Shown here: positions 1 to 64,000 of the stretch, piece after piece
How positions within the stretch are numbered: position 1 is the stretch's first letter
Layout: every line of letters starts with the position of its first letter
Origin: Aminithiophilus ramosus
GTDB lineage: Bacteria; Synergistota; Synergistia; Synergistales; Aminithiophilaceae
Direction of reading: 5' to 3'
Assembly (NCBI RefSeq): GCF_018069705.1
Contig: NZ_CP072943.1
Span: 2,233,453-2,297,452, forward strand
Length of the DNA stretch: 64,000 bases
Notes under the pieces: generated by a model
Told to the model about the DNA's origin: nothing
What the model saw: only the letters and a program-made list of their open reading frames with translations
Databases searched by the model: none
Made by a program: the position numbers and the translations under genes

Positions 1-811
1 CGTCCGCGTCTCCCAATACCGCCTGGACCGCGACGACGTCGTCGAGGCCCATCGGGCCCTGACGGCTCCCTTCCGGGAGGCGGGGCTTCCCGCCATGGTC
101 CAGATCAATCACGCCGGAGCCGCCGTCCGCGACGAGGAGCTGCGCCTCGCCGAGGGCTTCCGCACCCTGGCCCCCTCGCCCGTCTTTCACCCCGCCCTTC
201 CCGGCGTCCTCCCCAGGGCCCTCACGAAAGGGGAGATCGGAGCTCTGCCCGGCCTCTACGCCGAGGCCGCGAGACGGGCCGTCCTCTGCGGCTATGACGG
301 CGTCGAGATTCACGCCTGCCACGGCTATCTGCTGAGCCAGTTCCTGAGCCCCCTGACCAACGTCCGAACCGACGGCTACGGCGGCGCCATCCTCTCCCGG
401 GCCCGGATCCTCTTCGAGGTCTTCGAGGCCGTCCGCTCCGTCGTCGATTCCGACCTTCCCGTCGCCGTCCGTCTGGGCGTCGCCGACACCCTTCCGGGAG
501 AGGAGCCCCGGGGGCTGACCATCGACGAGACGGTCCGCGTCGCCCGTGAGCTGGCCGCCCTGGGCGTCGACCTCCTCGACCTCTCGGGCAATCTCAACGG
601 CTACGACGGCCGGGGAGAGGCCTGGTTCGCCCCCTACAGCCGCCTCGTCAAAGAGGCCGTCCCCGTCCCCGTCGTCTGCACCGGCGGCATCCGCAGCGCC
701 CTGACGGCGGAACGGCTCCTCCGAGAGGGCGTCTGCGATCTCGTCGGCGTCGGAAGACCCCTCATGGCCGACAGCCAGGCCCTCGGGAGCTGGAGGGAGA
801 GGCTTCCCTGA
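1..811 (+). CDS. NADH:flavin oxidoreductase (old yellow enzyme family), 5' truncated by window edge
   Basis: The reading frame is open from base 2, so the real start lies outside the window. The visible part is the C-terminal two thirds of an FMN-dependent TIM-barrel ene-reductase. Seen: QINHAGA (FMN/substrate-binding His strand), the family hallmark HACHGYLLSQFLSPLTN followed by R-TD-YGG, and the C-terminal phosphate-binding part CTGGIR...VGVGRPLMAD. It resembles the YqjM/NamA branch. The physiological substrate cannot be told. A long hairpin follows the stop directly. Confidence 0.9.
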   Translation, partial: VRVSQYRLDRDDVVEAHRALTAPFREAGLPAMVQINHAGAAVRDEELRLAEGFRTLAPSPVFHPALPGVLPRALTKGEIGALPGLYAEAARRAVLCGYDGVEIHACHGYLLSQFLSPLTNVRTDGYGGAILSRARILFEVFEAVRSVVDSDLPVAVRLGVADTLPGEEPRGLTIDETVRVARELAALGVDLLDLSGNLNGYDGRGEAWFAPYSRLVKEAVPVPVVCTGGIRSALTAERLLREGVCDLVGVGRPLMADSQALGSWRERLP

Positions 812-825
812 AGGTCGACGGCCCT

Positions 826-875
826 GCGAGCGGATAAGGGCCGGGAGGAGATCCTCCCGGCCCTTATCCGCTCGC
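826..875. terminator. Long perfect hairpin after the ene-reductase gene
   Basis: Two 24-base arms (826-849 and 852-875) are perfectly complementary around a 2-base centre. It lies 15 bases after the stop codon. No T-run follows on either strand, so it is not a textbook intrinsic terminator, but the position suggests 3'-end formation. Similar U-less hairpins occur at 17823, 21068, 44319 and 49023. Confidence 0.6.
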
Positions 876-892
876 GAAAAGTGAACCCGCCA

Positions 893-929
893 TTGACGAT
901 GGGCCTTCCCTGAACTAGACTATCGTCAA
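893..929 (+). promoter_or_regulatory. Promoter with overlapping inverted repeat upstream of the RpiR regulator
   Basis: TTGACG (893-898), 17-base spacer, TAGACT (916-921). An 8-base inverted repeat, TTGACGAT (893-900) and ATCGTCAA (922-929), overlaps the -35 box and the start region. This is a plausible autoregulatory operator for the RpiR-type product downstream; that role is inferred. Confidence 0.55.
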
Positions 930-987
930 CTCCAAGGACATTTTAGTTTATTGTCTGGAACCCTACATTAAGGAAGGTGCCCCCGCC

Positions 988-1854
988 ATGGACAGTGTCC
1001 AGTTACAGGAACTGATGCGAGGCAAACTGGAAGGCATGCCGACCAAGGCACGCCGCGTCATCGAATACCTTCTCTCCAACATGCGAGAGGCCGCATTCCG
1101 ATCCATCGGCGAGGTGGCCGACGACCTCTCCGTCTCCAAGGCCCAGCTCGTCCGCGTCGCCCGCATCCTCGGCTTCGACGGCTACTCCGACCTGAAGGAG
1201 GCGCTCCAGCAGGCCATCCTGGAGAAGATCAATCCGGCGACGATGCTGGCCCGCGTCATGGACGACCAGGAGAGCCTGCCCAACGTCATCTACAAGACGG
1301 AACACGCCAATCTGGACGACACATGGTCCCAGCTTCCTCCAGGCAGCCTGGACGCCTTCTGCTCCCTCGTCAGGGAGGCCCGCAACATTCACTGCCTCGG
1401 CTGGGGCATCTCCTCGCTCGTGACGGAACATCTCTTCATGCGCCTCCGCGTCATGGGCCTTGCGGCCCTCTCCATGAGACGGGGCTCTCTGACGCTTCTC
1501 GAGCAGGCCCGCTCCGTCGGAGGAGGAGACCTCATCGTCGTCTGCGAGCTGCCCAGCTACGTCGTCGAGGTGACGGAGACGGTGGAGCTCGCCAGGAAGA
1601 AGGGCGCCAAGGTCGTCGCCATCGTCGACAGCCCCGCCGCCCCCCTCTGCCGCTTCTCGGACCTGAATTTCTTCATCAGCGCCGCCAGCCCCACCTTCGG
1701 CAGCAGCATCGTCGGGCCTCTCTTCCTGACCCATATTCTCACGTCGGTCCTGGCCGTCCACATGGGAGACCGGGCCCACACGGCCCTCGAGGAGCAGGCC
1801 CAGTTTCTCCACGACGAGCGGATCTTCCACCCCGTCTTCGGCCTCAAATACTGA
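988..1854 (+). CDS. MurR/RpiR family transcriptional regulator (HTH + SIS domain)
   Basis: 288 residues, the usual family length. The N-terminal HTH_6 domain (about 1-80) contains the helix-turn-helix SIGEVADDLSVSKAQLVRVA. The C-terminal half (about 125-270) is a SIS sugar-phosphate-binding domain with GWGISSLV and a typical IVVCELPS strand. Such regulators sense phosphosugars or related metabolites. The ATG is preceded by AAGGAAGG. The gene stands alone between a hairpin-bounded upstream gene and a convergent gene, so its target is not given by context; an inverted repeat over its own promoter suggests autoregulation. Confidence 0.9.
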   Translation: MDSVQLQELMRGKLEGMPTKARRVIEYLLSNMREAAFRSIGEVADDLSVSKAQLVRVARILGFDGYSDLKEALQQAILEKINPATMLARVMDDQESLPNVIYKTEHANLDDTWSQLPPGSLDAFCSLVREARNIHCLGWGISSLVTEHLFMRLRVMGLAALSMRRGSLTLLEQARSVGGGDLIVVCELPSYVVEVTETVELARKKGAKVVAIVDSPAAPLCRFSDLNFFISAASPTFGSSIVGPLFLTHILTSVLAVHMGDRAHTALEEQAQFLHDERIFHPVFGLKY

Positions 1855-1858
1855 CCCC

Positions 1859-2230
1859 TCAGCCCTTGAGGGAGAGGACGGCGATGCCGCCCAGGATGGC
1901 GGCGATGCCGAAAAGACGCCAGAGGCTCACCGTTTCGCCGAAATAGCCCGCCGAGACGGCGAGGACGAGGACGAAGACCATTCCGGCCATGACGGGATAG
2001 GCCAGGGAGAGGTCGACGCGCGTCAGGGCGGCGCTGAGGAAGACGAAAGAGACGCCGAAGCAGGCGATGCCGCCGACGGCCCAGGGGTTGAGGAGGATCC
2101 GCAGCACCGAGGCTGGGAGCCCTCCGTCGAGAAGCTCCGTCCTGCCGCCGAAGGCGGCCTTCATGAAGGTGTTGGCCGTGGCGTTGAAAAAGGCCGAGCC
2201 GAAAAGCATGAGAAGTCCCCATCGATCCAT
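1859..2230 (-). CDS. SMR/EamA-type four-helix membrane protein, ArnE/ArnF-like flippase candidate
   Basis: 123 residues and four hydrophobic helices, the size of SMR and ArnE/ArnF subunits. The C-terminal half (SLAYPVMAG, GETVSLWRLFGIAAILGGI) resembles the IAYP...EP...W.G...I..GI pattern of the undecaprenyl-phosphate-aminoarabinose flippase subunits ArnE/F. The ATG at 2230 has GGGAGG upstream; a longer start at 2266 lacks a good ribosome site. It is divergent from the arn operon across 134 bp, and no other flippase gene is present there, so a role in moving the arn lipid across the membrane is inferred. A drug/metabolite exporter is the alternative. Confidence 0.65.
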   Translation of the reverse strand: MDRWGLLMLFGSAFFNATANTFMKAAFGGRTELLDGGLPASVLRILLNPWAVGGIACFGVSFVFLSAALTRVDLSLAYPVMAGMVFVLVLAVSAGYFGETVSLWRLFGIAAILGGIAVLSLKG

Positions 2231-2315
2231 AACCGTTCCTCCCTGAAACCAGGCTGCCCCCATCATAGCCCTTCGGGGCGCCGTGAGAAGAGGCCGGGCC
2301 AGGGTCTCGGAGAGG

Positions 2316-2340
2316 CTTTCGCCCTCTCCGGGGCGAAAAG
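2316..2340 (+). promoter_or_regulatory. Small hairpin in the arn leader region
   Basis: CTTTCGCCC (2316-2324) and GGGCGAAAAG (2331-2340) form a stem with one bulge just before the arnT ribosome site AAAGGAG (2351-2357). It could affect translation or transcription of the arn operon. No convincing -35/-10 pair was found in 2231-2364. Confidence 0.3.
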
Positions 2341-2364
2341 GACCGCCTCGAAAGGAGCTTTGCC

Positions 2365-3996
2365 TTGCGAGCCGATAGAACGAGGGGCCTTCTTCTGGGG
2401 CTCCTTCTGGTCTGTGCCTACTTTTTCCTCCTGGGCAGCCATGGCCTGCTCGAGCCCGACGAGGGCCGGTACTCCGAGATCCCCAGGGAAATGCGCCTTT
2501 CCGGCGATTTCATCACGCCCCGCCTCAACGGCGTGGCCTACTTCGAGAAACCGATCCTGCACTACTGGCTGACGGGCTCGGCCCAGGCCCTTTTCGGCGA
2601 GAACGAGTTTTCCTCGCGCTTCTGGCCCGCCCTCCTGGCCCTGGGCGCCGTCGCCGCCACGGGGCTCCTGGGGCGCAAGCTCTACGGAGGAAGGACGGGC
2701 CTTCTGGGCGCCCTCGTCCTCGCCACGTCGCTTCTTCACTTCGCCGTCGGCCAGCTCAACATCACCGACATGCCCCTGTCCTTCTTCGTCACCGTCGCCC
2801 TCGTCACCTTCAAATTCGCCGAAGAGGGCGACCGCCGTCTGCTGCTTCTCTTCTACGCCGCCATGGCCCTGGCCACTCTGACCAAGGGACTCATCGGCAT
2901 CGTCCTTCCCGGCGCCGTCCTCCTGGCCTATATCGTCCTGACGCGGCGGTGGAGCCTCGTCGTCCGGAGCCTCTACCTGCCGGGAATACTCCTCTTTTTC
3001 GCCCTCCTTCTTCCCTGGTTCGTCGCCGTCTGCCGGGCCAACGGGGATTTCTTCCATTTCTTCTTCGTCCGGGAGCACTTCCTCCGTTACACGACGGCGA
3101 TCCACGATCGCCACGAGCCCTTCTGGTATTTTTTCCCCATTCTCCTCCTGGGGCTCTTCCCCTGGACGGGGCTCCTCCCGTCGGCCCTGGCACGGGCCTT
3201 CCCCGGCCGGGGGCGGAAGGCGAGCACCGACGACCTCTACCTCCTTCTCTGGGCGATCGTCATCCTCCTCTTCTTCTCGGCGTCGGGCTCGAAACTCGTC
3301 CCCTACATCGTTCCCGTCCTGCCCCCTCTGGCCCTCCTCATCGGCCGGGAGCTGGACCGGGCCTTCTCGGGAAAGGGGTTCCCGAAACTCGCCCTCGCGG
3401 CCTCGACGCTCTTCCCCGGCCTCCTGGCTCCGGCCTTCCTCGTCTACCCCTTCATCCAGGATCGCCATCCCCTCTCCCTTCTCCTCTTCCCCGGGCTGGC
3501 CCTGGGGCTGATCCCCCTGACCGGTCTGGCCCTGGCCTGGCGCTTTCAGCTTCGAGGCAGGGGGCAGAGGGCGGCGGCGGCCTTCTGTCTCATGGGACTC
3601 CTGCTTTTGCCCGCCTACAGGGGACTTTTCATCGCCTACGGCGAGATCAAGTCGCGACGGCCCCTGGCCGAGGCCATCGCCGCCCGCCTCGATCGGGACG
3701 ACGTCGTGGCCCAGTACGGCACCTACGAGCAGGCCCTGCCCTTCTACCTGAAACGGCTCAACGTCGTCATCGCCTACAGGGGAGAGCTGGCCTTCGGCAT
3801 CGATCGGGACGCCCCCTCGTGGTTCCTCGACGAAGGGGGACTCCTCCCTCTCCTGGAGGGGGACCGGCGGGTCTTCCTCGTCGTGAAACGGGATCTCTAC
3901 GAGACGCTGAGGGAGAAGACCGGCGGCCTCTTTACCCTCGCCGAATGGGATAATACACTTGTCGTCGTCAATCGCCCTCTGGAGGTGAACGAATAG
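2365..3996 (+). CDS. arnT: Lipid A 4-amino-4-deoxy-L-arabinose transferase (ArnT family, GT83)
   Basis: 543 residues, close to the usual 550. Polytopic inner-membrane glycosyltransferase with a first transmembrane helix (about 9-25), the periplasmic acidic motif EPDEGRYSEIPREM (about 30-43), LNGVAYFEKPILHYW, and a dozen hydrophobic helices. In characterised ArnT the enzyme moves aminoarabinose from undecaprenyl phosphate to lipid A, lowering binding of cationic peptides such as polymyxin. The start is TTG at 2365 with AAAGGAG 7 bases upstream. It leads the arn operon (arnT-B-C-A(N)-A(C)-D), an order unlike the enterobacterial one. The four-base gap to arnB implies cotranscription. Confidence 0.9.
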   Translation: MRADRTRGLLLGLLLVCAYFFLLGSHGLLEPDEGRYSEIPREMRLSGDFITPRLNGVAYFEKPILHYWLTGSAQALFGENEFSSRFWPALLALGAVAATGLLGRKLYGGRTGLLGALVLATSLLHFAVGQLNITDMPLSFFVTVALVTFKFAEEGDRRLLLLFYAAMALATLTKGLIGIVLPGAVLLAYIVLTRRWSLVVRSLYLPGILLFFALLLPWFVAVCRANGDFFHFFFVREHFLRYTTAIHDRHEPFWYFFPILLLGLFPWTGLLPSALARAFPGRGRKASTDDLYLLLWAIVILLFFSASGSKLVPYIVPVLPPLALLIGRELDRAFSGKGFPKLALAASTLFPGLLAPAFLVYPFIQDRHPLSLLLFPGLALGLIPLTGLALAWRFQLRGRGQRAAAAFCLMGLLLLPAYRGLFIAYGEIKSRRPLAEAIAARLDRDDVVAQYGTYEQALPFYLKRLNVVIAYRGELAFGIDRDAPSWFLDEGGLLPLLEGDRRVFLVVKRDLYETLREKTGGLFTLAEWDNTLVVVNRPLEVNE

Positions 3997-3999
3997 AAA

Positions 4000-5172
4000 A
4001 TGAGAAAAACCTTTCTGCCCTTTGCCCGTCCCTCCATTTCCGAGGAGGCCATCGCCGACGTGGCCGACTCGCTGCGATCGGGCTGGATCACGACGGGCCC
4101 CAAGGCCCAGGCCTTCGAGGAGGCCTTCGCCGCCTATACCGGCGCCCCCTACGCCCTCGCCCTCAACTCGGCCACGGCGGGCCTCCATCTTGCCTGCCTC
4201 GCCCTGGGCCTCGGTCCCGGCGACGAGGTGATCACGACGCCCATGACCTTCGTGGCCACCGTCAACGTCATCCTCTGGGCGGGAGCCCGCCCCGTCCTCG
4301 TCGACATCGACAGAAGGACGCTCAACATCGACGCGGCCCGAATCGAATCGGCCCTGACGGAGCGCACCAAGGCCATCGTCCCCGTCCACTTCGCCGGGCT
4401 TCCCTGCGACATGGACCCCATCGAGACTCTCGCACGGGAGAGGGGACTGGCCCTCATCGAAGACGCCGCCCACGCCCTGGGCGCCCGCTACAAGGGACGC
4501 CTCGTCGGCTCCTCGACGGAAGGGCGCCACGTGACGGTCTTCAGCTTCCACCCCACGAAGAACATCACCACCGGCGAGGGGGGCATGCTCTGCACCGGCG
4601 ACGAGGAGGTGGCCGAGAAGACGGCCCTCCTCCGCCAGCACGGCATGTCGAAGGGAGCCTGGAAGCGCTACGCCGTCCAGGGAACGCCCCACTACGACGT
4701 CCACTTCCCGGGCCTCAAATACAACATGCTCGACATCGAGGCCGCCATCGGCCTCGATCAGCTCCGACGCCTCGAGGACTTCAACGGAAGGAGACGGGCC
4801 ATCGCCGCCCGCTACGACGAGGCCTTCGCCGACAGGGGAGGGCTGATCCTCCCCGAGGCCCCCTCCTACGATCATCTCCACGGGCGCCACATCTACACGC
4901 CCCTCGTCGACGTCGACCGCCTGGGCATGAGCCGCGACGCCTTCATGGCCCGCCTGCGGGAGCTCAACATCGGAACGGCCCTCCACTATCAGGCCCTCCA
5001 CCTCTTCTCCTATTACGGAGAGACCTTCGGCTGGAGGCGGGGCGACTTCCCCGAGGCGGAGTACGTCTCGGACCGGATCGTCTCCCTCCCCCTCTTCCCG
5101 GCCATGACCGACGAGGACGTCGACGACGTCATCGACGCCGTCCGCGCCGTCTGTCTCGCGAAGGGAGCCTAA
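4000..5172 (+). CDS. arnB: UDP-4-amino-4-deoxy-L-arabinose aminotransferase
   Basis: 390 residues, DegT/DnrJ/EryC1 fold. PLP-dependent transamination of UDP-4-keto-arabinose from glutamate. Seen: FARPSI near the N-terminus, the SGWITTGPK loop typical of ArnB/PglE-type enzymes, ALIEDAAHALGARYKG (PLP-contacting Asp and His), and the Schiff-base lysine K187 in SFHPTKNITTGEGG. ATG at 4000 is preceded by GGAGGTGAA. Third step of the aminoarabinose route; the product goes to the formyltransferase at 6151. Confidence 0.92.
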   Translation: MRKTFLPFARPSISEEAIADVADSLRSGWITTGPKAQAFEEAFAAYTGAPYALALNSATAGLHLACLALGLGPGDEVITTPMTFVATVNVILWAGARPVLVDIDRRTLNIDAARIESALTERTKAIVPVHFAGLPCDMDPIETLARERGLALIEDAAHALGARYKGRLVGSSTEGRHVTVFSFHPTKNITTGEGGMLCTGDEEVAEKTALLRQHGMSKGAWKRYAVQGTPHYDVHFPGLKYNMLDIEAAIGLDQLRRLEDFNGRRRAIAARYDEAFADRGGLILPEAPSYDHLHGRHIYTPLVDVDRLGMSRDAFMARLRELNIGTALHYQALHLFSYYGETFGWRRGDFPEAEYVSDRIVSLPLFPAMTDEDVDDVIDAVRAVCLAKGA

Positions 5173-5177
5173 GACCG

Positions 5178-6161
5178 GTGCAGACTTCTCAGGCCATGCT
5201 CCTTCAGGCCGGCCAGGAAAGAAATCCAAAACCGGAAATCTCCCTCGTCATCCCCGTCTACAACGAGAGGGAATCGCTCCCCTTCCTCTTTGAGAGGCTT
5301 CTGCCGGTTTTGGAGGAACTCGGCCGGTCCTACGAGATCCTCTTCATCGATGACGGCAGCGTCGACGGCTCTCTGGCCTTGCTCCTGGCCTTCCGCGAGG
5401 AGCACCGCTCGACGGTGCGCGTCATCGAATTCAACGGCAACTTCGGCCAGCACATGGCCATCACCGCCGGCTTCCGCTGCAGCCGGGGCAGGATCGTCAT
5501 CACCATGGACGCCGATCTCCAGAACCCGCCCGAGGAGATTCCCAACCTCGTGGCCGCCATGGACGCCGGCCACGACACGGTGGGCACCTACCGGGTGGGG
5601 CGCCGGGACCCTTTTTTCCGCAAGATCGCCTCCAAGGTCATCAACGGCATCACCAACCGCATCACGGGCCTCAACCTGCGCGACTACGGCTGCATGCTCC
5701 GGGCCTACAGCGGCAACATCATCGCCCTCATCAACGAGAGCGCCGAATCGACGACCTTCATCCCCGCCCTGGGACGGAAGTTCTCCGTCAGCCCGACGGA
5801 GATCGCCATCAGCCACACCGAGAGGGAGCACGGCACGTCCAAGTACGGCCTCTTCAAACTGATCCGCCTCAACTTCGACCTCATGACCGGCTTTTCCCTG
5901 ATCCCCCTTCAGGTCGTGACCATGCTGGGCCTCCTCGTCGCCACCCTGAGCCTCCTCTTCGTGGCCTACCTGGGCGTCAGGCGCCTCGTCGTCGGCCCCG
6001 AGGCCGAAGGCGTCTTCACCCTCATGAACGTCAACTTCTTCCTCATGGGCATCACCATGTTCTGCGTCGGCATCGTCGGCGAGTACATCGGCCGCATCTA
6101 TCAGGAAGTCCGCCGACGGCCCCGCTTCGTCATCAGGAAGGTCTACGACGATGAGGCCTAG
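5178..6161 (+). CDS. arnC: Undecaprenyl-phosphate 4-deoxy-4-formamido-L-arabinose transferase
   Basis: 327 residues. Family 2 glycosyltransferase: SLVIPVYNERESLP (about 22-35), IDDGSVDGS, and the metal-binding DADLQNPPEEI. Two C-terminal transmembrane helices (roughly 235-260 and 278-300) anchor it in the inner membrane. It loads formyl-aminoarabinose on undecaprenyl phosphate. The start taken is GTG at 5178, 5 bases after arnB; ATG at 5196 is possible but lacks a ribosome site. The 3' end overlaps the next gene by 11 bases. Confidence 0.92.
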   Translation: MQTSQAMLLQAGQERNPKPEISLVIPVYNERESLPFLFERLLPVLEELGRSYEILFIDDGSVDGSLALLLAFREEHRSTVRVIEFNGNFGQHMAITAGFRCSRGRIVITMDADLQNPPEEIPNLVAAMDAGHDTVGTYRVGRRDPFFRKIASKVINGITNRITGLNLRDYGCMLRAYSGNIIALINESAESTTFIPALGRKFSVSPTEIAISHTEREHGTSKYGLFKLIRLNFDLMTGFSLIPLQVVTMLGLLVATLSLLFVAYLGVRRLVVGPEAEGVFTLMNVNFFLMGITMFCVGIVGEYIGRIYQEVRRRPRFVIRKVYDDEA

Positions 6162-7053
6162 AATCGTCGTCTTCGCCTACAACGAGGTGGGCTACGTCTG
6201 TCTCGAGGAGCTTCTCCGCCGGGGGGCCGACGTGGTGGCCCTCTTCACCTACGACGACGACCCCGGCGAGGAGATCTGGTTCCGGTCGGTGAAAGACCTG
6301 GCGGAGCGACGGGGCCTGGCCGTCTTCACCCCCTCCCGCCTCGACGGGACCTGGAAGGAACGCATCGCCGCCCTCGCCCCCGACCTGATCCTCTCCTTCT
6401 ACTACCGAAGCCTCATCGGAACCGACGTCCTCTCCCTGGCCCGGCTGGGGGCCTTCAACATCCACGGTTCCCTCCTCCCCCGCTACCGGGGACGGGCCTG
6501 CGTCAACTGGGCCATCGTCAACGGCGAGACGACGACGGGGGCCACCCTCCACGAGATGGTGGCCCGGGCCGACGCGGGAAGGATCGTCGATCGGGAGCCG
6601 GTGCCGATCGGCCCCGACGAGACGGCCCACGACGTCTTCCTCAAGGTGGCCGAGGCGGCCCGCACCCTGGTGGCGCGGAACCTCGACGCCCTCGAATCGG
6701 GGACGGCCCCCCTCTACGCGCAGGACGAGACGAAGGCCACCCTCTTCGGCCGGAGAGGCCCCGAAGACGGCCTCATCGACTGGAACCTTCCGGCCCGGTC
6801 CATCCACAACCTCGTCCGGGCCGTGACCCGTCCCTATCCCGGCGCCTTCACCTTCGCCGAGGGACGAAAGCTCTTCGTCTGGAAGACGGCCGTCGTCGAC
6901 GAGGAGAGCCCGAGCGAGGCCGGAAGGGTCACGTCTCTCGATCCGCTCGTCGTCGCCGCCTCCTCGGGAAACCTCCAGATCCTCTCGGCCAGCTTCGAGG
7001 ACGGATCGTCCCCCTCCTCCTCGTTGAGGCCGGGTCAACGGCTCGGCCAGTGA
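6151..7053 (+). CDS. arnA: UDP-4-amino-4-deoxy-L-arabinose formyltransferase (ArnA N-terminal domain as separate gene)
   Basis: 300 residues, equal to the N-terminal formyltransferase half of the enterobacterial 660-residue ArnA. Seen: FNIHGSLLPRYRG with the catalytic Asn and His, and the Asp in ADAGRIVDRE. It formylates UDP-aminoarabinose with N10-formyl-tetrahydrofolate. The stop at 7053 separates it cleanly from the decarboxylase gene at 7092, with a new ribosome site between. This is two genes, not a frameshift: there is 38 bp of spacer and an independent start. The ATG overlaps arnC. Confidence 0.88.
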   Translation: MRPRIVVFAYNEVGYVCLEELLRRGADVVALFTYDDDPGEEIWFRSVKDLAERRGLAVFTPSRLDGTWKERIAALAPDLILSFYYRSLIGTDVLSLARLGAFNIHGSLLPRYRGRACVNWAIVNGETTTGATLHEMVARADAGRIVDREPVPIGPDETAHDVFLKVAEAARTLVARNLDALESGTAPLYAQDETKATLFGRRGPEDGLIDWNLPARSIHNLVRAVTRPYPGAFTFAEGRKLFVWKTAVVDEESPSEAGRVTSLDPLVVAASSGNLQILSASFEDGSSPSSSLRPGQRLGQ

Positions 7054-7091
7054 ATCTTCAGGTGCCCAGAGGGCACGGAAAGGAATCGACC

Positions 7092-8102
7092 ATGAAGGTC
7101 CTCATTCTCGGCGCCAACGGCTTCATCGGAAGTCACCTCTGCGAGGCCATCCTCGATCAGAGGGACTGGACCGTCACCGCCCACGACCTCGTCGGCGGCA
7201 ATCTCGGAAACTGCCTGGGCCGGGAGCGCTTCTCCCTCCGCCTCGGCGACGCCTTCTCCGACCTGGACTGGATCGAGGAACAGGTCGCCTCCTGCGACGT
7301 CGTCCTCCCCCTCGTCGGCGTCGCCAAGCCCTCTTTCTACCTGAGCCGTCCCCTGTGGACCTTCGAACTCGACTTCGAGCTGAACCTCAAGATCGTCCGC
7401 TTCTGCGTGGCCCGCAAGAAGAGGGTCATCTTCCCCTCCACGTCGGAGGTCTACGGCATGAGCTCCGACAGGATCCTCTACGAGGAGTCGAGTCCTCTCA
7501 CGGTGGGGCCCATCGGCAAGATGCGCTGGATCTACAGCTGCGCCAAACAGATGATGGACCGCGTCATCGTCGCCTACGGCCAGGAGGAGGGACTGCGCTA
7601 CACCCTCTTCCGACCCTTCAACTGGATCGGCCCCCGGCTGGACAGTTTCGACGACGCCCGAGAGCGCCGGGCCCGCTCCGTCACCCAGTTCGTCTACGAC
7701 ATCGTCCAGGGCCGTCCCGTGACCCTCGTCAACGGAGGAGGGCAGCGCCGGAGCTTCACCTGGATCGGCGACGGCATCGAGGCCCTTATGGCCATCATCG
7801 GCGACGAGAAGGGCTCGGACGGCAAGATCTTCAACATCGGCAACCCCGCCAACAACCGCTCCATCAGCGAGCTCGTCGACCACCTCGTCCGCATCCTCGA
7901 GACCTTTCCCGAGACGGCTCAGCAGGCCCGGTCGGCCGAAATCGTCGTCCAGTCCGCCGAGAGCTACTACGGCAACGGCTACGACGACATGCAGGACCGG
8001 GTCCCCTCCATCGAGAACATCGAACGCTGCCTGGGCTGGCGCCCCCGGACGACGCTCGACGAGGCTCTCCGCCGCACCGTCGAGGGCCTGATCCGGCCAT
8101 GA
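7092..8102 (+). CDS. arnA: UDP-glucuronic acid oxidative decarboxylase (ArnA C-terminal domain as separate gene)
   Basis: 336 residues, an extended short-chain dehydrogenase/reductase. GANGFIGSHL (NAD-binding), PSTSEVYGM (Ser and Glu of the active site), YSCAKQMMDRV (Tyr-x3-Lys pair), FRPFNWIGPRLDS. Converts UDP-glucuronate to UDP-4-keto-pentose, the entry step of the route. ATG at 7092 follows AAAGGA; an upstream in-frame start at 7050 would add 14 unrelated residues. The stop overlaps arnD (ATGA). Confidence 0.9.
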   Translation: MKVLILGANGFIGSHLCEAILDQRDWTVTAHDLVGGNLGNCLGRERFSLRLGDAFSDLDWIEEQVASCDVVLPLVGVAKPSFYLSRPLWTFELDFELNLKIVRFCVARKKRVIFPSTSEVYGMSSDRILYEESSPLTVGPIGKMRWIYSCAKQMMDRVIVAYGQEEGLRYTLFRPFNWIGPRLDSFDDARERRARSVTQFVYDIVQGRPVTLVNGGGQRRSFTWIGDGIEALMAIIGDEKGSDGKIFNIGNPANNRSISELVDHLVRILETFPETAQQARSAEIVVQSAESYYGNGYDDMQDRVPSIENIERCLGWRPRTTLDEALRRTVEGLIRP

Positions 8103-8989
8103 CCGTCCTGGGCCTCAAGGTCGACGTCGACACCCTGCGGGGCTACCGCGAGGGCGTGCCCCGCCTCCTCGACCTTTTCGCCCAGAGGAAGGTCCGGGCC
8201 ACCTTTTTCTTCTCCTTCGGGCCCGACAATTCGGGCAAGGCCATCCGACGGATCTTCCGCCCCGGCTTCCTGTCCAAGATGGGACGTACCGGCCCGGTGA
8301 GCACCTACGGCCTCAGAACGCTTCTCTACGGCACGCTCCTCCCGGCGCCTCTCATCGTCGCGTCCGATCCCGCCATCGTGCGGAGAGCCGAGGACGAGGG
8401 GCACGAATGCGCCATCCACAGCTGGGATCACGTCAAGTGGCAGGACGAGCTGGACCGCCTCGACGAATCGGTCATCGAGGAGGACTTCCTCAAGGCCCTC
8501 GACCTCTACGAAAAGATCCTGGGCCACCTTCCCCGTGCCTGCGCCGCCCCGGGATGGCAGGTCACGGCCGAAAGCCTCCGCGTCCAGGACAGGATGGGCC
8601 TCGACTACTGCAGCGACGTCCGCGGGGAGGCCCCCTTCCTCCCCGCCCTGAACGGAGAGGTCTTCCGGACCCTCCAGATCCCGACGACGACGGCGACGAT
8701 GGACGAACTGCTGGGCCTCGGCGACGTCGACGACGTCAACTTCAACGACCGCCTCTTCCGGGCCATGAGGCGGAAGGTCAACGTCCACACCGTCCACGCC
8801 GAGATGGAGGGGATGAGCAAACGCCCCCTGCTGGACCAGCTGCTCCGCCGCTGCCGCGACGAGGAGATGGACGTCGTCCCCCTGGCGACCCTCGCCGCGG
8901 AGATCGACAGAAAGAAGACGCCCCGCCGCGACGTGCGGCGAGGCGTCCTGCCCGGTCGATCGGGCACGGTGGCCGTCGAAGGCAGCTGA
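8099..8989 (+). CDS. arnD: 4-deoxy-4-formamido-L-arabinose-phosphoundecaprenol deformylase
   Basis: 296 residues, polysaccharide-deacetylase (NodB) fold. LKVDVDTLRG gives the metal/base Asp pair, and CAIHSWDHVKWQD the metal-binding His residues. It removes the formyl group on the lipid carrier before flipping. ATG overlaps the previous stop by four bases (ATGA), so translation is coupled. Last gene of the arn operon; the next gene is convergent 7 bases away. Confidence 0.9.
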   Translation: MTVLGLKVDVDTLRGYREGVPRLLDLFAQRKVRATFFFSFGPDNSGKAIRRIFRPGFLSKMGRTGPVSTYGLRTLLYGTLLPAPLIVASDPAIVRRAEDEGHECAIHSWDHVKWQDELDRLDESVIEEDFLKALDLYEKILGHLPRACAAPGWQVTAESLRVQDRMGLDYCSDVRGEAPFLPALNGEVFRTLQIPTTTATMDELLGLGDVDDVNFNDRLFRAMRRKVNVHTVHAEMEGMSKRPLLDQLLRRCRDEEMDVVPLATLAAEIDRKKTPRRDVRRGVLPGRSGTVAVEGS

Positions 8990-8996
8990 AGGAGGT

Positions 8997-10523
8997 TCAG
9001 CCGCGCCTCGCGACGAGGAAGGCCAGGGGAACGGCGAGGAGGAAAAGGGTCCCGTACCCCAGGGAACAGCCGCCGCCGCCGGCCCAGACGAGAGGGACGG
9101 TCTTTTCCGTCCCCGCCACGGCCTCGTCGTGACTGTCGACGGCCCAGAGGCGGACCGAAAGGCGTCGCGCCCCCTCGGGAAGGACGAGATCGTGACGGAA
9201 CTCGTAGATCGAGGCCCTGTCGTTGATGCCGGTCCTGACGAGCCCCACCTCTCGGTCGAAGGAGAGACACTCCCTCCCCCCGTCGAGGAGGGAGTAGTGA
9301 ACGGTGACGGCGCGGTTTTTCACCCGGTAGCGGCCGTCCTCGCCGGCCTCCACGTCGGAGGACAGGGGCTGGAGAGGTCTGACGACGCCGAAAAGGCTCA
9401 CCCTTTCGCCGTGACGGACCGTCACGCCGTCGTCGACGTTCCAGTCGACGCGCTTGTCTCCGTCGTCGGGATCGTAGAGGCCGTCCTCCGAGGCGGACCC
9501 GTCGCCGTCGCGGATCTCGGCCCGCGTCAGGACCAGCCTCTCTCCGGCCTCGAAGGGAACGAGAAGCCCCTCTCTCAGGGCCGTCGTGCCGTCGCCCCTG
9601 TCGTAGCTGACGGCCATCTCCCCGATGTCGTAGCGGTACCAGAGGATCTCCTCCGAATCGAGACGTCCCGCCCGCGCCATGGGCGCCGATCTCGACGGAC
9701 GGGCTCGTGCTCGTCTCGTGGATGTTGTAGAGGACGGCCCGGACCGCTCCGTCGAGGTATTCGAGGGAGTCGTTGGGGCGCCAGCGGCGGACGATCTCGT
9801 AAAAGAGCGTCGACGCCGTTCCCGACGGGAGATGGGAGCCGTCCCAGTAACCCGGGAAGGGATCGAGGTAGAGGCGGGACCCCTCCTCGGCGGCGAAGGC
9901 CCGGACCGTCTCCATGTGGCGGGCGGGGCTGAATCGCGAGAGGACCTTGTCGGCGACGGGAGCGAAGGTCAGGGGCACCTCCGCCGAGGCCAGCGCCGCC
10001 TCGCCGTCGACGGCGGTGACCACGAGTCGGTAGGAACCGCCCGTAAGATCCTCTCCGGCGTCGTCGCTGTCGTACCCCTTCGTCCGCCCTCCCAGAAGGA
10101 GGGCGGCGGCGTAACGCTCCCTCACGACGGCCTTGACGGTCGGATCGAAGAAGGATCGGGGGCGGGAGGGATCGAAGACGAGGTCCGGCGGAGGCGAGGC
10201 CAGAAGGTCGGCCGACGTCGACGGCGTCCATCCCCCCTCGTAGTCGAGGGAGATGGCCTCGTCCGGCGTCAGGCCCCCGGCGGCGACGGCGGGCTGAACC
10301 CGCCGAAGGGGCTCGGGACGACCCTGACGAAAAAGCTCGAAGGGGACCGAGGCGGGACTTCCGCCCTCCCTGTCGAGGGAGACGACGACGTAGAAATCCC
10401 GCGTCGGGGCCAGAAGACGCTCCCCCTCGACAGGAGTGACGACGGAAAGGCTCAGGGCTTGTGCTCCGGGAGCCCCCCCAGCAGAGCCAGAGAAAGAGAA
10501 AACAGGACCGCCAATCTTTTCAT
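8997..10523 (-). pseudogene. Secreted Synerg-CTERM protein of unknown function, interrupted by two frameshifts
   Basis: ATG at 10523 (ribosome site GAGGAGTGA) begins a signal peptide, MKRLAVLFSLSLALLGG, that runs into a stop within 24 codons. At a run of seven G (minus strand 10479-10473), one extra G would join it in frame to APGAQALSLSVV, giving a perfect signal-peptide cleavage site (A-Q-A). A second shift is near 9681-9683, where removing one C joins the frame to the C-terminal 227 residues. The C-terminus (GGGGCS, hydrophobic stretch, ARRG) matches the Synerg-CTERM sorting-signal pattern. The body, about 510 residues once repaired, has many short beta-type segments and no family I recognise. 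It may be a real pseudogene, a slippery gene, or two sequencing errors. Confidence 0.7.
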
Positions 10524-10586
10524 GACCGTCACTCCTCTCGACATCGCCTAGGGGCGGGGAAGATCTCCTCCGGCGCCGCTCCGCCC

Positions 10587-11936
10587 CTACCTCCCCACGG
10601 CGAGATAGACGAAACCGCCCGATTTCATCCTGTCCGGGTCGTACTGGTTGCGGCCGTCGAAGACGACGGGCTCGGCCATGAGAGAGCCGATCCTCTCCCA
10701 GTCGGGCTTGCGGAAGAGGGGCCACTCGGTGAGGAGGATCAGGGCATGGACCCCCTCGAGGACCTCGTAGTTGTCCGATCCGAAGCGAAGACGGCCCTCC
10801 TCGATGGCACGGGCGACGGAGGGACGACCGGCGAGGGCCTTCCGGGCGTTGCCCTCGGCGACGGGATCGTAGGCCCTCAGGGTAGCCCCCCCGTCGAGAA
10901 GCCAGGCGACGAGGTCCAGGGCCGGCGCCTCACGGACGTCGTCGGTGTTGGGCTTGAAGCTCAGACCCCAGAGGGCGAAGCTCTTCCCCTTCAGATCCCC
11001 TCCGTAACGGGCCCCGATCTTCTCGAAAAACCAGCGGCGCTGCTCCACGTTGACGGCCTCGACGGCCTCGAGGATCGAAAAGGGCGTGCCGGCCTGCCGG
11101 CCCGAGTGGATGAGGGCCTTGACATCCTTGGGGAAACAGGAGCCTCCGTAGCCGATTCCGGCGTAGAGAAAGGCCGACCCGATGCGGCCGTCGCTTCCCA
11201 TGCCGCGACGGACTTCGGTCACGTCGGCCCCGACGCGCTCGCAGAAGCGGGCCAGCTCGTTCATGAAGCTGATCCGCGTGGCCAGCATGGCGTTGGCGGC
11301 GTATTTGGTCAGCTCCGCCGAGGCGACGGACATGGCGAACATCCGCTCCTCCCGGAAGGTGAAGAAGCTGAAGAGCTCCTTCAGCAGCTCGGCCGTGCGG
11401 TTGTTCTCGGTTCCGATGACGATGCGGTCGGGCTTCATGAAATCCTCCACGGCCGACCCCTCCTTGAGGAACTCGGGGCAGAAGGCGACGTCGAAGTCGA
11501 GGTCCCCCCGACCCCGTCCGTCGAGGACGTTCCGAATCGTCTCTTTGATCTTCATCGTCGTCCCGACGGGAATCGTCGACTTGGCGACGACGATCTTGTA
11601 GCTGTCCATGGACGCGCCGATGGCCCGGGCCACGTCGAAGACGTGGCCCAGATCGGCCTCTCCCGAGTCGCCGGGCGGCGTCCCCACGGCGATGAAGACG
11701 AAAAGGGAGCTGTCGAGGGCCTCCTTCAGCTCCGTCGTGAAGCGGAGACGTCCCTGCTCGACGTTGCGTCTGACGACGACGTCGAGGCCCGGCTCGTAGA
11801 TGGGGATCTTCCCCTGACGAAGTTCCTCTATCTTGGCCGCGTCGACGTCGACGCACCAGACGTCGTTGCCCGTTTCGGCCAGACAGGCCCCCGTGACGAG
11901 GCCCACGTAACCCGTTCCGATCATGGAAATGCGCAA
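10587..11936 (-). CDS. ugd: UDP-glucose 6-dehydrogenase
   Basis: 449 residues. N-terminal Rossmann motif GTGYVGLVTG, central ELTKYAANAMLATRISF with the catalytic Lys, the nucleophilic Cys in GYGGSCFPKD, and the C-terminal UDP-binding domain with LSFKPNTDDVREAP. Oxidises UDP-glucose to UDP-glucuronate with NAD, the substrate of the decarboxylase at 7092, so it supplies the arn pathway although it is on the other strand. The start is TTG at 11936, with AAGGAG 8 bases upstream. Confidence 0.93.
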   Translation of the reverse strand: MRISMIGTGYVGLVTGACLAETGNDVWCVDVDAAKIEELRQGKIPIYEPGLDVVVRRNVEQGRLRFTTELKEALDSSLFVFIAVGTPPGDSGEADLGHVFDVARAIGASMDSYKIVVAKSTIPVGTTMKIKETIRNVLDGRGRGDLDFDVAFCPEFLKEGSAVEDFMKPDRIVIGTENNRTAELLKELFSFFTFREERMFAMSVASAELTKYAANAMLATRISFMNELARFCERVGADVTEVRRGMGSDGRIGSAFLYAGIGYGGSCFPKDVKALIHSGRQAGTPFSILEAVEAVNVEQRRWFFEKIGARYGGDLKGKSFALWGLSFKPNTDDVREAPALDLVAWLLDGGATLRAYDPVAEGNARKALAGRPSVARAIEEGRLRFGSDNYEVLEGVHALILLTEWPLFRKPDWERIGSLMAEPVVFDGRNQYDPDRMKSGGFVYLAVGR

Positions 11937-12054
11937 AGGGAAACACTCCTTCGTCGCCCTCGCGGGGAGGGCGGAAAAAGAGGGCTTCCTCATCGGAACG
12001 GAAAGGGAGAGACTGTCCCGAGAGGAAGCCGCAGGAAGAGGGCGAGAGCCTTTT

Positions 12055-12738
12055 TCAGAAAAGCAGCTCCTGGCCCGGTCTGAGGGGCACGACGCGGGAG
12101 GCGGTGCCGACGAGGCGGGCGAAGCGATCGGCATCGGCCCGGATGAGGTCGAAGGTGTCGTAGTGCATGGGCACGACGGCCTCGGGGCCGATCATCCTGA
12201 CGGCCCGGGCCGCGTCCTCCTCGTCCATGACGAAATTGCCGCCGATGGGCAGAAGGGCGACGTCGATCGCCTCCTCGGCGAGGAGCTCCATCTCCTTCGT
12301 CAGCCCCGTGTCGCCGCTGTGATAGACCTTTTTCCCCTCGATCTCGATGAGGAAACCTCCGGCCAGCCCTCCGTAGACCACCTGATTCCCGTCGAGGATG
12401 GCCGACCCGTGAAGGGCCGCCGTCATCTTGACGGTTCCGAAGGGGAAGGTCCACCGGCCCCCGATCTGCATGGGATGGCACTTGAGGCCCTTCTTTGCCA
12501 GATGGTGGCAGATCTCGTAATTGGCCACCACCGTGGCCCCCGTCCTCTTGGCGATCTGGACCGTGTCGCCCAGGTGGTCGTCGTGGCCGTGGGTCAGAAA
12601 GATGACATCGATCTCCGTGAAGCTCTCGGCCCCCTGGCTCGCCTGGGGGTTTCCCGTCAGGAAGGGGTCGATGAGCCCCTTAAGCCCCTCTCCCCCGACG
12701 TAAAAGGCCGCATGGCCCAAAAAGCGCACCTTAGCCAC
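12055..12738 (-). CDS. Metal-dependent hydrolase, metallo-beta-lactamase superfamily (UPF0173 type)
   Basis: 227 residues, the usual length. Starts with GTG at 12738 after GGAGGAG. Seen: VRFLGHAAF, the zinc motif [17 protein letters not shown], and the last metal His in [11 protein letters not shown]. The compact UPF0173 family has no firmly assigned substrate. It lies 118 bp upstream of ugd on the same strand and 73 bp after aspS, so it may be cotranscribed with the tRNA synthetases. Confidence 0.85.
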
Positions 12739-12811
12739 AGGACATCTCCTCCATCCCTGATCTTTCCCGTCGGCCTCTGCCCCTCCGGGAACCGCCTCCG
12801 AGAGGGCGCTC

Positions 12812-14608
12812 CTATTCCAGGGGCAGATCGACCCTGACGGCCAACTCCTCGAGCTGACGGGTGTCGACGACGTCGGGAGCGCCGGACATGACGCACTGGG
12901 CCTTCTGGTTCTTGGGGAAGGCCATGACCTCCCGGATCGACTTGGCGCCGCAGAGAAGCATGACGAGGCGGTCGAACCCCAGAGCCAGCCCTCCGTGGGG
13001 CGGCGTGCCGAAGGAAAGGGCGTCGAGGAGGAAGCCGAAGCGCTCCCGGGCCGACTGGGCCGTGAAGCCCAGGGCCTCGAAGACCTTCTCCTGCATCCGG
13101 GGATCGTGAATCCTGATGGAACCGCCTCCCACCTCGGTCCCGTTGAGGACGAGGTCGTAGGCGCGGGAGCGGGCCGATCCCGGGTCGGTCTGAAGCCTGT
13201 CGAGATCTTCGGCCATGGGAGCCGTGAAGGGGTGATGGACGGCGACCCAGCGCCGTTCCTCGTCATCCCACTCGAACATGGGGAATTCGGTGACCCAGAG
13301 GAAGGCCCACCGGGACTCGTCGACGAGACTCCGGGAACGGGCCAGTTCGAGACGGAGCTGGCCCAGGATCTCGCAGGTTCTCCGCCAGGAGCCGTCGGCC
13401 ATGACGAAGAGGGCGTCTCCCTCCTTCAGCCCCGCCGCCTCGACGAGAAGACGCTGGCGCCCCTCGTCGAGGAACTTCACGAGAGGTCCCTTGAGGGCTC
13501 CGTCGCGGAGCTGGAAGGGGGCCAGCCCCTTGGCGCCCAGGGCCTGGCCGCGGGCGTTGACGCCGTCCAGATCCTTGCGGGAGAGGTCGGCCCCTCCCGG
13601 CAGAGGTAGAGCCTTGATGACGCCGCCTCCCTCGAGGACGGCCTGGAAGGCCTTGATGTCCGTCCCCTCGAAGACGTGACGGACGTCGACGAGGGAGAAG
13701 GGAATGCGCAGATCGGGCTTGTCGCTGCCGTAGAGATCGAGGGCCTCCCTCCAGGTGAGGCGGGGGAAGGGGACCGGCAGGGTCACGTCGAGGACCTCTT
13801 TCCAGAGGCCGACGGTGTAGCGCTCGAGAAGATCGAGAATGACCTCTTCGGTGACGAAGCTGAGCTCCATGTCGATCTGGGTGAACTCGGGCTGACGGTC
13901 GGCCCGGAGGTCCTCGTCGCGGAAGCAGCGGACGATCTGGAAGTAGCGGTCGCAGCCGCCGATCATGAGGATCTGTTTGAAGATCTGGGGCGACTGGGGC
14001 AGGGCATAGAAGTTTCCGGGATTGACGCGGCTCGGCACGAGATAGTCCCGGGCCCCTTCAGGCGTGGAGCGCGTCAGCATGGGCGTCTCCACCTCGATGA
14101 AGCCCTCGTCGGAGAGGAAGGAGCGGGTGAAGCGGGCCGCACGATGGCGGAGACGGAGGTTCCCCTGCATTCGGGTCCGCCTCAAATCGAGATAGCGGTG
14201 GCGGAGACGGAGCGTCTCGTCGACGTCGTCGGCGCCGTCGATCTCGAAGGGAAGGGGCGCCGAGGGGGCGAGAAGGAGGAAGTCGTCGACGGCCACCTCC
14301 CAGAGCCCCGTGGGCAGGGCCTCGTTCTCCGTCCCCTCGGGACGACGGGAGACCGTTCCCCTCACGGCCAGGACATATTCGCTGCGGAGGGCCTTGGCCC
14401 TCTCGTGGACGGCCTCGTTCCTCTCGGGGTTGAGGACGACCTGAACGACGCCGCTGTGGTCCCAGAGCTCGAGGAAGATGATGCCCCCCAGGTCGCGACG
14501 GCAGCGAAGCCAGCCGTTGAGGACGACGGACCGTCCCTCGAGGGAACCGTCCACTTTTCCGCAGTACACGCTGCGCCTCCAGGAGGCGTCAAACTGTCTT
14601 TCTTCCAT
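12812..14608 (-). CDS. aspS: Aspartyl-tRNA synthetase
   Basis: 598 residues, bacterial-type class IIb. N-terminal OB fold (about 20-110, [18 protein letters not shown]), class II motif 2 [20 protein letters not shown], the bacterial GAD insertion (about 290-420), and motif 3 [13 protein letters not shown] near the C-terminus. Attaches aspartate to its tRNA. ATG at 14608. It follows hisS by 38 bp, the hisS-aspS order common in many bacteria. Confidence 0.95.
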
Positions 14609-14646
14609 GGTCGAATCCTTCTCCCTGATCGTTCCTGATTGGGTTC

Positions 14647-15909
14647 CTACCGGCCCAGACGGGACCGGATGACTTGGGCCGCTCCGTCGAAGGCGCACTC
14701 CTCCTGATTGCCCGAGGCCATCTCCTTGAGGGCCACGACGGACCGGGCCACCTCGTCGCCGCCGAGGATGCAGGCGAAGGCCGCCTGGGAGGCCGATTTG
14801 AACTGGGCCTTCATGGCCCGCCCCTGGTAGTCCATGTCGGCGCTGAGCCCCTCGCGCCTGAGGGCGTAGAGGAGCTTGAGGGCCTCGTCGCGGGCCGTCT
14901 CGTCGACGGCGATCACATAGGCGTCGAGGGCGGGCTCGCGGCCGAAGGAACAGCCCTGCTGCTCCATGGTGAGGACGATGCGCTCGATGCCCGAGGCGAA
15001 TCCCACGCCGGGAAGGTGAGGCCCTCCGATGGACTCGGCCAGATTGTCGTAGCGTCCCCCTCCGCAGACGGCGTTCTGGGCACCCAGATCGCCCGAGAGG
15101 ACCTCGTAGGCCGTCTTCGTGTAGTAGTCGAGGCCCCGGACGAGGCGCTTGTCGATGTGGGTCCTGGCGCCGAGAAGATCGAGCCCCTTGCGGACGGCGG
15201 CGAAGTGGCCGCTGCACTCGTCGCAGAGCGAATCCATCACGTCGGGAGCCCCCTCGGTGATGGCCTTGCACGTGGGGTTCTTGCAGTCGAGGATGCGCAG
15301 GGGATTGCGGTCGAAGCGGCTCCGGCAGCTCTCGCAGAGCTCGCCCAGATGAGGCCTCAGGTAGGCCCGAAGGGCCTCGCGGTAGGCGGGACGGCAGGCG
15401 GGACAGCCCACGGAGTTGATGACCACCTCGAGGTTGGTCATCCCCAGCCTGCGGTAGAGCTCGAGGGAGAGTTCGATCACCTCGACGTCGACGAGAGGGC
15501 TGTCGGAACCGAGGACCTCGACGTCGAGCTGCCAGAACTGGCGGTAGCGCCCCTTCTGGGGCCGCTCGTAACGGAACATGGGACCGGCGGTCCAGAGCTT
15601 GACGGGCTGAGGCCTGGAGGCCATGTTCTGCTCCAGATAGGAGCGGACCGTGGAGGCCGTCACCTCGGGCCGAAGGGTCAGACTCCGCCCCGAACGGTCC
15701 TCGAAGGTGTACATCTCCTTCTCCACCACGTCCGTCGTATCGCCGATGCCGCGACAGAAAAGCTCCGTATGCTCGAAGATGGGAAGGTGGATCTCGCTGA
15801 AGCCGAAGCCGTCGGCGATCTGCCGGAACTGGCCCAGGACGTAGGCCCACTTCCACGATTCATCGGGGAGCACATCTCGTACGCCGCGCGGTGCCGTGAT
15901 TTCTGCCAT
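14647..15909 (-). CDS. hisS: Histidyl-tRNA synthetase
   Basis: 420 residues. APRGVRDVLPDES at the N-terminus, motif 2 RYERPQKGRYRQFWQLDVE, the histidine-specific LVRGLDYYTKTAYE and the motif 3 Arg region GVGFASGIERIVL, then the anticodon-binding domain. ATG at 15909 follows GGGAGGT. The leader contains TATACT but no clear T-box or -35 box. Likely transcribed with aspS. Confidence 0.95.
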   Translation of the reverse strand: MAEITAPRGVRDVLPDESWKWAYVLGQFRQIADGFGFSEIHLPIFEHTELFCRGIGDTTDVVEKEMYTFEDRSGRSLTLRPEVTASTVRSYLEQNMASRPQPVKLWTAGPMFRYERPQKGRYRQFWQLDVEVLGSDSPLVDVEVIELSLELYRRLGMTNLEVVINSVGCPACRPAYREALRAYLRPHLGELCESCRSRFDRNPLRILDCKNPTCKAITEGAPDVMDSLCDECSGHFAAVRKGLDLLGARTHIDKRLVRGLDYYTKTAYEVLSGDLGAQNAVCGGGRYDNLAESIGGPHLPGVGFASGIERIVLTMEQQGCSFGREPALDAYVIAVDETARDEALKLLYALRREGLSADMDYQGRAMKAQFKSASQAAFACILGGDEVARSVVALKEMASGNQEECAFDGAAQVIRSRLGR

Positions 15910-16001
15910 GCCGTGAAACCTCCCTGATCGGTCGGAATTGTCCCTCTAGACTCAGCAAAGTATAAACGTTGCGGAGCCGCAGCTCCAGCGCAAAAGGACA
16001 G

Positions 16002-16033
16002 AAAAAGGGGCGCAGACCCTTCGTCCGCACCCC
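16002..16033 (-). terminator. Intrinsic terminator after spoVS
   Basis: On the minus strand an 11-bp stem with two G-U pairs (arms 16023-16033 and 16007-16017) is followed by TTTTT (16006-16002). It lies 30 bases after the spoVS stop and isolates it from hisS. Confidence 0.75.
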
Positions 16034-16062
16034 TCCGACGATGACCGGCAAGCCGCTTTCCG

Positions 16063-16323
16063 TCAGCGCGACTCGATCTGGAATTTGATGGCCGTCCGCT
16101 CCTCGCCGTCGATATCGATCTTGGCGAAGGCCGGAATGCAGACCAGGTCGATCCCGTTGGGGGCCACATAACCCCTGGCGATGGCGATGGCCTTGACGGA
16201 CTGATTGACCGCCCCGGCCCCGACGGACTGGACTTCGACGGCTCCCTTCTCCCTGAGTACGGCCGCGATGGCCCCCGCCACGGATTTGGGTTGAGAGTTT
16301 GCTGAGACCTTCAGAACTTCCAT
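16063..16323 (-). CDS. spoVS: Stage V sporulation protein S homologue
   Basis: 86 residues, the typical SpoVS/Alba-like length. MEVLKVSANSQPKSVAGAIA, GAGAVNQSVKAIAIARGYV and the C-terminal AIKFQIE are family hallmarks. Known structures show a nucleic-acid-binding Alba-like fold. In spore formers it affects septation and coat assembly; here, in a likely non-sporulating lineage, the role is unknown. ATG at 16323 has GAGGAGG upstream and its own terminator follows, so it is probably monocistronic. Confidence 0.92.
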   Translation of the reverse strand: MEVLKVSANSQPKSVAGAIAAVLREKGAVEVQSVGAGAVNQSVKAIAIARGYVAPNGIDLVCIPAFAKIDIDGEERTAIKFQIESR

Positions 16324-16888
16324 ACACTTCGACCTCCTCGTCGTAGCTATCCGCGCAAGATGAGAAAGCGACCTCAAGGCCTCGGCACGAGCCCCGGGCT
16401 TCGACCCACTCCAATAACTATTTAATTCAGACAGAGTCCATGATAGCACAATTCTGCCGAAGCCAAAAGGCCCGACGCCCCCTTTTTCGTGGGATGCGTC
16501 ACCGACGGGAGAGGAAAAAAGGAGGAAGAGGCTCGCCTCTTCGCGACAAGCGGCAATTCACCGAAAAAGACAGATATTCACCGACATTTTTCGCCCCTCG
16601 ACCGGGAGAGCCCCTGCGGGAGGGGTGCACGCCCCATGGAACCGTCGGACACCGTCGCCTCGACGGCAAGGCGAAACCGGCTCCTCTTCGTGATCCGGAT
16701 CCGGATCGAACCGGGGTGGCGTCCTCCCGAGGAAAGGCCCCGACACCGGCAAGGCCGGGGTTGCCCTGAAACGCGGCGTCGCTCTCCTGGCGGAATCAAC
16801 GGCAGAGGCCAGGGAAAGACAGACCGCCGAGGCGCGAAAGGTGGGGTATAATGCCGTCAGTCCGACATTCCGGCAGGAGGGATCCGCC
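16324..16888. other. Gene-free stretch upstream of spoVS and the 16889 gene
   Basis: Divergent upstream region. The part next to spoVS is locally AT-rich (around 16410-16450) as expected for a promoter, but I cannot fix a -35/-10 pair. A TATAAT hexamer at 16847-16852 lies 36 bases before the TTG start at 16889, without a clear -35. Between 16460 and 16840 I see nothing codable. Confidence 0.4.
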
Positions 16889-17383
16889 TTGGAAGACCTT
16901 TTCGATTATGAGATCTGCAACGCCCAATACCACCCCGTCGCCGAAGGGCTCATCAAAAAATACGAAGAGCTCCGTCACATCGACCCCGACACGATCCTCT
17001 TCCTCCTGAACCGCAAGGCCGCCGGCAAAAGCAGCCGCAACAAGGTCCGCCTCGCCGAAACCTCCAAGGTGCCGCCCAAATGGCAGCAGGTCCTCTACCA
17101 GGGAGGGGGACTGAGCTACTTCTACCTCATCGAATTTTTCGAGAAATCCATCGCCTGTCTCGACGAAAACCAGATGAAGGCCCTCATCTACCGCGAGCTG
17201 CGCCGCATCAGCCTGACGGGCAAGATCGTCTCGCCCGACGTCCACGAGTGGTACCAGATCCTCGAGGGGCTGGGACGGCACTGGTTCTACCCCGAGGCGA
17301 CCTGTCCCGACCTTCTGGCCGACGACATCGACTGGAAGCGCCTCATGGGTTCCTCCTTCGAGCGCCCCGTGGCCGAGGAGTGA
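16889..17383 (+). CDS. Small protein resembling putative phage-type metallopeptidase, HExxH missing
   Basis: 164 residues. The order IDPDTILFLLNRK, KVPPKWQ, and FFEKSIACLDENQMKALIYRELRRI resembles the small putative metallopeptidase family in which the last segment normally reads LLDHELCHI. Here the two metal-ligand positions are replaced (YRELRR), so catalysis by HExxH is unlikely. The start is TTG at 16889 after CAGGAGGG; a longer start at 16841 would cover the TATAAT box. No operon partners. Family placement is my inference; a non-enzymatic descendant is possible. Confidence 0.5.
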   Translation: MEDLFDYEICNAQYHPVAEGLIKKYEELRHIDPDTILFLLNRKAAGKSSRNKVRLAETSKVPPKWQQVLYQGGGLSYFYLIEFFEKSIACLDENQMKALIYRELRRISLTGKIVSPDVHEWYQILEGLGRHWFYPEATCPDLLADDIDWKRLMGSSFERPVAEE

Positions 17384-17387
17384 CCTC

Positions 17388-17416
17388 TTGCGAAAGTGAG
17401 CTCTATCGCCTAGTAT
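17388..17416 (+). promoter_or_regulatory. Promoter of the ppnP gene
   Basis: TTGCGA (17388-17393), 17-base spacer, TAGTAT (17411-17416), about 70 bases before the GTG start of ppnP. Confidence 0.55.
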
Positions 17417-17486
17417 GGCCGGGGGCGACCCCATTCCATACTTGAGGCGCAAGGCTTGATTGTTCGCGCGAAGGAGAGATGGATCG

Positions 17487-17807
17487 GTGAGTGATCGTTT
17501 CGAAGGCGTATCGGTTCTGAAGAAACTCAACGTCTACAACGAGGGCAAGGTCATGAGCCGCACGATCTACACGGCCGAGGGGGAACGCAAGACTCTGGGC
17601 GTCATGTTCCCCGGTGACTACGAGTTCGGCACCGGGGACAGGGAGGTCATGGAGATGGTGGCCGGCAGGACGGAAGTCCTCCTTCCGGGCAGCGACGCCT
17701 GGCAAACCTTCGGCCCCGGAGACACCTTCGGCATTCCCGCGGACAGCAGCTTCAAGCTCCGCGTCTCGGAACTGATGGAGTACGTCTGTTCCTACTACAG
17801 GGACTGA
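17487..17807 (+). CDS. ppnP: Pyrimidine/purine nucleoside phosphorylase (PpnP/YaiE, DUF1255)
   Basis: 106 residues, slightly longer than the 94-residue E. coli protein. FEGVSVLKKLNVYNEGKVMSRTI, TLGVMFPGDYEF and the cupin end W-TFGPGDTFGIP are typical. The family cleaves nucleosides with phosphate to give free bases and (deoxy)ribose-1-phosphate. GTG at 17487 has AAGGAGAG 10 bases upstream; the longer frame from 17460 has none. Monocistronic, with its own promoter and a long hairpin after it. Confidence 0.88.
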   Translation: MSDRFEGVSVLKKLNVYNEGKVMSRTIYTAEGERKTLGVMFPGDYEFGTGDREVMEMVAGRTEVLLPGSDAWQTFGPGDTFGIPADSSFKLRVSELMEYVCSYYRD

Positions 17808-17822
17808 CGCCCCAAAGATCCT

Positions 17823-17875
17823 TTCGACGAAAGGAGAGGCGCACCCCGAGGGGGTGCGCCTCTCCTTTCGTCGAA
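17823..17875. terminator. Long perfect bidirectional hairpin between convergent genes
   Basis: Perfect 25-base arms (17823-17847 and 17851-17875) with a three-base loop GAG. It lies between the stops of ppnP and the convergent L,D-transpeptidase. No T-run on either strand. Same type as those at 826, 21068, 44319 and 49023. Confidence 0.65.
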
Positions 17876-17908
17876 GCCGAAGGACTCCGCGGCAGGCCCC
17901 AGGGGACC

Positions 17909-18526
17909 TCAAGGTCCGATGAGGACCTTCATTCCCACCTGGGTCCTTTCCCTGAGCCACTGAATATCGTCGTTGAGAAGGCGGATGCAGCCCTCCGTGA
18001 CGAGGGTGCCGATGGAGCCGGGATCGTGTGTCCCATGGATGCCGATCCCCTGCCAGCCCGTCTTGAGACGGATGAACCAGGGACCGTAGGCCCCTTCGAC
18101 GGGCCCCTGGCCGTCGCCGAAATCGTGGGTCCACCAGCTGGCGTTCTGAATCTGTTCCACATGAAAGAGGCCCTCCGGCGTGCGGCGGTCGCCGCGCTTC
18201 TCCTTGTCGCCCGTCACGGAGCCGAGGGCGACGGGGAAGGAGGCCAGGATTTCGGCGCCGCGGCAGAAATCGAGGCGGAAGGCGCTCTTTTCGATGCGGA
18301 TCCAGAGATCGGAGGCCCCCACTCCCTCGGGCATGCTGAGAGGGGACGGAGGAGGAACGGTCGGCGCGACCTCTTCGGCTCTCTTTCCCTCGACAGGAGG
18401 GGAAGAGGGAGAAGAGAAGAGGGAATAGGCCAGGTAACCCGTCCCCCCGAGAAGGAGAACGAGAAGGAGGAACGGCAAGAGCGCGAGCGGGCGCCGCGCC
18501 GTGCTGCGGGGATTTTCGAGCTTCAT
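17909..18526 (-). CDS. L,D-transpeptidase (YkuD family), membrane anchored
   Basis: 205 residues. One N-terminal transmembrane segment (about 14-36), a proline-rich linker (40-65), then a YkuD domain. The catalytic motif is complete: H164 in GIHGTHDP and C180 in TEGCIRL. Such enzymes make 3-3 crosslinks or attach proteins to peptidoglycan in the periplasm. ATG at 18526; AGGGAGG is 13 bases upstream, a rather long spacing. Divergent from the ABC transporter operon. Confidence 0.88.
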   Translation of the reverse strand: MKLENPRSTARRPLALLPFLLLVLLLGGTGYLAYSLFSSPSSPPVEGKRAEEVAPTVPPPSPLSMPEGVGASDLWIRIEKSAFRLDFCRGAEILASFPVALGSVTGDKEKRGDRRTPEGLFHVEQIQNASWWTHDFGDGQGPVEGAYGPWFIRLKTGWQGIGIHGTHDPGSIGTLVTEGCIRLLNDDIQWLRERTQVGMKVLIGP

Positions 18527-18583
18527 TCCGGAAAAGGCACCTCCCTGGGCGTCTCGTTTCGACAGATTACGTCCGCCACGGGC

Positions 18584-18650
18584 TATTATGCTTTTTTCGG
18601 GGCCTTCCTTCAACCGCCGAGATTGCCCCTTTCTAAGGGGGGCCCTTTTT
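18584..18650 (+). promoter_or_regulatory. Leader with -10 element and attenuator-like hairpin ahead of amino-acid transporter
   Basis: TATTAT (18584-18589) is a good -10 box, though no -35 box is convincing. Downstream, GCCCCTT (18625-18631) pairs with AAGGGGGGC (18635-18643), followed by TTTTT (18646-18650). This intrinsic-terminator-like element sits 55-70 bases before the start of the ATPase gene on the same strand, so it may act as a conditional terminator. No leader peptide or aptamer was recognised. Confidence 0.45.
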
Positions 18651-18719
18651 GTCATACTGGAACGGCGGCGAAGACGCCGATTCAAGAAGGGAGATGAGAC
18701 GGAGTTGGAAGAGAAGAGC

Positions 18720-19490
18720 ATGGCCCTCATCGCCGTCCGAGACTTGAGGAAGAGTTTCGACGACGAAGAGGTTCTGGGCGGGGTAAGCATTGACATCAGG
18801 GAGGGAGATCTCGTCTCCATCATCGGCCCCTCGGGCTGCGGGAAATCGACCTTCCTGCGCTGCCTCAACGGGCTGGAAATTCTCGATTCGGGATCGATCA
18901 CCATCGACGGCGTCACCCTCAGCCGCACCTCTCCCGACGAGAAGCCGAGCCGGGCCCTCATGGAGGCCACCCACGAGCTGCGCAGGGAAGTCGGCATCGT
19001 CTTCCAGGGCTTCAACCTCTTTCCCCACAAGACGGTTCTGGAAAACGTCATGCTCGCCCCCGTCGTCGTCAAGGGAGAGAGCCCGGAGAAGGCCGAGACC
19101 GAGGCCCTGCGCCTCCTCGGCAAGGTCGGCCTCGAGGGCTACGCCCATCGCTATCCCGTAACCCTATCGGGAGGACAGGCCCAGAGGGCGGCCATCGCCC
19201 GGGCCCTGGCCATGTCGCCCAAAGTCATGCTCTACGACGAGCCCACGTCGGCCCTCGATCCGGAACTCGTCGGCGAAGTCCTCCAGGTCATGCGCGACCT
19301 CGACGCCGAGGGGATGACTCAGGTCATCGTCACCCACGAGATGCGCTTCGCCCGCGAGGCCTCGGACTACGTCGTCTTCATGGACAAAGGCGAGATCGTC
19401 GAAGTCGCCGACGGCGACGAGATGTTCACCTCTCCCCGCAACGAACGGACGCGCGACTTTCTCCGCCACCTCGTCGGGGTGCTGTCGTGA
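18720..19490 (+). CDS. Amino-acid ABC transporter, ATP-binding subunit (GlnQ/HisP type)
   Basis: 256 residues. Walker A GPSGCGKST (about 36-44), Q-loop VFQGFNLFPHKTV, signature LSGGQAQRAAIARAL, Walker B VMLYDEPTSALDP and H-loop VTHEMRFARE. The polar amino acid family pattern is clear. ATG at 18720 was chosen; TTG at 18705, 11 bases after AAGGGAG, is a real alternative adding five residues. The end overlaps the next gene (GTGA). Confidence 0.93.
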   Translation: MALIAVRDLRKSFDDEEVLGGVSIDIREGDLVSIIGPSGCGKSTFLRCLNGLEILDSGSITIDGVTLSRTSPDEKPSRALMEATHELRREVGIVFQGFNLFPHKTVLENVMLAPVVVKGESPEKAETEALRLLGKVGLEGYAHRYPVTLSGGQAQRAAIARALAMSPKVMLYDEPTSALDPELVGEVLQVMRDLDAEGMTQVIVTHEMRFAREASDYVVFMDKGEIVEVADGDEMFTSPRNERTRDFLRHLVGVLS

Positions 19491-21037
19491 AAAGGCTTCT
19501 GGCGGCCCTCGGCCTTCTTCTCTGCCTCAATCTCCCCGCCTCGGCCCTGACGGCCTCTCCCGGGATCCTCTCCTGGGGGGGAGACACGGAAGGCGGCGCC
19601 CCCTACATGTATCAGGATCCCGGCGACCTGGACAACCTCATCGGCTACGAGGTGGAGATCGTCGAGGCCCTGGCCGACAAGATGGGTCTCGAACCCCGCT
19701 TCGTCCAGAACGGCTGGGACAACCTCATCCCGGGCCTGGACCGACACCTCTACGACATCTCCATCGACGGCCTCGAGATCACGCCCGAGCACCGCGACGC
19801 CGTCGATTTCTCGACGCCCTACTACGTGACCCATCTCCAGATCGGCGTCCGTCGCGACACTTTCGACATCAACGGCCTCGAAGACTGCCGCGGGCGCGTC
19901 GTCGGCACGCTCAAGCAGTCCTACGCCCAGTTCGTCCTCGAATCGACGGGAGACGTCGACATCCGCACCTACGAGGACGAGGTGAACGCCTACGGCGATC
20001 TCGTCAACGGCCGCCTCGACGCGACCCTTTTCGACGCCCCCATCGCCCTCTTCTACGGCGGCCCCATGAGGGAGGTCAAGTTCGTCGGCCCCGAGATCGG
20101 CCGCATCGAATACGGCATCGCCGTCCGCAAGGGAGAAAAGGAGCTCCTCCGGGCCGTCAACGAGGCCCTCATAGAACTGCGCGACAGCGGCGAACTGCGG
20201 ACCATCCTGGAGCGGTGGAACCTCTGGAACCCCCTGACGGCCAGGGCCCTTCAGGACTACGGCCCGGCCCGGACGGAGCCCGTCATGTACGACCGGTGGG
20301 TCGCCGACCTACAGCCCCACCTCTCCCTGGGAGACCGCCTCCGCCGCTACGTCTCCTTCCTCCCCACTCTGGGGCGGGCGACGGCGACGACGCTGAAGGT
20401 CTCTCTGGCCGCCATGGCTCTGGCCATCGCCTTCGGCCTCGTCCTGGCCCTTCTGCGCGTCTTCGGCCCCGGCCCCCTTTCGACGCTCTCCATGGTCTAC
20501 GTCGAGATCGTCCGAGGGACGCCGGTGCTGATCCAGCTGTTTTTCATCTTCTACGGCCTGCCCAACATCGGCATCAAGCTCGATCCCTTCACGGCCGGCG
20601 CCCTGGGACTGGGGCTGAACTACGCCGCCTGCGAAGCCGAGATCTACCGGGCCGGGCTTCTCTCCGTCCCCCGGGGACAGATGGAAGCCGCCCTCGGGCT
20701 GGGCATGACGCGGAACCAGGCCCTGCGCCACGTCGTCATCCCCCAGGCCGTGCGCCTCGTCCTGCCGCCGGTGACGAACGACTTCATCTCCCTTCTCAAG
20801 GATTCGTCCCTCGTCTCCGTCATCACCCTCGTCGACCTGACCAAGGCCTACGGTCAGCTGGCGACGACCTATTACGACTATTTCGGAACGGGCATCGTCG
20901 TCGCCGTCATCTACCTGCTGCTGGGACTGCCCTTCGTCCGCCTCGCCCTCTGGACCGAGGCCCGCCTCGCCGTCTCCCTGGGCGTCCCGGGAAAGGCCAA
21001 GCGCCGGGAAAGCGGCCTGGGCCTCCGTCTCTTCTGA
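19487..21037 (+). CDS. Amino-acid ABC transporter, fused periplasmic binding protein and permease
   Basis: 516 residues. Signal peptide (about 1-21, ending ASA), a family 3 solute-binding domain (about 25-255: GYEVEIVEALADKMG, ISIDGLEITPEHRDAVDFSTPYY), then a HisM/GlnP-type permease (about 285-510) with five helices and the EAA-type loop AALGLGMTRNQALRHVVIPQA. The binding domain is thus tethered to the channel, as in some GlnP-type systems. With the ATPase it forms a complete two-gene importer. Starts with GTG at 19487, overlapping the ATPase stop. Confidence 0.92.
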   Translation: MKRLLAALGLLLCLNLPASALTASPGILSWGGDTEGGAPYMYQDPGDLDNLIGYEVEIVEALADKMGLEPRFVQNGWDNLIPGLDRHLYDISIDGLEITPEHRDAVDFSTPYYVTHLQIGVRRDTFDINGLEDCRGRVVGTLKQSYAQFVLESTGDVDIRTYEDEVNAYGDLVNGRLDATLFDAPIALFYGGPMREVKFVGPEIGRIEYGIAVRKGEKELLRAVNEALIELRDSGELRTILERWNLWNPLTARALQDYGPARTEPVMYDRWVADLQPHLSLGDRLRRYVSFLPTLGRATATTLKVSLAAMALAIAFGLVLALLRVFGPGPLSTLSMVYVEIVRGTPVLIQLFFIFYGLPNIGIKLDPFTAGALGLGLNYAACEAEIYRAGLLSVPRGQMEAALGLGMTRNQALRHVVIPQAVRLVLPPVTNDFISLLKDSSLVSVITLVDLTKAYGQLATTYYDYFGTGIVVAVIYLLLGLPFVRLALWTEARLAVSLGVPGKAKRRESGLGLRLF

Positions 21038-21051
21038 CGCGGAGACAAGAG

Positions 21052-22785
21052 TCAGAGCAACATTCCCATCAGGGAGAGCCTTTCGTCGAGAGCTTCGACG
21101 AAAGGCTCTCCCTGATCCTGTTCGGCCCATGAGGAGACGTGGAAAAGGAAGTGATCGGGACAGCGGAGGTAGCGCAACCCCAGCCCGCCGATCTGGACGG
21201 GGCCGTAGCCGGCCAGGAGAAGTCCCTTGCCCTCCGTCGTGCTCGAGGAGAAGACGTTGGACGTCAGCTTCGTCCAGGCGGGCCCCTGAAAAAGCGACGG
21301 CTCCTCCACGGCCAGATCGGCGCCCCTCTCCTGCCAGACTCGCCGCAAAAGCCCCAGGTGCCCCTCGACGCCCTCTCCGGCCATACAGAGATCGATGCGG
21401 CGGCGATGAGCCTCTCCCGCGCCGAGGAGAAGACGCCGCAGGTGCCCTCTCGACGCCTCCTCCCCGGCCAGGGTCTCGACGAAGAGGGCCGCCTCGGCCG
21501 TCAGAGGCCTCGTCCCCTCCGTCCGCCCCTTGCGGAAACGCCTCATCTGCACCGATTCGTAGAGGCTCCGCCACCGGGGCAAGAGACGGCGCTGGGCAGC
21601 GAGAAAGGCCAGCTGGACGAAGGCGTCGGGGCTCAGGAAACCCGCCTTGACCCGATCGGCTCCGAAGAGGTCGAAGCGGTAAAGGCGCTGGCGCCGCGCC
21701 TCGGAGAGGTTCCGGGCCGAGCGGGAGGCACGGTGAAGCTCGGCCCGAAGCCCCTCGTCGAGGACGAAAGAGAGGGGACGGGCTCCCGAAGGCAGAGAGA
21801 CACCGCCCGACAGGGCGGACGCTCCTCGAAGCAGCTCGGAGACGAGACGCCCCATATGGGTGCCGTCACGGGCCGAGTGCTCGAAATTGAGGCCCGCCAC
21901 GCCGTCGGCGGTGACTATAATTTGAAATGATTTTTCGTACCAGCCGTTTTTCCCCTCGTCAAAGAGGAAGTGACGGGCCCGCTCCTCCATGGAGTCGCCG
22001 CAGGGACCGTCGAGGCGAAGGGCGAAAAGGGAGCCCTCGATCTCGGCCAGAGAGCGCTCATTGGAGGGGAGGGCCACGAGGCGGGAACGGAAACGATGGG
22101 CCTCGTCGCGATCGACGGTCGTCATGAGCCCCAAGGGCAGGGGGTCGGGCTCCGTTCTCTCGTAAAGAGAACGAAGGAGCCGGGCCGTCTCGTCCAGACG
22201 GCGCAGCTCCCCTTCGGGCGAGATCAGTTCGAGGAGGAAGAGACGTCCTCCGACGAGGACGAGAGCGCTTCGCCCCGAGAGGGAATCTCTCTCCCCCCGG
22301 ACCAGCCTGTCACGGAAGGGAAAGGCCCCTCTCGAGACCCGGAAAAGCTTCTCGTAGGCGGCCATGCAGAGCCTTTCGCCGCGGAAGGAATCGGCCTCGA
22401 GGCGCCCTCCGTCGATATCGAGACAGAAAGCGGCTCCGGCCAGGGCCAGTCGGGCGGCGAGACGGCAGGGATCCCCTTCCCGGGGAAGACCGGAAAGGTC
22501 GAAAAGGTAAAAGGGGTTGGCGTGGACGGGCAGGGGCTCGCGGCAGGAGAGATACCACCCCTCCCAGTAGGGAACCTCATCGAGAAAGGCGTCCTCTCCG
22601 CGGCGGCGAAGGCGATCGAGCTCGGCCTGGAGAGGAGGGGCCTGGGCGGCGAAGGCCGCCAGATCCCTGCGGGAGCAGATTTTCTCCTCCTCGTCGAGAA
22701 GGGGTTCGGCCCATTGAAGCAGCCTTTCGGCGCGGCGAAGGGGGTTGTCGAAGGGGGGCGGAGAAAGATCTCTTTTTTCCGTCAT
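21052..22785 (-). CDS. Choline/carnitine O-acyltransferase family protein
   Basis: 577 residues, the length of eukaryotic carnitine acetyltransferases. The catalytic-base motif is present with H303 in GLNFEHSARDG, and the C-terminal substrate region KLTSNVFSSSTT...GYGPVQIGGLGLRY...FHVSSW matches the family LSTSQ...GxGP...Y pattern. Expected reaction: reversible acyl transfer between CoA and carnitine or choline. The family is common in eukaryotes and patchy in bacteria. ATG at 22785 after GAGGAG. The last about 14 residues are encoded by the terminator-like hairpin. No neighbouring genes of acyl or carnitine metabolism. Confidence 0.85.
   Translation of the reverse strand: MTEKRDLSPPPFDNPLRRAERLLQWAEPLLDEEEKICSRRDLAAFAAQAPPLQAELDRLRRRGEDAFLDEVPYWEGWYLSCREPLPVHANPFYLFDLSGLPREGDPCRLAARLALAGAAFCLDIDGGRLEADSFRGERLCMAAYEKLFRVSRGAFPFRDRLVRGERDSLSGRSALVLVGGRLFLLELISPEGELRRLDETARLLRSLYERTEPDPLPLGLMTTVDRDEAHRFRSRLVALPSNERSLAEIEGSLFALRLDGPCGDSMEERARHFLFDEGKNGWYEKSFQIIVTADGVAGLNFEHSARDGTHMGRLVSELLRGASALSGGVSLPSGARPLSFVLDEGLRAELHRASRSARNLSEARRQRLYRFDLFGADRVKAGFLSPDAFVQLAFLAAQRRLLPRWRSLYESVQMRRFRKGRTEGTRPLTAEAALFVETLAGEEASRGHLRRLLLGAGEAHRRRIDLCMAGEGVEGHLGLLRRVWQERGADLAVEEPSLFQGPAWTKLTSNVFSSSTTEGKGLLLAGYGPVQIGGLGLRYLRCPDHFLFHVSSWAEQDQGEPFVEALDERLSLMGMLL
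21068..21116. terminator. Long perfect hairpin overlapping the 3' end of the convergent gene
   Basis: Perfect 22-base arms (21068-21089 and 21095-21116), loop 21090-21094. It lies 30 bases after the transporter stop and inside the last codons of the convergent acyltransferase (stop 21052), whose tail EPFVEALDERLSL it encodes. No T-run. Confidence 0.65.
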
Positions 22786-23284
22786 TGATCGGCTCCTCTC
22801 GTGAAACTCTCCGAAAGGGGTTGGGGAAAACGGCGAGAAAGGAAAAGGCAGAAAAAGGGTAAGTCCTCCGCCTCGAGGGAAGAGGAGAGACTTGCCCTCT
22901 CGTCATCGGTCTGCGACGCCCCTCTCCGGGGTCTCTCCCCCGGGGAGGACGGATCGCACGAGACCAAACGGGAGAGGGTTCGGGAAGAGAGCCCCATGCC
23001 TGCGACCCTTTCCGGAGCAGGACCCTCTCCGGGCGACCCTGTCCGGAGAGAGACAGCCCTCTTTCCGCCGCATCGAAACGACGGGAGTCGCGGAGATCGT
23101 CTTCCACGTCGACAGGACGGCTCCGCCTTTCCAGAGGGCGGGACCGCCATCTGCCGTCCAGGACATCCCTACCTGGAAGGACGAAAAAGCGAAGGTCCTG
23201 AAACCAGCATAGACCATCGACGAAGAAGAGACAACGGGAGGATCCCTCGCCTCTTCTTCGTGTCGTCTCTGCAGCGAGGAACGT
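22786..23284. other. Gene-free region with hairpins and short repeats
   Basis: No convincing gene. On the minus strand ACGAAGAAGAG (23220-23230 complement) pairs with 23251-23261, a possible 3' hairpin for the racemase. A second bulged hairpin around 22858-22892 precedes CCCTTTTTC and may be an intrinsic terminator reading left. Three near copies of CCCTNTCCGG occur between 23008 and 23046. Confidence 0.35.
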
Positions 23285-24292
23285 TCAGCGCTTGAGGAGG
23301 AAACCGGACCCCACGTCGTCCTTGGGCTGACGGACGAGGAAGTTGAAGCCCGTCACCCACGACCGGCCTCGGAGGACGGGCAGGACCGTGTCGAAATCGC
23401 CCACCTTGGGGCCTTCCGTGACGGAACCCTTGAAAAGACTGCCCGTCACCCCTTCGTGGAGGAAGGTCTCGCCCGGGGCGAGCTTTCCCTTGGCGGCCAG
23501 AAGGGCCATCTTGGCGCAGGTTCCCGTGCCGCAGGGCGAACGGTCCACCGAGCCCTGGCCGAAGACGACGATGTTCCGCGTCGGGAGGCCCTTCCTCTCG
23601 AGACTGAATTCGGTGAGCTCCACCTTGTCGATGGCCGGCTCCAGGGGGTGACGGACGGCGACGGCCTCGTTGACGACATCGCGGATCTCCAGCCCCAGCC
23701 GGGTCAGACGGGGAACCTCCTCGGCGGCCAGAGTCAGGTCGAGCTGGTCGGCGGCGACGATGGCGAAGAAGTTGCCGCCGAAGGAGATGTCGAGGTGGAT
23801 CTTCCGGTCGAGAGAGGGCACGAAGACCTCGACGTCGCGCCTGTAGACGAAGGCCGGGACGTTGCCCAGCTCCACCTCGCCGACGACGCCGTCTCGGACC
23901 TCCACTTTCATGTGGACCAGACCGGCGACCGTATCGAAGACGACCTCCGTGTAGGGCTCCGCCTTGGGAATCCAGCCCAGTTCGACAGCTGTCCGGGCCA
24001 GGCCGATGGAGCCGTGGCCGCACATGGAAAGGCTCCCTCCCGAGTCCATGAAGATGACGCCGAAGTGGGCCTCGCGACGGCAGGGAGGCGTCAGGAGAGC
24101 GCCGAACATGTCGCCGTGGCCTCGTGGTTCGCACATGGCCAGGACGCGGAAGTCGTCGTGGTTCTCCCTGAGATCGAGCCACTTCTCGCCCATCGTCGCG
24201 CCCTTGAGAAGGGGCGCGCCTCCGATAATGAGCCGCGTGGGCTCTCCTCCCGTATGGGTATCGACGACGGCTACAAGTCCGGTGATTTCCAT
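23285..24292 (-). CDS. Proline racemase / 4-hydroxyproline 2-epimerase family
   Basis: 335 residues. Both catalytic cysteines are present: C91 in MCGHGS and C254 in DRSPCGTGT, which fits a racemase or epimerase rather than the trans-3-hydroxyproline dehydratase branch (Thr at the second site). D-proline or cis-4-hydroxy-D-proline would be the product. It lies downstream of a five-gene D-amino-acid dehydrogenase operon on the same strand, but a strong terminator (24357-24395) separates them. Proline versus hydroxyproline cannot be decided here. Confidence 0.88.
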   Translation of the reverse strand: MEITGLVAVVDTHTGGEPTRLIIGGAPLLKGATMGEKWLDLRENHDDFRVLAMCEPRGHGDMFGALLTPPCRREAHFGVIFMDSGGSLSMCGHGSIGLARTAVELGWIPKAEPYTEVVFDTVAGLVHMKVEVRDGVVGEVELGNVPAFVYRRDVEVFVPSLDRKIHLDISFGGNFFAIVAADQLDLTLAAEEVPRLTRLGLEIRDVVNEAVAVRHPLEPAIDKVELTEFSLERKGLPTRNIVVFGQGSVDRSPCGTGTCAKMALLAAKGKLAPGETFLHEGVTGSLFKGSVTEGPKVGDFDTVLPVLRGRSWVTGFNFLVRQPKDDVGSGFLLKR

Positions 24293-24356
24293 GCAAGTCC
24301 CTCCCTTTTCGATCCAGAAAACTTTCCCCTTGATGAAGCGCCTGAGAACGACGACT

Positions 24357-24395
24357 AAAAAACCTTACCCGGCGGCTCGAGGCCTCCGGGTAAGG
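24357..24395 (-). terminator. Intrinsic terminator after the dehydrogenase operon
   Basis: Minus strand: CCTTACCCGG and CCGGGTAAGG form a perfect 10-bp stem (24386-24395 with 24363-24372), followed by TTTTTT (24362-24357). It lies between the BFD-type ferredoxin gene and the racemase gene. Confidence 0.9.
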
Positions 24396-24413
24396 TCGAG
24401 GAGCGAAAGAGCC

Positions 24414-24686
24414 CTACTTTTCGGCGGCAGCGGCCACGAGGCCGACCTTGACGGGCTTTGCGGGGGGCCTGAAGGTTCCGGGGTCCACTTCGGATACGGG
24501 AACGTTCCTGGCCCGAGCGATCTCCTTGAGGATGATGTCCCGGCAGCCCCGGCCCTGACAGGGCCCCATGCCGACGCGCAGAACCCGCTTCAGCTCGTCA
24601 AAGCTGTCGTAGCCCCTGTCGATCCACTTGCGGATCTCCTCCATCGTCACTTCTTCGCAGCGACAGACGACGATTTCCTTTTCCAT
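24414..24686 (-). CDS. BFD-like [2Fe-2S]-binding protein
   Basis: 90 residues. Four cysteines in the BFD arrangement: CRCEEV near the N-terminus, then GPCQGRGC. In hydroxyproline, octopine or nopaline dehydrogenases this domain is often the C-terminus of the FAD subunit; here it is its own gene. ATG at 24686 overlaps the preceding stop (TGATG); the C-terminal tail is alanine-rich. Last gene of the operon, probably an electron relay for the complex. Confidence 0.85.
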   Translation of the reverse strand: MEKEIVVCRCEEVTMEEIRKWIDRGYDSFDELKRVLRVGMGPCQGRGCRDIILKEIARARNVPVSEVDPGTFRPPAKPVKVGLVAAAAEK

Positions 24687-25198
24687 CACTTCTTCACCAC
24701 CTTGATGGCTCGGATGACGCTCACCAGGTCACGGGGCACGTCGACGTGGACGACGATCGTACGGTCTTTCAGTGGCTCCGTGACGGCCCTCACCGTGCCG
24801 CGGGACACTTCCGCACCCTCACGGTTCAGGCAGGCCACTTCCTCCCCCTTGGCCGGGCGGGGAAGCATTTCGTAGGGCAGCTTCATCAGAGCCCTGCCCT
24901 CGCCTCCTGCCGTGAGGTCCACGACGAAGCAGGCCAGGCCCGGGCAGATGGCCACGCATTTGGCGCAGCCGATGCATTTCTCGTAGTCGATCCGCGGCGT
25001 GTCGTTGATGTCCTCGAAGGGGAGGATCGCTCCCGTCGGGCAGCTCGACGCGCAGGGGTTGCAGGGGATGCGCTGGGGGCATTCGATGAGGACCAGGCCG
25101 TTTCTTTTCCCCTCCCAGAGGGACAGGGGCGGCTGCTCCGCTCCCGGACGGCTTTCCGTCAGGATTCCGCTGTTGAAGAGTTTCTCGTTGTCGGTCAT
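24686..25198 (-). CDS. Ferredoxin-type protein with two [4Fe-4S] clusters
   Basis: 170 residues. Two cysteine sets: CPQRIPCNPCASSCP (about 46-60) and CIGCAKCVAICPGLAC (about 73-88). The C-terminal part is beta-rich without cysteines. ATG at 25198 with GGGAGGA upstream, 4 bases after the FAD gene stop. Likely passes electrons from the flavin subunits to a membrane or soluble acceptor. This extra 4Fe-4S subunit is not part of the classical three-subunit D-hydroxyproline dehydrogenase. Confidence 0.85.
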   Translation of the reverse strand: MTDNEKLFNSGILTESRPGAEQPPLSLWEGKRNGLVLIECPQRIPCNPCASSCPTGAILPFEDINDTPRIDYEKCIGCAKCVAICPGLACFVVDLTAGGEGRALMKLPYEMLPRPAKGEEVACLNREGAEVSRGTVRAVTEPLKDRTIVVHVDVPRDLVSVIRAIKVVKK

Positions 25199-25202
25199 CT
25201 TT

Positions 25203-26300
25203 TTAGTCCTCCCAGCAGGCACAGCAGCATTTGTCCAGGCCGCAGCGGATCTTTTCGCCCACTTCTCCCGCACGAAGGTGGGTCAGTCGCTGCCAGTAGG
25301 CCGCAAGACGCTCGTCGTAGACGCTGTCTTTGACGTGTCCCAGGCTGCGGGCCGCTCCCAGTCCGGCCAGACGACCCTCCACCATGGCCGACGAGGCCTC
25401 TTCGATTCCCGCCGCGTCTCCGGCAACCCAGATGTGCGGGTGGCTCGTGCGCATCTGTCCGTCACGACGGGGGACGTAGCCGCACAGTTCGGGCACGAAC
25501 TTCATGTCGCACCCGGCCTGCCAGAGCAGTTCCGACGTGGGCGTCAGACCGACGGCCATGCAGATGATGTCGCAGTCGATTTTGATGGGTTCCCCTTCGA
25601 GACCCTTGTCGCCCACGGCCTGGATGATCGCGCCCGTCACGACGTCCTCGCCGAGGGCCTCGACGATGGTGTGCCTCAGCAGGATGGGCACGCCCAGACG
25701 ACGGATCTTCGCCGCGTGCACCCAGTAGCCACCGATTCTAGGCATGAATTCGACGACGCCCGCCACGTCCACTCCGGCCTGCATCAGCTGGTAGCTGACG
25801 ATGAGTCCGATGTTCCCCGCACCGATCATGAGGACCCGCTTGCCCGGCGTGACGCCGTAGACGTTCATCAGCGTCTGGATCGCTCCCGCACCGTAGACGC
25901 CCGGCAGGTCGTTCTTCGGGAAGGGGATGAGCCGCTCCATCGCTCCCGTGGCCATGACGATCCGCTCCGGCTTGATGCGGAAGTATTCCTCTTCTCCCGT
26001 GCTGAAGCTCATCATGCCGTCCTCTTTGTAGTAACCCAAAGCCGTCGTGTTGACGCGAACGTCGATGCGCTCTTTCAGCCCTTCCAGTTCCTCGAAGAGA
26101 AGGTCGCCGATCTTGTAACCCCGCGTGCCGGCGTGTTCGTCTTCCGAGCCGAAGAATTTATGGGTCTGCTTGATGAGCTGACCTCCGAGCTGGAGGTCGC
26201 TGTCGACGAGGGTGACCTGCGCTCCCTGGGAGGCCGCCTCGAGGGCCGCCGAGAGTCCCGCCGGACCGCCGCCGATGACCAGGACTTCTGTCGTCTTCAT
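25203..26300 (-). CDS. NAD(P)/FAD-dependent oxidoreductase, alpha-type subunit of a D-amino-acid dehydrogenase
   Basis: 365 residues. N-terminal dinucleotide motif VLVIGGGPAGLSAALEA, ATGAMER, second motif VLMIGAGNIGLIVS, and the FAD motif WVAGDAAGI. The C-terminus ends GLDKCCCACWED, a cysteine cluster that could hold or dock an Fe-S centre. Resembles HcnB/LhpE-type alpha subunits without their fused BFD domain, which is the gene at 24414. ATG at 26300 has only a weak ribosome site. Cotranscribed with the DAO subunit at 26651. Confidence 0.85.
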   Translation of the reverse strand: MKTTEVLVIGGGPAGLSAALEAASQGAQVTLVDSDLQLGGQLIKQTHKFFGSEDEHAGTRGYKIGDLLFEELEGLKERIDVRVNTTALGYYKEDGMMSFSTGEEEYFRIKPERIVMATGAMERLIPFPKNDLPGVYGAGAIQTLMNVYGVTPGKRVLMIGAGNIGLIVSYQLMQAGVDVAGVVEFMPRIGGYWVHAAKIRRLGVPILLRHTIVEALGEDVVTGAIIQAVGDKGLEGEPIKIDCDIICMAVGLTPTSELLWQAGCDMKFVPELCGYVPRRDGQMRTSHPHIWVAGDAAGIEEASSAMVEGRLAGLGAARSLGHVKDSVYDERLAAYWQRLTHLRAGEVGEKIRCGLDKCCCACWED

Positions 26301-26314
26301 CTTCAGCCGCCCCC

Positions 26315-26635
26315 CTATTCTTCGGCCAGGGCCACGACGCCCCGCCCGTGCTGCGTTTCCACTTTCATGCCCGCCTTCAGCGGCGTCACACAGGTCCGCA
26401 CGTTGGGGACTCCGTCGACGACCATGAAGCAGGACGAACATTTTCCGATGGCGCAGAAGAAGCCTCGGGGCTCCTTGCGCTCCGGCGTCACACGGTAGAT
26501 CCGCACGCCGTTGGCATGAAGCGCCGCCGCGATCGGCTCTCCCTCGAATCCCTTCAGCTCCTTGCCGTCGAAGCTGAAACTCACCTCTTGGGCATGGCTG
26601 AACTCCAGGATCGGATGCTGCTTGATCAGTTCCAT
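26315..26635 (-). CDS. [2Fe-2S] ferredoxin-like subunit (HcnA/LhpF type)
   Basis: 106 residues. VSFSFDGKELKGFEGEPIAAALHANGVRIYR is the typical N-terminal ubiquitin-like fold of this subunit. Cluster cysteines are in CAIGKCSSCFMVVDG and VRTC. ATG at 26635 is 11 bases after GGAGG; a GTG at 26647 overlaps the ribosome site and is less likely. Small gamma-type subunit linking the two flavoproteins. Confidence 0.88.
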   Translation of the reverse strand: MELIKQHPILEFSHAQEVSFSFDGKELKGFEGEPIAAALHANGVRIYRVTPERKEPRGFFCAIGKCSSCFMVVDGVPNVRTCVTPLKAGMKVETQHGRGVVALAEE

Positions 26636-26650
26636 CGTAGAGGACACCTC

Positions 26651-27796
26651 CTAGATGCAGGCCGGTTCGAAGAAGAGGTCGTTCTCTTCGAAGCGGGTGA
26701 AGCGGAAACGGTGGACGTCGATGAAGGGCTTTTCGCCGTTGACGAACTCGGCCATGATCCGACCCACGGAGGGGCCGAACTGGAGACCGTGTCCGCTCCA
26801 GCCGCAGTCGAGGTAGAATCCCTCGACGGGCGTGGGACCGACGATCGCCTGAAAGTCGGGCGTGTTGTCGTAGGGCCCCGTCCACTGGCGGACGATACGC
26901 ACGCCCGAGAGGATGGGCATCTTGGCGATGACCCGCGTCGTCACCTCTTCCAGGAAGGGCCAGCCCGATTCGTAGGAGGTGTCCTTGGCCTCTTCCGGGT
27001 TGCCCCAGCCGAACATGAAGGTCCCGTTGGGGCACTGCTTCCAGTAGCTGCCGTCGTCGAGGCAGAGCGTCATGGGATGGCGCATGCGCTCGACGGGCTC
27101 GGTGATGAGGATCTGGTGCCGCTCGGGCTCGATGGGAACCTCGAGACCGACCCACCTGCCCACGTCGACGCTCCAGGGTCCGGCGCAGCAGACGACGGAA
27201 TCGGCCTCCCAGTCGCCTTGGCTCGTGTGGACGCCGGCGGCCCTGCCGTTTTTCATGATGATCCCCGTGACGGAGGTCTTCTTGTGGATCGCGGCGCCGA
27301 GGCGTTTGGCGGCGTCGGCATAGGCGAAGCAGAGGGTGTGGGGATTGACGTGACCGTCCAGCTGGCAGAAGCTGGCGCCCAGCATGCCCTCCAGGTTGAG
27401 GTGGGGCGCCACCCGGTGAATCCCCTCGGGCGTCAGGAGCTCCGTTGGGGAACCGAGGGACTGCTGAAGCTTGACGTTTTTCTCGAGCTGGTCGAGCTGG
27501 CACTCGGAGTAGGCGATCCAGAGGTAGCCGGCGGGATCGTACTCGAGGTCGGCCTCGTACTCGAGCTCCTTCTGAAGCCGAGGAATAACTTCCATATTAT
27601 ATTGGGCCAGACGGCAGTTGACCTCCGTGCCGAACTGGTAGCGGAGACCGGCGGCGCTGCGGCCACTGCCCCCGGAGGAGATGTAGTCTCTCTCGAAAAG
27701 GGCGACTTTGAGCCCCTTCTTGGCGAGGTGATAGGCCGTGGAGCATCCGTGCACGCCACCACCGATGACGGCCACGTCTACGCGATTGCTGCCCAT
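26651..27796 (-). CDS. FAD-dependent D-amino-acid dehydrogenase subunit (DAO family, beta type)
   Basis: 381 residues. DVAVIGGGVHGCSTAYHLAKKG is the ADP-binding N-terminus; SGGSGRSAAGLRYQFGTE is the FAD-contact loop of sarcosine oxidase-like enzymes; the C-terminal LDCGWSGHGLQFGPSVGRIMAEF is typical. First gene of a five-gene operon (DAO, 2Fe-2S, FAD, 4Fe-4S, BFD). With the racemase at 23285 the best reading is D-proline or D-hydroxyproline oxidation; sarcosine or an opine are alternatives. ATG at 27796 follows a purine-rich AAAGGGGGAAAA. Confidence 0.88.
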   Translation of the reverse strand: MGSNRVDVAVIGGGVHGCSTAYHLAKKGLKVALFERDYISSGGSGRSAAGLRYQFGTEVNCRLAQYNMEVIPRLQKELEYEADLEYDPAGYLWIAYSECQLDQLEKNVKLQQSLGSPTELLTPEGIHRVAPHLNLEGMLGASFCQLDGHVNPHTLCFAYADAAKRLGAAIHKKTSVTGIIMKNGRAAGVHTSQGDWEADSVVCCAGPWSVDVGRWVGLEVPIEPERHQILITEPVERMRHPMTLCLDDGSYWKQCPNGTFMFGWGNPEEAKDTSYESGWPFLEEVTTRVIAKMPILSGVRIVRQWTGPYDNTPDFQAIVGPTPVEGFYLDCGWSGHGLQFGPSVGRIMAEFVNGEKPFIDVHRFRFTRFEENDLFFEPACI

Positions 27797-27904
27797 GCAG
27801 ATTTTCCCCCTTTAACGCTAACGGGTACTCTCTAGATATCTATCATGATAACGAAGGTATTTTCGGATCGGGGATGAATTTTGACCGAAAAGCGGGGAAG
27901 TTCA

Positions 27905-28070
27905 CACGGCAGGAGGACGGTCCCAGCAACCGCGCGACCGCGGGCTGGACCAGAGGGAACGCCTGTAGGCGTCGGGATTATAGGCAAATGTAGGGTTCTG
28001 CATCTGTCTGCCGCCTCCCGGGTAACCCCGACCGAAAGGCTCGGGGAAGTTAAGTTTCCTAACTAGTTGT
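27905..28070 (-). other. Candidate structured leader RNA upstream of the dehydrogenase operon
   Basis: 110-270 bases before the DAO start, on the minus strand. Nested stems: CGGCAG with CTGCCG (closing stem), ACGCCT with AGGCGT, and GGTCCAGC with GCTGGGACC containing CCGCG/CGCGG. Upstream is CCCCGA with TCGGGG around a TTTCGG-type loop. I compared the consensus cores of common riboswitches from memory and none fits. It may be a cis-regulatory RNA or an independent small RNA. Confidence 0.3.
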
Positions 28071-28315
28071 ATTCTGAAGCCTCGGGGCACATATGTCAAA
28101 CATGTACTTGTTTTCTCAAATGCACACGACAACTCTTCCCGACTCGGTCCAAGCGTTGATAACGCACCTTTGAGCCCTCATGCGAGAGCAGCCCCCCTGG
28201 TGGACGCCATTGCAAAGACTATTCGAGGATTCAAGTCAGCTAAAGTCAGACTGCCATCGATCTCTCCCGGTCCGCGAGGTGAACTTCTTGCTTTCGTCAA
28301 TCAACCGAAAACGCC

Positions 28316-28455
28316 CTCCGATCGGCAGGCAGAAACAGGGTGGAAGTCCATCGCCCCGACCAGGAGGCGCCTGGGGGGCGGAGGCGGCTCCCTCGACCCC
28401 GCGCCGACGAGGTGATTGGAACGGACCTTGAATCGGCGGATTCGGGCGCCCTCGC
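28316..28455 (+). repeat. Dispersed repeat, copy A (left of the AT-rich island)
   Basis: About 140 bases that match 35477-35637 in the same orientation, with clear blocks such as GATCGGCAG, AGGAGGCG, CCTTGAATCGG and GGATTCGGGCGC. A short stem CCTCG-N12-CGAGG is kept in both copies. Possibly a non-autonomous mobile element or a degenerate intergenic repeat. Between 27897 and 28316 and from here to 28650 no gene is evident. Confidence 0.6.
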
Positions 28456-29037
28456 TCAGATTCCCCACAGAGCCGGTCCCGTTGTCCTTTCAGAATGTGC
28501 TGCCGAAGAGGCAGTGGCCCCGGGGAGCCGGGAAGCGCCGTTTCTCTCCCCTTTCCGTTGTGCAGGAAACATTTGTTCGGCCCCGGGAAAATTCCGACCA
28601 CCACCGACTTGATGTTGTCGTAACCACACTCCCCGGCGGCTGACGGATCGACGCCTCTCTATTTCATGTAATTTATAAAAAAGAGGGTATAAGGCGCACG
28701 TCGACACAAAAAAGACGTGGAACTCCCGGCAACACCCTGCTTTCGTCGTTGAGCCGCACAACAAACGCAACAGAGGTGAGGTGCCTATGAATTCCACGTC
28801 CAAGTCGCATCATTGCCTGTTCAAGAAAAACCTAGCACTAAATTTAAAAATCGCGAAAAACGCCCACTCCACCATTAAAAAACTAAGAACAAAACACCAT
28901 GACAAAAATCGAGGACAAGATAAAAGACTCAAGTTAATTCTTATTGACCTTATCAGCTTGAAAACAAGAAACACAAACAATTAACATCATTTTTAAAAAC
29001 AAAATATTAAAAATATGTCTAAGTTAATAATTAAATT
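28456..29037. other. Gene-poor left junction of the AT-rich island
   Basis: Base composition drops sharply near 28650. An open frame 28781-28984 (67 codons) has GAGGTGAGG upstream, but its Lys/Asn/Thr-rich content looks like chance in AT-rich DNA. I report no gene here. Confidence 0.4.
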
Positions 29038-29430
29038 TTATTTTCCAGCATTAGGAGAGGGAAGGATAAAATTGGGCGAGCCTTCAGTCAAGGCAGGAAG
29101 ACTAACCATAACTGAATTCTTAAAACCAATTTTTACGGATTCTTCTATAATTTTTAGCGTTTCTCCGTTTTGATCAACAATTTCAACTTTTATCTTCAAA
29201 AAAGGTCCTCTTGAAAGGACAACATCCCTATCTCCAGCAGCTAGCTCTAAAATATTGCCATTACCAACAGAAACTTTTAATTTTGCTATAGGCTGATATG
29301 TTTTTCCGTCTATAATACTTGATTTGTTGTCCACAAAAACCTGATGTTCTTTGCCTATATAAAAAAGAAAAACCCCTAAAAAAATAAGAAAAACGATCAA
29401 TCCAGATCTATATTTATTTATTCTAGCCAT
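29038..29430 (-). CDS. Small membrane-anchored protein of unknown function, last gene of DUF3798-type transporter operon
   Basis: 130 residues. One N-terminal transmembrane segment (about 8-25, SGLIVFLIFLGVFLFYI), then a beta-rich extracytoplasmic domain. I do not recognise a characterised family; the position 15 bases after the permease suggests an accessory transporter subunit. Codon use is AT-rich like the neighbouring permeases. Confidence 0.7.
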   Translation of the reverse strand: MARINKYRSGLIVFLIFLGVFLFYIGKEHQVFVDNKSSIIDGKTYQPIAKLKVSVGNGNILELAAGDRDVVLSRGPFLKIKVEIVDQNGETLKIIEESVKIGFKNSVMVSLPALTEGSPNFILPSPNAGK

Positions 29431-29444
29431 AAGTTTTCTCCTTT

Positions 29445-30548
29445 CTAGATAACGCCACGAAGATCTTTGCGTGAGCGCTCTCTATCTTTGTATCGCTTCC
29501 ATGCATGAAGCACCAAGGCTATTGCAATTATCCCATATGAAATAAACACTCGGAAATACTCGCCAAGCTGAGCTTGTCCAATTAGTTGCTTACCGGCCAT
29601 AGGCGAAACGACAAACATGAGATGAAACAAAATAACTCCCAAAAAAACATTAGAAATACTGGCTTTGCTTACCGTAGCTCCTCCGATCAGCAAAGCTGCT
29701 ATAGAAAACATCCCAGCTTGATCATGACTGTTGTAAGTATTAAGAGTGCCGATATTCTGCAAAAATATAACTTGGCCATAGCAAGCCAAAACAGTAGAAA
29801 TAACCATAGCAATAATTCGAGTTCTTTCTACTGGAATTCCAGCTGCATCAGCAACAGCCATATCTTGGCCTACGGCTCGCATATCTTGACCTAATTTTGT
29901 CTTTCCAAACCAAATTATAAATAGACAGAACAAACCAATCACCAAATAAGTACCCCAAGGAACATTAGCTCCCAAAATTGGAACAGGAATGATTTTATCT
30001 AAAACCTGTCGCACTCCTGTCAGGCTAATGGCGTTACGAATTCCATAGCCTCGCGAAAGGAGTAACTGTGGATTACTGACGGGAATAAACCATCCCATGA
30101 TATATAGCACTACAAACTGATAAATCCCGTTGACAAAAAAACCGAGGATATAAGACGTGACCATCTCTCTCCCCTTGGCCCTGTTGAGAACGGCGCCGCA
30201 CATCCAACCTAATACCATGGCGATGGGAGTACCGACAAGACAGGCCAGGAGGACTCCCGGTAATCCGGCCACACCCCAATCGGTGACGAGAATAAGGCCG
30301 ACTTGTCCTGCCATGGCTCCCAAAACCATACCGAAATTCAATCCCATCCCGGCCGAAATCGGGATGAGCAGAGACAGAACCAAGAAGGAATTTCGAGCCA
30401 ACCTCGTCATCATTTCTTGAACGAGATAGGAAGCCGAGAACCCCGAAAGGGGAATGGCAACCATGGACAGGAAGATAAAAACAAGAGGAACTGCATTGTT
30501 GACTAAAAGACGCATAACTTTTTCGCGAGAAGTCTCCTTATTGGTCAT
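29445..30548 (-). CDS. ABC transporter permease (BPD_transp_2, ribose/nucleoside/branched-chain type)
   Basis: 367 residues, about nine hydrophobic helices. GMGLNFGMVLGAMAGQVGLI and AVGQDMAVADAAGIPVERTRI (the ATPase-coupling loop) are typical. ATG at 30548 overlaps the previous stop. Gene composition is mosaic: the middle part (about 30170-30420) is visibly GC-richer than the rest. Paired with the permease at 30545. Confidence 0.9.
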   Translation of the reverse strand: MTNKETSREKVMRLLVNNAVPLVFIFLSMVAIPLSGFSASYLVQEMMTRLARNSFLVLSLLIPISAGMGLNFGMVLGAMAGQVGLILVTDWGVAGLPGVLLACLVGTPIAMVLGWMCGAVLNRAKGREMVTSYILGFFVNGIYQFVVLYIMGWFIPVSNPQLLLSRGYGIRNAISLTGVRQVLDKIIPVPILGANVPWGTYLVIGLFCLFIIWFGKTKLGQDMRAVGQDMAVADAAGIPVERTRIIAMVISTVLACYGQVIFLQNIGTLNTYNSHDQAGMFSIAALLIGGATVSKASISNVFLGVILFHLMFVVSPMAGKQLIGQAQLGEYFRVFISYGIIAIALVLHAWKRYKDRERSRKDLRGVI

Positions 30549-31588
30549 CTCTTAACCTGCACCTTTCTCGTAAGAGCGTAAAGGATCATGCCGTTACTGA
30601 CAATTATTCGAATAACCTCAGACATGTCTGTCTGCATAAGGCTGTTGATAACGGAAGGCGTCATAGTCAAGATGCCTTGAAAGAGAAAAGTTCCAACAAT
30701 AACGTTTAATAGTGAAGCCTTGTTAACTGAAGCGCCTCCCAAAAGAACAGCCGCCACCGCTGGGAAAGCCATGTAAAAAGGCCCCATATAGAGCTGAATA
30801 AATCCAAAAGATTGCTGATAGACCAGAATACCTATAGCTCCCAAAACAGTAGAAAGTATTACGGAAAGAGTTCTCATTTTGTCTATATCAATACCAGAAG
30901 CACGGGCAAATTCAGGATTACTGCCAACGGCAGTCATAGCCGTCCCCACTTTGGTATGGAAGAAAGACCACACCAGAAAACACATAAAAGCAAGAAAAAG
31001 AAACATCCCAGTAGGAAAATAAAGCTTTCCAATCTGAAAAGATCCAAAATCCGACAAAATGCGAATCCAAAAATTTTCGACAGAAATAGTGGTTCGCAAT
31101 CCCGTTCCCCCGTATCCCCAGACCATGACAGGACTTTTATAGGGCAACAAGAGCCAGGCCATGCACATGAGCGCAACGGAGGAAAATCCGACATAGGTCG
31201 CAATCATCATTTCGTCGCCCTTGACGTGGTTCAACAAGAGACCGTAACCCCACCCCAGGAAAATAGCCAGGACGACGGCGATAACCATAGCCAGAAGGAA
31301 ACCCGAAAGCCCCGTCAGGTTAGCCTCGACGCTCGTCACCGCACCTACCAGTCCGGCAATGATTCCCAAGGGAAGGCCAAAATTCAAGCCACAACCCGAC
31401 TGAATCATCGGAACTAGAGCCAACACCATGACACCGTTCATCCCTACGCGAACGAAAGTATCCGACAGAGACGTATCTACCCGCACTCTGACAAATGGAG
31501 CAATCACAAAAAGAGAAAGCAAGAAAAGGCCTATAATAACTCGAGGCCAGCCAGCAGCTTCAACAAAAGCCTTAAATCTGTTATGCAC
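30545..31588 (-). CDS. ABC transporter permease (BPD_transp_2), second subunit
   Basis: 347 residues, about nine helices. QSGCGLNFGLPLGIIAGLVGAV parallels the first permease, and TAVGSNPEFARASGIDIDKMR is its coupling loop, so the two are ancient paralogues. GTG at 31588 overlaps the ATPase stop by 8 bases. A GC-richer patch (about 31190-31440) again covers the part after the N-terminus. Confidence 0.9.
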   Translation of the reverse strand: MHNRFKAFVEAAGWPRVIIGLFLLSLFVIAPFVRVRVDTSLSDTFVRVGMNGVMVLALVPMIQSGCGLNFGLPLGIIAGLVGAVTSVEANLTGLSGFLLAMVIAVVLAIFLGWGYGLLLNHVKGDEMMIATYVGFSSVALMCMAWLLLPYKSPVMVWGYGGTGLRTTISVENFWIRILSDFGSFQIGKLYFPTGMFLFLAFMCFLVWSFFHTKVGTAMTAVGSNPEFARASGIDIDKMRTLSVILSTVLGAIGILVYQQSFGFIQLYMGPFYMAFPAVAAVLLGGASVNKASLLNVIVGTFLFQGILTMTPSVINSLMQTDMSEVIRIIVSNGMILYALTRKVQVKR

Positions 31589-33194
31589 AGGGAATCACCT
31601 TCTCTTCTGCGTTTTTACCGCTACCTGACATCAACAGACCGAATTCTTCGGCAGGAGCCGATGGGCTTAAAATGCCCTCGATCTTCCCCTCGCTGACGAT
31701 GGCGATGCGATCACATATGGAGCGAAGTTCTTCCAATTCAGAACTTGTCATAATGATTGTGGTGCCCTGTTCCTCATTGACTCTCCTGAGCGTATCAAGG
31801 ACCAGTCTTTTAGCTCCTACATCAATTCCTCTAGTGGGCTCGGAGACAAAAAGGATCTCCGGATCGACACAAAAAGCCTTGGCCAAACAGACCTTCTGCT
31901 GATTTCCCCCAGAAAGCTCAATGGCCCTCTGACGACTTCCAGTACATCGAATCTGGAGAGAGTCAATATACTCCTCTGCACATGCCTTTATTGCAGCGTC
32001 ATCGCGCCACTGCACCCATCCCCCCAGAAAGCCTTTGACATAGCGGCCGTGAACCTGCATGGCTGTAAAGGCTATATTCCAGTCTATGGGCTCCTGCAAC
32101 AACAGGCCCACGCCTCGACGGTCTTCGGAAACAAAGGCCATTCCCGAGGCAAGAGCCAGTTTGGGATCGTTCAGACGAACTTTGTTACCCTTCAGGGACA
32201 CCGTTCCACCTGAGGTAAAAAGACCCATAATCCCATTGGGAATTCCCAACTTGCCCTGCCCGGCCAGACCCCCGATTCCGAATATTTCGCCCTTGTGGAC
32301 ACAAAACGAGACATCCCTCACCGTTTCTCCTGGCATATCTACCCAAAGATGCTCCACTTCCAGAACAGGATCACCTAAATTGCGTTTAACTGATCGCCTG
32401 TCCGATGGATCTTCTACTTTACGCCCAACCATCCATTGGGCTATCTGCCGTACGGAAACGCCACATGCCGGAACATCTTGAATAATTTGCCCATCCCGCA
32501 GAACAACTACCTTATCGCATAGATCAATGACTTCCTGAAGGCGATGAGAAATAAAAATTATAGAAATACCGCGAGAAGCCAGCTTCTTTAAAGCAGATAA
32601 TAAAATTTGAGCTTCAGTTTCGGTCAAAACTGCCGTAGGCTCATCTAGAATAAGCAATTTCATTTGAGTTCGATCTAATTCGCGAGCAATCTCCGTAAAT
32701 TGCTTATGTCCCACAGGCATTTCACTAGTAAGCGTTTCCGGGTCCAAATCCACACCAAGAGTTTCAATAGCACGAAGAGCACGAGCCCTCATGCTAGGAC
32801 GGTCCAATGTAGATATTCGCTCTCCAAAGAAATTCACCATAGGGTTGGATTTGAAGGATTCTCGATTAAGCAGAATATTCTCAGCCGCCGTAAAACCTGG
32901 AATCAGCGAGAATTCCTGGTGAACCATACCAATTCCAGCTTCTAAAGCATCAAATGGATTAGAAAAATGAATTTTAGATCCATTAAACAAAACATCTCCA
33001 TCAAATCCGCCAGTCTCATGAATATCAGGCATACCGAAAATAATTTTCATTAAAGTTGACTTTCCCGCACCGTTTTCCCCGACTAGCCCAAGGATTTGTC
33101 CAGGATCTAAAGAAAAGCTCACATCAGAAAGAACTCGATTGCCAAAAAAATCTTTACCGACATGGTTCATCTGCAAAAGAGGAATTCCCGTCAT
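31581..33194 (-). CDS. ABC transporter ATP-binding protein with two nucleotide-binding domains (sugar/nucleoside type)
   Basis: 537 residues. First domain: Walker A GLVGENGAGKSTLMK, Walker B LLILDEPTAVLT; its signature position MPVGHKQFTEIA is the usual degenerate form. Second domain: degenerate Walker A GIGGLAGQGKLG, intact signature LSGGNQQKVCLAKAF, and SEPTRGIDVGAK. This asymmetry is normal for RbsA/YufO-like proteins. ATG at 33194 with GAGGTGAGGGG. Separated from the binding-protein gene by about 500 bp and a terminator. Confidence 0.92.
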   Translation of the reverse strand: MTGIPLLQMNHVGKDFFGNRVLSDVSFSLDPGQILGLVGENGAGKSTLMKIIFGMPDIHETGGFDGDVLFNGSKIHFSNPFDALEAGIGMVHQEFSLIPGFTAAENILLNRESFKSNPMVNFFGERISTLDRPSMRARALRAIETLGVDLDPETLTSEMPVGHKQFTEIARELDRTQMKLLILDEPTAVLTETEAQILLSALKKLASRGISIIFISHRLQEVIDLCDKVVVLRDGQIIQDVPACGVSVRQIAQWMVGRKVEDPSDRRSVKRNLGDPVLEVEHLWVDMPGETVRDVSFCVHKGEIFGIGGLAGQGKLGIPNGIMGLFTSGGTVSLKGNKVRLNDPKLALASGMAFVSEDRRGVGLLLQEPIDWNIAFTAMQVHGRYVKGFLGGWVQWRDDAAIKACAEEYIDSLQIRCTGSRQRAIELSGGNQQKVCLAKAFCVDPEILFVSEPTRGIDVGAKRLVLDTLRRVNEEQGTTIIMTSSELEELRSICDRIAIVSEGKIEGILSPSAPAEEFGLLMSGSGKNAEEKVIPCA

Positions 33195-33633
33195 GCACCC
33201 CTCACCTCGTTTTTCTTGTCAACCAATTTAAAAGTATTCTATTTTACTTCCCTGCAAGCTTTTTGTTTTATTAATTTTTAATCATATTGGATCACAAGTC
33301 TTCGCATTGTCTCAATTCTCTTTACTAGATATCGTACTCTAAAATATGATATTTTGTCTACTGTCCGTCGGAGGGTGATGCAATTCAAATAAATCAATTA
33401 TTTTAAAAACAAAAACACGGCGGACTCTTTTTGTGCATTTCCCTTGGCTCCATATAGGCTACAGCCCCCCACAAGGGTTATGTTTGAGGTTTCGAGACCG
33501 CCAAACATCGTCCGAGGGAGGGCTTAACCACAGAGGCACGACACCACGAGGGACACTCGGAAGAACGTCAGAGACTCGAAGACCACCGACATCGGCGAGA
33601 GGAAACACCCTACATAACCCTACATAATAAAGA
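33195..33633. other. AT-rich intergenic region between binding protein and ATPase genes
   Basis: No gene. On the minus strand TTGTGA, 17 bases, TTAATA (about 33294 down to 33266) is a possible promoter for the ATPase-permease part. ACCCTACATA is repeated in tandem near 33608-33627. A segment with TTAACCACAGAGGCAC (about 33521-33536) resembles a motif seen in dispersed repeats of other environmental bacteria; from memory only. Confidence 0.35.
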
Positions 33634-33670
33634 TGGCAAGGAGAAGCCGAACATCGACCTTCCCCTTGCC
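33620..33670 (-). terminator. Terminator after the DUF3798-type binding protein gene
   Basis: Minus strand stem GGCAAGGGGAAG with CTTCTCCTTGCC (33659-33670 with 33635-33646, one mismatch) followed by an AT-rich ATCTTTATTATG. It lies 20 bases after the stop and probably tunes down expression of the downstream ATPase and permeases. Confidence 0.6.
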
Positions 33671-33689
33671 ACGTCGCTCACCGAAAAGG

Positions 33690-34883
33690 CTACATGTTCT
33701 TAAACTTTTCGGGAACCTCAACGGAGGTGGTATTCAGGTAACCCTTGCCGAAAATGTACGTATCCTGATAAACCAAAACAAAATTATTCATCTTGACGCT
33801 GGTCTTGGCATCGACGTAGGCGTTGCCGTTCCACTGAGCTCCCGGCGTGTACTTGGCATAGCAGTCCCAGAGGTCGTTCAGGTTGCCCAAAGTGGCCTTG
33901 CCTTCCGTGATTCTCTTGCCGTACTCGGTCAGAGCGCAAACGGTGCTCCACCCGTAGGAGAAGGCCCAAGTCCCCATGCGACCCGCTCCGCCTTCGTCGA
34001 TAACCACTTTCTCGACCTTCTTCAGGATGGCGGGCCAATCTCCCTTTTCGGCCGAAAGATCGATTCCGAAAGCACCGGGATACCCCATGATGGGAGAGGG
34101 AAGGTCAGGCTCGACGAAGAGGGCTCCGTACTTGGCGACCTGCTTCAGCAGCGGCTCGGTCTGTCCGTCGTTGGTGCAGAAGAAAACCGTGTCTTTTCCG
34201 TATTTGTCGATCCAGGCCGGGACTTTCTCGAGGATGAACTGCTGAGCTCCAGCCATGCCGACGTCAGAGGTGGGATCGGGAGCCGTCTCGAAGGCAAAGG
34301 TCAATCCCAGTTCCTTGCAGGCTTCCTCCATGATGTTGCGGCGCCGCGAAAGGAGCTCGTAGCTCATGTGGCGAGGGAAAGAAATATGCACAAACGTCTT
34401 GGCGCCCAATTCCTTGGCGGAATGAATGATCAGATAGCCACGGACGATGTTATCGACACCGATGGCAAAATCAGCCGCGCCGCCAATGACGTTGGGATCT
34501 TCCTGAGGTTCACCGGCGAAGCAGAGGATATCATCGCGTTTTTCATGAATCCGGCGGAAAGCCTCCGAGGTGCCGGGGATGGCGTCGTCGACGATGACGA
34601 CCTTCATTTTCGGGTCATCGGCAAAAGACGTGATCTGAGTGATCGTGGTCTCCATTTCCGACATGAAATTGTCCGGCATGGTGACGTGCTTGATCATGCC
34701 TCCATTGGCGACATCCCCGTACTCCTGCAGCATGCGCTCCGCCCCGCGCAAGGTATCCTCTGCCTGCGACACCGTCAACGTAGCGATCCCGATGTGGAAT
34801 GCCGGTTCCTCCGCGAAAGCACATGAAGCCAGAAGCAAGAATAGCATCCCACCAAGCAACAGTGCTGCCCAACGCCTCATCAT
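33690..34883 (-). CDS. Periplasmic substrate-binding protein, DUF3798 type
   Basis: 397 residues. Signal peptide MMRRWAALLLGGMLFLLLAS-CAFA; a Cys near the cleavage site could also make it a lipoprotein. The body (FHIGIATLTVSQAEDTLRGAE, HVTMPDNFMSEMETTITQI, VIVDDAIPGTSEAF) fits the DUF3798 group of binding-protein-like proteins; substrate unknown. ATG at 34883 with GGAGGT 8 bases upstream. GC content is clearly higher than that of the permeases it serves. Confidence 0.82.
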   Translation of the reverse strand: MMRRWAALLLGGMLFLLLASCAFAEEPAFHIGIATLTVSQAEDTLRGAERMLQEYGDVANGGMIKHVTMPDNFMSEMETTITQITSFADDPKMKVVIVDDAIPGTSEAFRRIHEKRDDILCFAGEPQEDPNVIGGAADFAIGVDNIVRGYLIIHSAKELGAKTFVHISFPRHMSYELLSRRRNIMEEACKELGLTFAFETAPDPTSDVGMAGAQQFILEKVPAWIDKYGKDTVFFCTNDGQTEPLLKQVAKYGALFVEPDLPSPIMGYPGAFGIDLSAEKGDWPAILKKVEKVVIDEGGAGRMGTWAFSYGWSTVCALTEYGKRITEGKATLGNLNDLWDCYAKYTPGAQWNGNAYVDAKTSVKMNNFVLVYQDTYIFGKGYLNTTSVEVPEKFKNM

Positions 34884-35476
34884 AGCCCTACACCTCCGAC
34901 GCTTAAGATTGATAAAACCCTTACTCAAGGTTAAGCGTCGGAGCCTTCGTTGTCAACAGGCAAGAAGGTTGAGATGTATTATATTTCTGTAGAGCATTTC
35001 TATTGACTAAACTAATTATTGTTTGTCGCGACCACGAGAACCGCATCCCCAGCCGCAGCCGAGCGCTTCGCTCTCGTTTTGTTTAGCTTGATACCTGATT
35101 GTTTTTGTGTTACCTGTCATGGCAAAGGCTCCGTTTTTCGTATTTTAGTTAAATATCAAAAATCCCACGCCGAGCACAGGTCCTCCTTACTCTTCATTCG
35201 AGAGGAATCCCTGATACAGCACGGTTCAGCGGTTACACGGCCTCCACCTCTGGGAGTTATGGGGCAAAACCCGCTCTCCCCAACCCCATTCTAAAGAGAA
35301 CCCGCCTCACCGCCTCCCCAAAGTCCCGTTCACCTTGGAACCCGAGTTTTTCAGATGGTCGAGCTCCCCCCTTCGGAAAGCAAGAGAGGCTTCTCAAAAT
35401 CCCTTTTTCCTAAACCTGCCGAAAGGCGAACGACCTCAAAAGGCCTTTCGCCCATGCGCTTCCAGGGGACGCCACC
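34884..35476. other. Gene-free right flank of the island
   Basis: AT-rich up to about 35170, then rising to the chromosomal level. The binding-protein promoter should lie at 34884-35000 on the minus strand but I cannot fix it. No tRNA, integrase or attachment site is visible. Confidence 0.35.
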
Positions 35477-35637
35477 TCGATCGGCAGACAAAAGCAGGAT
35501 GGGCATCGGCCCGGTCAGGAGGCGTCTGGAGGACGGAGACGGTTGCCTCGAACCCTCACCGGCGAGGGGATTGGAGCGGTCCTTGAATCGGTGGATCCGA
35601 CGACGCCTGTCCTGAAGAGCCTGCGGATTCGGGCGCT
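35477..35637 (+). repeat. Dispersed repeat, copy B (right of the AT-rich island)
   Basis: Same orientation as copy A (28316-28455) and alignable over most of its length, with an extra segment of about 30 bases after GAATCGGTGGAT. The inner part GCCTCG-N12-CGAGGGGATTGGA superficially looks like a CRISPR repeat, but there is only one unit. The two copies bracket the low-GC transporter operon. Confidence 0.6.
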
Positions 35638-35699
35638 CAAACCCGTCTCCCCTTCCGGGGCCGGTGACGGTACAATGGAGGAAAGGGGGAGGATCTGCC

Positions 35700-36137
35700 A
35701 TGAAGCGAATCGGCATCATCGCCCACGACGAGCGGAAAGAGGATCTGCTCCTGTGGGTCGGCCGCAACCTCGAGGCCTTTCGCGAGATCCACCTTTTCGC
35801 CACGGGGACGACGGGGAGACTCCTGGTCGAGCGCTATCCGGGCCTTGAGGTGACGCGATTCCGCAGCGGCCCCCTCGGCGGCGACCAGCAGATGGGAAGC
35901 CACATCGCCGAGGGCGAGATCGACGGCCTCATCTTCTTCATCGACCCCCTGGGGACACATCCCCACGACGTGGACATCAAGGCCCTGCTGCGTCTGGCCG
36001 TTCTCTACAACATCCCTTCGGCCTTCAACCAGGCCACGGCCGACTTCCTCGTCACCAGCCCCCACTTCCGGGGCGGCTACGTCCCTCAGAGAAAGAGTTA
36101 CGAGCCCTATATCAACCGCTTCGCCGCCAAAGGCTGA
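35700..36137 (+). CDS. mgsA: Methylglyoxal synthase
   Basis: 145 residues, normal length. IGIIAHDERKEDLL, the phosphate loop ATGTTGRLL, RSGPLGGDQQMGSHIAEGEID (catalytic Asp and Gly-Asp-Gln) and FIDPLGTHPHDVDIKALLRLA are diagnostic. Converts dihydroxyacetone phosphate to methylglyoxal when phosphate is short. ATG at 35700 with GGGGGAGGA; TACAAT at 35671-35676 may be its -10 box. Convergent with the next gene. Confidence 0.95.
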   Translation: MKRIGIIAHDERKEDLLLWVGRNLEAFREIHLFATGTTGRLLVERYPGLEVTRFRSGPLGGDQQMGSHIAEGEIDGLIFFIDPLGTHPHDVDIKALLRLAVLYNIPSAFNQATADFLVTSPHFRGGYVPQRKSYEPYINRFAAKG

Positions 36138-36141
36138 GACG

Positions 36142-37074
36142 TCAGACGCCGCGGCGCGCCGTGGCCCTGATCTCGGCGATCCAGCCCGGGGCCAGGACGA
36201 GGGCGACGCCGACCATGATGACGGCCATGGCGACGACGTTGACGGCGCTCACGGCCTCTCCCAGGACGAGCCAGCCCAGGAGGGAGGCCACGAGAGGATT
36301 GGTGAAGGCGTAGCTCGTGGCCACGGCGGGACGGGTCGACCTCAGCAGGAAGAGATAGATGCAAAATCCGACGAGGGAGCCGGCGGTGACGAGAAAGACC
36401 TCGCCCATGAGGGCACGGGCGGGCAGGGGCCAGACGACGGACTCTCCCCGGAAGAGGCCGACGGCGAGGACGACGAAGCCGCCGGTGATCATCTGGATGG
36501 CCGAGCCCAAGGGACGGTGGAGGATGGGCAGGCGGCGGCTGAGGACGGAGCCGAGGGCCCAGGTGAGACCGGAGAGAAAGACGAGGGCGATGCCGAGGAG
36601 ATTTCCCTGAAAGGCCCCGTCGAGCCGGAGGAGGACGACGCCGCAAAAGCCGACGGCGATGCCGGCGAGCTCGTTCCGGCGGGGCATGAGGCGCTCCGAA
36701 AGGGCCACGATGACGACGGTCCAGAGGGGAATGAGGGCCAGAAGGGTCGCCGCCAGGGCCGAGCTGACCCGCTGCTGGGCCACGACGAGCAGCCCTGAAC
36801 CTCCGACGAAAAGGAGAAAGGCGATGGGCAGGGTCCAGAGCCAGGCCGCAAGAGGCATGGGGCTCTCGCCTCGCAGACGGAGCCAGATATAGAGGAGACT
36901 TCCTGCGACGATGAAGCGGACGGCGTTGACCAGATAGGGGCCGAATCCCTCCAGGGCCAGGCTGTTGGCCAGGAAGGTCGAGCCCCAGCAGAGGTAAAGG
37001 GTAACGAGAGCCAGCGCCGTCAGAAAACCGCGACGGGAGATCGCTTCGGGCGAACCCGATGGAGTGGACGACAT
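36142..37074 (-). CDS. EamA/DMT-type transporter (YedA-like)
   Basis: 310 residues, ten predicted helices in two EamA repeats; CWGSTFLA (about residue 29) starts the first repeat. Probable metabolite or amino-acid exporter in the inner membrane. ATG at 37074 has AGGAGGTG upstream; 37185 would be a longer start without a ribosome site. Confidence 0.88.
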   Translation of the reverse strand: MSSTPSGSPEAISRRGFLTALALVTLYLCWGSTFLANSLALEGFGPYLVNAVRFIVAGSLLYIWLRLRGESPMPLAAWLWTLPIAFLLFVGGSGLLVVAQQRVSSALAATLLALIPLWTVVIVALSERLMPRRNELAGIAVGFCGVVLLRLDGAFQGNLLGIALVFLSGLTWALGSVLSRRLPILHRPLGSAIQMITGGFVVLAVGLFRGESVVWPLPARALMGEVFLVTAGSLVGFCIYLFLLRSTRPAVATSYAFTNPLVASLLGWLVLGEAVSAVNVVAMAVIMVGVALVLAPGWIAEIRATARRGV

Positions 37075-37214
37075 GGAGCACCTCCTGAGGGAATGAGCCG
37101 CGACAGTCGGCCCGCGGCGGCCGAAAAGGCAAGGGGCTCCGTCCGAGAGGGCCCGCCTTAGCGATCGGAGAAGCCGCCGCCGCAAAAACGACCCGAATCG
37201 AAGGAGGAACGACG

Positions 37215-38600
37215 GTGACGACGAGAAACCACCTGCACCCCTTGGCCTGGAGCACGTTCCGGTGCCTCATTATACTCCAGCTGCTTGCCTGTTTCTCCCT
37301 CCGGGGCGGAAGGGGGCCCGCCTGGGCTCTGGCCGACCTCGATCGAATCCCCCAGGACCCCCGCTTCCTCGTTCAGGCCGACGAGGCCGAGAAGAGACTC
37401 CTCTCCCCCGAGGCCCAGGCCGAAAAAGCCGATGACTACCTCCGGCGCCACTTCGATCCCTGGCGCCGTGCCGAGGCCCGCCACAGTGCCCGGGAGGCCT
37501 TCTGGGCACTGGACCGTTACGAAAAGAGACCGGCCTGGGGAGAGAACCTTCAGCTCCGCGACCCGTCCTGGCTGGAGGACCTCGCCGCCCTCTGCGACAG
37601 GGGCAACTACCCCAGCCGGGCGGAACGGGCCGTCGCCGTCGACAACCTGGCCCTCCGAGGACTCCCCTCCGACCGTCCCCACTTCAACGACCCCGCTCTG
37701 GCCGGAGAGGGCTACCCCTTCGACAACCTTCAGAACTCGGCCGTCTGGGCCGGAACGCCCCTTCTCGTCACCCACGCCTCGTCGGACGGCTCCTGGCTCC
37801 ACGTCGAGGCACCCTTCGCCGCAGGCTGGGTCCACCCCTCTCAGATCGCCTATGTCGACGAGGCCTTCGTCAGGACCTTCATGGCAGGGCCCTTCGCCGT
37901 CGTCGCCGTCGACGACCTCGCCGTGAAGGACAGAGAGGGCCTCCACCGCTTCCGGGCCCAGACGGGAACGCTCCTCCCTCTCGTCAGGGCCGACGCCTGG
38001 CGCCTCACCGTCCGGGTCCCCTTCGGCGACGGACGGGGCGAGGCCCACCTGGCCGAGGCCGTCATCGGGCGGGGTAAGGCCCTTCCCTTCCCTCACCCCC
38101 TGACGCCGTGGAAGGTGGCCACTCTGGCCTCGCGCCTCGCCGGCCAGAGCTACGGATGGGGCGGCCTCTACGGAAACCGCGACTGCTCGGCCCTGACGCG
38201 CGATCTTTTCACCCCCTTCGGACTCTGGCTGCCGCGCAACTCGGGCGGACAGAGGCAGACAGGCCACGTCGTCGGCCTCGAGGGGCTCTCGCCCGAGGAG
38301 AAGGCGGCGGTCATCGTCGCAAGAGGCCGTCCCTTCGCCTCTCTCGTCGCCATGGCGGGCCACGTCATGGTCTACGTCGGCCAGAGGGAGGGGAAACCCC
38401 TCGTCTTCCACAACCTCTGGGGGATCAGAACGCTCGACAGGGCGGGCGTCGCCGGACGGCACGTCATCGGCCGGGCCGTCGTCACCACTCTCGAGGCGGG
38501 CCGGGAACTGCCCCTCGTCGCCCCCGGAGGCCTTCTCATCGATCGCGTCACCGAGCTGATCCTTCTGACGGATGACAGGGAGAAGGATAGAGGTCCCTGA
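37215..38600 (+). CDS. NlpC/P60 cell-wall peptidase with SH3 domains (YkfC-like)
   Basis: 461 residues. N-terminal hydrophobic segment (about 15-40), a helical stabilising domain, two SH3-like domains (about 165-300: TPLLVTHASSDGSWLHVEAPFAAGWVHPSQI), then the NlpC/P60 domain with catalytic C324 in YGNRDCSALTRD and H383 in AGHVMVYVG. Expected to cut gamma-D-glutamyl-diamino acid bonds in peptidoglycan fragments. Starts with GTG at 37215 after AAGGAGG. Confidence 0.9.
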   Translation: MTTRNHLHPLAWSTFRCLIILQLLACFSLRGGRGPAWALADLDRIPQDPRFLVQADEAEKRLLSPEAQAEKADDYLRRHFDPWRRAEARHSAREAFWALDRYEKRPAWGENLQLRDPSWLEDLAALCDRGNYPSRAERAVAVDNLALRGLPSDRPHFNDPALAGEGYPFDNLQNSAVWAGTPLLVTHASSDGSWLHVEAPFAAGWVHPSQIAYVDEAFVRTFMAGPFAVVAVDDLAVKDREGLHRFRAQTGTLLPLVRADAWRLTVRVPFGDGRGEAHLAEAVIGRGKALPFPHPLTPWKVATLASRLAGQSYGWGGLYGNRDCSALTRDLFTPFGLWLPRNSGGQRQTGHVVGLEGLSPEEKAAVIVARGRPFASLVAMAGHVMVYVGQREGKPLVFHNLWGIRTLDRAGVAGRHVIGRAVVTTLEAGRELPLVAPGGLLIDRVTELILLTDDREKDRGP

Positions 38601-38614
38601 CGTCCTTTCCCCTT

Positions 38615-38643
38615 TTGCCATCGAGACTGATCTCTGCTACAGT
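38615..38643 (+). promoter_or_regulatory. Promoter of the mrp antiporter operon
   Basis: TTGCCA (38615-38620), 17-base spacer, TACAGT (38638-38643), about 90 bases before mrpE. Confidence 0.55.
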
Positions 38644-38732
38644 TATGCAGTATTCTTGACGCCGCCGCATCACCCCTTCCGTCGCCAAGGCGACGATCTC
38701 CCGTCTCCGCAACCGGGAAAGGATGGTGCCCT

Positions 38733-39254
38733 TTGCTCGTAAGCCCCGTCAAGCCTTTCGCTCTCGGAGCTGCCCTCTTTCTGGTCTGGCTGGCGACGAC
38801 AGGCCGTCTCGATCTTCCCTTCGTCCTTCTGGGCCTGCTCGTCTGCGTCGTCGTCGTTCATCTCACCTGGTCGACCTTTTTCGCCGGAGCCCACGATTTT
38901 TCCCTGCGGGGAAAGCCCTGGCCCCGATTCCGCCTTCTGCGCCTCCTCCGCTACCCCTTCTTCTTTCTCGCCGAGCTCCTCTCGGCCACATGGGAAGTGG
39001 CCCTCCTGGCCCTGAGACCCACCGTCGACCTGCACCCGGCCATCGTCCGATTCGAAAGCGTCCTTCACAACAGGACGGCCCTGGTTCTTCTGGCCAATCA
39101 GGTCACGCTCACGCCGGGGACGTTGACCATCGACGCCGACGTCAACGATCACAGCCTTTTCGTCCACGTCCTCGACCTGGGCCAGGAGGGGCTCGACGGG
39201 GTGGACCGCGACGTCCGGACATTGGAAGATGAGATGAGGAGGGTCGTCCGATGA
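38733..39254 (+). CDS. mrpE: Na+/H+ antiporter subunit E
   Basis: 173 residues, MnhE family. Two N-terminal membrane segments, then the conserved NRTALVLLANQVTLTPGTLTIDAD stretch (split here as NRTALVLLANQ and VTLTPGTLTID). TTG at 38733 is used, with AAAGGA about 10 bases upstream. First gene of an eight-to-nine gene operon with stop/start overlaps throughout. Confidence 0.88.
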   Translation: MLVSPVKPFALGAALFLVWLATTGRLDLPFVLLGLLVCVVVVHLTWSTFFAGAHDFSLRGKPWPRFRLLRLLRYPFFFLAELLSATWEVALLALRPTVDLHPAIVRFESVLHNRTALVLLANQVTLTPGTLTIDADVNDHSLFVHVLDLGQEGLDGVDRDVRTLEDEMRRVVR

Positions 39255-39508
39255 CGGACATCGTCCTCTGGGGCCTTCTTCTCACGGCGGCCCTGGGTTT
39301 CTGGCGCGTCGTCGTCGGCCCCACGATCCCCGACCGGATCGTGGCCGCCGACACCCTTTCGACGCTTCTGACGACTTTCATCGTCCTCCTGGGCCTCCGC
39401 TTCCGCAACGCCGTCTTCCTCGACATCGCCCTGGCCTTCGCCGTCCTCTCCTTCGCCGACGTCCTCATCATGGCCAAGTACTTCGAACACGGGGAGCTCC
39501 ATCGATGA
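39251..39508 (+). CDS. mrpF: Na+/H+ antiporter subunit F
   Basis: 85 residues, three helices, R-V-GPTIPDRIVAADTL motif typical of MnhF/MrpF. ATGA overlap with mrpE and with mrpG. Confidence 0.9.
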   Translation: MTDIVLWGLLLTAALGFWRVVVGPTIPDRIVAADTLSTLLTTFIVLLGLRFRNAVFLDIALAFAVLSFADVLIMAKYFEHGELHR

Positions 39509-39855
39509 CGGCTCTTCTCGACGGTCTCGTCGCCTTCCTCATGCTCTCGGGCCTTTTTTTCGCCTTCGCCTCCGTCGTGGGCGTCATCCGCTTTCCCGAC
39601 GTCTACACCCGCCTTCACGCCTCGACGAAGGCCCTCTCGGGAGGCGCCCTTCTGATCCTCCTCGGCACGGCCCTGAAGACGGCCCTTTTCGGGAACGGAC
39701 CGGCGACGGTCAAGATCCTTCTCATCGCCGGCTTCCTCCTGGCCACGAACCCCCTGGCCTCCCACGCCATCGCCCGGGCCTGCTACCGTCACGGCATCGT
39801 CCCCCGAGGAACCGTCGACGATTACGGCAAGAGGCTGAAAGGAGACCGCCCGTGA
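39505..39855 (+). CDS. mrpG: Na+/H+ antiporter subunit G
   Basis: 116 residues, three helices. VVGVIRFPDVYTRLHASTKA is diagnostic of MnhG/MrpG. ATGA overlap with mrpF; its stop overlaps the GTG of the next gene. Confidence 0.92.
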   Translation: MTALLDGLVAFLMLSGLFFAFASVVGVIRFPDVYTRLHASTKALSGGALLILLGTALKTALFGNGPATVKILLIAGFLLATNPLASHAIARACYRHGIVPRGTVDDYGKRLKGDRP

Positions 39856-40118
39856 GCCTTCCCTTCTTCGCCTTCCTCTGCCTTTTCCTCGTCGTCACGG
39901 CCGTCACGGCCGCCGAGGCCTCGGACATGCTCAGCGCCGTCATCGCCCTCTCCGTCTTCGGCGTTCTCATGGCCACCCTCTTCGTCATCCTTCAGGCCCC
40001 CGACGTGGCCCTCACCCAGGCCATCATCAACTCGGGCCTCGTCACCTCCCTCTTCCTCGTCGCCTACAGCCAGACCCAGAAGAGGGGCGACGACCTCGAC
40101 AGGGACGGCGACCGATGA
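39852..40118 (+). CDS. MbhD-like (DUF4040) subunit, equivalent of the MrpA C-terminal part
   Basis: 88 residues, three helices. SVFGVLMATLFVILQAPDVALTQAI matches the DUF4040/MbhD domain that in classical Mrp systems is within the C-terminal part of MrpA. Here it is a stand-alone gene, as in Mrp modules of membrane-bound hydrogenases. GTG start, GTGA overlap with mrpG. Confidence 0.82.
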   Translation: MSLPFFAFLCLFLVVTAVTAAEASDMLSAVIALSVFGVLMATLFVILQAPDVALTQAIINSGLVTSLFLVAYSQTQKRGDDLDRDGDR

Positions 40119-40858
40119 GAGGCAGAGACTTCCAGAAGCTGGGCGCCCTCGCCCTGGCCCTGACCCTGGGGGGCTGGCTCTGGCGGGGCGTGACGCTCAG
40201 CCCCTATCAGGGGATAACGGGACCGGCGGCCCGCTACATCCTCAGGACGGCCGAGGAGACGGGCGCCTCCAACGTCGTCGCCGCCATCCTCTTCGACTAC
40301 CGCGGCTTCGACACCCTGGGCGAGGCCTCCGTCATCTACACCACCGTCTGCGGCGTGGCCCTCCTGTTCGCCAAACGGCGCTACCGGAGATCCTCTCACG
40401 GTCTCTCCTTCATCGTGAAGCGGGGCATGGCCCTCCTCGTCCCCTTCATCCTCCTCTACGCCTCGTCGATCATCGTCATGGGGCACCTCTCTCCCGGCGG
40501 CGGCTTCCAGGGCGGGGCCGTCATGGCCACCGTGACCGTCCTCTTCTGCGTCGTCTACGGATCGAGCTTCGAGGCGGCCCGGGTCAACCCGAAGGTGAAG
40601 GAGACCATCGAGTCGCTGGGAGCCCTGCTCTTCCTCGTCGTCGGTCTCGTCGGCCTCTGGGCCGGAGGGGAGTTCCTCTCCAACGGCGCCGCAGGCTTTC
40701 ACCTGGGAACTCGGGGGCACCTTTTCAGCGGCGGAACGATTCCCCTCCTCAACGTCGCCGTGGGGATGAAGGTCGGGGCCGGCCTGTCCACCCTCTTCTA
40801 CAGCATGGTCAAGATCCTCGAAGACCCGACGGAAAGCTCCCCGGAGGTGCCCTCCTGA
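40115..40858 (+). CDS. mrpB: Na+/H+ antiporter subunit B with MbhE-like N-terminus
   Basis: 247 residues, longer than the usual 140. N-terminal about 95 residues look like the MbhE part (YRGFDTLGEASVIYTTVCGVALL); the C-terminal part is the MnhB domain with GHLSPGGGFQGGAVMATV. Both come from the C-terminal end of MrpA plus MrpB in classical systems. ATGA overlap upstream. Confidence 0.88.
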   Translation: MRGRDFQKLGALALALTLGGWLWRGVTLSPYQGITGPAARYILRTAEETGASNVVAAILFDYRGFDTLGEASVIYTTVCGVALLFAKRRYRRSSHGLSFIVKRGMALLVPFILLYASSIIVMGHLSPGGGFQGGAVMATVTVLFCVVYGSSFEAARVNPKVKETIESLGALLFLVVGLVGLWAGGEFLSNGAAGFHLGTRGHLFSGGTIPLLNVAVGMKVGAGLSTLFYSMVKILEDPTESSPEVPS

Positions 40859-41202
40859 TGACCCTTCTGAGCCTCAGCTACGGCACGGCCATCGTCGTCT
40901 TCGCCATCGGCCTCTACACGCTCCTCTCCAAGAGGAACCTCTTCAAGACCGTCATCGCCCTCTCTCTCATGGAGGGCGGCGTCCTGCTCCTCATCACCGC
41001 CTCGGGCTACGTGCCCGGAGGCGTCCCGGCCCTTCTCCCCTTTCTCGGAGCCGAACCCGTCAACCCCCTGCCCCACTCCTTCACCCTGACGGCCATCGTC
41101 ATCGGAGCCGCCGACGTCGCCCTGGCCCTGGCTTTCATCATCAAGATCCACCGCCGCTACGGCACCGTCGACATCGACAGGATCAGGGGACTTCGGGGAT
41201 GA
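40858..41202 (+). CDS. mrpC: Na+/H+ antiporter subunit C
   Basis: 114 residues, three helices, NuoK-like. LYTLLSKRNLFKTVIALSLMEGGVLL and TAIVIGAADVALALAFI are typical. TGATG overlap with mrpB. Confidence 0.92.
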   Translation: MTLLSLSYGTAIVVFAIGLYTLLSKRNLFKTVIALSLMEGGVLLLITASGYVPGGVPALLPFLGAEPVNPLPHSFTLTAIVIGAADVALALAFIIKIHRRYGTVDIDRIRGLRG

Positions 41203-42662
41203 CGCCCGTTCTGGCCATCATCGCCCCCTTCTCGGCGGCCTTCGCCATTCCCCTCTTTTTCGTCTTCCGAAAAGAACTTCTCGGCTTTTCCGTTTTCGCC
41301 TTCGGCGCCGTATCGACTCTGACGACCCTCGCCGTCGCCGCCAAAGGGCATTCGGGCCTCGTCTCCGTCATGGGAGGATGGTCACCCGAAACGGGCATCG
41401 CCCTCGTCGTCGACAACCTGTCGGCCGCCTTCCTGCTGCTGGCGACGATCGGCTTTTCCGTCTCCCTCGCCGCCTCCGTCGAGACCTTCGGCTACGGCCC
41501 CTGGCGCTTCTACGTCCTCTTCTTCCTCAGCTGGGCCGCCACCAACGGCATCCTTCTCACGGGCGATCTCTTCAACCTCTTCGTCTTCTTCGAGATCTTC
41601 TCCGTCGCGGCCTATCTCGTCGTCGCCTTCCCCCCCCGGTCGTGGCAGGCCGTCGAGGCGGGCTTCAAGTATCTCGTCTTCGGCACCGTCGGAGCCCTCT
41701 TCCTCCTCCTGGGCATCGCCTACGCCTTCATGGCCACGGGACAGCTCAACATGGCCATCCTGGCCCGCGTCCTCCCCACGGCCCCTCCCGCCACGATCTC
41801 CGTCGTCATCGGCTGCCTCGTCGTGGGACTCTTCGTCAAAAGCGGCACCGTGCCGGGCCACTTCTGGCTTCCCGACGCCCACTCCTCGGCTCAGACTCCC
41901 GTCAGCGCCCTCCTCTCGGGCGTCTTCGTCAAGGCCTCCGTCTACGTCCTTCTCCGCCTCTCCTTCCTCCTCTTCGCCGTCGCCGACGCCAAGATCTATT
42001 CCATTCTTCTCCTCTTCGGGACGCTCTCCCTCTGTCTGGGACACCTCATGGCCTTCCAGCAGGAGGACATCAAGCGCCTCCTGGCCTATTCCACCGTGGC
42101 CCAGGTGGGGACGATCCTCATCGGTATCGGCTGCGCCTCGCCCGGCGGCGCCGCCGCCGCCGTCTATCATTCCTTCAACCACATGGCGGCCAAGATGGGC
42201 CTCTTCCTCGTCGCCGGGGCCCTGGCCGAGGACCGGGCCAGTCGCGACATCGATCAGATGAGGGGCCTTTTCGGCCACAACCCGGCCTACGTCCTCGCCT
42301 TCTGTCTTTTCGCCGCCTCCATCGCCGGGATTCCCCCCCTGAGCGGGTTCATGAGCAAGTGGTTCCTCCTCGTCGCCGCCGCCGACGCCCGGGCCTTCGT
42401 TCCCGCCGTCGCCGTCGCCGCCGGAACGGTCCTTTCGGCGGCCTACTATTTCCGGGTCCTGAGAGCCTTCTTCTCCCCTTCCGAGACGGCTCCCCCCCAC
42501 CACCGACCCCGCCCCGTCAAGAACGTTCTCGTCGCCCTTCTCGTCGCCCTCTCCCTCTTCCTGGCCGCCCTTCCCTACATCCCGACCTTCCGGGACGGTC
42601 TCTTCGCCATCGGATCGACGGCCTTCGACCGCGAGGGCTACATCGAAAGGGTCCTTCCATGA
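41199..42662 (+). CDS. mrpD: Na+/H+ antiporter subunit D (proton-translocating, NuoN/M-like)
   Basis: 487 residues, about 14 helices. The conserved Glu in LFVFFEIFSVAAYLVVA and the Lys helix GLFVKSGTVPGHFWLPDAHSSAQTPVSALLSGV (split here: LFVKSGTVPGHFWLPDAHS) are present, as is KRLLAYSTVAQVG. ATGA overlap with mrpC. Confidence 0.93.
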   Translation: MTPVLAIIAPFSAAFAIPLFFVFRKELLGFSVFAFGAVSTLTTLAVAAKGHSGLVSVMGGWSPETGIALVVDNLSAAFLLLATIGFSVSLAASVETFGYGPWRFYVLFFLSWAATNGILLTGDLFNLFVFFEIFSVAAYLVVAFPPRSWQAVEAGFKYLVFGTVGALFLLLGIAYAFMATGQLNMAILARVLPTAPPATISVVIGCLVVGLFVKSGTVPGHFWLPDAHSSAQTPVSALLSGVFVKASVYVLLRLSFLLFAVADAKIYSILLLFGTLSLCLGHLMAFQQEDIKRLLAYSTVAQVGTILIGIGCASPGGAAAAVYHSFNHMAAKMGLFLVAGALAEDRASRDIDQMRGLFGHNPAYVLAFCLFAASIAGIPPLSGFMSKWFLLVAAADARAFVPAVAVAAGTVLSAAYYFRVLRAFFSPSETAPPHHRPRPVKNVLVALLVALSLFLAALPYIPTFRDGLFAIGSTAFDREGYIERVLP

Positions 42663-42892
42663 TCGACGGCCTCTCCCTCTCCATGGCGGCCCTGGCCTGC
42701 CTCGTGACCCTGCCGGTCTCCCTCTGGAGCTGGAGCGACGGAGGCGGGGCAAGACTCCTCCCCTGGCTCTTCTGCCTCTGCGCCCTGGCGGCCGTGACCG
42801 CCTCCGACTGGCTGACCTTCATCGTCTTCCTCGAACTCTCCTCGCTGGCCCTCTTCTTCCGAGACCGACGCAGATCTCTTCAAGGAGCGTGA
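42659..42892 (+). CDS. Short MrpD-like N-terminal fragment, duplicate of the next gene's start
   Basis: 77 residues, two to three helices. Its residues align with the first 90 of the downstream antiporter gene: both have MI-DGLSL, LPLWLFC/LPWLFC, ADWLTFI and FLELS, and end after the FFRDRRR/VVVRRRDEE point. It keeps ATG with ATGA overlap to mrpD and stops 3 bases before the next gene. It looks like a truncated tandem duplication, though as an intact short membrane protein it may have a role. Confidence 0.75.
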   Translation: MIDGLSLSMAALACLVTLPVSLWSWSDGGGARLLPWLFCLCALAAVTASDWLTFIVFLELSSLALFFRDRRRSLQGA

Positions 42893-42895
42893 CCG

Positions 42896-44302
42896 ATGAT
42901 TCGACCTGACGGACTCTCCCTCGTCATGATCGTCCTGGCTCTTTTCATGACGCTCTGCGCCGCCCTCTACCGATGGACCAAGGAGAGCGGGCCGCCGTCG
43001 GACCGGGGAGGCGCCCTCCCCCTCTGGCTCTTCTGCCTTTTCGCCTCCCTGGCGGCCCTGGCCGCGGACTGGCTCACCTTCATCATCTTTCTCGAACTCT
43101 CCACTCTCTCCCTCTTCGTCGTCGTCCGCCGCCGCGACGAGGAAACGGCCCTTTTTTTCCTCCTCTCCCAGCTGACGGGGGCCTCCGTCCTCTTCGTCGC
43201 CGCGGCCCTGGCCTCCTCCTCAGGACTGCCTCCTGCCATGGGCCCCGTGCCGGAGAAACTCTTTCCCCTCTTCGTTGCGGGACTGGGCGTCAAGGCCGCC
43301 CTGCCCGGCCTCCATTTCTGGCTCCCCCGGACACACGCCGCGGCCCCGACGGAGGCCAGCGCCCTCCTGTCGGGCTACGCCGTCAAAATGGCCATCTACG
43401 GCCTTCTGCGTCTCGCCGGCGGGCCGTCGACGCCCCTCGTCGCCATCGGCGTCGTCATGGCTCTCTACGGCGTCGTCCAGGCCCTGATGCAGCACGATGG
43501 GAAACGGCTCCTGGCCTACCACACGGTGAGTCAGCTGGGCTTCATCGTCGCCGCCCTCGCCACGGGAACGACCCTGGGTCGGACGGCGGCCCTCCTTCAC
43601 GTCGTCGCCCACGCCCTCTTCAAGGGCCTTCTCTTCCTCTCGGCAGGAAGTCTGGAAAAACTCTACGGCAGCCGGGACCTGGCCGAGCTGGGACGGGCCG
43701 GGAGGGAGGCGCCCCTCCTCTTCGGCCTCTTCCTCGTCGGAGCCACGGCCATCACCGGCTGCCCTCTCACGAGCGGCTACATGACCAAAATCGTCATCAA
43801 AACGTCTCTCTCCGAATATCCCCCGGCCCTCTGGGGGCTTCAGCTGGCCGGAGTGGGGACGACCCTTTCCTTCTGCAAGTTCGGCTACTACGGCTTCTTC
43901 CGCCCCTCCGGACCGGACGGAGGGCGGAGCCTCTCGGGAAAGCTGGAGAGGTCCTCCTACCTGTCCATGACCCTTCTCGCCCTGGCGACGGTCGCCTTCG
44001 GCGCGACTCCCTTCGTCCGGCCCCTTCTCCCCTTTCCCGCCGAAAGGCTCCTCTCGGCCGAGGCCCTTGTCGGGAGCCTCATTCCCCTCGCCGCGGGCCT
44101 CCTTCTCTTCGTCGGCCTGCGCTCTTCCCTCCGCCCCGGGAAAGGAGACGTACCCGACGCCGAAGACCTCCTCGTCCCGGCTGGGAGGCTCGCCTCCGTC
44201 CCCCTCCTTTTCATGAGGGCCCTCCACACGGGGAGACTGAGGACCTATCTGGCCCTGCTTGTGGCCGCCCTCCTCTCCGTCTTTCAGGTCCTCATGCCCT
44301 GA
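42896..44302 (+). CDS. Second MrpD/MrpA-type proton-translocating antiporter subunit
   Basis: 468 residues, about 14 helices. FLELSTLSLFVVV has the key Glu; GVKAALPGLHFWLPRTHAAA is the Lys helix; KRLLAYHTVSQLGFIVAAL follows. It probably takes the place of the ion-pumping N-terminal domain of MrpA, which is otherwise missing from the operon. Last gene before a long hairpin. Confidence 0.88.
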   Translation: MIRPDGLSLVMIVLALFMTLCAALYRWTKESGPPSDRGGALPLWLFCLFASLAALAADWLTFIIFLELSTLSLFVVVRRRDEETALFFLLSQLTGASVLFVAAALASSSGLPPAMGPVPEKLFPLFVAGLGVKAALPGLHFWLPRTHAAAPTEASALLSGYAVKMAIYGLLRLAGGPSTPLVAIGVVMALYGVVQALMQHDGKRLLAYHTVSQLGFIVAALATGTTLGRTAALLHVVAHALFKGLLFLSAGSLEKLYGSRDLAELGRAGREAPLLFGLFLVGATAITGCPLTSGYMTKIVIKTSLSEYPPALWGLQLAGVGTTLSFCKFGYYGFFRPSGPDGGRSLSGKLERSSYLSMTLLALATVAFGATPFVRPLLPFPAERLLSAEALVGSLIPLAAGLLLFVGLRSSLRPGKGDVPDAEDLLVPAGRLASVPLLFMRALHTGRLRTYLALLVAALLSVFQVLMP

Positions 44303-44318
44303 CCTCCGGGACAGATCC

Positions 44319-44371
44319 GCTCGCTACAAGGAGGCCCCCCTCGTTTCGAGGGGGGCCTCCTTGTAGCGAGC
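44319..44371. terminator. Long perfect hairpin between the mrp operon and the convergent qmcA gene
   Basis: Perfect 25-base arms (44319-44343 and 44347-44371), loop TTT. It fills the space between the two convergent stop codons and has no T-run. Fourth of five similar elements in this window. Confidence 0.65.
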
Positions 44372-44375
44372 GCCG

Positions 44376-45332
44376 TCAGGCTTTTTCCGGTTTTCCGGTG
44401 AAGATCTCCTTCAGGCCGCCCAGCGAGCCGAGAAGGGCCGTCGCCTCGTAGGGAAGGTAGACGACCTTGTTGTCCCTGCCGCTGACCATCTCGTGCAGGG
44501 TCTCCATGTACTTGAGGGCGATGAGATACTGCGTCGGGTCGCCGCCTGCGGCCTTGACGGCCTCGGCGATGGAGGCGATGGCCTCGGCCTCGGCCGTGGC
44601 CTGGCGGACGCGGGCCTGGGCCCGGGCCTCGGCGTTGAGGATGAGGGCCTCTTTCTCTCCCTCGGCCCTGTTGATCTGGGCCTGCTGCCCCCCTTCGGCC
44701 TCGAGGATCTGGGCCCGTTTCTGCCCCTCGGCCTCGGTGACGCGGGCCCTACGGGAGCGCTCCGACTCCATCTGCTTCTGCATGGCCGTCTGGACCGACT
44801 CGGGCGGGTTGACGTCCTGGATCTCGACGCGCGTCACCTTGACGCCCCAGGCGTCGGTGGCCTCGTCGAGGGTGACGCGAAGCCTCTCGTTGATCTCGGC
44901 CCGCTTGCTGAGAATCTCGTCGAGGTCCATCTCGCCCATGACGCTTCGCAGCGACGTCTGGGTCAGTTTTTCCAGGGCCAGGGGGAGGTTGGCGATTTCG
45001 TAGACGGCCTTGAAGGGATTGTTGATCTGGAAGTAGAGAAGGGCGTTGATCTCCATGAAGACGTTGTCGCGGGAGATGACGTTCTGGCGGGGAAAGTCGT
45101 AGACCTGCTCCCTCATGTCGAGCTTGCTCGTCGGCCTCGTCCCCTTTCCGGCGACGATCCAGACGATGGATTTTTCCCTGTCCAGGATGGGAAAGATGAC
45201 GTTGATGCCCGGTTCGAGGATCTTGTGGAACTTGCCCAGCCGCTCGATGATGACGCGCTGGGACTGGGGAACGATGCGGATCCCCGATACGACGAGAATG
45301 ACGACGAGGGCGACCAGAGCCAGTATGACCAT
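44376..45332 (-). CDS. qmcA: SPFH/stomatin-like membrane protein (QmcA family)
   Basis: 318 residues. N-terminal transmembrane helix (1-18), SPFH domain (IVPQSQRVIIERLGKFHKIL, PGINVIFPILD), then an alanine/glutamate-rich coiled coil (about 190-265). Forms large oligomers in membrane microdomains. ATG at 45332 with AAGGAGGA. Paired with the NfeD gene upstream, the usual arrangement. Confidence 0.93.
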   Translation of the reverse strand: MVILALVALVVILVVSGIRIVPQSQRVIIERLGKFHKILEPGINVIFPILDREKSIVWIVAGKGTRPTSKLDMREQVYDFPRQNVISRDNVFMEINALLYFQINNPFKAVYEIANLPLALEKLTQTSLRSVMGEMDLDEILSKRAEINERLRVTLDEATDAWGVKVTRVEIQDVNPPESVQTAMQKQMESERSRRARVTEAEGQKRAQILEAEGGQQAQINRAEGEKEALILNAEARAQARVRQATAEAEAIASIAEAVKAAGGDPTQYLIALKYMETLHEMVSGRDNKVVYLPYEATALLGSLGGLKEIFTGKPEKA

Positions 45333-45342
45333 TTGTTCCTCC

Positions 45343-45813
45343 TTAGTTTTCTTCCGCTTCGGCCTTGGAACGGACCTCGATGCGGGCTCCGCCGACGGCG
45401 GTGACGACGACGGCCGTTCCGACGGAAAGGGCCTTCCCTTGGGGATGAAAAGCCCACCACTCCTTGCCGGCCACCTTCACGTAGCCGCCGCTGCCGTCGG
45501 CGGGAACCTCCTTGACGACGCGCCCTGCGGCCCCGATGAGAGCCTCGGCGTTGGAGGGTATCCGGCTCTCCCTGCTGGAGAGGTAGCGGACGACGGCAGG
45601 GCGGAGAAGGACGTAGACGGCCAGGGAAGAGAGGGCGAAAAGCCCCATCTGGGCCTGAAAACCCAAGGGGGTGAACAAGGTGACGGCAGCCGGCACGAGG
45701 CAGGCCAGGGCGAAGCAGGCCAGGACGAAGCCGGGCGTGAGAATCTCGCCGATGAAAAGGAGCAGGGCGGCGAGGGTCCAGACCTGCCATGGTGCGAGAG
45801 GGAAAAGGGACAT
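45343..45813 (-). CDS. NfeD-like membrane protein
   Basis: 156 residues. Two to three helices in the N-terminal half (WQVWTLAALLLFIGEILTPGF), then a C-terminal OB-fold domain (about 85-150: ALIGAAGRVVKEVPADGSGGYVKVAGKEWWAF). Partner of SPFH proteins. ATG at 45813 after AGGAGGTGAG; TATAAT (45851-45846 on the minus strand) may be the -10 box of this two-gene operon. Confidence 0.9.
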   Translation of the reverse strand: MSLFPLAPWQVWTLAALLLFIGEILTPGFVLACFALACLVPAAVTLFTPLGFQAQMGLFALSSLAVYVLLRPAVVRYLSSRESRIPSNAEALIGAAGRVVKEVPADGSGGYVKVAGKEWWAFHPQGKALSVGTAVVVTAVGGARIEVRSKAEAEEN

Positions 45814-45863
45814 GGCTCACCTCCTGTTGCCGTGATCGGCTCCTCCATTATAGCGTCGACGTC

Positions 45864-45905
45864 AAAAAGGGGAGGGCCGCCTGACGATCCCGGCGGGCCC
45901 TCCCC
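45864..45905 (-). terminator. Intrinsic terminator after yibE
   Basis: Minus strand GGGGAGGGCC(C)GCC pairs with GGCGGCCCTCCCC (one bulge), followed by TTTTT (45868-45864). About 20 bases after the YibE stop. Confidence 0.85.
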
Positions 45906-45924
45906 TGATCGGAAAACCTTTCGC

Positions 45925-47109
45925 TCAGGCCGCCGCAGAGGGCCTTTCCCGCCTCGGCCCGGCCTCGTCGAGGACGGGCCGAGACGCCTTCTCCCTGGCG
46001 GCCTTCGGGGCGAAGAGGAAGGCGCTGACGGCGGCCGTGAAGGGAGCCACCGTGACGAGGCCGAAACTGCCCACGAGGGTGTGGAGGATCTCGGCCGAGA
46101 CGTACTGCATGTTGAGGACGTTGGCCAGGGGGATGCCCTGGGCGATGAAGACAAGAAGGAGGCTGGAATAGCTCCCCGTGTAGGCCAGCATGAGCGTCGT
46201 CGTCATCGTTCCCACGACGGCCCGCCCTATGGTGAGGCCCGAACGGAAAAGCTCCCTCCGCGAGAGATCGCGCCGCTTCTCTGACAGCTCCCAGAGGGCG
46301 CCGGCGATATCCATGGACAGGTCCATCACGGCGCCTGACGAGGCGAGGAAGATGCCGCCGAGAAAGATGGCCGTAAGGTTCAGATGGGGGTAGCCGCTGT
46401 AGAGGAGGGTCTCGGAAAAGGGCTTGACGGCGCCGTGGATGCGGAAGGCGCCGCCGAAGGCCAGGGAAAGGCCGCAGGTGCAGAGGATGCCCAGCGCCGA
46501 TCCGAGAAAGGCCGCCAACCCCTTGCGGCTCAGGCCGCCGACGAGAAAGACGATGGCCGCCGTGAGAATAAGGACGACGGTCAGGGAGGAGACGACGGGA
46601 TCCCACCCCCGGAGAAAGCCGGGCAGGAGGACCTTCCAGATCATGAGAGCCGTGAAAAAGAAGGAAAGGAGGGCCCGCGCCCCCGTCCAGCCGCCGAAAA
46701 GAAGGAGAAGGGCGCAGAAGAGTCCCAGGAGGAGAGCCTGGTCGTCGAGACGGTAATGATCGAGGACGTTGACCTTGGCGATCTCTCCCAGCCCCTTTCC
46801 GTCGACGACGGCCAGGGCCCTGTCGCCGGGGAGAAAGACCTTGTCCAGCTCCAGGCGTCCCATGAGGTGGTTGACGGCGTCGACCTCCTCTCCCCTGTGG
46901 CTGCCGCCCAGGATGCGGACGCGGAGGCCCTGGTCTCCCGTGCGGACGATGCCGAACTGGCGCATCGTCGAATCGTCGACGGAAAGAATGAGGACCTTGA
47001 CCCGCTCCGATCCGTCCTCCCCGGCGCGCCAGGAGGGCAGGGCCAGAAGCAGCAGAGTAAGGAGGAAAAAGGCGGCCGTCAGGACATGGTCCCGCCGCTT
47101 GGACGTCAT
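45925..47109 (-). CDS. YibE/F family membrane protein
   Basis: 394 residues. One N-terminal helix, an extracytoplasmic beta domain (about 30-125), then seven or eight helices carrying GAVMDLSMDIAGAL and YTGSYSSLLLVF, typical YibE/F motifs. Function of the family is not established. ATG at 47109; weak separation from the phosphatase operon by a terminator at 47126-47170. Confidence 0.88.
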   Translation of the reverse strand: MTSKRRDHVLTAAFFLLTLLLLALPSWRAGEDGSERVKVLILSVDDSTMRQFGIVRTGDQGLRVRILGGSHRGEEVDAVNHLMGRLELDKVFLPGDRALAVVDGKGLGEIAKVNVLDHYRLDDQALLLGLFCALLLLFGGWTGARALLSFFFTALMIWKVLLPGFLRGWDPVVSSLTVVLILTAAIVFLVGGLSRKGLAAFLGSALGILCTCGLSLAFGGAFRIHGAVKPFSETLLYSGYPHLNLTAIFLGGIFLASSGAVMDLSMDIAGALWELSEKRRDLSRRELFRSGLTIGRAVVGTMTTTLMLAYTGSYSSLLLVFIAQGIPLANVLNMQYVSAEILHTLVGSFGLVTVAPFTAAVSAFLFAPKAAREKASRPVLDEAGPRRERPSAAA

Positions 47110-47125
47110 GAGAAAGACCTCCTTA

Positions 47126-47170
47126 AAAAGGGAAAGGGGACCGAAGGGGAGGGGATCCCCTTTCGGTCCC
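47126..47170 (-). terminator. Terminator after alkaline phosphatase gene
   Basis: Minus strand GGGACCGAAAGGGG (47170-47157) pairs with CCCCTTCGGTCCC (47149-47137), one bulge, followed by CTTTCCCTTTTT. It lies 17 bases after the phosphatase stop. Confidence 0.7.
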
Positions 47171-47186
47171 TCGGAGGAAGGGAGGA

Positions 47187-48713
47187 TCAGTTGCGCAGGC
47201 CGGCGACGGACATGGTCTTCCAGGCCACGTCGGTGTTGTCGTAATAGCCGTTGAAGAGTTCGGCGCCGACGCCGGAGGCGAAGAGGGTCACGGGGATGCC
47301 CGTATGGGCGTAGGAGGTCCAGCCGATCCCGGCCTTCTGGTTGAGGATCTGCGTCAGCTTGACCGAAAGGGGCTCGTAGCCGCCGTAGAGAAGGAAGGTG
47401 GCCTCGTCCTTGGCGCGCTCCTGCTCGCCCTGGAGGGTCCGCTCGAAGGCCCGGCGGATCTCCTCCAGCTCCCTGTCGGAGAGAGCCATGGCCAGAACCT
47501 TGCGGGCCTCGTCGTCGCCTGCGGCGGCCTTTTCCTCGAGCGACTTCCGCTCGTCGGCGCCGACGGCGCGGAGCCCGAAGGATCGGGTGACGAGGGGCAT
47601 CATGGCCTCGAAGCTCCTGTCCGATCCTTCTTTGAAGGCGGCGATCTTCTTGTCGAAGGATTCGTAGGACTCCTTCTGGAAGGCGACCTTTTCGAAGAAG
47701 GTCTCGTACTGCGTCCCGGCAAAGCCCAGGCTCATGCCGCCCGTCTCGTGGTCGCCGACGATGACGACGAGCGTCTCGTCGGGGTGCTTGGCGGCGAAGT
47801 CGAGGCCGACCTTGACGGCCTCGTCGAAGGCGAAGGTATCGCCGATGGCCGCGGCGGCGTCGTTGGCGTGGCAGGCCCAGTCGATCTTGCCCCCTTCGAC
47901 CATCATGAAGAAGCCCTTGGGGTTGTCGAGGAGCTCGACGCCCTTGGCGGTGAACTCGGCCAGAGAGAGCTCGTTCTCTCCCCTGTCCATGTCGTAGGGC
48001 ATGGCGTTGCTGCCGTCGAGGACGGGATTGACGGCGATAAGGGGCCTGTCTCCCGTGGCGGCCAGGATGGACGAACGGTCGCGAAGGACGGCGTAGCCCT
48101 TTTCGGCGGCCACGTCGTAGAGATCGGGCCGGTCCTTCTGCTTGCCCCGGCTCTGATGGAGACCGCCGCCGGCGAAGTAGTCGAAGCCGCTGTCGATGAG
48201 CTGCTGGCCGATCTCGTAGTAGTCGTTCCGGGAGGGCTGGGAGGCGTAGAAGGAGGCGGGCGTGGCGTGATTGAGGGAGACCGTCGAGAGAATGCCCACC
48301 TTCATCCCCGCGGCCTTGGCCATCTGGGCCACGGTGGTGAACTTCTTCGTCTTCGTCGGGTCCATGCCGATGACGCCGTTATCGGTCTTGTAGCCCGAGG
48401 CGAGAGAGGTGGCCGCCGGAGCCGAATCGGTGATGAAGGAGTTGCTCGAATAGGTGGTGATCATGCCCTGGACGGGAAGACTGCTGAGGTTGAGTCTCTT
48501 GAGGGACGGTTCCTTGCCGGAGGCCTCGAGGGAACTCTTGTAGATCTCGGCGGCGTTGACCTGCTGAAGCCCCATGCCGTCGCCGATGAAGAGAAAAACG
48601 TACTTGGCCTTGGGACCGCTCCAGTCGTTTTTCGTCTCCGCCGTCGCCAAAGTGGCGAAAAGGAGCAGCACCAGAAGGGCCAATCCCACTTTCTTCATCG
48701 CGAAACGATTCAT
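47187..48713 (-). CDS. phoA: Alkaline phosphatase (PhoA family), secreted
   Basis: 508 residues. Signal peptide (about 1-26, ending LATAE), metal site YVFLFIGDGMG, catalytic S97 in TDSAPAATSLASG, metal ligands in VGDHETGGMS and the final His in SYAHTGIPVTLFASG. Periplasmic phosphomonoesterase with Zn/Mg. ATG at 48713 follows GAGGAGG by 10 bases; 48698 is an alternative. A longer insert (about 340-440) is charged and helical. Confidence 0.92.
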   Translation of the reverse strand: MNRFAMKKVGLALLVLLLFATLATAETKNDWSGPKAKYVFLFIGDGMGLQQVNAAEIYKSSLEASGKEPSLKRLNLSSLPVQGMITTYSSNSFITDSAPAATSLASGYKTDNGVIGMDPTKTKKFTTVAQMAKAAGMKVGILSTVSLNHATPASFYASQPSRNDYYEIGQQLIDSGFDYFAGGGLHQSRGKQKDRPDLYDVAAEKGYAVLRDRSSILAATGDRPLIAVNPVLDGSNAMPYDMDRGENELSLAEFTAKGVELLDNPKGFFMMVEGGKIDWACHANDAAAAIGDTFAFDEAVKVGLDFAAKHPDETLVVIVGDHETGGMSLGFAGTQYETFFEKVAFQKESYESFDKKIAAFKEGSDRSFEAMMPLVTRSFGLRAVGADERKSLEEKAAAGDDEARKVLAMALSDRELEEIRRAFERTLQGEQERAKDEATFLLYGGYEPLSVKLTQILNQKAGIGWTSYAHTGIPVTLFASGVGAELFNGYYDNTDVAWKTMSVAGLRN

Positions 48714-49230
48714 GTCACCACGACCTCCTCGAAAGAATATGAGGTCATTATCGTCAACGGCCGTCACGGAAGGGCGACGGCAACCTTCCGGTTCCGTAAA
48801 GGCACATGGCCCATCGGACCCCAGACAGGGCGGGAGCGTTCGATCTCCCCAAAAAGGCGATGTTTTCGGGAGGCCCCGTTCTCCGCCCGAGGGGGCCGCA
48901 GACGATACGGATTTCCCGTCCCTCAGGGGTTTCCAGCCCCTCACGGCCGCGGCGGCTTCCGCTTTTGCCGGGAGCGAGGCCCGGCACGAGGGACGGGTTT
49001 TCCGTCCCTCGGGGGTTTCCGGCCCGAAAGAGGGCCGTCGAGGCGACGGCCCTCTTTCGGGGAAAAACCTCAGCCCTTTCCGGGACGGGCACGGACGCCT
49101 CGACCCACGCTCCCAGGAAAGGAGACGAGGCCGATCGGCCGTCCCGGCCGTGCGGGCGCGCCCGACCCGCAGGAGTTCCCGGCATGAAAACCGCTTTCTC
49201 GACGGCGTCACGTCGAGAAGGAACGACGCC
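48714..49230. other. Gene-free region with direct repeats and two long hairpins
   Basis: Perfect hairpin with 18-base arms at 49023-49040 / 49044-49061 (loop AGG), and a 10-bp hairpin at 48986-48995 / 49001-49010. A direct repeat of about 28 bases (TTTCC-GTCCCTC-GGGGTTTCC-GCCC) occurs near 48912 and 48997. No gene. The phosphatase promoter should lie near 48740 but is not clear. Confidence 0.5.
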
Positions 49231-49677
49231 TCACTTCCCTTCCAGAAGGGTCTTCAGCCCCTGGAGGGCCAGGATGTAGCCCGAGGCGCCGAATCCCATG
49301 ACGAGGCCGGCGGCGACGGCGGTGAGATGGCTTTCGTGGCGGAAGGCCTCTCGGGCGGCCGTGTTGCTGAGATGGACTTCGATGACGGGGACGGAGACGG
49401 CGGCGACGGCGTCGCGAAGGGCGACGCTCGTGTGGCTGTAGGCGGCGCCGTTGAGGACGATGCCGTCGGCCTCGTCGCCTCCCCTCTGGACCCAGTCGAC
49501 GAGATCGCCCTCGTGGTTGCTCTGGAAACAGCGCACCTCCAGGCCTCTTTCGGCCCCCCAGGCGCGGCAGTTTCCGTCGATCTCGTCGAGAGTCGTCGTG
49601 CCGTAGACGGAGGGCTCGCGACGTCCCAGAAGGTTCAGATTCGGTCCGTTGACGACGAAGAGAACGTTGCGTTCCAC
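49231..49677 (-). CDS. aroQ: 3-dehydroquinate dehydratase, type II
   Basis: 148 residues, typical. NGPNLNLLGRREPSVYG with catalytic Y25, SNHEGDLVDW, NGAAYSHTSVALRDA and IEVHLSN with the catalytic His. Dehydrates 3-dehydroquinate in the shikimate pathway. GTG at 49677 overlaps the end of aroKB by 43 bases, with GAGGAGGTG as ribosome site inside aroKB. Last gene of the aromatic operon. Confidence 0.93.
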   Translation of the reverse strand: MERNVLFVVNGPNLNLLGRREPSVYGTTTLDEIDGNCRAWGAERGLEVRCFQSNHEGDLVDWVQRGGDEADGIVLNGAAYSHTSVALRDAVAAVSVPVIEVHLSNTAAREAFRHESHLTAVAAGLVMGFGASGYILALQGLKTLLEGK

Positions 49678-51227
49678 AGGAGCACCTCCTCGTAGGCTTT
49701 TTTCAGGTCGGCCAGGGGCACTTCCTCGACGACGGCCTTCCGCCCCTCGCGGGGAAGGACGAGGCGGGGCCGTCCTCCCTCGAATTTCTTGTCCCTCTTC
49801 AGGTGCCCCTCGATGGCGCCCCAGGGAAGGTCGGGGCGCCAGGGCAGGCCCAATCGCCTCAGGAGGGACAGGAGGCGACCCGTCGTCGTCTCCTCGACGA
49901 GGCCCATTTTTTCGGCCAGGACGGTGACGACGACGAGGCCTGCCGCGACGCCGTCGCCGTGGCTCCACCGTCCGTAGGCCGACGCGGCCTCCAGGGCGTG
50001 TCCGACGGTGTGCCCCAGATTGAGGCGGGCCCTGGCGCCGCTCCGTTCCCTTTCGTCTTCGTCGACGAGGGCCATTTTGATGGCTCCACAGCGGCGGACG
50101 AGACGTTCCAGGACCTCTCCGTCCCGGTCGAGGAGAGAGGGCGCGTCTTTTTCCATCTCATCGAAGAGGGCCCCGTCCTCGCCGAGACCGTATTTGACGG
50201 CTTCGGCCAGTCCCTGACGGTAATCGCCGTCGGAAAGGGTCCGAAGAAGATCGACGTCGGCGACGACGAGACGGGGCTGATGGAAGGCGCCGACGAGGTT
50301 TTTTCCCTCGTCGAGGTTGACGCCCACCTTGCCGCCCAGAGAGCTGTCGAGCTGGGCCAGCAGCGTCGTGGGACAGTGGACGACGTCGACGCCGCGCATC
50401 CAGGTGGCGGCGGCGAACCCTGCGGCGTCTCCCACCGTCCCTCCCCCCAGGGCCAGGACCGATCCCGACCGGTCCAGTCCGGACCGGTCGAAGGCACCGT
50501 AGAGCTCCCGGACACGGTCGAGGCGCTTGGCCCCTTCCCCCCGCGGGAGAAGGCTCTCTCCGAGACGCTCGCCCAGAAGGGGACCGTAGAGAGGCCCCGT
50601 CAGCTCGTCGGCGACGACGAAGGGTCTGGAAGGCGCGCCGGGAAGGTCACGCCATCTTTTCAGGATGCCCCGGCCGACGAAGATCGTCCTGCCCGGAAGA
50701 GAGCGCGCCTCCCCCTCGCGAGGCGCACCTCGGAGACCGAGGCGCTCGGCGATGCGGCGGGCCGCCTCTTCGGCGTCGAGATCGTCGACGTCGAGAAGGA
50801 GGTCTCCTCTGGAGTAGGCCTCTTCCCGCGAGGCCAGAAGGGCCTCCATATCGCCCCCGGCCAGGAGGGGACGCCCTTCGCCCGAGCCGAGACGACGGCC
50901 GATCGTCTCGGGCCGGGCCCGGAGGATGACGAGACGCCCCGTGGCCAGAAGACGTCGGCGGCTCGCCTCGTCGACGAGGGTTCCGCCGCCGAGGGCCACG
51001 ACGAGCCCCTTGAGGTCGGCGATCTCCTCGACGAGACGGGCCTCGACATCGCGAAAAAAGGCTTCGCCCCTTTCGGCGAAGATGCGGGCTACGGTCAGGC
51101 CCAGGCGACTCTCGGCGAGGCCGTCCAGGTCGATAAAGGGACGGCCCGTCCTCTCGGCAAGGCGACGGCCCGTCGTCGTCTTGCCCGTTCCCATGAAACC
51201 GCCCAGGTAGACGTTGGGCTCACTCAC
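49635..51227 (-). CDS. aroKB: Shikimate kinase - 3-dehydroquinate synthase fusion
   Basis: 530 residues. Residues 1-170 are shikimate kinase: P-loop GGFMGTGKTTTGRRL, IDLDGLAE, GEAFFRDVE, LGGGTLVDE. Residues about 175-520 are dehydroquinate synthase: LALGGGTVGDAAGFAAATWMRG, PTTLLAQLDSSLGGKVGVNL, EAVKYGL and LNLGHTVGHALE with metal His residues. One chain thus does two non-consecutive steps. GTG at 51227 overlaps the aroC stop by 8 bases. Confidence 0.93.
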   Translation of the reverse strand: MSEPNVYLGGFMGTGKTTTGRRLAERTGRPFIDLDGLAESRLGLTVARIFAERGEAFFRDVEARLVEEIADLKGLVVALGGGTLVDEASRRRLLATGRLVILRARPETIGRRLGSGEGRPLLAGGDMEALLASREEAYSRGDLLLDVDDLDAEEAARRIAERLGLRGAPREGEARSLPGRTIFVGRGILKRWRDLPGAPSRPFVVADELTGPLYGPLLGERLGESLLPRGEGAKRLDRVRELYGAFDRSGLDRSGSVLALGGGTVGDAAGFAAATWMRGVDVVHCPTTLLAQLDSSLGGKVGVNLDEGKNLVGAFHQPRLVVADVDLLRTLSDGDYRQGLAEAVKYGLGEDGALFDEMEKDAPSLLDRDGEVLERLVRRCGAIKMALVDEDERERSGARARLNLGHTVGHALEAASAYGRWSHGDGVAAGLVVVTVLAEKMGLVEETTTGRLLSLLRRLGLPWRPDLPWGAIEGHLKRDKKFEGGRPRLVLPREGRKAVVEEVPLADLKKAYEEVLLWNATFSSSSTDRI

Positions 51228-52386
51228 GAAAGATCTCCCCCTTGCGGCGAAAGGCGGCGACGCGCTCGACGAACTCGGAGAGCCTGTCGCCGCCGAACTG
51301 CTCGGCCAGGGCGACGGCCGCCGTCCAGGCTCCGAGAGCCCTCCCGACGACGGCCGCGGCCGGAACGGCGCAGACGTCGCCCCGCTCGACATGGGCCGAC
51401 GCGGCCAGCCCCGTCCGGATGTCGACGGAATCCAGAGGGCGACGCAGGGTGGGGATGGGCTTCATGGCCGCCCGGAGAAGAATCTCCTCTCCGTTCGACA
51501 TGCCCCCCTCGATCCCTCCGGCCCTGTTGGTCCGGCGCCGCACCCCCCGGCCGTCGCGGACGATGGCGTCGTGAGCCCCGCTGCCGGGACGGTCGGCGAG
51601 GCGGAAGCCGTCGCCGATTTCGACGCCCTTGATGGCCGGGATGGACATGAGCGCGGCGGCGAAACGGCCGTCGAGACGGCGGTCCAGTTCGGCATAGGAC
51701 CCCACCCCGGCGGGCATCCCCGTCAGGGAGACGACGAAGGTCCCTCCCAGGGTATCGCCCTCGTCGCGGGCGGCGACGATGCGCTCGACGAGGGCGGCCT
51801 CGTCCTCTTCCCGGGCGCAGCCCAGGTCCGAGGCGGCGGCCCGGTCCCACTCCTCGTCACAGAGGGGACGGGTGCAGGAGAGGCCGCCGATGGAGTCGAC
51901 GGCCTCTCGGACGCCGATGCCGACGGTTTCCAGAAGGAGGCCGGCGACGACGCCGACGACGGTCCAGGCCGCCGTGGCCCGGGCGCTGGCCCGTTCGAGG
52001 ACGTTGCGGCAGTCGTCGTGGCCGTACTTGACGATCCCCGCCATGTCGGCATGTCCCGGTCGGGGACAGGTGGCGGCGCGGCACGCCGCCGCCTCGACAT
52101 CGACCGACTCGGCGTCGACGGCGGGACGCCATATCTCCCATTCGCTGTTGCCCAGGGAGAGGGCCAGAGGCGATCCCGTCGTCAGGCCGTCGCGCAGCCC
52201 TCCCCAGAAGGTCAGCTCGTCGCGCTCGAGGGCCATCCTCGGCCCCCGGCCGTAGCCGCGACGGCGGCGGGCCAGTTCGGAGGTGAAGCGCTCCCGGGGA
52301 AGGCGCAACCCCGCGGGAAGACCTTCGACGACGATGACGTAGCCCCGGCCGTGGGACTCTCCGCCGGTGAGGAAGCGCAGCGTCAT
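51220..52386 (-). CDS. aroC: Chorismate synthase
   Basis: 388 residues. FLTGGESHGRGYVIVVEGLPAG, RRRRGYGRGPRM (FMN/EPSP site), RASARATAAWTVVGVVA and GGIEGGMSNGE (reads AGGIEGGMSNGEEI) are signatures. Makes chorismate from EPSP with reduced FMN. ATG overlaps the aroE stop (ATGA). Confidence 0.95.
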   Translation of the reverse strand: MTLRFLTGGESHGRGYVIVVEGLPAGLRLPRERFTSELARRRRGYGRGPRMALERDELTFWGGLRDGLTTGSPLALSLGNSEWEIWRPAVDAESVDVEAAACRAATCPRPGHADMAGIVKYGHDDCRNVLERASARATAAWTVVGVVAGLLLETVGIGVREAVDSIGGLSCTRPLCDEEWDRAAASDLGCAREEDEAALVERIVAARDEGDTLGGTFVVSLTGMPAGVGSYAELDRRLDGRFAAALMSIPAIKGVEIGDGFRLADRPGSGAHDAIVRDGRGVRRRTNRAGGIEGGMSNGEEILLRAAMKPIPTLRRPLDSVDIRTGLAASAHVERGDVCAVPAAAVVGRALGAWTAAVALAEQFGGDRLSEFVERVAAFRRKGEIFRE

Positions 52387-53225
52387 CGCCCTTCCTCCAG
52401 GGCCCGCCTCATGACCTCCAGCGGAGCGGAACGTCCCGTGAAGAGGGAGAAAGCCCTCGCCCCCTGGCGGAGAAGGACCTCCTCGCCGCCGACGGCGAGG
52501 AGGCCCTCGGCAAGGGCGCCCTCGACGAGCTCCGTCTTCCCCCGCCTGGAGTAGACGAGATCGAGAAGAGGCGCCCCTTTGAGGGAACGAAGCAGACGCC
52601 GCAGATCGTCGCCGGGCCAGGCGTTGCCCTCCAGTCCCAGAGAGGTGGCGTTGACGACGACGTCGAAGGTCGATTCGTGAAAGTCGCGCCAGTCGACGAC
52701 GACGATGGCCCGCCTCCCCAGGGAGAGGGCCACGTCGTCGGCAAGACGGACCGCCCGCTCGGGACTCCGGTTGGCCACGAAAAGGACAGAGGCTCCCCGT
52801 GAGAGAAGGGCCACGGCCGCCGCCCTGGCCGAGCCTCCGGCGCCGAGGAGAAGGGCCCGCGTCCCCTTTCGGGGCAGGAGATCGAGGGCGCCCTCGACGC
52901 CGTCGATGTCGCTGTTGTACCCTTCGAGCCTTCCGTCGCGGAAGAGGACGACGTTGACGGCTCCCAGCGATCGGGCCCGAGGCTCGACGTCGTCACAGAG
53001 GGCGAAGGCCTCCTCTTTGTGGGGAACGGTCACGTTCGCCCCCAGGGCCCCCAGAGCGGCCAGCCCCTCCAGAGCGACACCGAGCCTCCCCGGCGGGACG
53101 TCGAAGGCCAGGTAGCGGGCGTCGATCCCCTCGTGGCGGAAGGCGGCGTTCTGCATGGCCGGCGAGAGGGAGTGATCGACGGGGTGGCCCAGAAGGGCGA
53201 CCAGAGCCGTCGTCGGACCGATCAC
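52383..53225 (-). CDS. aroE: Shikimate dehydrogenase
   Basis: 280 residues. LLGHPVDHSLSPAMQNAAF, the catalytic Lys in ANVTVPHKEEAF, GYNSDIDGVEGAL, NADP motif LLGAGGSARA and NATSLGL. GTG at 53225 overlaps the aroA stop (GTGA), with GAGGAGGA upstream. Confidence 0.95.
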   Translation of the reverse strand: MIGPTTALVALLGHPVDHSLSPAMQNAAFRHEGIDARYLAFDVPPGRLGVALEGLAALGALGANVTVPHKEEAFALCDDVEPRARSLGAVNVVLFRDGRLEGYNSDIDGVEGALDLLPRKGTRALLLGAGGSARAAAVALLSRGASVLFVANRSPERAVRLADDVALSLGRRAIVVVDWRDFHESTFDVVVNATSLGLEGNAWPGDDLRRLLRSLKGAPLLDLVYSRRGKTELVEGALAEGLLAVGGEEVLLRQGARAFSLFTGRSAPLEVMRRALEEGR

Positions 53226-54490
53226 CGCCCGGTCCTCCTCCGCAGCTCGTCGAGGAAGCCGGGGTAGGAGATGGCCACACAGTCGACGTCGTCGATGAGG
53301 ACCTCCCCCTCGGCGACGAGACCGGCCACGGCGAGGGCCATGGCGACGCGATGATCGCCGCGGCTCGAGACGGCGCCGCCCTTCAGGGGATGACCGCCCT
53401 CGATGACCCATCCGTCGGGCCGTTCCTCGACGGCCGCCCCCAGAGCCGACAGCCCCTCGGCCATGGCGGCGATTCGGTCCGACTCCTTGACGCGCAGCTC
53501 GGCGGCGCCTCGGACCTCCGTCACGCCTCGGGCCTGCGTGGCGGCCACGGCCAGAAGGGGCAGCTCGTCGACGAGAAGGGGAATCTCCGTCCCGTCGACG
53601 GCCGTCGCCTTCAGCGACGAGGACCGGACCGTCACCGTTCCCGTCGGCTCTCCCCCGGAGGGATTTCCGGGCAGGACGTCGCAGTCGAGGCCCATCCGCT
53701 CCAGGACGGCCAGGAGGCCCGTCCGGGTCGGATTGAGATTGACGCCCTCGATGGAAAGATCCGATCCGGCCAAAAGGGAGGCGGCGACGATCCAGAAGGC
53801 CGCCGAGGAGAAATCGCCGGGAAGGGTCCACCGTCCCCCGGGAAGGTCGTCGCAGGGGAAGACGGCCACGGCCTCGCCCTCCCTCTTGAGGGGAACGCCG
53901 AGGTAGTCGAGCATGATCTCCGTGTGGTCCCGGCTCCGCCGGGGCTCGACGACGGTGACGCTTCCCTGGGCCGAAAGCCCGGCCAGAAGAAGGGCCGACT
54001 TGACCTGGGCGCTGGCCATGGGCAGGGTGTAGAGGCCGCCGGTGAGGCGCGTCCCCCGCACGGAAAGGGGCAGTTTCGTCCCGCCGTCGCAGCCGTCGAT
54101 GCGGGCCCCCAGCGTCCGCAGAGGGTCGACGACGCGGCTCATGGGACGGCGGCGGAGGCTGGCGTCGCCGGTGATGACGGAGAAGACGCCGGGGATGCCC
54201 GACAGAAGGCCGCAGAGGAGGCGGGCCGTCGTCCCCGAATTTCCGGCGTCGAGAAGGCCTCCCTCGGCGAGGGGACCGTTCCGACGGACGCGGACCCGGT
54301 CTCCTTCGCGCTCGACGGCGACGCCGAGGCGCCTCAGGCAATCGAGCGTGCTGGCGCAGTCGGCTCCGTTCGAGAAGTGGTCCACCTCGATGCCCTCCCG
54401 CGAGAGGGCTCCGACGAGGGCGGCTCTATGGGAAATCGATTTGTCTCCGGGAACGGTGATCGTTCCTCTCAGCGGCTCGGCTCGGCTCAT
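53222..54490 (-). CDS. aroA: 3-phosphoshikimate 1-carboxyvinyltransferase (EPSP synthase)
   Basis: 422 residues. VPGDKSISHRAALVGAL, LDAGNSGTTARLLCG, SAQVKSALLLAGL, and ELRVKESDRIAAMAEGL are the conserved motifs. Transfers the enolpyruvyl group of PEP to shikimate 3-phosphate; target of glyphosate in known enzymes. ATGA overlap with tyrA. Confidence 0.95.
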   Translation of the reverse strand: MSRAEPLRGTITVPGDKSISHRAALVGALSREGIEVDHFSNGADCASTLDCLRRLGVAVEREGDRVRVRRNGPLAEGGLLDAGNSGTTARLLCGLLSGIPGVFSVITGDASLRRRPMSRVVDPLRTLGARIDGCDGGTKLPLSVRGTRLTGGLYTLPMASAQVKSALLLAGLSAQGSVTVVEPRRSRDHTEIMLDYLGVPLKREGEAVAVFPCDDLPGGRWTLPGDFSSAAFWIVAASLLAGSDLSIEGVNLNPTRTGLLAVLERMGLDCDVLPGNPSGGEPTGTVTVRSSSLKATAVDGTEIPLLVDELPLLAVAATQARGVTEVRGAAELRVKESDRIAAMAEGLSALGAAVEERPDGWVIEGGHPLKGGAVSSRGDHRVAMALAVAGLVAEGEVLIDDVDCVAISYPGFLDELRRRTGR

Positions 54491-55347
54491 GGTCTCATCC
54501 TCCTGAAAGTACGGCTCAGGGCCGCTTCTCGTCTCGAGGCCCCCAGTCGGGCCAGATCCTCCATCTCGTCGGCCGTCGATCGCCTCATCTGCTGCAGAGT
54601 GGCGATGAGGCGGTCGAGACAGCCTTCCAGCGCCTCGTTCTCGGCCCAGAGATCGGCCGTCATCCAGGCCGGGCCCGCGGCGACGCGCGTCGTGTCGCGA
54701 AAGCCTCCCCCGGCGAGAAGGGCGAAATCGGGGCGGCGGTCCAGTTCCTCTCCCGCGGCGAGGGCCAGGGCCGTCGCCGTCAGGAGGGGCAGGTGGCTGA
54801 CGCAGGCCGTGGCCCCGTCGTGATCGTCGGGACCGAGAAGGCCCGACTCGGCCCCGATGATCCGGGCCAGCTCACGGGCCAGGTCGACGACCTCCCCGTC
54901 GGTCCTTTCGTCGGCGACGACGGCGCAGAAGGCCCCTCGGAAGAGCTCGCCGTCGGCGTTGTCGATGCCGCCCCTCTCCCGGCCCGCCATGGGGTGGAAC
55001 CCGGCGTAGCGCCCCGAAAAAAGGGGAGACAGGACCCGAAAGGCCCGGGCCTGAACGCTGGCCGCGTTGAAGACGACAGGGAGGGCCCCGGACCGGAATA
55101 TCGCCTCCGCCGTCCCGACGACGTGGCGCGGAGGCAGGGCCAGGACGACGGCGTCGCAGCGGGAGCACAGAGCCTCAAGCGAAGAGGCCGCCTCGTCGAC
55201 GGCCCCCAGGACAAGGGCTCGGCGGAGAGCGTCGCCGTCAAGGTCCCAGCCGAGGACGGAGGCCGCCCTGCCCCTCAGGGCCAGACCGAGAGAGCCGCCG
55301 ATGAGCCCCGTTCCGACGATGCCTAGATGGCGATCCCCAAGCCGCAC
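54487..55347 (-). CDS. tyrA: Prephenate dehydrogenase
   Basis: 286 residues. NAD motif IVGTGLIGGSLGLAL (about 10-24), FHPMAGRERGG, catalytic His in CVSHLPLL, and GGGFRDTTRVA. No ACT domain is present, so feedback control is more likely at the DAHP synthase and by the leader. GTG at 55347 overlaps the DAHP synthase end by 25 bases with GGAGGAGG upstream. Its presence makes tyrosine the natural end product of this operon. Confidence 0.92.
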   Translation of the reverse strand: MRLGDRHLGIVGTGLIGGSLGLALRGRAASVLGWDLDGDALRRALVLGAVDEAASSLEALCSRCDAVVLALPPRHVVGTAEAIFRSGALPVVFNAASVQARAFRVLSPLFSGRYAGFHPMAGRERGGIDNADGELFRGAFCAVVADERTDGEVVDLARELARIIGAESGLLGPDDHDGATACVSHLPLLTATALALAAGEELDRRPDFALLAGGGFRDTTRVAAGPAWMTADLWAENEALEGCLDRLIATLQQMRRSTADEMEDLARLGASRREAALSRTFRRMRP

Positions 55348-56372
55348 CGGGCCTCCTCCTCTCCGGCGGCGAGAGCTCCGGCCAGATGGCGGACGCGGCC
55401 CATGAGGGCGGCGAAGGCGGGGATGTCGAGCGACTGGGGACCGTCGCAGAGGGCCTCCTCGGGGGCGCAGTGGACTTCGATGATGAGTCCGTCGGCCCCG
55501 GCGGCCAGGGCGGCCAGGCTCATGGGAAGGATCAGCTCGCGCCGTCCCGTGGCGTGGCTGGGATCGACGACGACGGGCAGATGACTCAGCGACTTGACGA
55601 GGGGAATGACGCTCAGGTCGAGCGTGTTGCGGGTGCTCTTGTCGAAGCTGCGGATGCCTCGCTCGCAGAGAACGACGCGCGAATTCCCCCCGGCCAGGAT
55701 GTACTCGGCGGCCTGAAGCCACTCGTCGACGGTGGAGGCCATGCCCCGCTTGAGCAGGACAGGCCTGTCGACGCGGCCCAGGGCCTTGAGCAGGCTGAAG
55801 TTCTGCATGTTCCGCGTCCCCACCTGGAGGATGTCGACGTGAGGGGCCAGCCACTCCACGTCCTCGGGAGCCATGACCTCGGTGATGATGGGAAGTCCCG
55901 TGGCCTTCCGGGCCTCGAGGAGAAGGGCGATCCCCTCGCTTCCGAGCCCCTGGAAGGCATAGGGATTGGAGCGGGGCTTGAAGGCGCCGCCTCTGAGGAC
56001 GGAAGCGCCCGAGGCCTTCACGCCTCGGGCCGTCTCGAGAAGCTGCCGGCGGCTTTCGACGGAACAGGGTCCGGCCATGACGAGAGGGACGCCCTGACCG
56101 AGAATCAGGCCGTCGGCAAGCTCCATGGCGGGCCGGGAGGCGAAGACGTCGCGGCTGGCGAGGGGGAAGGAGCACTTCGTCTCGTGAAGGGCCACCACGC
56201 CGGGCAGAGCGGCGAGGGGAGCCTTGTCGGCGTGGAGATCGACGGCGACGACACAGGGGCCTTCGGGCCAGGGGACGACGCGGGCCTGTCCCCCGCGGCT
56301 TTCGATGTTCTCGCAGACGCGGGCCACTTCCAGGCTGTTGGCGTTGCAGGTCATTTCGACGACGGTCATCAT
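55323..56372 (-). CDS. aroF: 3-deoxy-7-phosphoheptulonate (DAHP) synthase, type I-beta with N-terminal regulatory domain
   Basis: 349 residues. Residues about 1-75 form a ferredoxin-like/ACT-like domain as in the Thermotoga-type enzyme, where it binds tyrosine or phenylalanine. Catalytic barrel: MAGPCSVES, RGGAFKPRSNPYAFQG, VGTRNMQNF, LLKRGM, DPSHATG. First committed step of the aromatic pathway and first gene of the operon. ATG at 56372 has AGGAGG 8 bases upstream. It is preceded by the attenuator hairpin and leader peptide described below. Confidence 0.95.
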   Translation of the reverse strand: MMTVVEMTCNANSLEVARVCENIESRGGQARVVPWPEGPCVVAVDLHADKAPLAALPGVVALHETKCSFPLASRDVFASRPAMELADGLILGQGVPLVMAGPCSVESRRQLLETARGVKASGASVLRGGAFKPRSNPYAFQGLGSEGIALLLEARKATGLPIITEVMAPEDVEWLAPHVDILQVGTRNMQNFSLLKALGRVDRPVLLKRGMASTVDEWLQAAEYILAGGNSRVVLCERGIRSFDKSTRNTLDLSVIPLVKSLSHLPVVVDPSHATGRRELILPMSLAALAAGADGLIIEVHCAPEEALCDGPQSLDIPAFAALMGRVRHLAGALAAGEEEARCGLGIAI

Positions 56373-56403
56373 CTCTCGCACCTCCTGAAATTTTTCAATA
56401 CAG

Positions 56404-56445
56404 AAAAAGGCCGGAACCTGGATGTGAAAATCCGGTTCCGGCCTT
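56404..56445 (-). terminator. Attenuator hairpin with U-run in the aromatic operon leader
   Basis: Minus strand: AAGGCCGGAACCGGA (56445-56431), loop, TCCAGGTTCCGGCCTT (56422-56407), i.e. 15 bp with one bulge, followed by TTTTT (56408-56404). It lies about 30 bases before the DAHP synthase ATG and 46 bases after the leader peptide stop, so it must be read through for operon expression. Confidence 0.85.
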
Positions 56446-56491
56446 CGCCATTCGATCCCATTTCCGACGGGGTACGTCGATGGACTCTCTA

Positions 56492-56632
56492 TCAGGCGGC
56501 GATGGGTTTCGATTCAGCCGATCTCGGATTTCCACGTGATTTTGGACCACTGGCGTAATAGCGCCACTGGCCGTCGGTAAAGTAATAGCTCACGCTGCAG
56601 AGACCTTGCATGGTCCTGTCGGAAACCGTCAT
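56492..56632 (-). CDS. Leader peptide of the aromatic amino acid operon (46 aa, Tyr/Phe/Trp cluster)
   Basis: ATG at 56632 with AGGGAGG 8 bases upstream; 46 codons; TGA at 56494-56492. Within residues 16-26 the sequence YYFTDGQWRYY has six aromatic residues of eleven (four Tyr, one Phe, one Trp), with two Tyr-Tyr pairs. It lies about 48 bases after the predicted transcription start and ahead of an intrinsic terminator and of DAHP synthase/TyrA. This is the layout of trp- or phe-type attenuators: ribosome stalling at Tyr codons would prevent the terminator. The rest of the peptide is unremarkable. Too short for ordinary gene calling. Function inferred from architecture only. Confidence 0.75.
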   Translation of the reverse strand: MTVSDRTMQGLCSVSYYFTDGQWRYYASGPKSRGNPRSAESKPIAA

Positions 56633-56686
56633 TCGGCTGACCTCCCTTCCTCATCGCTTCGCCCCGCAGGGCCCTGTTGGCAAACC

Positions 56687-56714
56687 ATTCTACCGGGCCC
56701 GCCCCTTTTGTCAA
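56687..56714 (-). promoter_or_regulatory. Promoter of the aromatic amino acid operon
   Basis: Minus strand TTGACA (56714-56709), 16-base spacer, TAGAAT (56692-56687): a perfect -35 and a 5/6 -10 match. Predicted start near 56680. The IS target duplication begins at the base next to the -35 box (56715). Confidence 0.8.
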
Positions 56715-56731
56715 GAGGAACGGTTACAAAA
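56715..56731 (+). repeat. Left 17-bp target-site duplication of the insertion sequence
   Basis: GAGGAACGGTTACAAAA, identical to 58251-58267. The long, exact duplication shows a recent insertion. Confidence 0.85.
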
Positions 56732-58250
56732 TGTCGCCGGACAATGGTATTGTCACTCGTGAAGAGGACAGGGAAAATGTCACTTATGACGACCAGGAGA
56801 GACCTACTCATGAAGACAAAAGAAGCAAGGCGCTTGGGGTTGGTGGAAGAGGCTGTCGCGGGCAACCTGACGGTTCAGGAGGTGGCCGATCGGCTCGGTC
56901 TGAGCCGCCGTCAGGTCTTTCGGCTCAAACGACGCTACCGGGAAGAAGGAGCGCAGGGGCTCCTGCACAAGGGACGAGGCAAACCGTCCCGGCGCAGAAT
57001 CTCTCAGGAGACACGGGATTTCGTCGTCAGTCTGGCCAAGGGTCTTTACAGGGATACGAGCTGTCAGCACATGGCCGAACTCCTTGCCGAAGAGCATGAT
57101 CTCGTGCTGAGCGCCAAGAGCATCGCCCGTTTCCTTCGCGCGGAGAACCTGTCCCTCGTTCATCGCCACCGGGCCCCGAAGCGGCGTTCCCGCAGGGTCC
57201 GACGGTCCCGACGAGGCGATCTGGTCCAGATGGACGCCTCTCCTTTCGATTGGTTCGAGATCGGTGAGCGTTGCACTCTCCACGGCGTGATTGACGATGC
57301 CACAGGAGAGGTCCTCGGTCTGTGGATGGCCAGGAATGAGTGCCTCTTCGGCTACTTCCGCGTGCTCCGTCAGATGCTTGATCGCCACGGCGTGCCTCGC
57401 GAGCTTTACGCCGACCGCCACACCATCTTCCTTTCTCCCAAGTCGGAAAAACTGACGATCAAGGAGGAGCTGGAGGACTCGGCGCCTGTAACCCAGTTCG
57501 GCCGCGCTCTGGAGGTTCTCGGAACTCGCTATGTCCCTGCAGGGTCTCCCCAGGCGAAGGGGCGGATCGAAAGGCTCTGGGGAACTCTTCAGGATCGTCT
57601 CGTCGTCGCCTTCCGACGGGCCGGAGTGAAAACGATCGAAGAGGCCAACGTCCTGCTCGCCGCCTACCCGGGAGAGGTCCATAACCCGAGGTTCGCTCGT
57701 CCTCCCGCAGAGGGGGCATCTGCCTTTCTCCCTCCGCCGGACGGCCCCGCTCTCGATCTCCTCCTGACTCGCCAGACCGACCGGAAGGCCTCGGGAGACT
57801 CGACGATTTCCCTCGACGGAAAACTGTACTCCCTGATAGGCCCCCGCAGACGCCCCCTGCTTCTTGCCAGGGGACAGGCGGTCAAGGTCATCGAGAAGCT
57901 CGACGGGAAACTCCTGGCTCTTGTCCATGACGGGCTCTACGATCTCGCAGCCGTCGACAAAGAGCCCCCTGCGACTCCCCCGCCTGTCATCGAGACGAAA
58001 ACAGGCACTCCATGCAAAACGAAGAAGCAGAGGAAGCCGGCGGCAGACCATCCCTGGCGACAGAATCCCGCTCCTCCTGCCGCGGCGGTCGGCTCCGAGC
58101 AAGGGACGGGTTCCCCTCCCTAAAAGGACATCCGCCGCGGAGGAAAGCCAAGGCGGGCTGTTGACGGGGGCGATTTCAGCCCCTCGAAAGCGACACTTTC
58201 ATTGTCCCTCAGACCCTCTTTTTAGATGACATTTTTAGTGTCCCTTGACA
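56732..58250 (+). mobile_element. Insertion sequence, ISNCY / IS1202-like, 1519 bp
   Basis: Ends start with TGTC and form imperfect inverted repeats of about 26 bases (left 56732-56757, right 58250-58225; 16 of 26 match, including TGTC, GGACA and TGTCA blocks). One transposase gene. A 17-bp duplication flanks it. Long duplications are known for IS1202-related elements, some of which make 15-18 bp ones; that subgroup fit is from memory. It sits between the aromatic operon promoter and the EIIC-EAL gene. Confidence 0.85.
56810..58123 (+). CDS. ISNCY/IS1202-type DDE transposase
   Basis: 437 residues. N-terminal helix-turn-helix NLTVQEVADRLGLSRRQVFRL (about 18-38, written here within limits as TVQEVADRLGLSRRQVFRL), basic RRSRRVRRSRRGDLVQ, then an rve/DDE core: D in VQMDASPFDWF, D in ELYADRHTIF, E in KGRIERLWGTLQ. 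C-terminal basic Pro-rich tail with DHPWR. ATG at 56810 after AGGAGAG; upstream in-frame starts would run into the left terminal repeat. Appears intact. Confidence 0.88.
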   Translation: MKTKEARRLGLVEEAVAGNLTVQEVADRLGLSRRQVFRLKRRYREEGAQGLLHKGRGKPSRRRISQETRDFVVSLAKGLYRDTSCQHMAELLAEEHDLVLSAKSIARFLRAENLSLVHRHRAPKRRSRRVRRSRRGDLVQMDASPFDWFEIGERCTLHGVIDDATGEVLGLWMARNECLFGYFRVLRQMLDRHGVPRELYADRHTIFLSPKSEKLTIKEELEDSAPVTQFGRALEVLGTRYVPAGSPQAKGRIERLWGTLQDRLVVAFRRAGVKTIEEANVLLAAYPGEVHNPRFARPPAEGASAFLPPPDGPALDLLLTRQTDRKASGDSTISLDGKLYSLIGPRRRPLLLARGQAVKVIEKLDGKLLALVHDGLYDLAAVDKEPPATPPPVIETKTGTPCKTKKQRKPAADHPWRQNPAPPAAAVGSEQGTGSPP

Positions 58251-58267
58251 GAGGAACGGTTACAAAA
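58251..58267 (+). repeat. Right 17-bp target-site duplication
   Basis: GAGGAACGGTTACAAAA, identical to 56715-56731. The following 58268-58476 is host DNA without a gene. Confidence 0.85.
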
Positions 58268-58476
58268 TCATCGGGCCGATTTGATTTCAAAGCCGGCAGG
58301 GCAGCCCGGCGGCCGCTCAGACGGCGACGGAGACACGACCTCCGCCTCTCCGGGGCGGGCGCGGGCAGGAGACCTGCGCCCCGGGGAAAGGCGAGGACGC
58401 CGATCCGTCGCCCCGGCGGGGCGGGAAGATCCGGCCGCACCTCTCGCCGACGGCGATGCCCCCGTTCCCCAATCCC

Positions 58477-60613
58477 TCACCTTTTCCCGGCCTCGCCCTT
58501 TTCCCGGGGGGAACTCTCCCTCGCCAGGACGAGAAAATCCTCGAAGGGAACGGCAGGGCTGTAGAGATAGCCCTGGTACTGGGTGCAGCCCAAGCGCTCC
58601 AGAAGGCTCTGCTGCTCCTTCGTCTCCACGCACTCCCCCAGAACGGTGAAATCGAGAGCTCGCGACAGGGAGACGATCGTGGCGATGATCTCGCCGCACC
58701 GGGGGTTGTCCTTGAGTCCGCGGACGAGAGATCCATCCAGCTTGACCATGTCGAAGGCACTGTTCTGCAGGTACTTGATGGAGGTATGGCCCATGGAGAA
58801 ATCGTCGATGACCAGCGGAAACCCCATGGCGCGGATGCGCCGACTCTTCGCCTCCGTCTCCCTGTCGGAAAGGAGCGCCTTCTGCTCGGTGATTTCGATC
58901 CACAGTTCGTTTCGCCCCACGGAGCCGTCGGCGATCAGCTCTCCCAGAAAGGCCTCGAAGGCCCCCTCGTAGAAGGTGGGGACCGTCACGTTGACGCAGG
59001 TCTTGAGAGGCCGCCCCAAGGTCCGGCGAAGGACGGCCATGTCGCGGACGGCCCTCCGCAGGACATAGCATTCCAGGTCGTAGAGAAAGCCGGCCTCTTC
59101 GGCCAGGCGAACGGCCAGGGGGGGGGTAGATCTTCCCGAAAAACCCGTGATTCCAGCGCAACAGGGCTTCCGACCCGACGCAGCGCCCCCTGTCGTCGTA
59201 CTGGGGCTGATAATGGAGCGCCAGTTCGTGGCGCTCCAGAGCGCGATTCAGGTCCGAGGCGAGCCTCTTGGCGACGAGTCCGAGCGCCCCTCCTGAGGCC
59301 ATGAGACGGACCGGCACGAGGGTCTCCTCGCTCCGCTCCAGGAGGCCGACGAGGCGGTTCAGGTCGGCCGAGGCGTGGCGGAGTTTCTGCTCCTCGTAGA
59401 GGACGATGAAGGGACGGTAGACGAAAAGGCCCAGGACAAGATTGAATCCCTGCAGGAGGCTGCCCCGGAGGGAGCCGGTGGCGAGGTAGCCCCCGAGGAA
59501 CACCGGCGTCGTCCAGGGCACCGCCCGGGAGGGGAGGGGAACGAACCCCAGGGCCATGGCTCCGTAGGAGAGGAGCGTCGTCAGCAGGGGCACGACGATG
59601 AAGGGAACGAGCAGATGGAGGTTGTAGACGACGGGCAGCCCGAAGAGCATCAGTTCGTTGACGTTGAAGAGCATCGGGACGAAGGCGATCTTCGAAAGGG
59701 CCCTGTCGCCCCGGTCCCGGCTGAAAAGAATCAGGGCGAGAAGAAGACAGAGGGAGCTCCCGCAGCCGCCCATCAGGACGAAGACGTCGATGAAGGTCTT
59801 GGAGACGATCTCCGCAGGAGGCTGCCCCTGGGCTGTCAGGGCCAGGTTGGCCGCCATGGCCGGTTCGAGGAGCCTTCGGGAGACGCCTTCGAGGACGTTG
59901 CTCCCGTGAACGCCGAAAAACCAGAGCGAACTGGAGGCCAGGACGAAGGAGAGGGCCCTGGGAAGGCCGCTCCCGATGCGGGAGAAAAGACGGGTCGCCC
60001 CGTCGACGAACAGAGCCTGAAGGCTCGTGACGTGCAGGACCCGGACGAGGACGAGATCGAGAAGGGCGACGGTCGCGACGGCCAGGAGAGAGGGGAGAAC
60101 GACGGAGACGGCGTCGCTGAAGTCCGCATCGGCGCCGTCCGAATAGAGCCGAAGCCCCCGGAGCCTCCTGCCGCTCCAGAAGTCGAACAGCGACGTCGAA
60201 AGGAGGGCGGCGACGATGGCCGTGAACATGCCGTCGATGCCCATCGTCTCGAAAGCGACGGTCACGTCGGGAAAACCGCTCAGGATGGCGAAGGAGGCAA
60301 GGGAGACGAGGGGAAAGGCCAGAGCCTTCTCCTCCCTGTCGGGCTCCATCCGCGCCCGGCTCAGGGCGGTGAAAAGCGCCATATAGACCGAAAGCATGCC
60401 GAAGGTGGCGTCGACGAGGAGAGAGGCCAGATCGATCAGCGCGCCCGACGCGAAACGGGACAGGAAGCTCTGATAGGGAGGAAAGGGAAAGAACCGGAAC
60501 ACCAGGGAAAAAGAGCCTATCATGACGATCGGAATGGCCATGACGAGGCCCTTCCGTATGGATCGGACGAGGGTGCCGTCGGGCAGTTTTTTCCCGTAGA
60601 AAAGGTCGGGCAT
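58477..60613 (-). pseudogene. PTS EIIC-like membrane domain fused to EAL c-di-GMP phosphodiesterase, frameshifted at a C9 tract
   Basis: ATG at 60613 (AGGAGA upstream). Residues about 1-400 form a cellobiose-type EIIC domain: [44 protein letters not shown]. An EAL domain follows ([18 protein letters not shown]). At 59126-59118 (minus strand C9) the frame is lost; with C8 it would read [15 protein letters not shown] and continue to the stop at 58477, through [27 protein letters not shown] and ECVETKEQ, so all catalytic acids are intact. No transfer-chain EIIA/B domains are seen; the EIIC part may sense a sugar. The EAL is off in this copy unless slippage or a sequencing error is involved. Confidence 0.8.
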
Positions 60614-60762
60614 CGAGGCAGCTCTCCTGACTTTACGTTCTCCGATTCCGTCGAATGATGCCGTCTCCTGTCGCACCCGGCCGGAACCCTCTCACCTCCG
60701 CCCCGGTGAACGATCTTTCGGAAATCCCCGAAAGAGAGCGGGAACGAGGCAAATGCCCGCAA

Positions 60763-60792
60763 AGGATAGCAGACAAGGGACCTCTTTCACAA
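60763..60792 (-). promoter_or_regulatory. Possible promoter of the EIIC-EAL gene
   Basis: Minus strand TTGTGA (60792-60787), 18-base spacer, TATCCT (60768-60763), about 150 bases before the ATG. The rest of the gap 60614-60989 shows nothing else. Confidence 0.35.
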
Positions 60793-60989
60793 CGGCCCCT
60801 CGGCCGCCAAAATTCTCAGGCCCGCCAGGACCCGCTCAACCGGATCCGTCGATTCGGGGACCACGTGAAGGACCCGACCGGCGCGGGTCCGAGGCACGTT
60901 CTTCCACGCCGCAGACGCGTTGCAGCCCGCTTGACGGAGTTTCGGTCCCTCATCGCCTGCGGATGCAGAGGCCGACGGAAGGGCGCCGC

Positions 60990-62744
60990 TCAGCCCCTCG
61001 CGACGGGCAGAAGCCCCGCCGGATCGGAGGCGTCGGTGCGGAAGAAGGCCACCCGCCGCTGAAGGTCCTCGCCGATGCGGGCCAGTCCCTCGGCGCCCTT
61101 GGCGACGCGCTCGGCCGCCGTCGCCACCTCGACCACCTGGTCGCGGACGTTGCGCGCCATGGCGTTGGAGTCGCTCACCTTGCCGGCCATGTCCTGGACG
61201 GCCGAGGCGATCTCCCCGCTCGAGGCGGCCTGTTCCTCGCTGACGGCGGCCAGGTCCTGGGCCGATCCGGCGATGTTCTCCAGCCCCTTCAGGATGAGGC
61301 CGATCTTCGCCGAGGCCTCCCGGACGAGGCCGTCGGCGTTGCGGGCCCCCTCGCGGTTCCGGTCCGCCCCGGCGCGGACCGAGGCCAGGTCGGCGGCGAT
61401 GGACCCGGCCAGGTCGGCGATGTTACGGGCCGCCCCGTTGGACTCCTCGGCCAGCTTGCGCACCTCCTCGGCGACGACGGCGAAGCCCCGGCCGTGCTCG
61501 CCCGCCCGGGCCGCCTCGATGGCGGCGTTGAGGGCCAGCAGGTTCGTCTGGTCGGCGATGCCCGAGATGACGGCGACGATCTTCTGGATCTGGGCCGCCT
61601 TCTCGGCCAGGGCCACGGCGGCCTTCGACGAGGCCTCGGCCTCCTTCGTCACCTCCGTCATGGTGACGACGGTCCGCGTCACGGCCTCCATGCCCGACTC
61701 CCCGGCCCTGCGGGCCTCTTCCACTTCGGCCGAGACGTCGCCGCTGCGGTTGGCCGTCGTCGTGGCCCCGGCGGCCACCTCCTCGACGGAGGCGTTGAGC
61801 TCTTGTCCTATGGCGGCCAGGTTCTCCATGGCGCCTCCCACGGTCTCGACGCCGCTGCGGGCCTCTTCGACTCCGGCGTTGGATTCTTCGGCCAAAGAGG
61901 CGAATTCCTGGGCCTCGTGACTCAGGCGTGCGGCGATGTCGGCCACGGCGGCGATGACCTCGCTCAGGCTCCGCCCCATCCCTTCCAGGGCCGAGGCGAT
62001 GGAGGCCACCTCGTCGCGACCCTCGTCGGAAAAGGAGACCGTCAGGTCCCCCTCGGCGAAGCGGGCCACGAGACCTTCGAGGCGGGCCAGGGGACGGGTG
62101 ATGGCGCGGCCGATGAGAAGCCCCGCCAGAGAGGCCAGAAGCAGAGCCGCCACGGAGAGAATCAGAAGCTGCCTGACGGCCCCGGCGTTGGCCGCGGCGA
62201 CCGAGTCCCTCCGCTCGTCGGCGTCACTCTCCTGGTCGGCGGCGAAACGGGCCAGGGCGGCCTGATAGGCCTCGCCGAGAGGGGCCGTGTGATCGCGGAA
62301 CAACTCGTAGGCCTCGCCCTTTCTGTTGATGCGGGCCAGGGCGAGGACCTCTTCCAGATCGTCCCGGAAGATCCTCCGGGTCTCCTCGACCTGGTCCAAC
62401 AGGCGCAGGTCCCCCTCATCAAGGTCGGCCTGGCGGATCCGGACGATGTCCTCGTCGGCGCGGCGGCTCCGATCGGCTATCTCGCTGCCGAGGGCGGCCT
62501 TGTCCTCCTCGTTTTCGGTAAGCATGAGATGATAAATATCGCGCTCGACGGCTCGGGCGTGAACTCTGATGTCGTTGGCCAGGAGGGCCGGCGTGAAGAC
62601 GTTTTCATAGAGATCGGCGAGATCCTTCCCGGCCCGGTCGGCCGCCCTGTATCCGATGAAGCCGACGGCGACGAGAGAAGAGGAAAGAATGGCGACGAGG
62701 AGAGAGAGTTTGCCGAAAGTTTTCATGCGTCGGAAGAAGGACAT
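60990..62744 (-). CDS. Methyl-accepting chemotaxis protein
   Basis: 584 residues. Transmembrane helix 1 (about 12-30), a four-helix-bundle periplasmic sensor (about 35-190), helix 2 (about 198-218), HAMP (about 219-270: [20 protein letters not shown]), and the signalling domain with hairpin tip around [20 protein letters not shown] and [18 protein letters not shown]. No CheR-binding pentapeptide at the C-terminus (ends PVARG). ATG at 62744 with AAGAGG upstream; longer frame to 62906 is not preferred. No che genes are near; ligand unknown. Confidence 0.93.
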
Positions 62745-62934
62745 GGGAAAGACCTCTTTTCGAATGGGATGGGTGAAACATCTGAAAAACCGCGGCCCCT
62801 TCGCTCCATTTGTCCCGTTTCTGGTATATGATACAAGAAAGAGTATTTTGGATTCCTTTCCCCGGAAAGGACGGATCATCCGTCTCGTCTCTAATGTTTT
62901 ATTCATCTTTATTCGGAGAAACCCTTTTTCTCGA

Positions 62935-62964
62935 ATCTATTCGTTATTTATATAACGAATAGAT
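62935..62964. promoter_or_regulatory. AT-rich 13-bp perfect inverted repeat
   Basis: ATCTATTCGTTAT (62935-62947), TTAT, ATAACGAATAGAT (62952-62964), in a short AT-rich stretch 190 bases upstream of the chemotaxis receptor and downstream of the XRE gene. No U-run. Could be an operator. It is not a clear dif site: the inner boundaries read TTA/TAA instead of TAA/TTA. The rest of 62745-63327 shows no gene. Confidence 0.45.
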
Positions 62965-63327
62965 GATCCCCCCGACATCGGGGACAAAAAAAGGTCCCTC
63001 TTTTGCGACGGGGAAACGAACCTCCGATTTCCTTGAATCTCTGCTATAATGCCCTCTCGGCGAAAAGAGCAGGCCGCCGCGAAGGCCGAAAAAAGGGAGA
63101 GAACGCTTTCGGCGAAGGGCGGCCGTGACGGCAGCGGGCGCCGTGATCCTACGGCGAGACGATCCTCTCGGGGCGGAAGCCGCAGACGGACAAGGCGCCT
63201 CGGCGGCCCGCCGCGCGAAAAAAGCAGGGGCCACCCGGAAGACTGTGAAGAGGGGGAGAGGACGGTGCCATCGGCCTCTCCCCGCCGAGGACGGCAGAGA
63301 CGCAGACGACGGTCTCCTCGGGGGAAC

Positions 63328-63591
63328 TCAGGATCGATCGAGCCTCCGGCCCCCTCCGAGGCGGAGGGGACGCCCCTCCTCCGCCGGGGAGAGGCGGACG
63401 AAGAGCTCGCCACGCTCGAGGCCCAGATGTCCTTCGAGAGCGCCCAGAGCCTCGACGCTGGGAAGGCTGCGGCCGAGCTCCCACGACAGCAGCGTCTGCC
63501 GCCGGACGCCCACCATGTTCGCCAAAGTTTGCTGGGTCATTCCCAGCGACACCCTTCTCGCCCGGAGAGCGGCACCCAGGTCCTTTTTCAA
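63328..63591 (-). CDS. XRE-family small regulator
   Basis: 87 residues. Helix-turn-helix: LGAALRARRVSLGMTQQTLA followed by NMVGVRRQTLLSWELGRSLP. C-terminal third is Arg/Gly-rich. TTG at 63591 lies 8 bases after GGAGG; ATG at 63597 and GTG at 63600 overlap the ribosome site, so TTG is preferred. Divergent from another XRE gene at 63746. Confidence 0.85.
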   Translation of the reverse strand: MKKDLGAALRARRVSLGMTQQTLANMVGVRRQTLLSWELGRSLPSVEALGALEGHLGLERGELFVRLSPAEEGRPLRLGGGRRLDRS

Positions 63592-63626
63592 GAACATCAC
63601 CTCCGTTTATGTGCGTTTTCAACTGC

Positions 63627-63654
63627 ATGGTAGCATCTATTCCCTCTAAGTCAA
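63627..63654 (-). promoter_or_regulatory. Promoter of the XRE gene
   Basis: Minus strand TTGACT (63654-63649), 16-base spacer, TACCAT (63632-63627), about 35 bases before the start. Confidence 0.5.
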
Positions 63655-63745
63655 TAGAAACGTACTTGAAATGTTTTATTGAGCGATCTTGCCCTTTGCT
63701 TCCCATCCATGTACGCTCATGCGGACATCGAAGGGGGGGGATGAC

Positions 63746-64000
63746 GTGGCTGCGGAGAAAATTTGGGGCGATACCTTACGAAAGGCCCGGAAACGCCTGG
63801 GATTGAAACAGGAAGATCTGGCCCAGGTCCTCGGCGTGCGGAGACAGACCGTCGGCGCCTGGGAAAAGGGGACGACATCGCCGGATATCGCGGTCTTGAG
63901 CAGGGTCGCCGCCACGCTGAAGACTTCCGTCTCGTATCTCGTCGGCGAAACGGAAGACCCCCGTCCCCCATCGGAGACGGGTTCCTTCGGAAAGACTCCC
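63746..64000 (+). CDS. XRE-family regulator, 3' truncated by window edge
   Basis: Frame open to the window end. GTG at 63746, after AAGGGGGGGG. Reads VAAEKIWGDTLRKARKRLGL then KQEDLAQVLGVRRQTVGAWE and KGTTSPDIAVLSRVAATLKT, a standard XRE HTH (about residues 8-65), then a linker rich in Pro/Ser/Thr. Could carry a C-terminal domain such as an S24 peptidase outside the window. It resembles the XRE product at 63328, and the two share a 154-bp divergent region. Confidence 0.85.
   Translation, partial: MAAEKIWGDTLRKARKRLGLKQEDLAQVLGVRRQTVGAWEKGTTSPDIAVLSRVAATLKTSVSYLVGETEDPRPPSETGSFGKTP

Follow-up and report, generated by a model that had tools for sequence, protein, structure and literature searches.

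The window analysed here is a stretch of 64,000 nucleotides (G+C 63.6%) from the 3.1-Mb single-contig genome of Aminithiophilus ramosus, and all positions are counted from its first letter. It carries an Mrp-type antiporter operon on the + strand with the gene order E, F, G, DUF4040, B, C, D, stub, D2, the stub being a 77-codon open reading frame (ORF) that lies between two intact genes encoding MrpD-like subunits.

38733..41202, + strand: operon genes upstream of mrpD, assigned by NCBIfam matches
begins 38733, + strand: E (NCBIfam match)
begins 39251, + strand: F (NCBIfam match)
begins 39505, + strand: G (NCBIfam match)
begins 39852, + strand: DUF4040 / MrpA-C-terminal-like (NCBIfam match)
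begins 40115, + strand: B (NCBIfam match)
begins 40858, + strand: C (NCBIfam match)
41199..42662, + strand: mrpD (D), 487 aa, intact; its stop codon overlaps the stub start (ATGA)
42659..42892, + strand: stub ORF, 77 codons; very probably the remnant of a middle MrpD-like tandem gene, mid
42896..44302, + strand: D2 (P0001), second intact MrpD-like subunit, 468 aa; starts at the third helix of MrpD

The stub and its likeness to D2

The stub starts with ATG at 42659, within the ATGA shared with mrpD, and stops with TGA at 42890-42892, 3 nt before the ATG of D2. An AAGGAG sequence (42882-42887) precedes D2. At the protein level the stub resembles D2 far beyond chance (61% identity over stub residues 3-74, E 6.0e-15 in a whole-genome search), and at the DNA level a 72-nt stretch is 79% identical and in register. 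The original prediction thus rightly aligned the stub with the start of the following gene and placed its end after the second or third helix, three helices equivalent to the first three of D2 being predicted. The motifs on which that alignment had been based are present and are in part family-wide.

D and D2 both belong to the MrpD / MbhH / NuoM-N-type antiporter-like subunits, scoring 234.7 and 128.5 bits, respectively, against PF00361 (cut-off 21.5 bits). The stub, in contrast, corresponds to the first three D2 helices only and stays below the cut-offs in Pfam (PF00662, 13.4 against 24.5 bits) and in NCBIfam (NF009310, 17.7 against 564 bits). Among the operon genes examined (38733-44302) no separate NuoL-like MrpA core was recognised; a short DUF4040 protein is present. 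D2 may stand in for the NuoL-like core.

The position between D and D2 in related genomes

The family is represented in our collection by four genomes: that of the window (G000), a second one of the same species (G061), and one each of two further species of the same genus (G001 and G002). In G002 (MAG3 JKF15_8) a complete MrpD-like gene of 454 aa, named mid, lies between D and D2 with the same neighbours. Its ATG overlaps the stop codon of D as in the window, and a 40-nt spacer separates it from D2. Within the genus the intact mid is known from this single MAG, which is 82% complete. By BLASTN, the collinear blocks of the window and G002 meet at window positions 42859/42882, with approximately 201 nt collinear before the gap. 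In the best split alignment 1162 bp of G002 are without counterpart in the window, corresponding to approximately 387 of the 454 mid codons; exact breakpoints and any micro-homology lie beyond reach at the high divergence between the two sequences. The region of the stub is accordingly divided as follows.

42659..42859, + strand: retained 5' part of mid, approximately 67 codons, including Glu59; its predicted helices correspond to TM3-TM5
42860..42881, + strand: deletion junction zone; compared with G002, approximately 1.16 kb are absent; breakpoint placed to within about 15-20 nt
42882..42895, + strand: AAGGAG ribosome-binding-like sequence and D2 spacer; supplies the stub stop codon TGA; common to G001 and G002 before D2

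G001 shows the same position at a further stage. There the collinear blocks meet at window positions 42675/42882, 1297 bp are absent, and the slot contains a 34-codon ORF only, in which about 20 codons of mid are joined to sequence around the old stop codon. The first 60 nt of this short remnant agree with the start of G002 mid in 46 positions, a value reached by none of 2000 codon shuffles; of the 43 nt preceding D2, 39 are identical to the G002 sequence that runs from the stop codon of mid to D2. The left breakpoint of the deletion thus differs between G001 and the window species.

We conclude that the 77-codon ORF is very probably the 5' remnant of the deleted middle tandem gene mid, that is, ordinary gene loss caught part-way. 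The ancestor of the genus would have had three MrpD-like genes in a row, D, mid and D2, closing the operon. In the window species a deletion of approximately 1.16 kb would have removed the part of mid between about codon 68 and the vicinity of the stop codon. Roughly the first 67 codons would remain, extended by some 10 codons that derive from the junction and the spacer and end in a stop 3 nt before D2. In G001 a separate, larger deletion would have removed more of mid, while G002 would have retained it. The locus has two features expected of a gene remnant: an intact homologue in the same place of a relative, namely the 454-aa mid of G002, and the loss of most of the coding sequence and of the functional residues, including all six invariant Lys columns. 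The original prediction had left a choice between a recent truncation and a retained micro-subunit, both under the label of a tandem N-terminal duplication. Truncation is borne out by the full-length mid in the exact slot of G002. The label itself has to be given up, since synteny and the tree described below make the stub the 5' end of a distinct and older paralogue of full length.

An assembly or sequencing error that split a full-length gene is an explanation to which we give next to no credence. No support for it was found; approximately 1.16 kb of coding sequence are absent rather than frame-shifted, and the same structure occurs in a second, non-identical assembly. That assembly, strain L-13 (Synergistota bacterium, GenBank CP074691.1), which we take to be A. 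ramosus, carries an identical stub and is 99.94% identical to the window over 13.6 kb, the 8 differing positions all lying outside window positions 42641-42960. G061 is evidently the L-13 genome: the match coordinates agree, so the two count as one further assembly and not as two. The genome-contig search returned two loci only.

Across the order, stub matches at E <= 0.001 were found at 29 places in 19 of 180 genomes. Two of these places are the stub itself (G000 and G061), both in the window's species, and each of the other 27 lies within a longer D2 match of at least 215 residues. The two shortest D2 matches, in G133 and G034, both stop early, the latter at a contig end. Since the stub itself sits within a 600-codon open frame, the length of the open frame is a poor criterion for a free-standing stub. 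Outside the window's species no free-standing stub was seen in the 180 genomes, a search within whose reach a remnant of the size found in G001 does not fall. A conserved small membrane subunit would be kept as a short ORF across species, whereas this one occurs in 2 of 180 genomes and in one species.

As a separate observation made by eye, G001 and G002 have an ORF on the opposite strand after D2, presumably serine-hydrolase-like; no such ORF is listed behind D2 in the window. The G002 MAG shows it as two overlapping ORFs.

L063 5909-7096, - strand: serine-hydrolase-like ORF after D2 (G001/G002)
L064 2566-3752, + strand: serine-hydrolase-like ORF after D2 (G001/G002)

Ancestry of the stub and number of MrpD-like genes

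A tree of 25 full-length rows places G002 mid in one group (support 99/98) together with copies one and two of G042 and the first copy each of G047, G022 and G014, separate from the D2 proteins of the genus (100/99). When the 67 retained residues of the stub are added, the stub pairs with G002 mid (97/97) inside the mid-type clade (98/98), and the three D2 of the genus cluster with 100/100. By itself the tree suggests a mid-type origin of the stub; synteny decides it.

That the first 70 or so codons of D2 were copied in front of D2, a partial tandem duplication, appears highly unlikely, even if several features are in its favour. Over 67 codons the stub protein shares 64% of its residues with the D2 beside it and 54% with G002 mid, so that its identity to D2, 61-64% depending on the range compared, is the higher one. 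The in-register 72-nt repeat at 79% is a further such feature. The AU test does not reject a tree in which the stub is forced together with all D2 of the genus (cost 12.1 log units, p 0.08), and forcing it together with the window D2 is only just rejected (cost 17.4 log units, p 0.045). A partial duplicate, however, should nest with its own D2 and have no other source gene in the slot. Here a full-length gene occupies the slot of G002 between collinear flanks, and the tree pairs the stub with that gene at 97/97. We rejected the partial duplication mainly on synteny, the AU tests alone being marginal. The closer likeness to D2 we read as ancestral motifs combined with the long branch of G002 mid. 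The stub may also have undergone some gene conversion from D2, which would leave its origin unchanged.

Under loss of mid, the preferred reading, the distribution of the copies also gives an order of events. Mid-type copies occur in another family, f4 (G042, G014, G022 and G047), so the tandem array would be older than the genus. In the D-protein tree G001 pairs with G002 and the window species falls outside (96/100); because mid is intact in G002, it would have been lost twice, in the window species and in G001. The number of D2-type copies after D varies: it is three in G042, two in G014, G022 and G047, and one in G003, G026 and G011.

L065 5861-10336: D2-type copy-number locus
L066, L067 and L068: D2-type copy-number loci
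L069, L070 and L071: D2-type copy-number loci

Open frame, predicted fold and possible roles

The original prediction had taken translational coupling and codon quality as signs of either recent truncation or a retained micro-subunit. The overlap with D is real, as is a gene-like GC3 of 0.846, although an end near the D2 start would be found whatever the frame: past the junction each of the three frames runs into a stop in the interval from 6 nt upstream to about 14 nt downstream of the first D2 base, so near-coupling to D2 is expected in any of them. Retention of the frame at the junction was for this reason rejected as a sign of selection. Openness as such was rejected as well, since 636 of 800 off-frame 77-codon stretches of gene D are likewise stop-free; in this GC-rich DNA openness over 77 codons is common, and the open frame is weak evidence for selection. 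In simulations an unconstrained stub was still open after 20 substitutions in 43-54% of the runs and after 65 substitutions in 12-22%.

For the stub against G002 mid, omega was 0.63 (95% interval 0.34-1.15), a wide interval from 67 codons. The same region of the intact D2 gave 0.47 (0.24-0.86) against G002 and 0.60 (0.32-1.10) against G001. The stub value agrees equally well with weak constraint and with a truncation that came late on the branch. A comparison with relatives had been proposed at the outset, a full-length gene in this place and neutral decay of the fragment being the outcome that would contradict a retained subunit. The full-length gene is there in G002; as to neutral decay, the omega of the stub is similar to that of the corresponding region in intact D2 genes.

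In a single-sequence model with a mean pLDDT of only 66, three helices are predicted for the stub (3-25, 34-48 and 51-76). They are equivalent to the helices 6-26, 34-54 and 59-78 with which the D2 model (13 rows, mean pLDDT 86) begins. The D2 model matches Mrp A and D, MbhH, formate hydrogenlyase and the antiporter-like chains of complex I. It aligns to MbhH (6cfw_H) from residue 85 of the latter onward, which puts the start of D2 at about the third MrpD helix. All D2-type homologues aligned (L063-L071) start at this point or a few residues before it. The stub equals D2 residues 1 to about 76, which are TM3-TM5 in the usual numbering, where, according to the part of PMC7684303 available, the repeats are TMH4-8 and TMH9-13 with TMH7 and TMH12 broken. 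In the D2 model the broken helices adjoin K133 and K298. MrpD-type subunits have two five-helix repeats, the two broken helices and charged residues, whereas the stub ends after the equivalent of TM5. Of the conserved charged residues of the repeats it has the Glu only: Glu59 falls in the D2 E67 column, invariant in 13 rows, and the six Lys that never vary in 13 full-length relatives (D2 K133, K164, K243, K298, K302 and K328) are all missing. From the predicted fold, neither half-channel could be formed by the stub. Its product cannot be an antiporter subunit, though translation of the stub into a membrane peptide of three helices may still take place.

Such a three-helix peptide with its Glu might stay in the complex, for instance between D and D2, where it would serve as a spacer or in assembly, a retention that we regard as decidedly improbable. 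The open frame, the overlapping start codon, the AAGGAG before D2, the GC3 of 0.846 and an omega of 0.63 (0.34-1.15) would agree with a micro-subunit, as would the identity of the stub in strain L-13. Against it, G001 retains about 20 codons only, the six Lys invariant in the full-length family are all gone, and a free stub was seen in none of the other genomes among the 180. Moreover, openness over 77 codons is common (636/800) and survives 20 random substitutions in 43-54% of simulations. With the slot nearly empty in G001 and the gene intact in G002, the retained micro-subunit of the original prediction is unsupported. The more specific idea that, after loss of about 85% of the subunit, the 77-residue peptide was put to use as a plug or assembly spacer between D and D2, an accessory micro-subunit, seems to us very improbable.

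Somewhat less improbable, and still unlikely, is a translation relay in which the peptide is irrelevant and the start/stop overlaps carry ribosomes from D to D2. The ATGA overlap with D and TGACCGATG into D2 would suit this role, and the G001 remnant ends at the same TGA, though only one in three frames would do so. D2, however, has its own AAGGAG in the window, G001 and G002. The 40 nt between mid and D2 in G002 imply that tight coupling is unneeded there, and in the window a stop close to the D2 start would be met in any frame. For the remnant of mid, the reading we prefer, a peptide without function under selection would be expected.

Compared with deletion pseudogenes of bacteria, the locus has the same elements, a truncated gene, an intact homologue in a relative and different stages in sister species, and shows no notable difference. 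Repeated mrpD genes are described, in the part of PMC5703873 available, for the mrp operons of Synechocystis sp. PCC 6803 and of Aphanothece halophytica (mrpCD1D2EFGAB). The genes described here are alike in this repetition, but differ in that as many as three D2-type copies follow D (G042), that these copies begin at the third helix, and that in two species of one genus one of them has been deleted. The sulfane sulfur reductase MBS likewise has two MrpD-like subunits that arose by gene duplication, MbsH and MbsH', and each is proposed to hold a proton pump, as given in the accessible sections of PMC7684303; here, in contrast, electron-transfer subunits were not recognised among the operon genes examined. 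Among the titles and abstract openings seen for Aminithiophilus, Mrp/MrpD duplication, Synergistetes Mrp and gene remnants, no paper on this locus was found.

Taken alone, the finding is of little import: it accounts for an odd small ORF, which should not be annotated as a subunit. A single genus with three MrpD-like subunits, two plus a stub, or two is of modest wider value, as a natural series for studying the effect of proton-path subunit number on an Mrp-type complex.

A scan of positions 38500-44600 gave a single promoter-like site, which lies upstream of E at 38615; the surroundings of the stub had none. The three terminator-like sites in the same range did not exceed shuffles (mean 4.4). 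Between the end of D2 and a convergent gene (44376-45332), which by eye we take to be of SPFH type, lies a perfect 26-bp inverted repeat with a 3-nt loop (44318-44372); although absent from the terminator-scan list, it is perhaps a two-way terminator.

Follow-up and report, generated by a model that had tools for sequence, protein, structure and literature searches.

In the enterobacterial leaders trpL, pheL and hisL, a promoter and a leader ORF with tandem codons for the end product are followed by an intrinsic terminator ahead of the first gene, and the antiterminator takes the 5' arm of that terminator; the locus studied here is built in the same way. The principle of attenuation is old, while few descriptions exist of the layout that we report, of its distribution over several operons or of its occurrence in Synergistota. 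Stav et al. 2019 (PMC6429828) surveyed five genomes, including that of Thermovirga lienii (Synergistetes), and Fig. 6b of that paper carries two candidate uORFs, F and Y, unanalysed, upstream of shikimate genes; its text, to the extent available, gives no mechanism, antiterminator or regulon and leaves the genome of each uORF unstated. Our element is likewise a Phe/Tyr uORF before shikimate genes, a Thermovirga genome carries the Synergistota aroF leader element (locus L089), and one of the published uORFs may be that leader. The first-pass annotation of this DNA knew of no described case in the phylum, which these candidates, as far as the available part of the paper goes, make doubtful. In Acholeplasma, the uORFC-13-1 motif upstream of aroF (PMC8632094) consists of a uORF and a terminator before a DAHP synthase gene, and attenuation was proposed for it. 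The literature that we found on attenuation in Synergistetes comprises only a study of His regulation (PMC9413887) and noncoding-RNA surveys, and we found no paper describing the antiterminator, spacing or regulon of the aroF leader.

The window, that is, the whole stretch of 64,000 nucleotides from Aminithiophilus ramosus that was analysed, contains the following parts, with promoter, ribosome site, leader ORF, terminator and aroF all on the minus strand:

56687..56714, minus strand: promoter, -35 box TTGACA (56714-56709), 16-nt spacer and -10 box TAGAAT (56692-56687), matching the consensus at 11/12 positions
56641..56648, minus strand: ribosome binding site of the leader ORF, AAGGGAGG, by sequence
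56492..56632, minus strand: leader peptide ORF of 46 codons, MTVSDRTMQGLCSVSYYFTDGQWRYYASGPKSRGNPRSAESKPIAA, from ATG at 56632 to TGA at 56492
56406..56446, minus strand: terminator stem-loop, GAAGGCCGGAACC / GGATTTTCACATCCA / GGTTCCGGCCTTT, from the minimum free energy structure (z = -4.3)
56404..56408, minus strand: U-tract of the terminator, TTTTT, by sequence
55323..56381, minus strand: aroF, DAHP synthase, the first gene (Pfam DAHP_synth_1, 3.4e-75)
49231..55326, minus strand: remainder of the operon, tyrA, aroA, aroE, aroC, an aroK-aroB fusion and aroQ (Pfam)

The first-pass annotation had named the promoter, the ribosome site, the 46-codon ORF (SYYFTDGQWRYY, with YYFTDGQWRYY at codons 16-26), the terminator and DAHP synthase, and all of them are present where it placed them. 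Its operon including TyrA does contain tyrA and is larger than that, with seven aromatic-biosynthesis genes by Pfam in the order aroF, tyrA, aroA, aroE, aroC, aroK-aroB fusion and aroQ (PDH, EPSP_synthase, Shikimate_dh, Chorismate_synt, SKI + DHQ_synthase and DHquinase_II for the six downstream genes), so that a single leader would govern nearly the whole shikimate pathway. The aroF ORF opens with GTG at 56381, and ATG at 56372 is the likelier start. Promoter-like sites number 2 in 1.4 kb against 0.3 expected. A pattern scanner missed the terminator because its loop is too long for the scanner.

A transposase-bearing insertion (56714-58268, with an ORF on the plus strand at 56606-58123) abuts the -35 box of the shikimate operon and is flanked by 19-bp direct repeats AGAGGAACGGTTACAAAAT at 56714-56732 and 58250-58268. 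The corresponding loci of the sister species (L004 and L005) have other sequence at this place and an identical -35 box, and the shikimate promoter therefore appears native. Further along, at 58268-60676 on the minus strand, lies an ORF resembling by eye a PTS IIC-type membrane protein with an EAL domain behind it; the latter domain runs on in another frame at 58477-59040, pointing to a frameshift or an error in the sequence.

Our analysis indicates with considerable confidence that the leader is a ribosome-mediated transcription attenuator responding to the supply of Tyr, with Phe. On comparative grounds we regard the mechanism as very probable and the amino-acid specificity as probable. The aromatic attenuator with a leader peptide that had been proposed ahead of the DAHP synthase operon is thus strongly supported by comparison, and sensing of Tyr (or Phe) supply is what we infer. 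The parts found are those of an attenuator, namely a translated ORF with its promoter and ribosome site, clustered codons for the end product, an intrinsic terminator before the first gene, and an exclusive antiterminator that is accessible on stalling.

DAHP synthase was sought in 183 genomes of the order. The first-pass annotation had named homologous operons without the ORF as a refutation, and the comparison did not refute it: both leader ORF and terminator are present at all 34 closer-type aroF homologues for which upstream sequence exists, all of them from one Synergistota order. The arrangement is therefore not due to chance. These loci have a TTGACA-type promoter, with TTGACA-TAnnnT at the same place, a purine-rich site upstream of the leader start and, in almost all, a T-run behind the terminator hairpin. 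All their leaders have [Y/F]-rich codons, followed in most by the motif F[TS]xG[QL]W[RL]Y(1-4)A[ST]G. With a covariance model of 68 positions, the element was located before aroF in 37 genomes of the phylum and only once in the window's own genome; the named records carrying it are Synergistota, Thermovirga and strain L-13 (CP074691.1) among them. Diverged copies stand before aroA-aroC in 8 genomes and before aroE in 2, in each case where the pathway is split, with leader peptides such as FVFEFAFSCDQGYYYYPLVCPVLETDRR (aroA-aroC) and FSYGRWYYSADGRCSYRNR (aroE). In these copies the hairpin arms are replaced by other complementary sequences and the constant Trp is lost. The loop still has its Tyr codons, and complementary segments of 6-12 bp persist (CTGGAAACCG with CGGTTTCCAG, for example, or GATGGAAACCGA with TCGGTTTCCATC). 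Tyr codons are present in 34/34 aroF leaders and 10/10 aroA/aroE copies, and Phe codons in many. Since the diverged copies keep the Tyr loop and not the Trp, Tyr (with Phe) is indicated as the sensed amino acid and the aromatic pathway as the target. Besides Tyr codons, the leader has Phe codons and one Trp codon, so Tyr may not be the sole signal.

The element occurs only before shikimate genes. A single pattern-scan match outside Synergistota, in Epibacterium, shares no loop and has no seen tie to aromatic genes, and we attribute it to chance; the weak covariance-model matches (E > 7e-4) resemble coding-region matches or chance ones, except for an aroE leader in genome G037. More distant DAHP synthase genes of Synergistota (L047, L049, L056, L059, L063, L064, L065, L070 and L073) have unrelated short leaders, such as MMNVSFFAAECYYFYFFGASRKVILCCQKADR and MLKFSGFDFAGFYYFYCYTRNKSDSCCINSHTEGI, with a terminator behind each. 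At L047, a stretch 5' of the Tyr/Phe codons pairs with a stretch 3' of them (GCAGC/GCTGC), a layout nearer to the classical trp arrangement.

What exactly competes with the terminator could be read from covariation. The first-pass annotation had offered two long-range antiterminators, in which either codons 3-5 (TTTCCGAC/GTCGGAAA) or codons 19-21 (CCGACGG/CCGTCGG) would pair with the region ahead of the terminator. Neither is conserved: the former is broken in both sister species and the latter exists only within the genus. The pairing that does covary joins codons 33-36 to the upper 5' arm and loop of the terminator:

56525..56536, minus strand: antiterminator segment 2a, CGTGGAAATCCG, codons 33-36 (R-G-N-P), pairing with 56434-56424
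56516..56520, minus strand: antiterminator segment 2b, CGGCT, pairing with GGCCG at 56443-56439
56424..56434, minus strand: antiterminator segment 3a, CGGATTTTCAC, in the terminator (upper part of its 5' arm, and its loop)

In the alignment, 93% of cells are paired in the helix CGTGGAAATCCG/CGGATTTTCAC and double changes occur in 5/11 pairs, while shuffled and slid controls score far below it. The segment 2b pairing (80% of cells paired) has no double changes; its helix does form in the fold of the RNA 3' of the stalled ribosome. The terminator itself has 92% of cells paired and changes on both sides in 7 pairs. We also tested segment 2 of 19 clade representatives against the terminators of other clades in 100,000 permutations. 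The summed duplex energy was -324.5 for own partners versus -257.7 (sd 10.5) for swapped ones, and no permutation (0/100,000) was as good. Each clade's segment 2 thus matches the terminator of that clade better than those of the others, and swapping partners between clades destroys the complementarity. The 3' half of the antiterminator sits in the non-coding terminator loop and has no other reason to track the coding half.

The antiterminator starts 17-23 nt (mode 19) past the last Tyr codon, alike in aroF, aroA and aroE leaders. A ribosome with a codon in its A site covers about 9-12 nt beyond that codon. Taken together, spacing and footprint imply that a stall would leave segment 2 just free, and that a step of a few codons would begin to cover it. 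The leader ORF runs through segment 2 and ends 25-64 nt past it.

The aromatic codons lie in two places:

56579..56587, minus strand: first aromatic cluster, Tyr16-Tyr17-Phe18 (TAT TAC TTT), Tyr/Phe-rich in all homologues with varying residue identity
56545..56572, minus strand: hairpin 1, GGCCAGTGGCG / loop CTATTA / CGCCAGTGGTC, from fold and covariation

The Tyr25-Tyr26 codons (56560-56555) are in and beside the loop of hairpin 1, which folds at -17.0 kcal/mol (z -4.4); 88% of its cells are paired, with both-side changes in 3 pairs of the alignment and double-sided changes in several species, for example the arms GGGGCA/UGCCCC of L040. Between species its loop is 7, 10 or 13 nt long and of no other length. 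The loop thus grows by whole codons, mostly Tyr or Phe, which argues that the region is translated. Leaders L012 and L016 (genomes G108 and G106) have lost one base after the Tyr codons, and the shifted frame turns the downstream peptide from HGNPSSGPAAVG-like to LEIRHRDLPPG, with TGGAAATCCG and its partner kept. Past the Tyr codons it is therefore the RNA, not the peptide, that is conserved. Likewise, the conserved leader residues G-Q-W...A-S-G are, to judge from the alignment, largely explained by the RNA hairpin around the Tyr codons. The Phe codon 5' of hairpin 1 is TTT in 31/31 sequences (alignment columns 73-75, window 56581-56579), the other leader Phe codons being TTT or TTC; no pairing partner was found for the invariant TTT.

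We propose the following sequence of events, in which stalling, read-through and tRNA charging as the signal are presumed. RNA polymerase would transcribe the leader while a ribosome translates the leader ORF. If charged Tyr-tRNA (and probably also Phe-tRNA) is scarce, the ribosome would stall at the aromatic codons, whose last members sit in the hairpin 1 loop. Its leading edge would end just short of segment 2, which would be free to pair with segment 3 as this emerges. Because this pairing takes up the terminator's loop and the upper part of its 5' arm, which make up segment 3, the terminator could then not form and the whole shikimate operon would be transcribed. With plentiful aromatic amino acids, ribosomes would traverse segment 2 inside the ORF and block the antiterminator at the critical moment; the terminator would form and transcription would stop.

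Folding with and without a stalled ribosome was a check that the first-pass annotation had recommended. RNA 3' of the stall in the window adopts the antiterminator fold (11 bp + 6 bp, -40.5 kcal/mol), and RNA starting beyond segment 2 adopts the terminator fold. Over 31 homologues, the mean antiterminator probability in RNA 3' of the stall is 0.87, the low values of L013 and L015 being due to a one-base shift in the alignment. However, the complete leader always prefers the terminator at equilibrium, and if RNA 5' of the ribosome can take part in the pairing, the focal sequence does not favour the antiterminator. The switch must therefore be kinetic, and the equilibrium fold of the complete leader, in which the terminator always wins, is not informative as evidence for switching.

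How would the antiterminator be kept from forming behind a ribosome that has moved on? We looked in the alignments for a conserved 1:2 structure, in which hairpin 1 or upstream codons would pair with segment 2, and found none. Hairpin 1 (56572-56545) ends 8 nt ahead of segment 2 (56536) in the window and lies upstream of it in the alignments; we did not find a hairpin of the trp type, with the control codons inside and sharing segment 2 with the 2:3 pairing. With no conserved structure occupying segment 2 after ribosome passage, the reading of plenty is the weakest step of the proposal, and a ribosome waiting at the leader stop codon would not cover segment 2 either. We also considered a hairpin at the stop codon, between segments 2 and 3, as a sensor of a ribosome at the stop. 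It is strong in a few clades (L018, z -5.2; L027, -3.9) and absent or shuffle-like in most, including the focal sequence, and so is not general; in some clades it may occupy segment 2 after ribosome passage.

Other explanations would put the conserved features to different use. The nascent peptide F-T-x-G-Q-W-R-Y-Y-A-S-G might bind free tyrosine within the exit tunnel and so stall the ribosome, like TnaC with tryptophan, and work through the same antiterminator. Its motif, about 12 residues long, is kept across ten families, beyond what control codons simply need, and TTT (Phe18) and TGG (Trp23) are invariant in the aroF copies. However, the codons for G-Q-W form one arm of a covarying hairpin and those for A-S-G the other, and when the arms change together the residues change with them (ASG to ASAP), so that the critical residues are not kept as peptide independently of the RNA. 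The motif is absent from the aroA copies (DQGYYYYPLV) and the aroE copies (RWYYSADG), and Tyr codons vary in number from 1 to 5. Since arrest of the TnaC type would moreover induce with excess, the wrong response for a biosynthetic operon, we consider such a peptide improbable. Almost equally improbable, and perhaps slightly more so, is an RNA that binds a ligand (a Tyr or chorismate riboswitch), or an antiterminator to which a protein binds, with hairpin 1 as the receptor and translation incidental. The high conservation of hairpin 1, its ability to fold by itself and the lack of a conserved 1:2 structure would suit such a receptor. Against this, its arms are wholly replaced in the aroA and aroE copies with the loop still a run of Tyr codons, loop length shifts by whole codons only, and the element has no match in Rfam beyond a chance hit and belongs to no Rfam family.

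The start, ribosome site and open frame kept in all homologues would also be expected of a small protein gene with a function of its own, its transcript merely ended by the terminator. We give this idea the least credence of all, since the N- and C-terminal halves diverge freely, the frame in G106 and G108 is shifted after the Tyr codons with the RNA segment kept, the antiterminator covaries with the terminator, and the element is found only before shikimate genes. Attenuation by a stalled ribosome accordingly remains our preferred reading. As a more general warning, strong conservation of leader-peptide residues can stem from RNA structure rather than from the peptide.

More generally, we lean towards the view that homologous Tyr-loop attenuators run the shikimate pathway of Synergistota, each operon having its own where the pathway is divided, and that these form a distinct architectural class, with control codons in a dedicated hairpin loop, a fixed footprint distance to the antiterminator and no 1:2 anti-antiterminator. 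If so, the main question becomes how a ribosome that is done translating prevents antitermination. Classical leader-peptide attenuation would be extended to tyrosine and to a poorly studied phylum, with one attenuator set over nearly the whole shikimate pathway and duplicated where the pathway is split. The fixed spacing between codons and antiterminator, together with the lack of a 1:2 structure, would offer a clean test case for relating ribosome position to termination.

Among the systems known to us, T-box riboswitches also read tRNA charging to set termination, whereas the putative sensor here is a translated ORF with its codons; the T-box covariance model RF00230 has no match in the window. 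The window's own genome has three T-boxes (G000:C1 809637-809866, 2044970-2045191 and 95421-95653), followed by genes that are argininosuccinate synthase-like (argG-like), threonine synthase-like and of lysine-type ATP-grasp (lysW/X-like); none was seen before aromatic genes of that genome. The uORFC-13-1 motif, likened to our element by description, belongs to another phylum and carries a run of Phe codons, in contrast to the Tyr codons here. From trpL, pheL and hisL the present leader differs in having Tyr (with Phe) for control codons and in placing these inside the hairpin 1 loop; in addition, hairpin 1 ends before segment 2, with no conserved 1:2 pairing to exclude 2:3, and a long ORF runs through segment 2.
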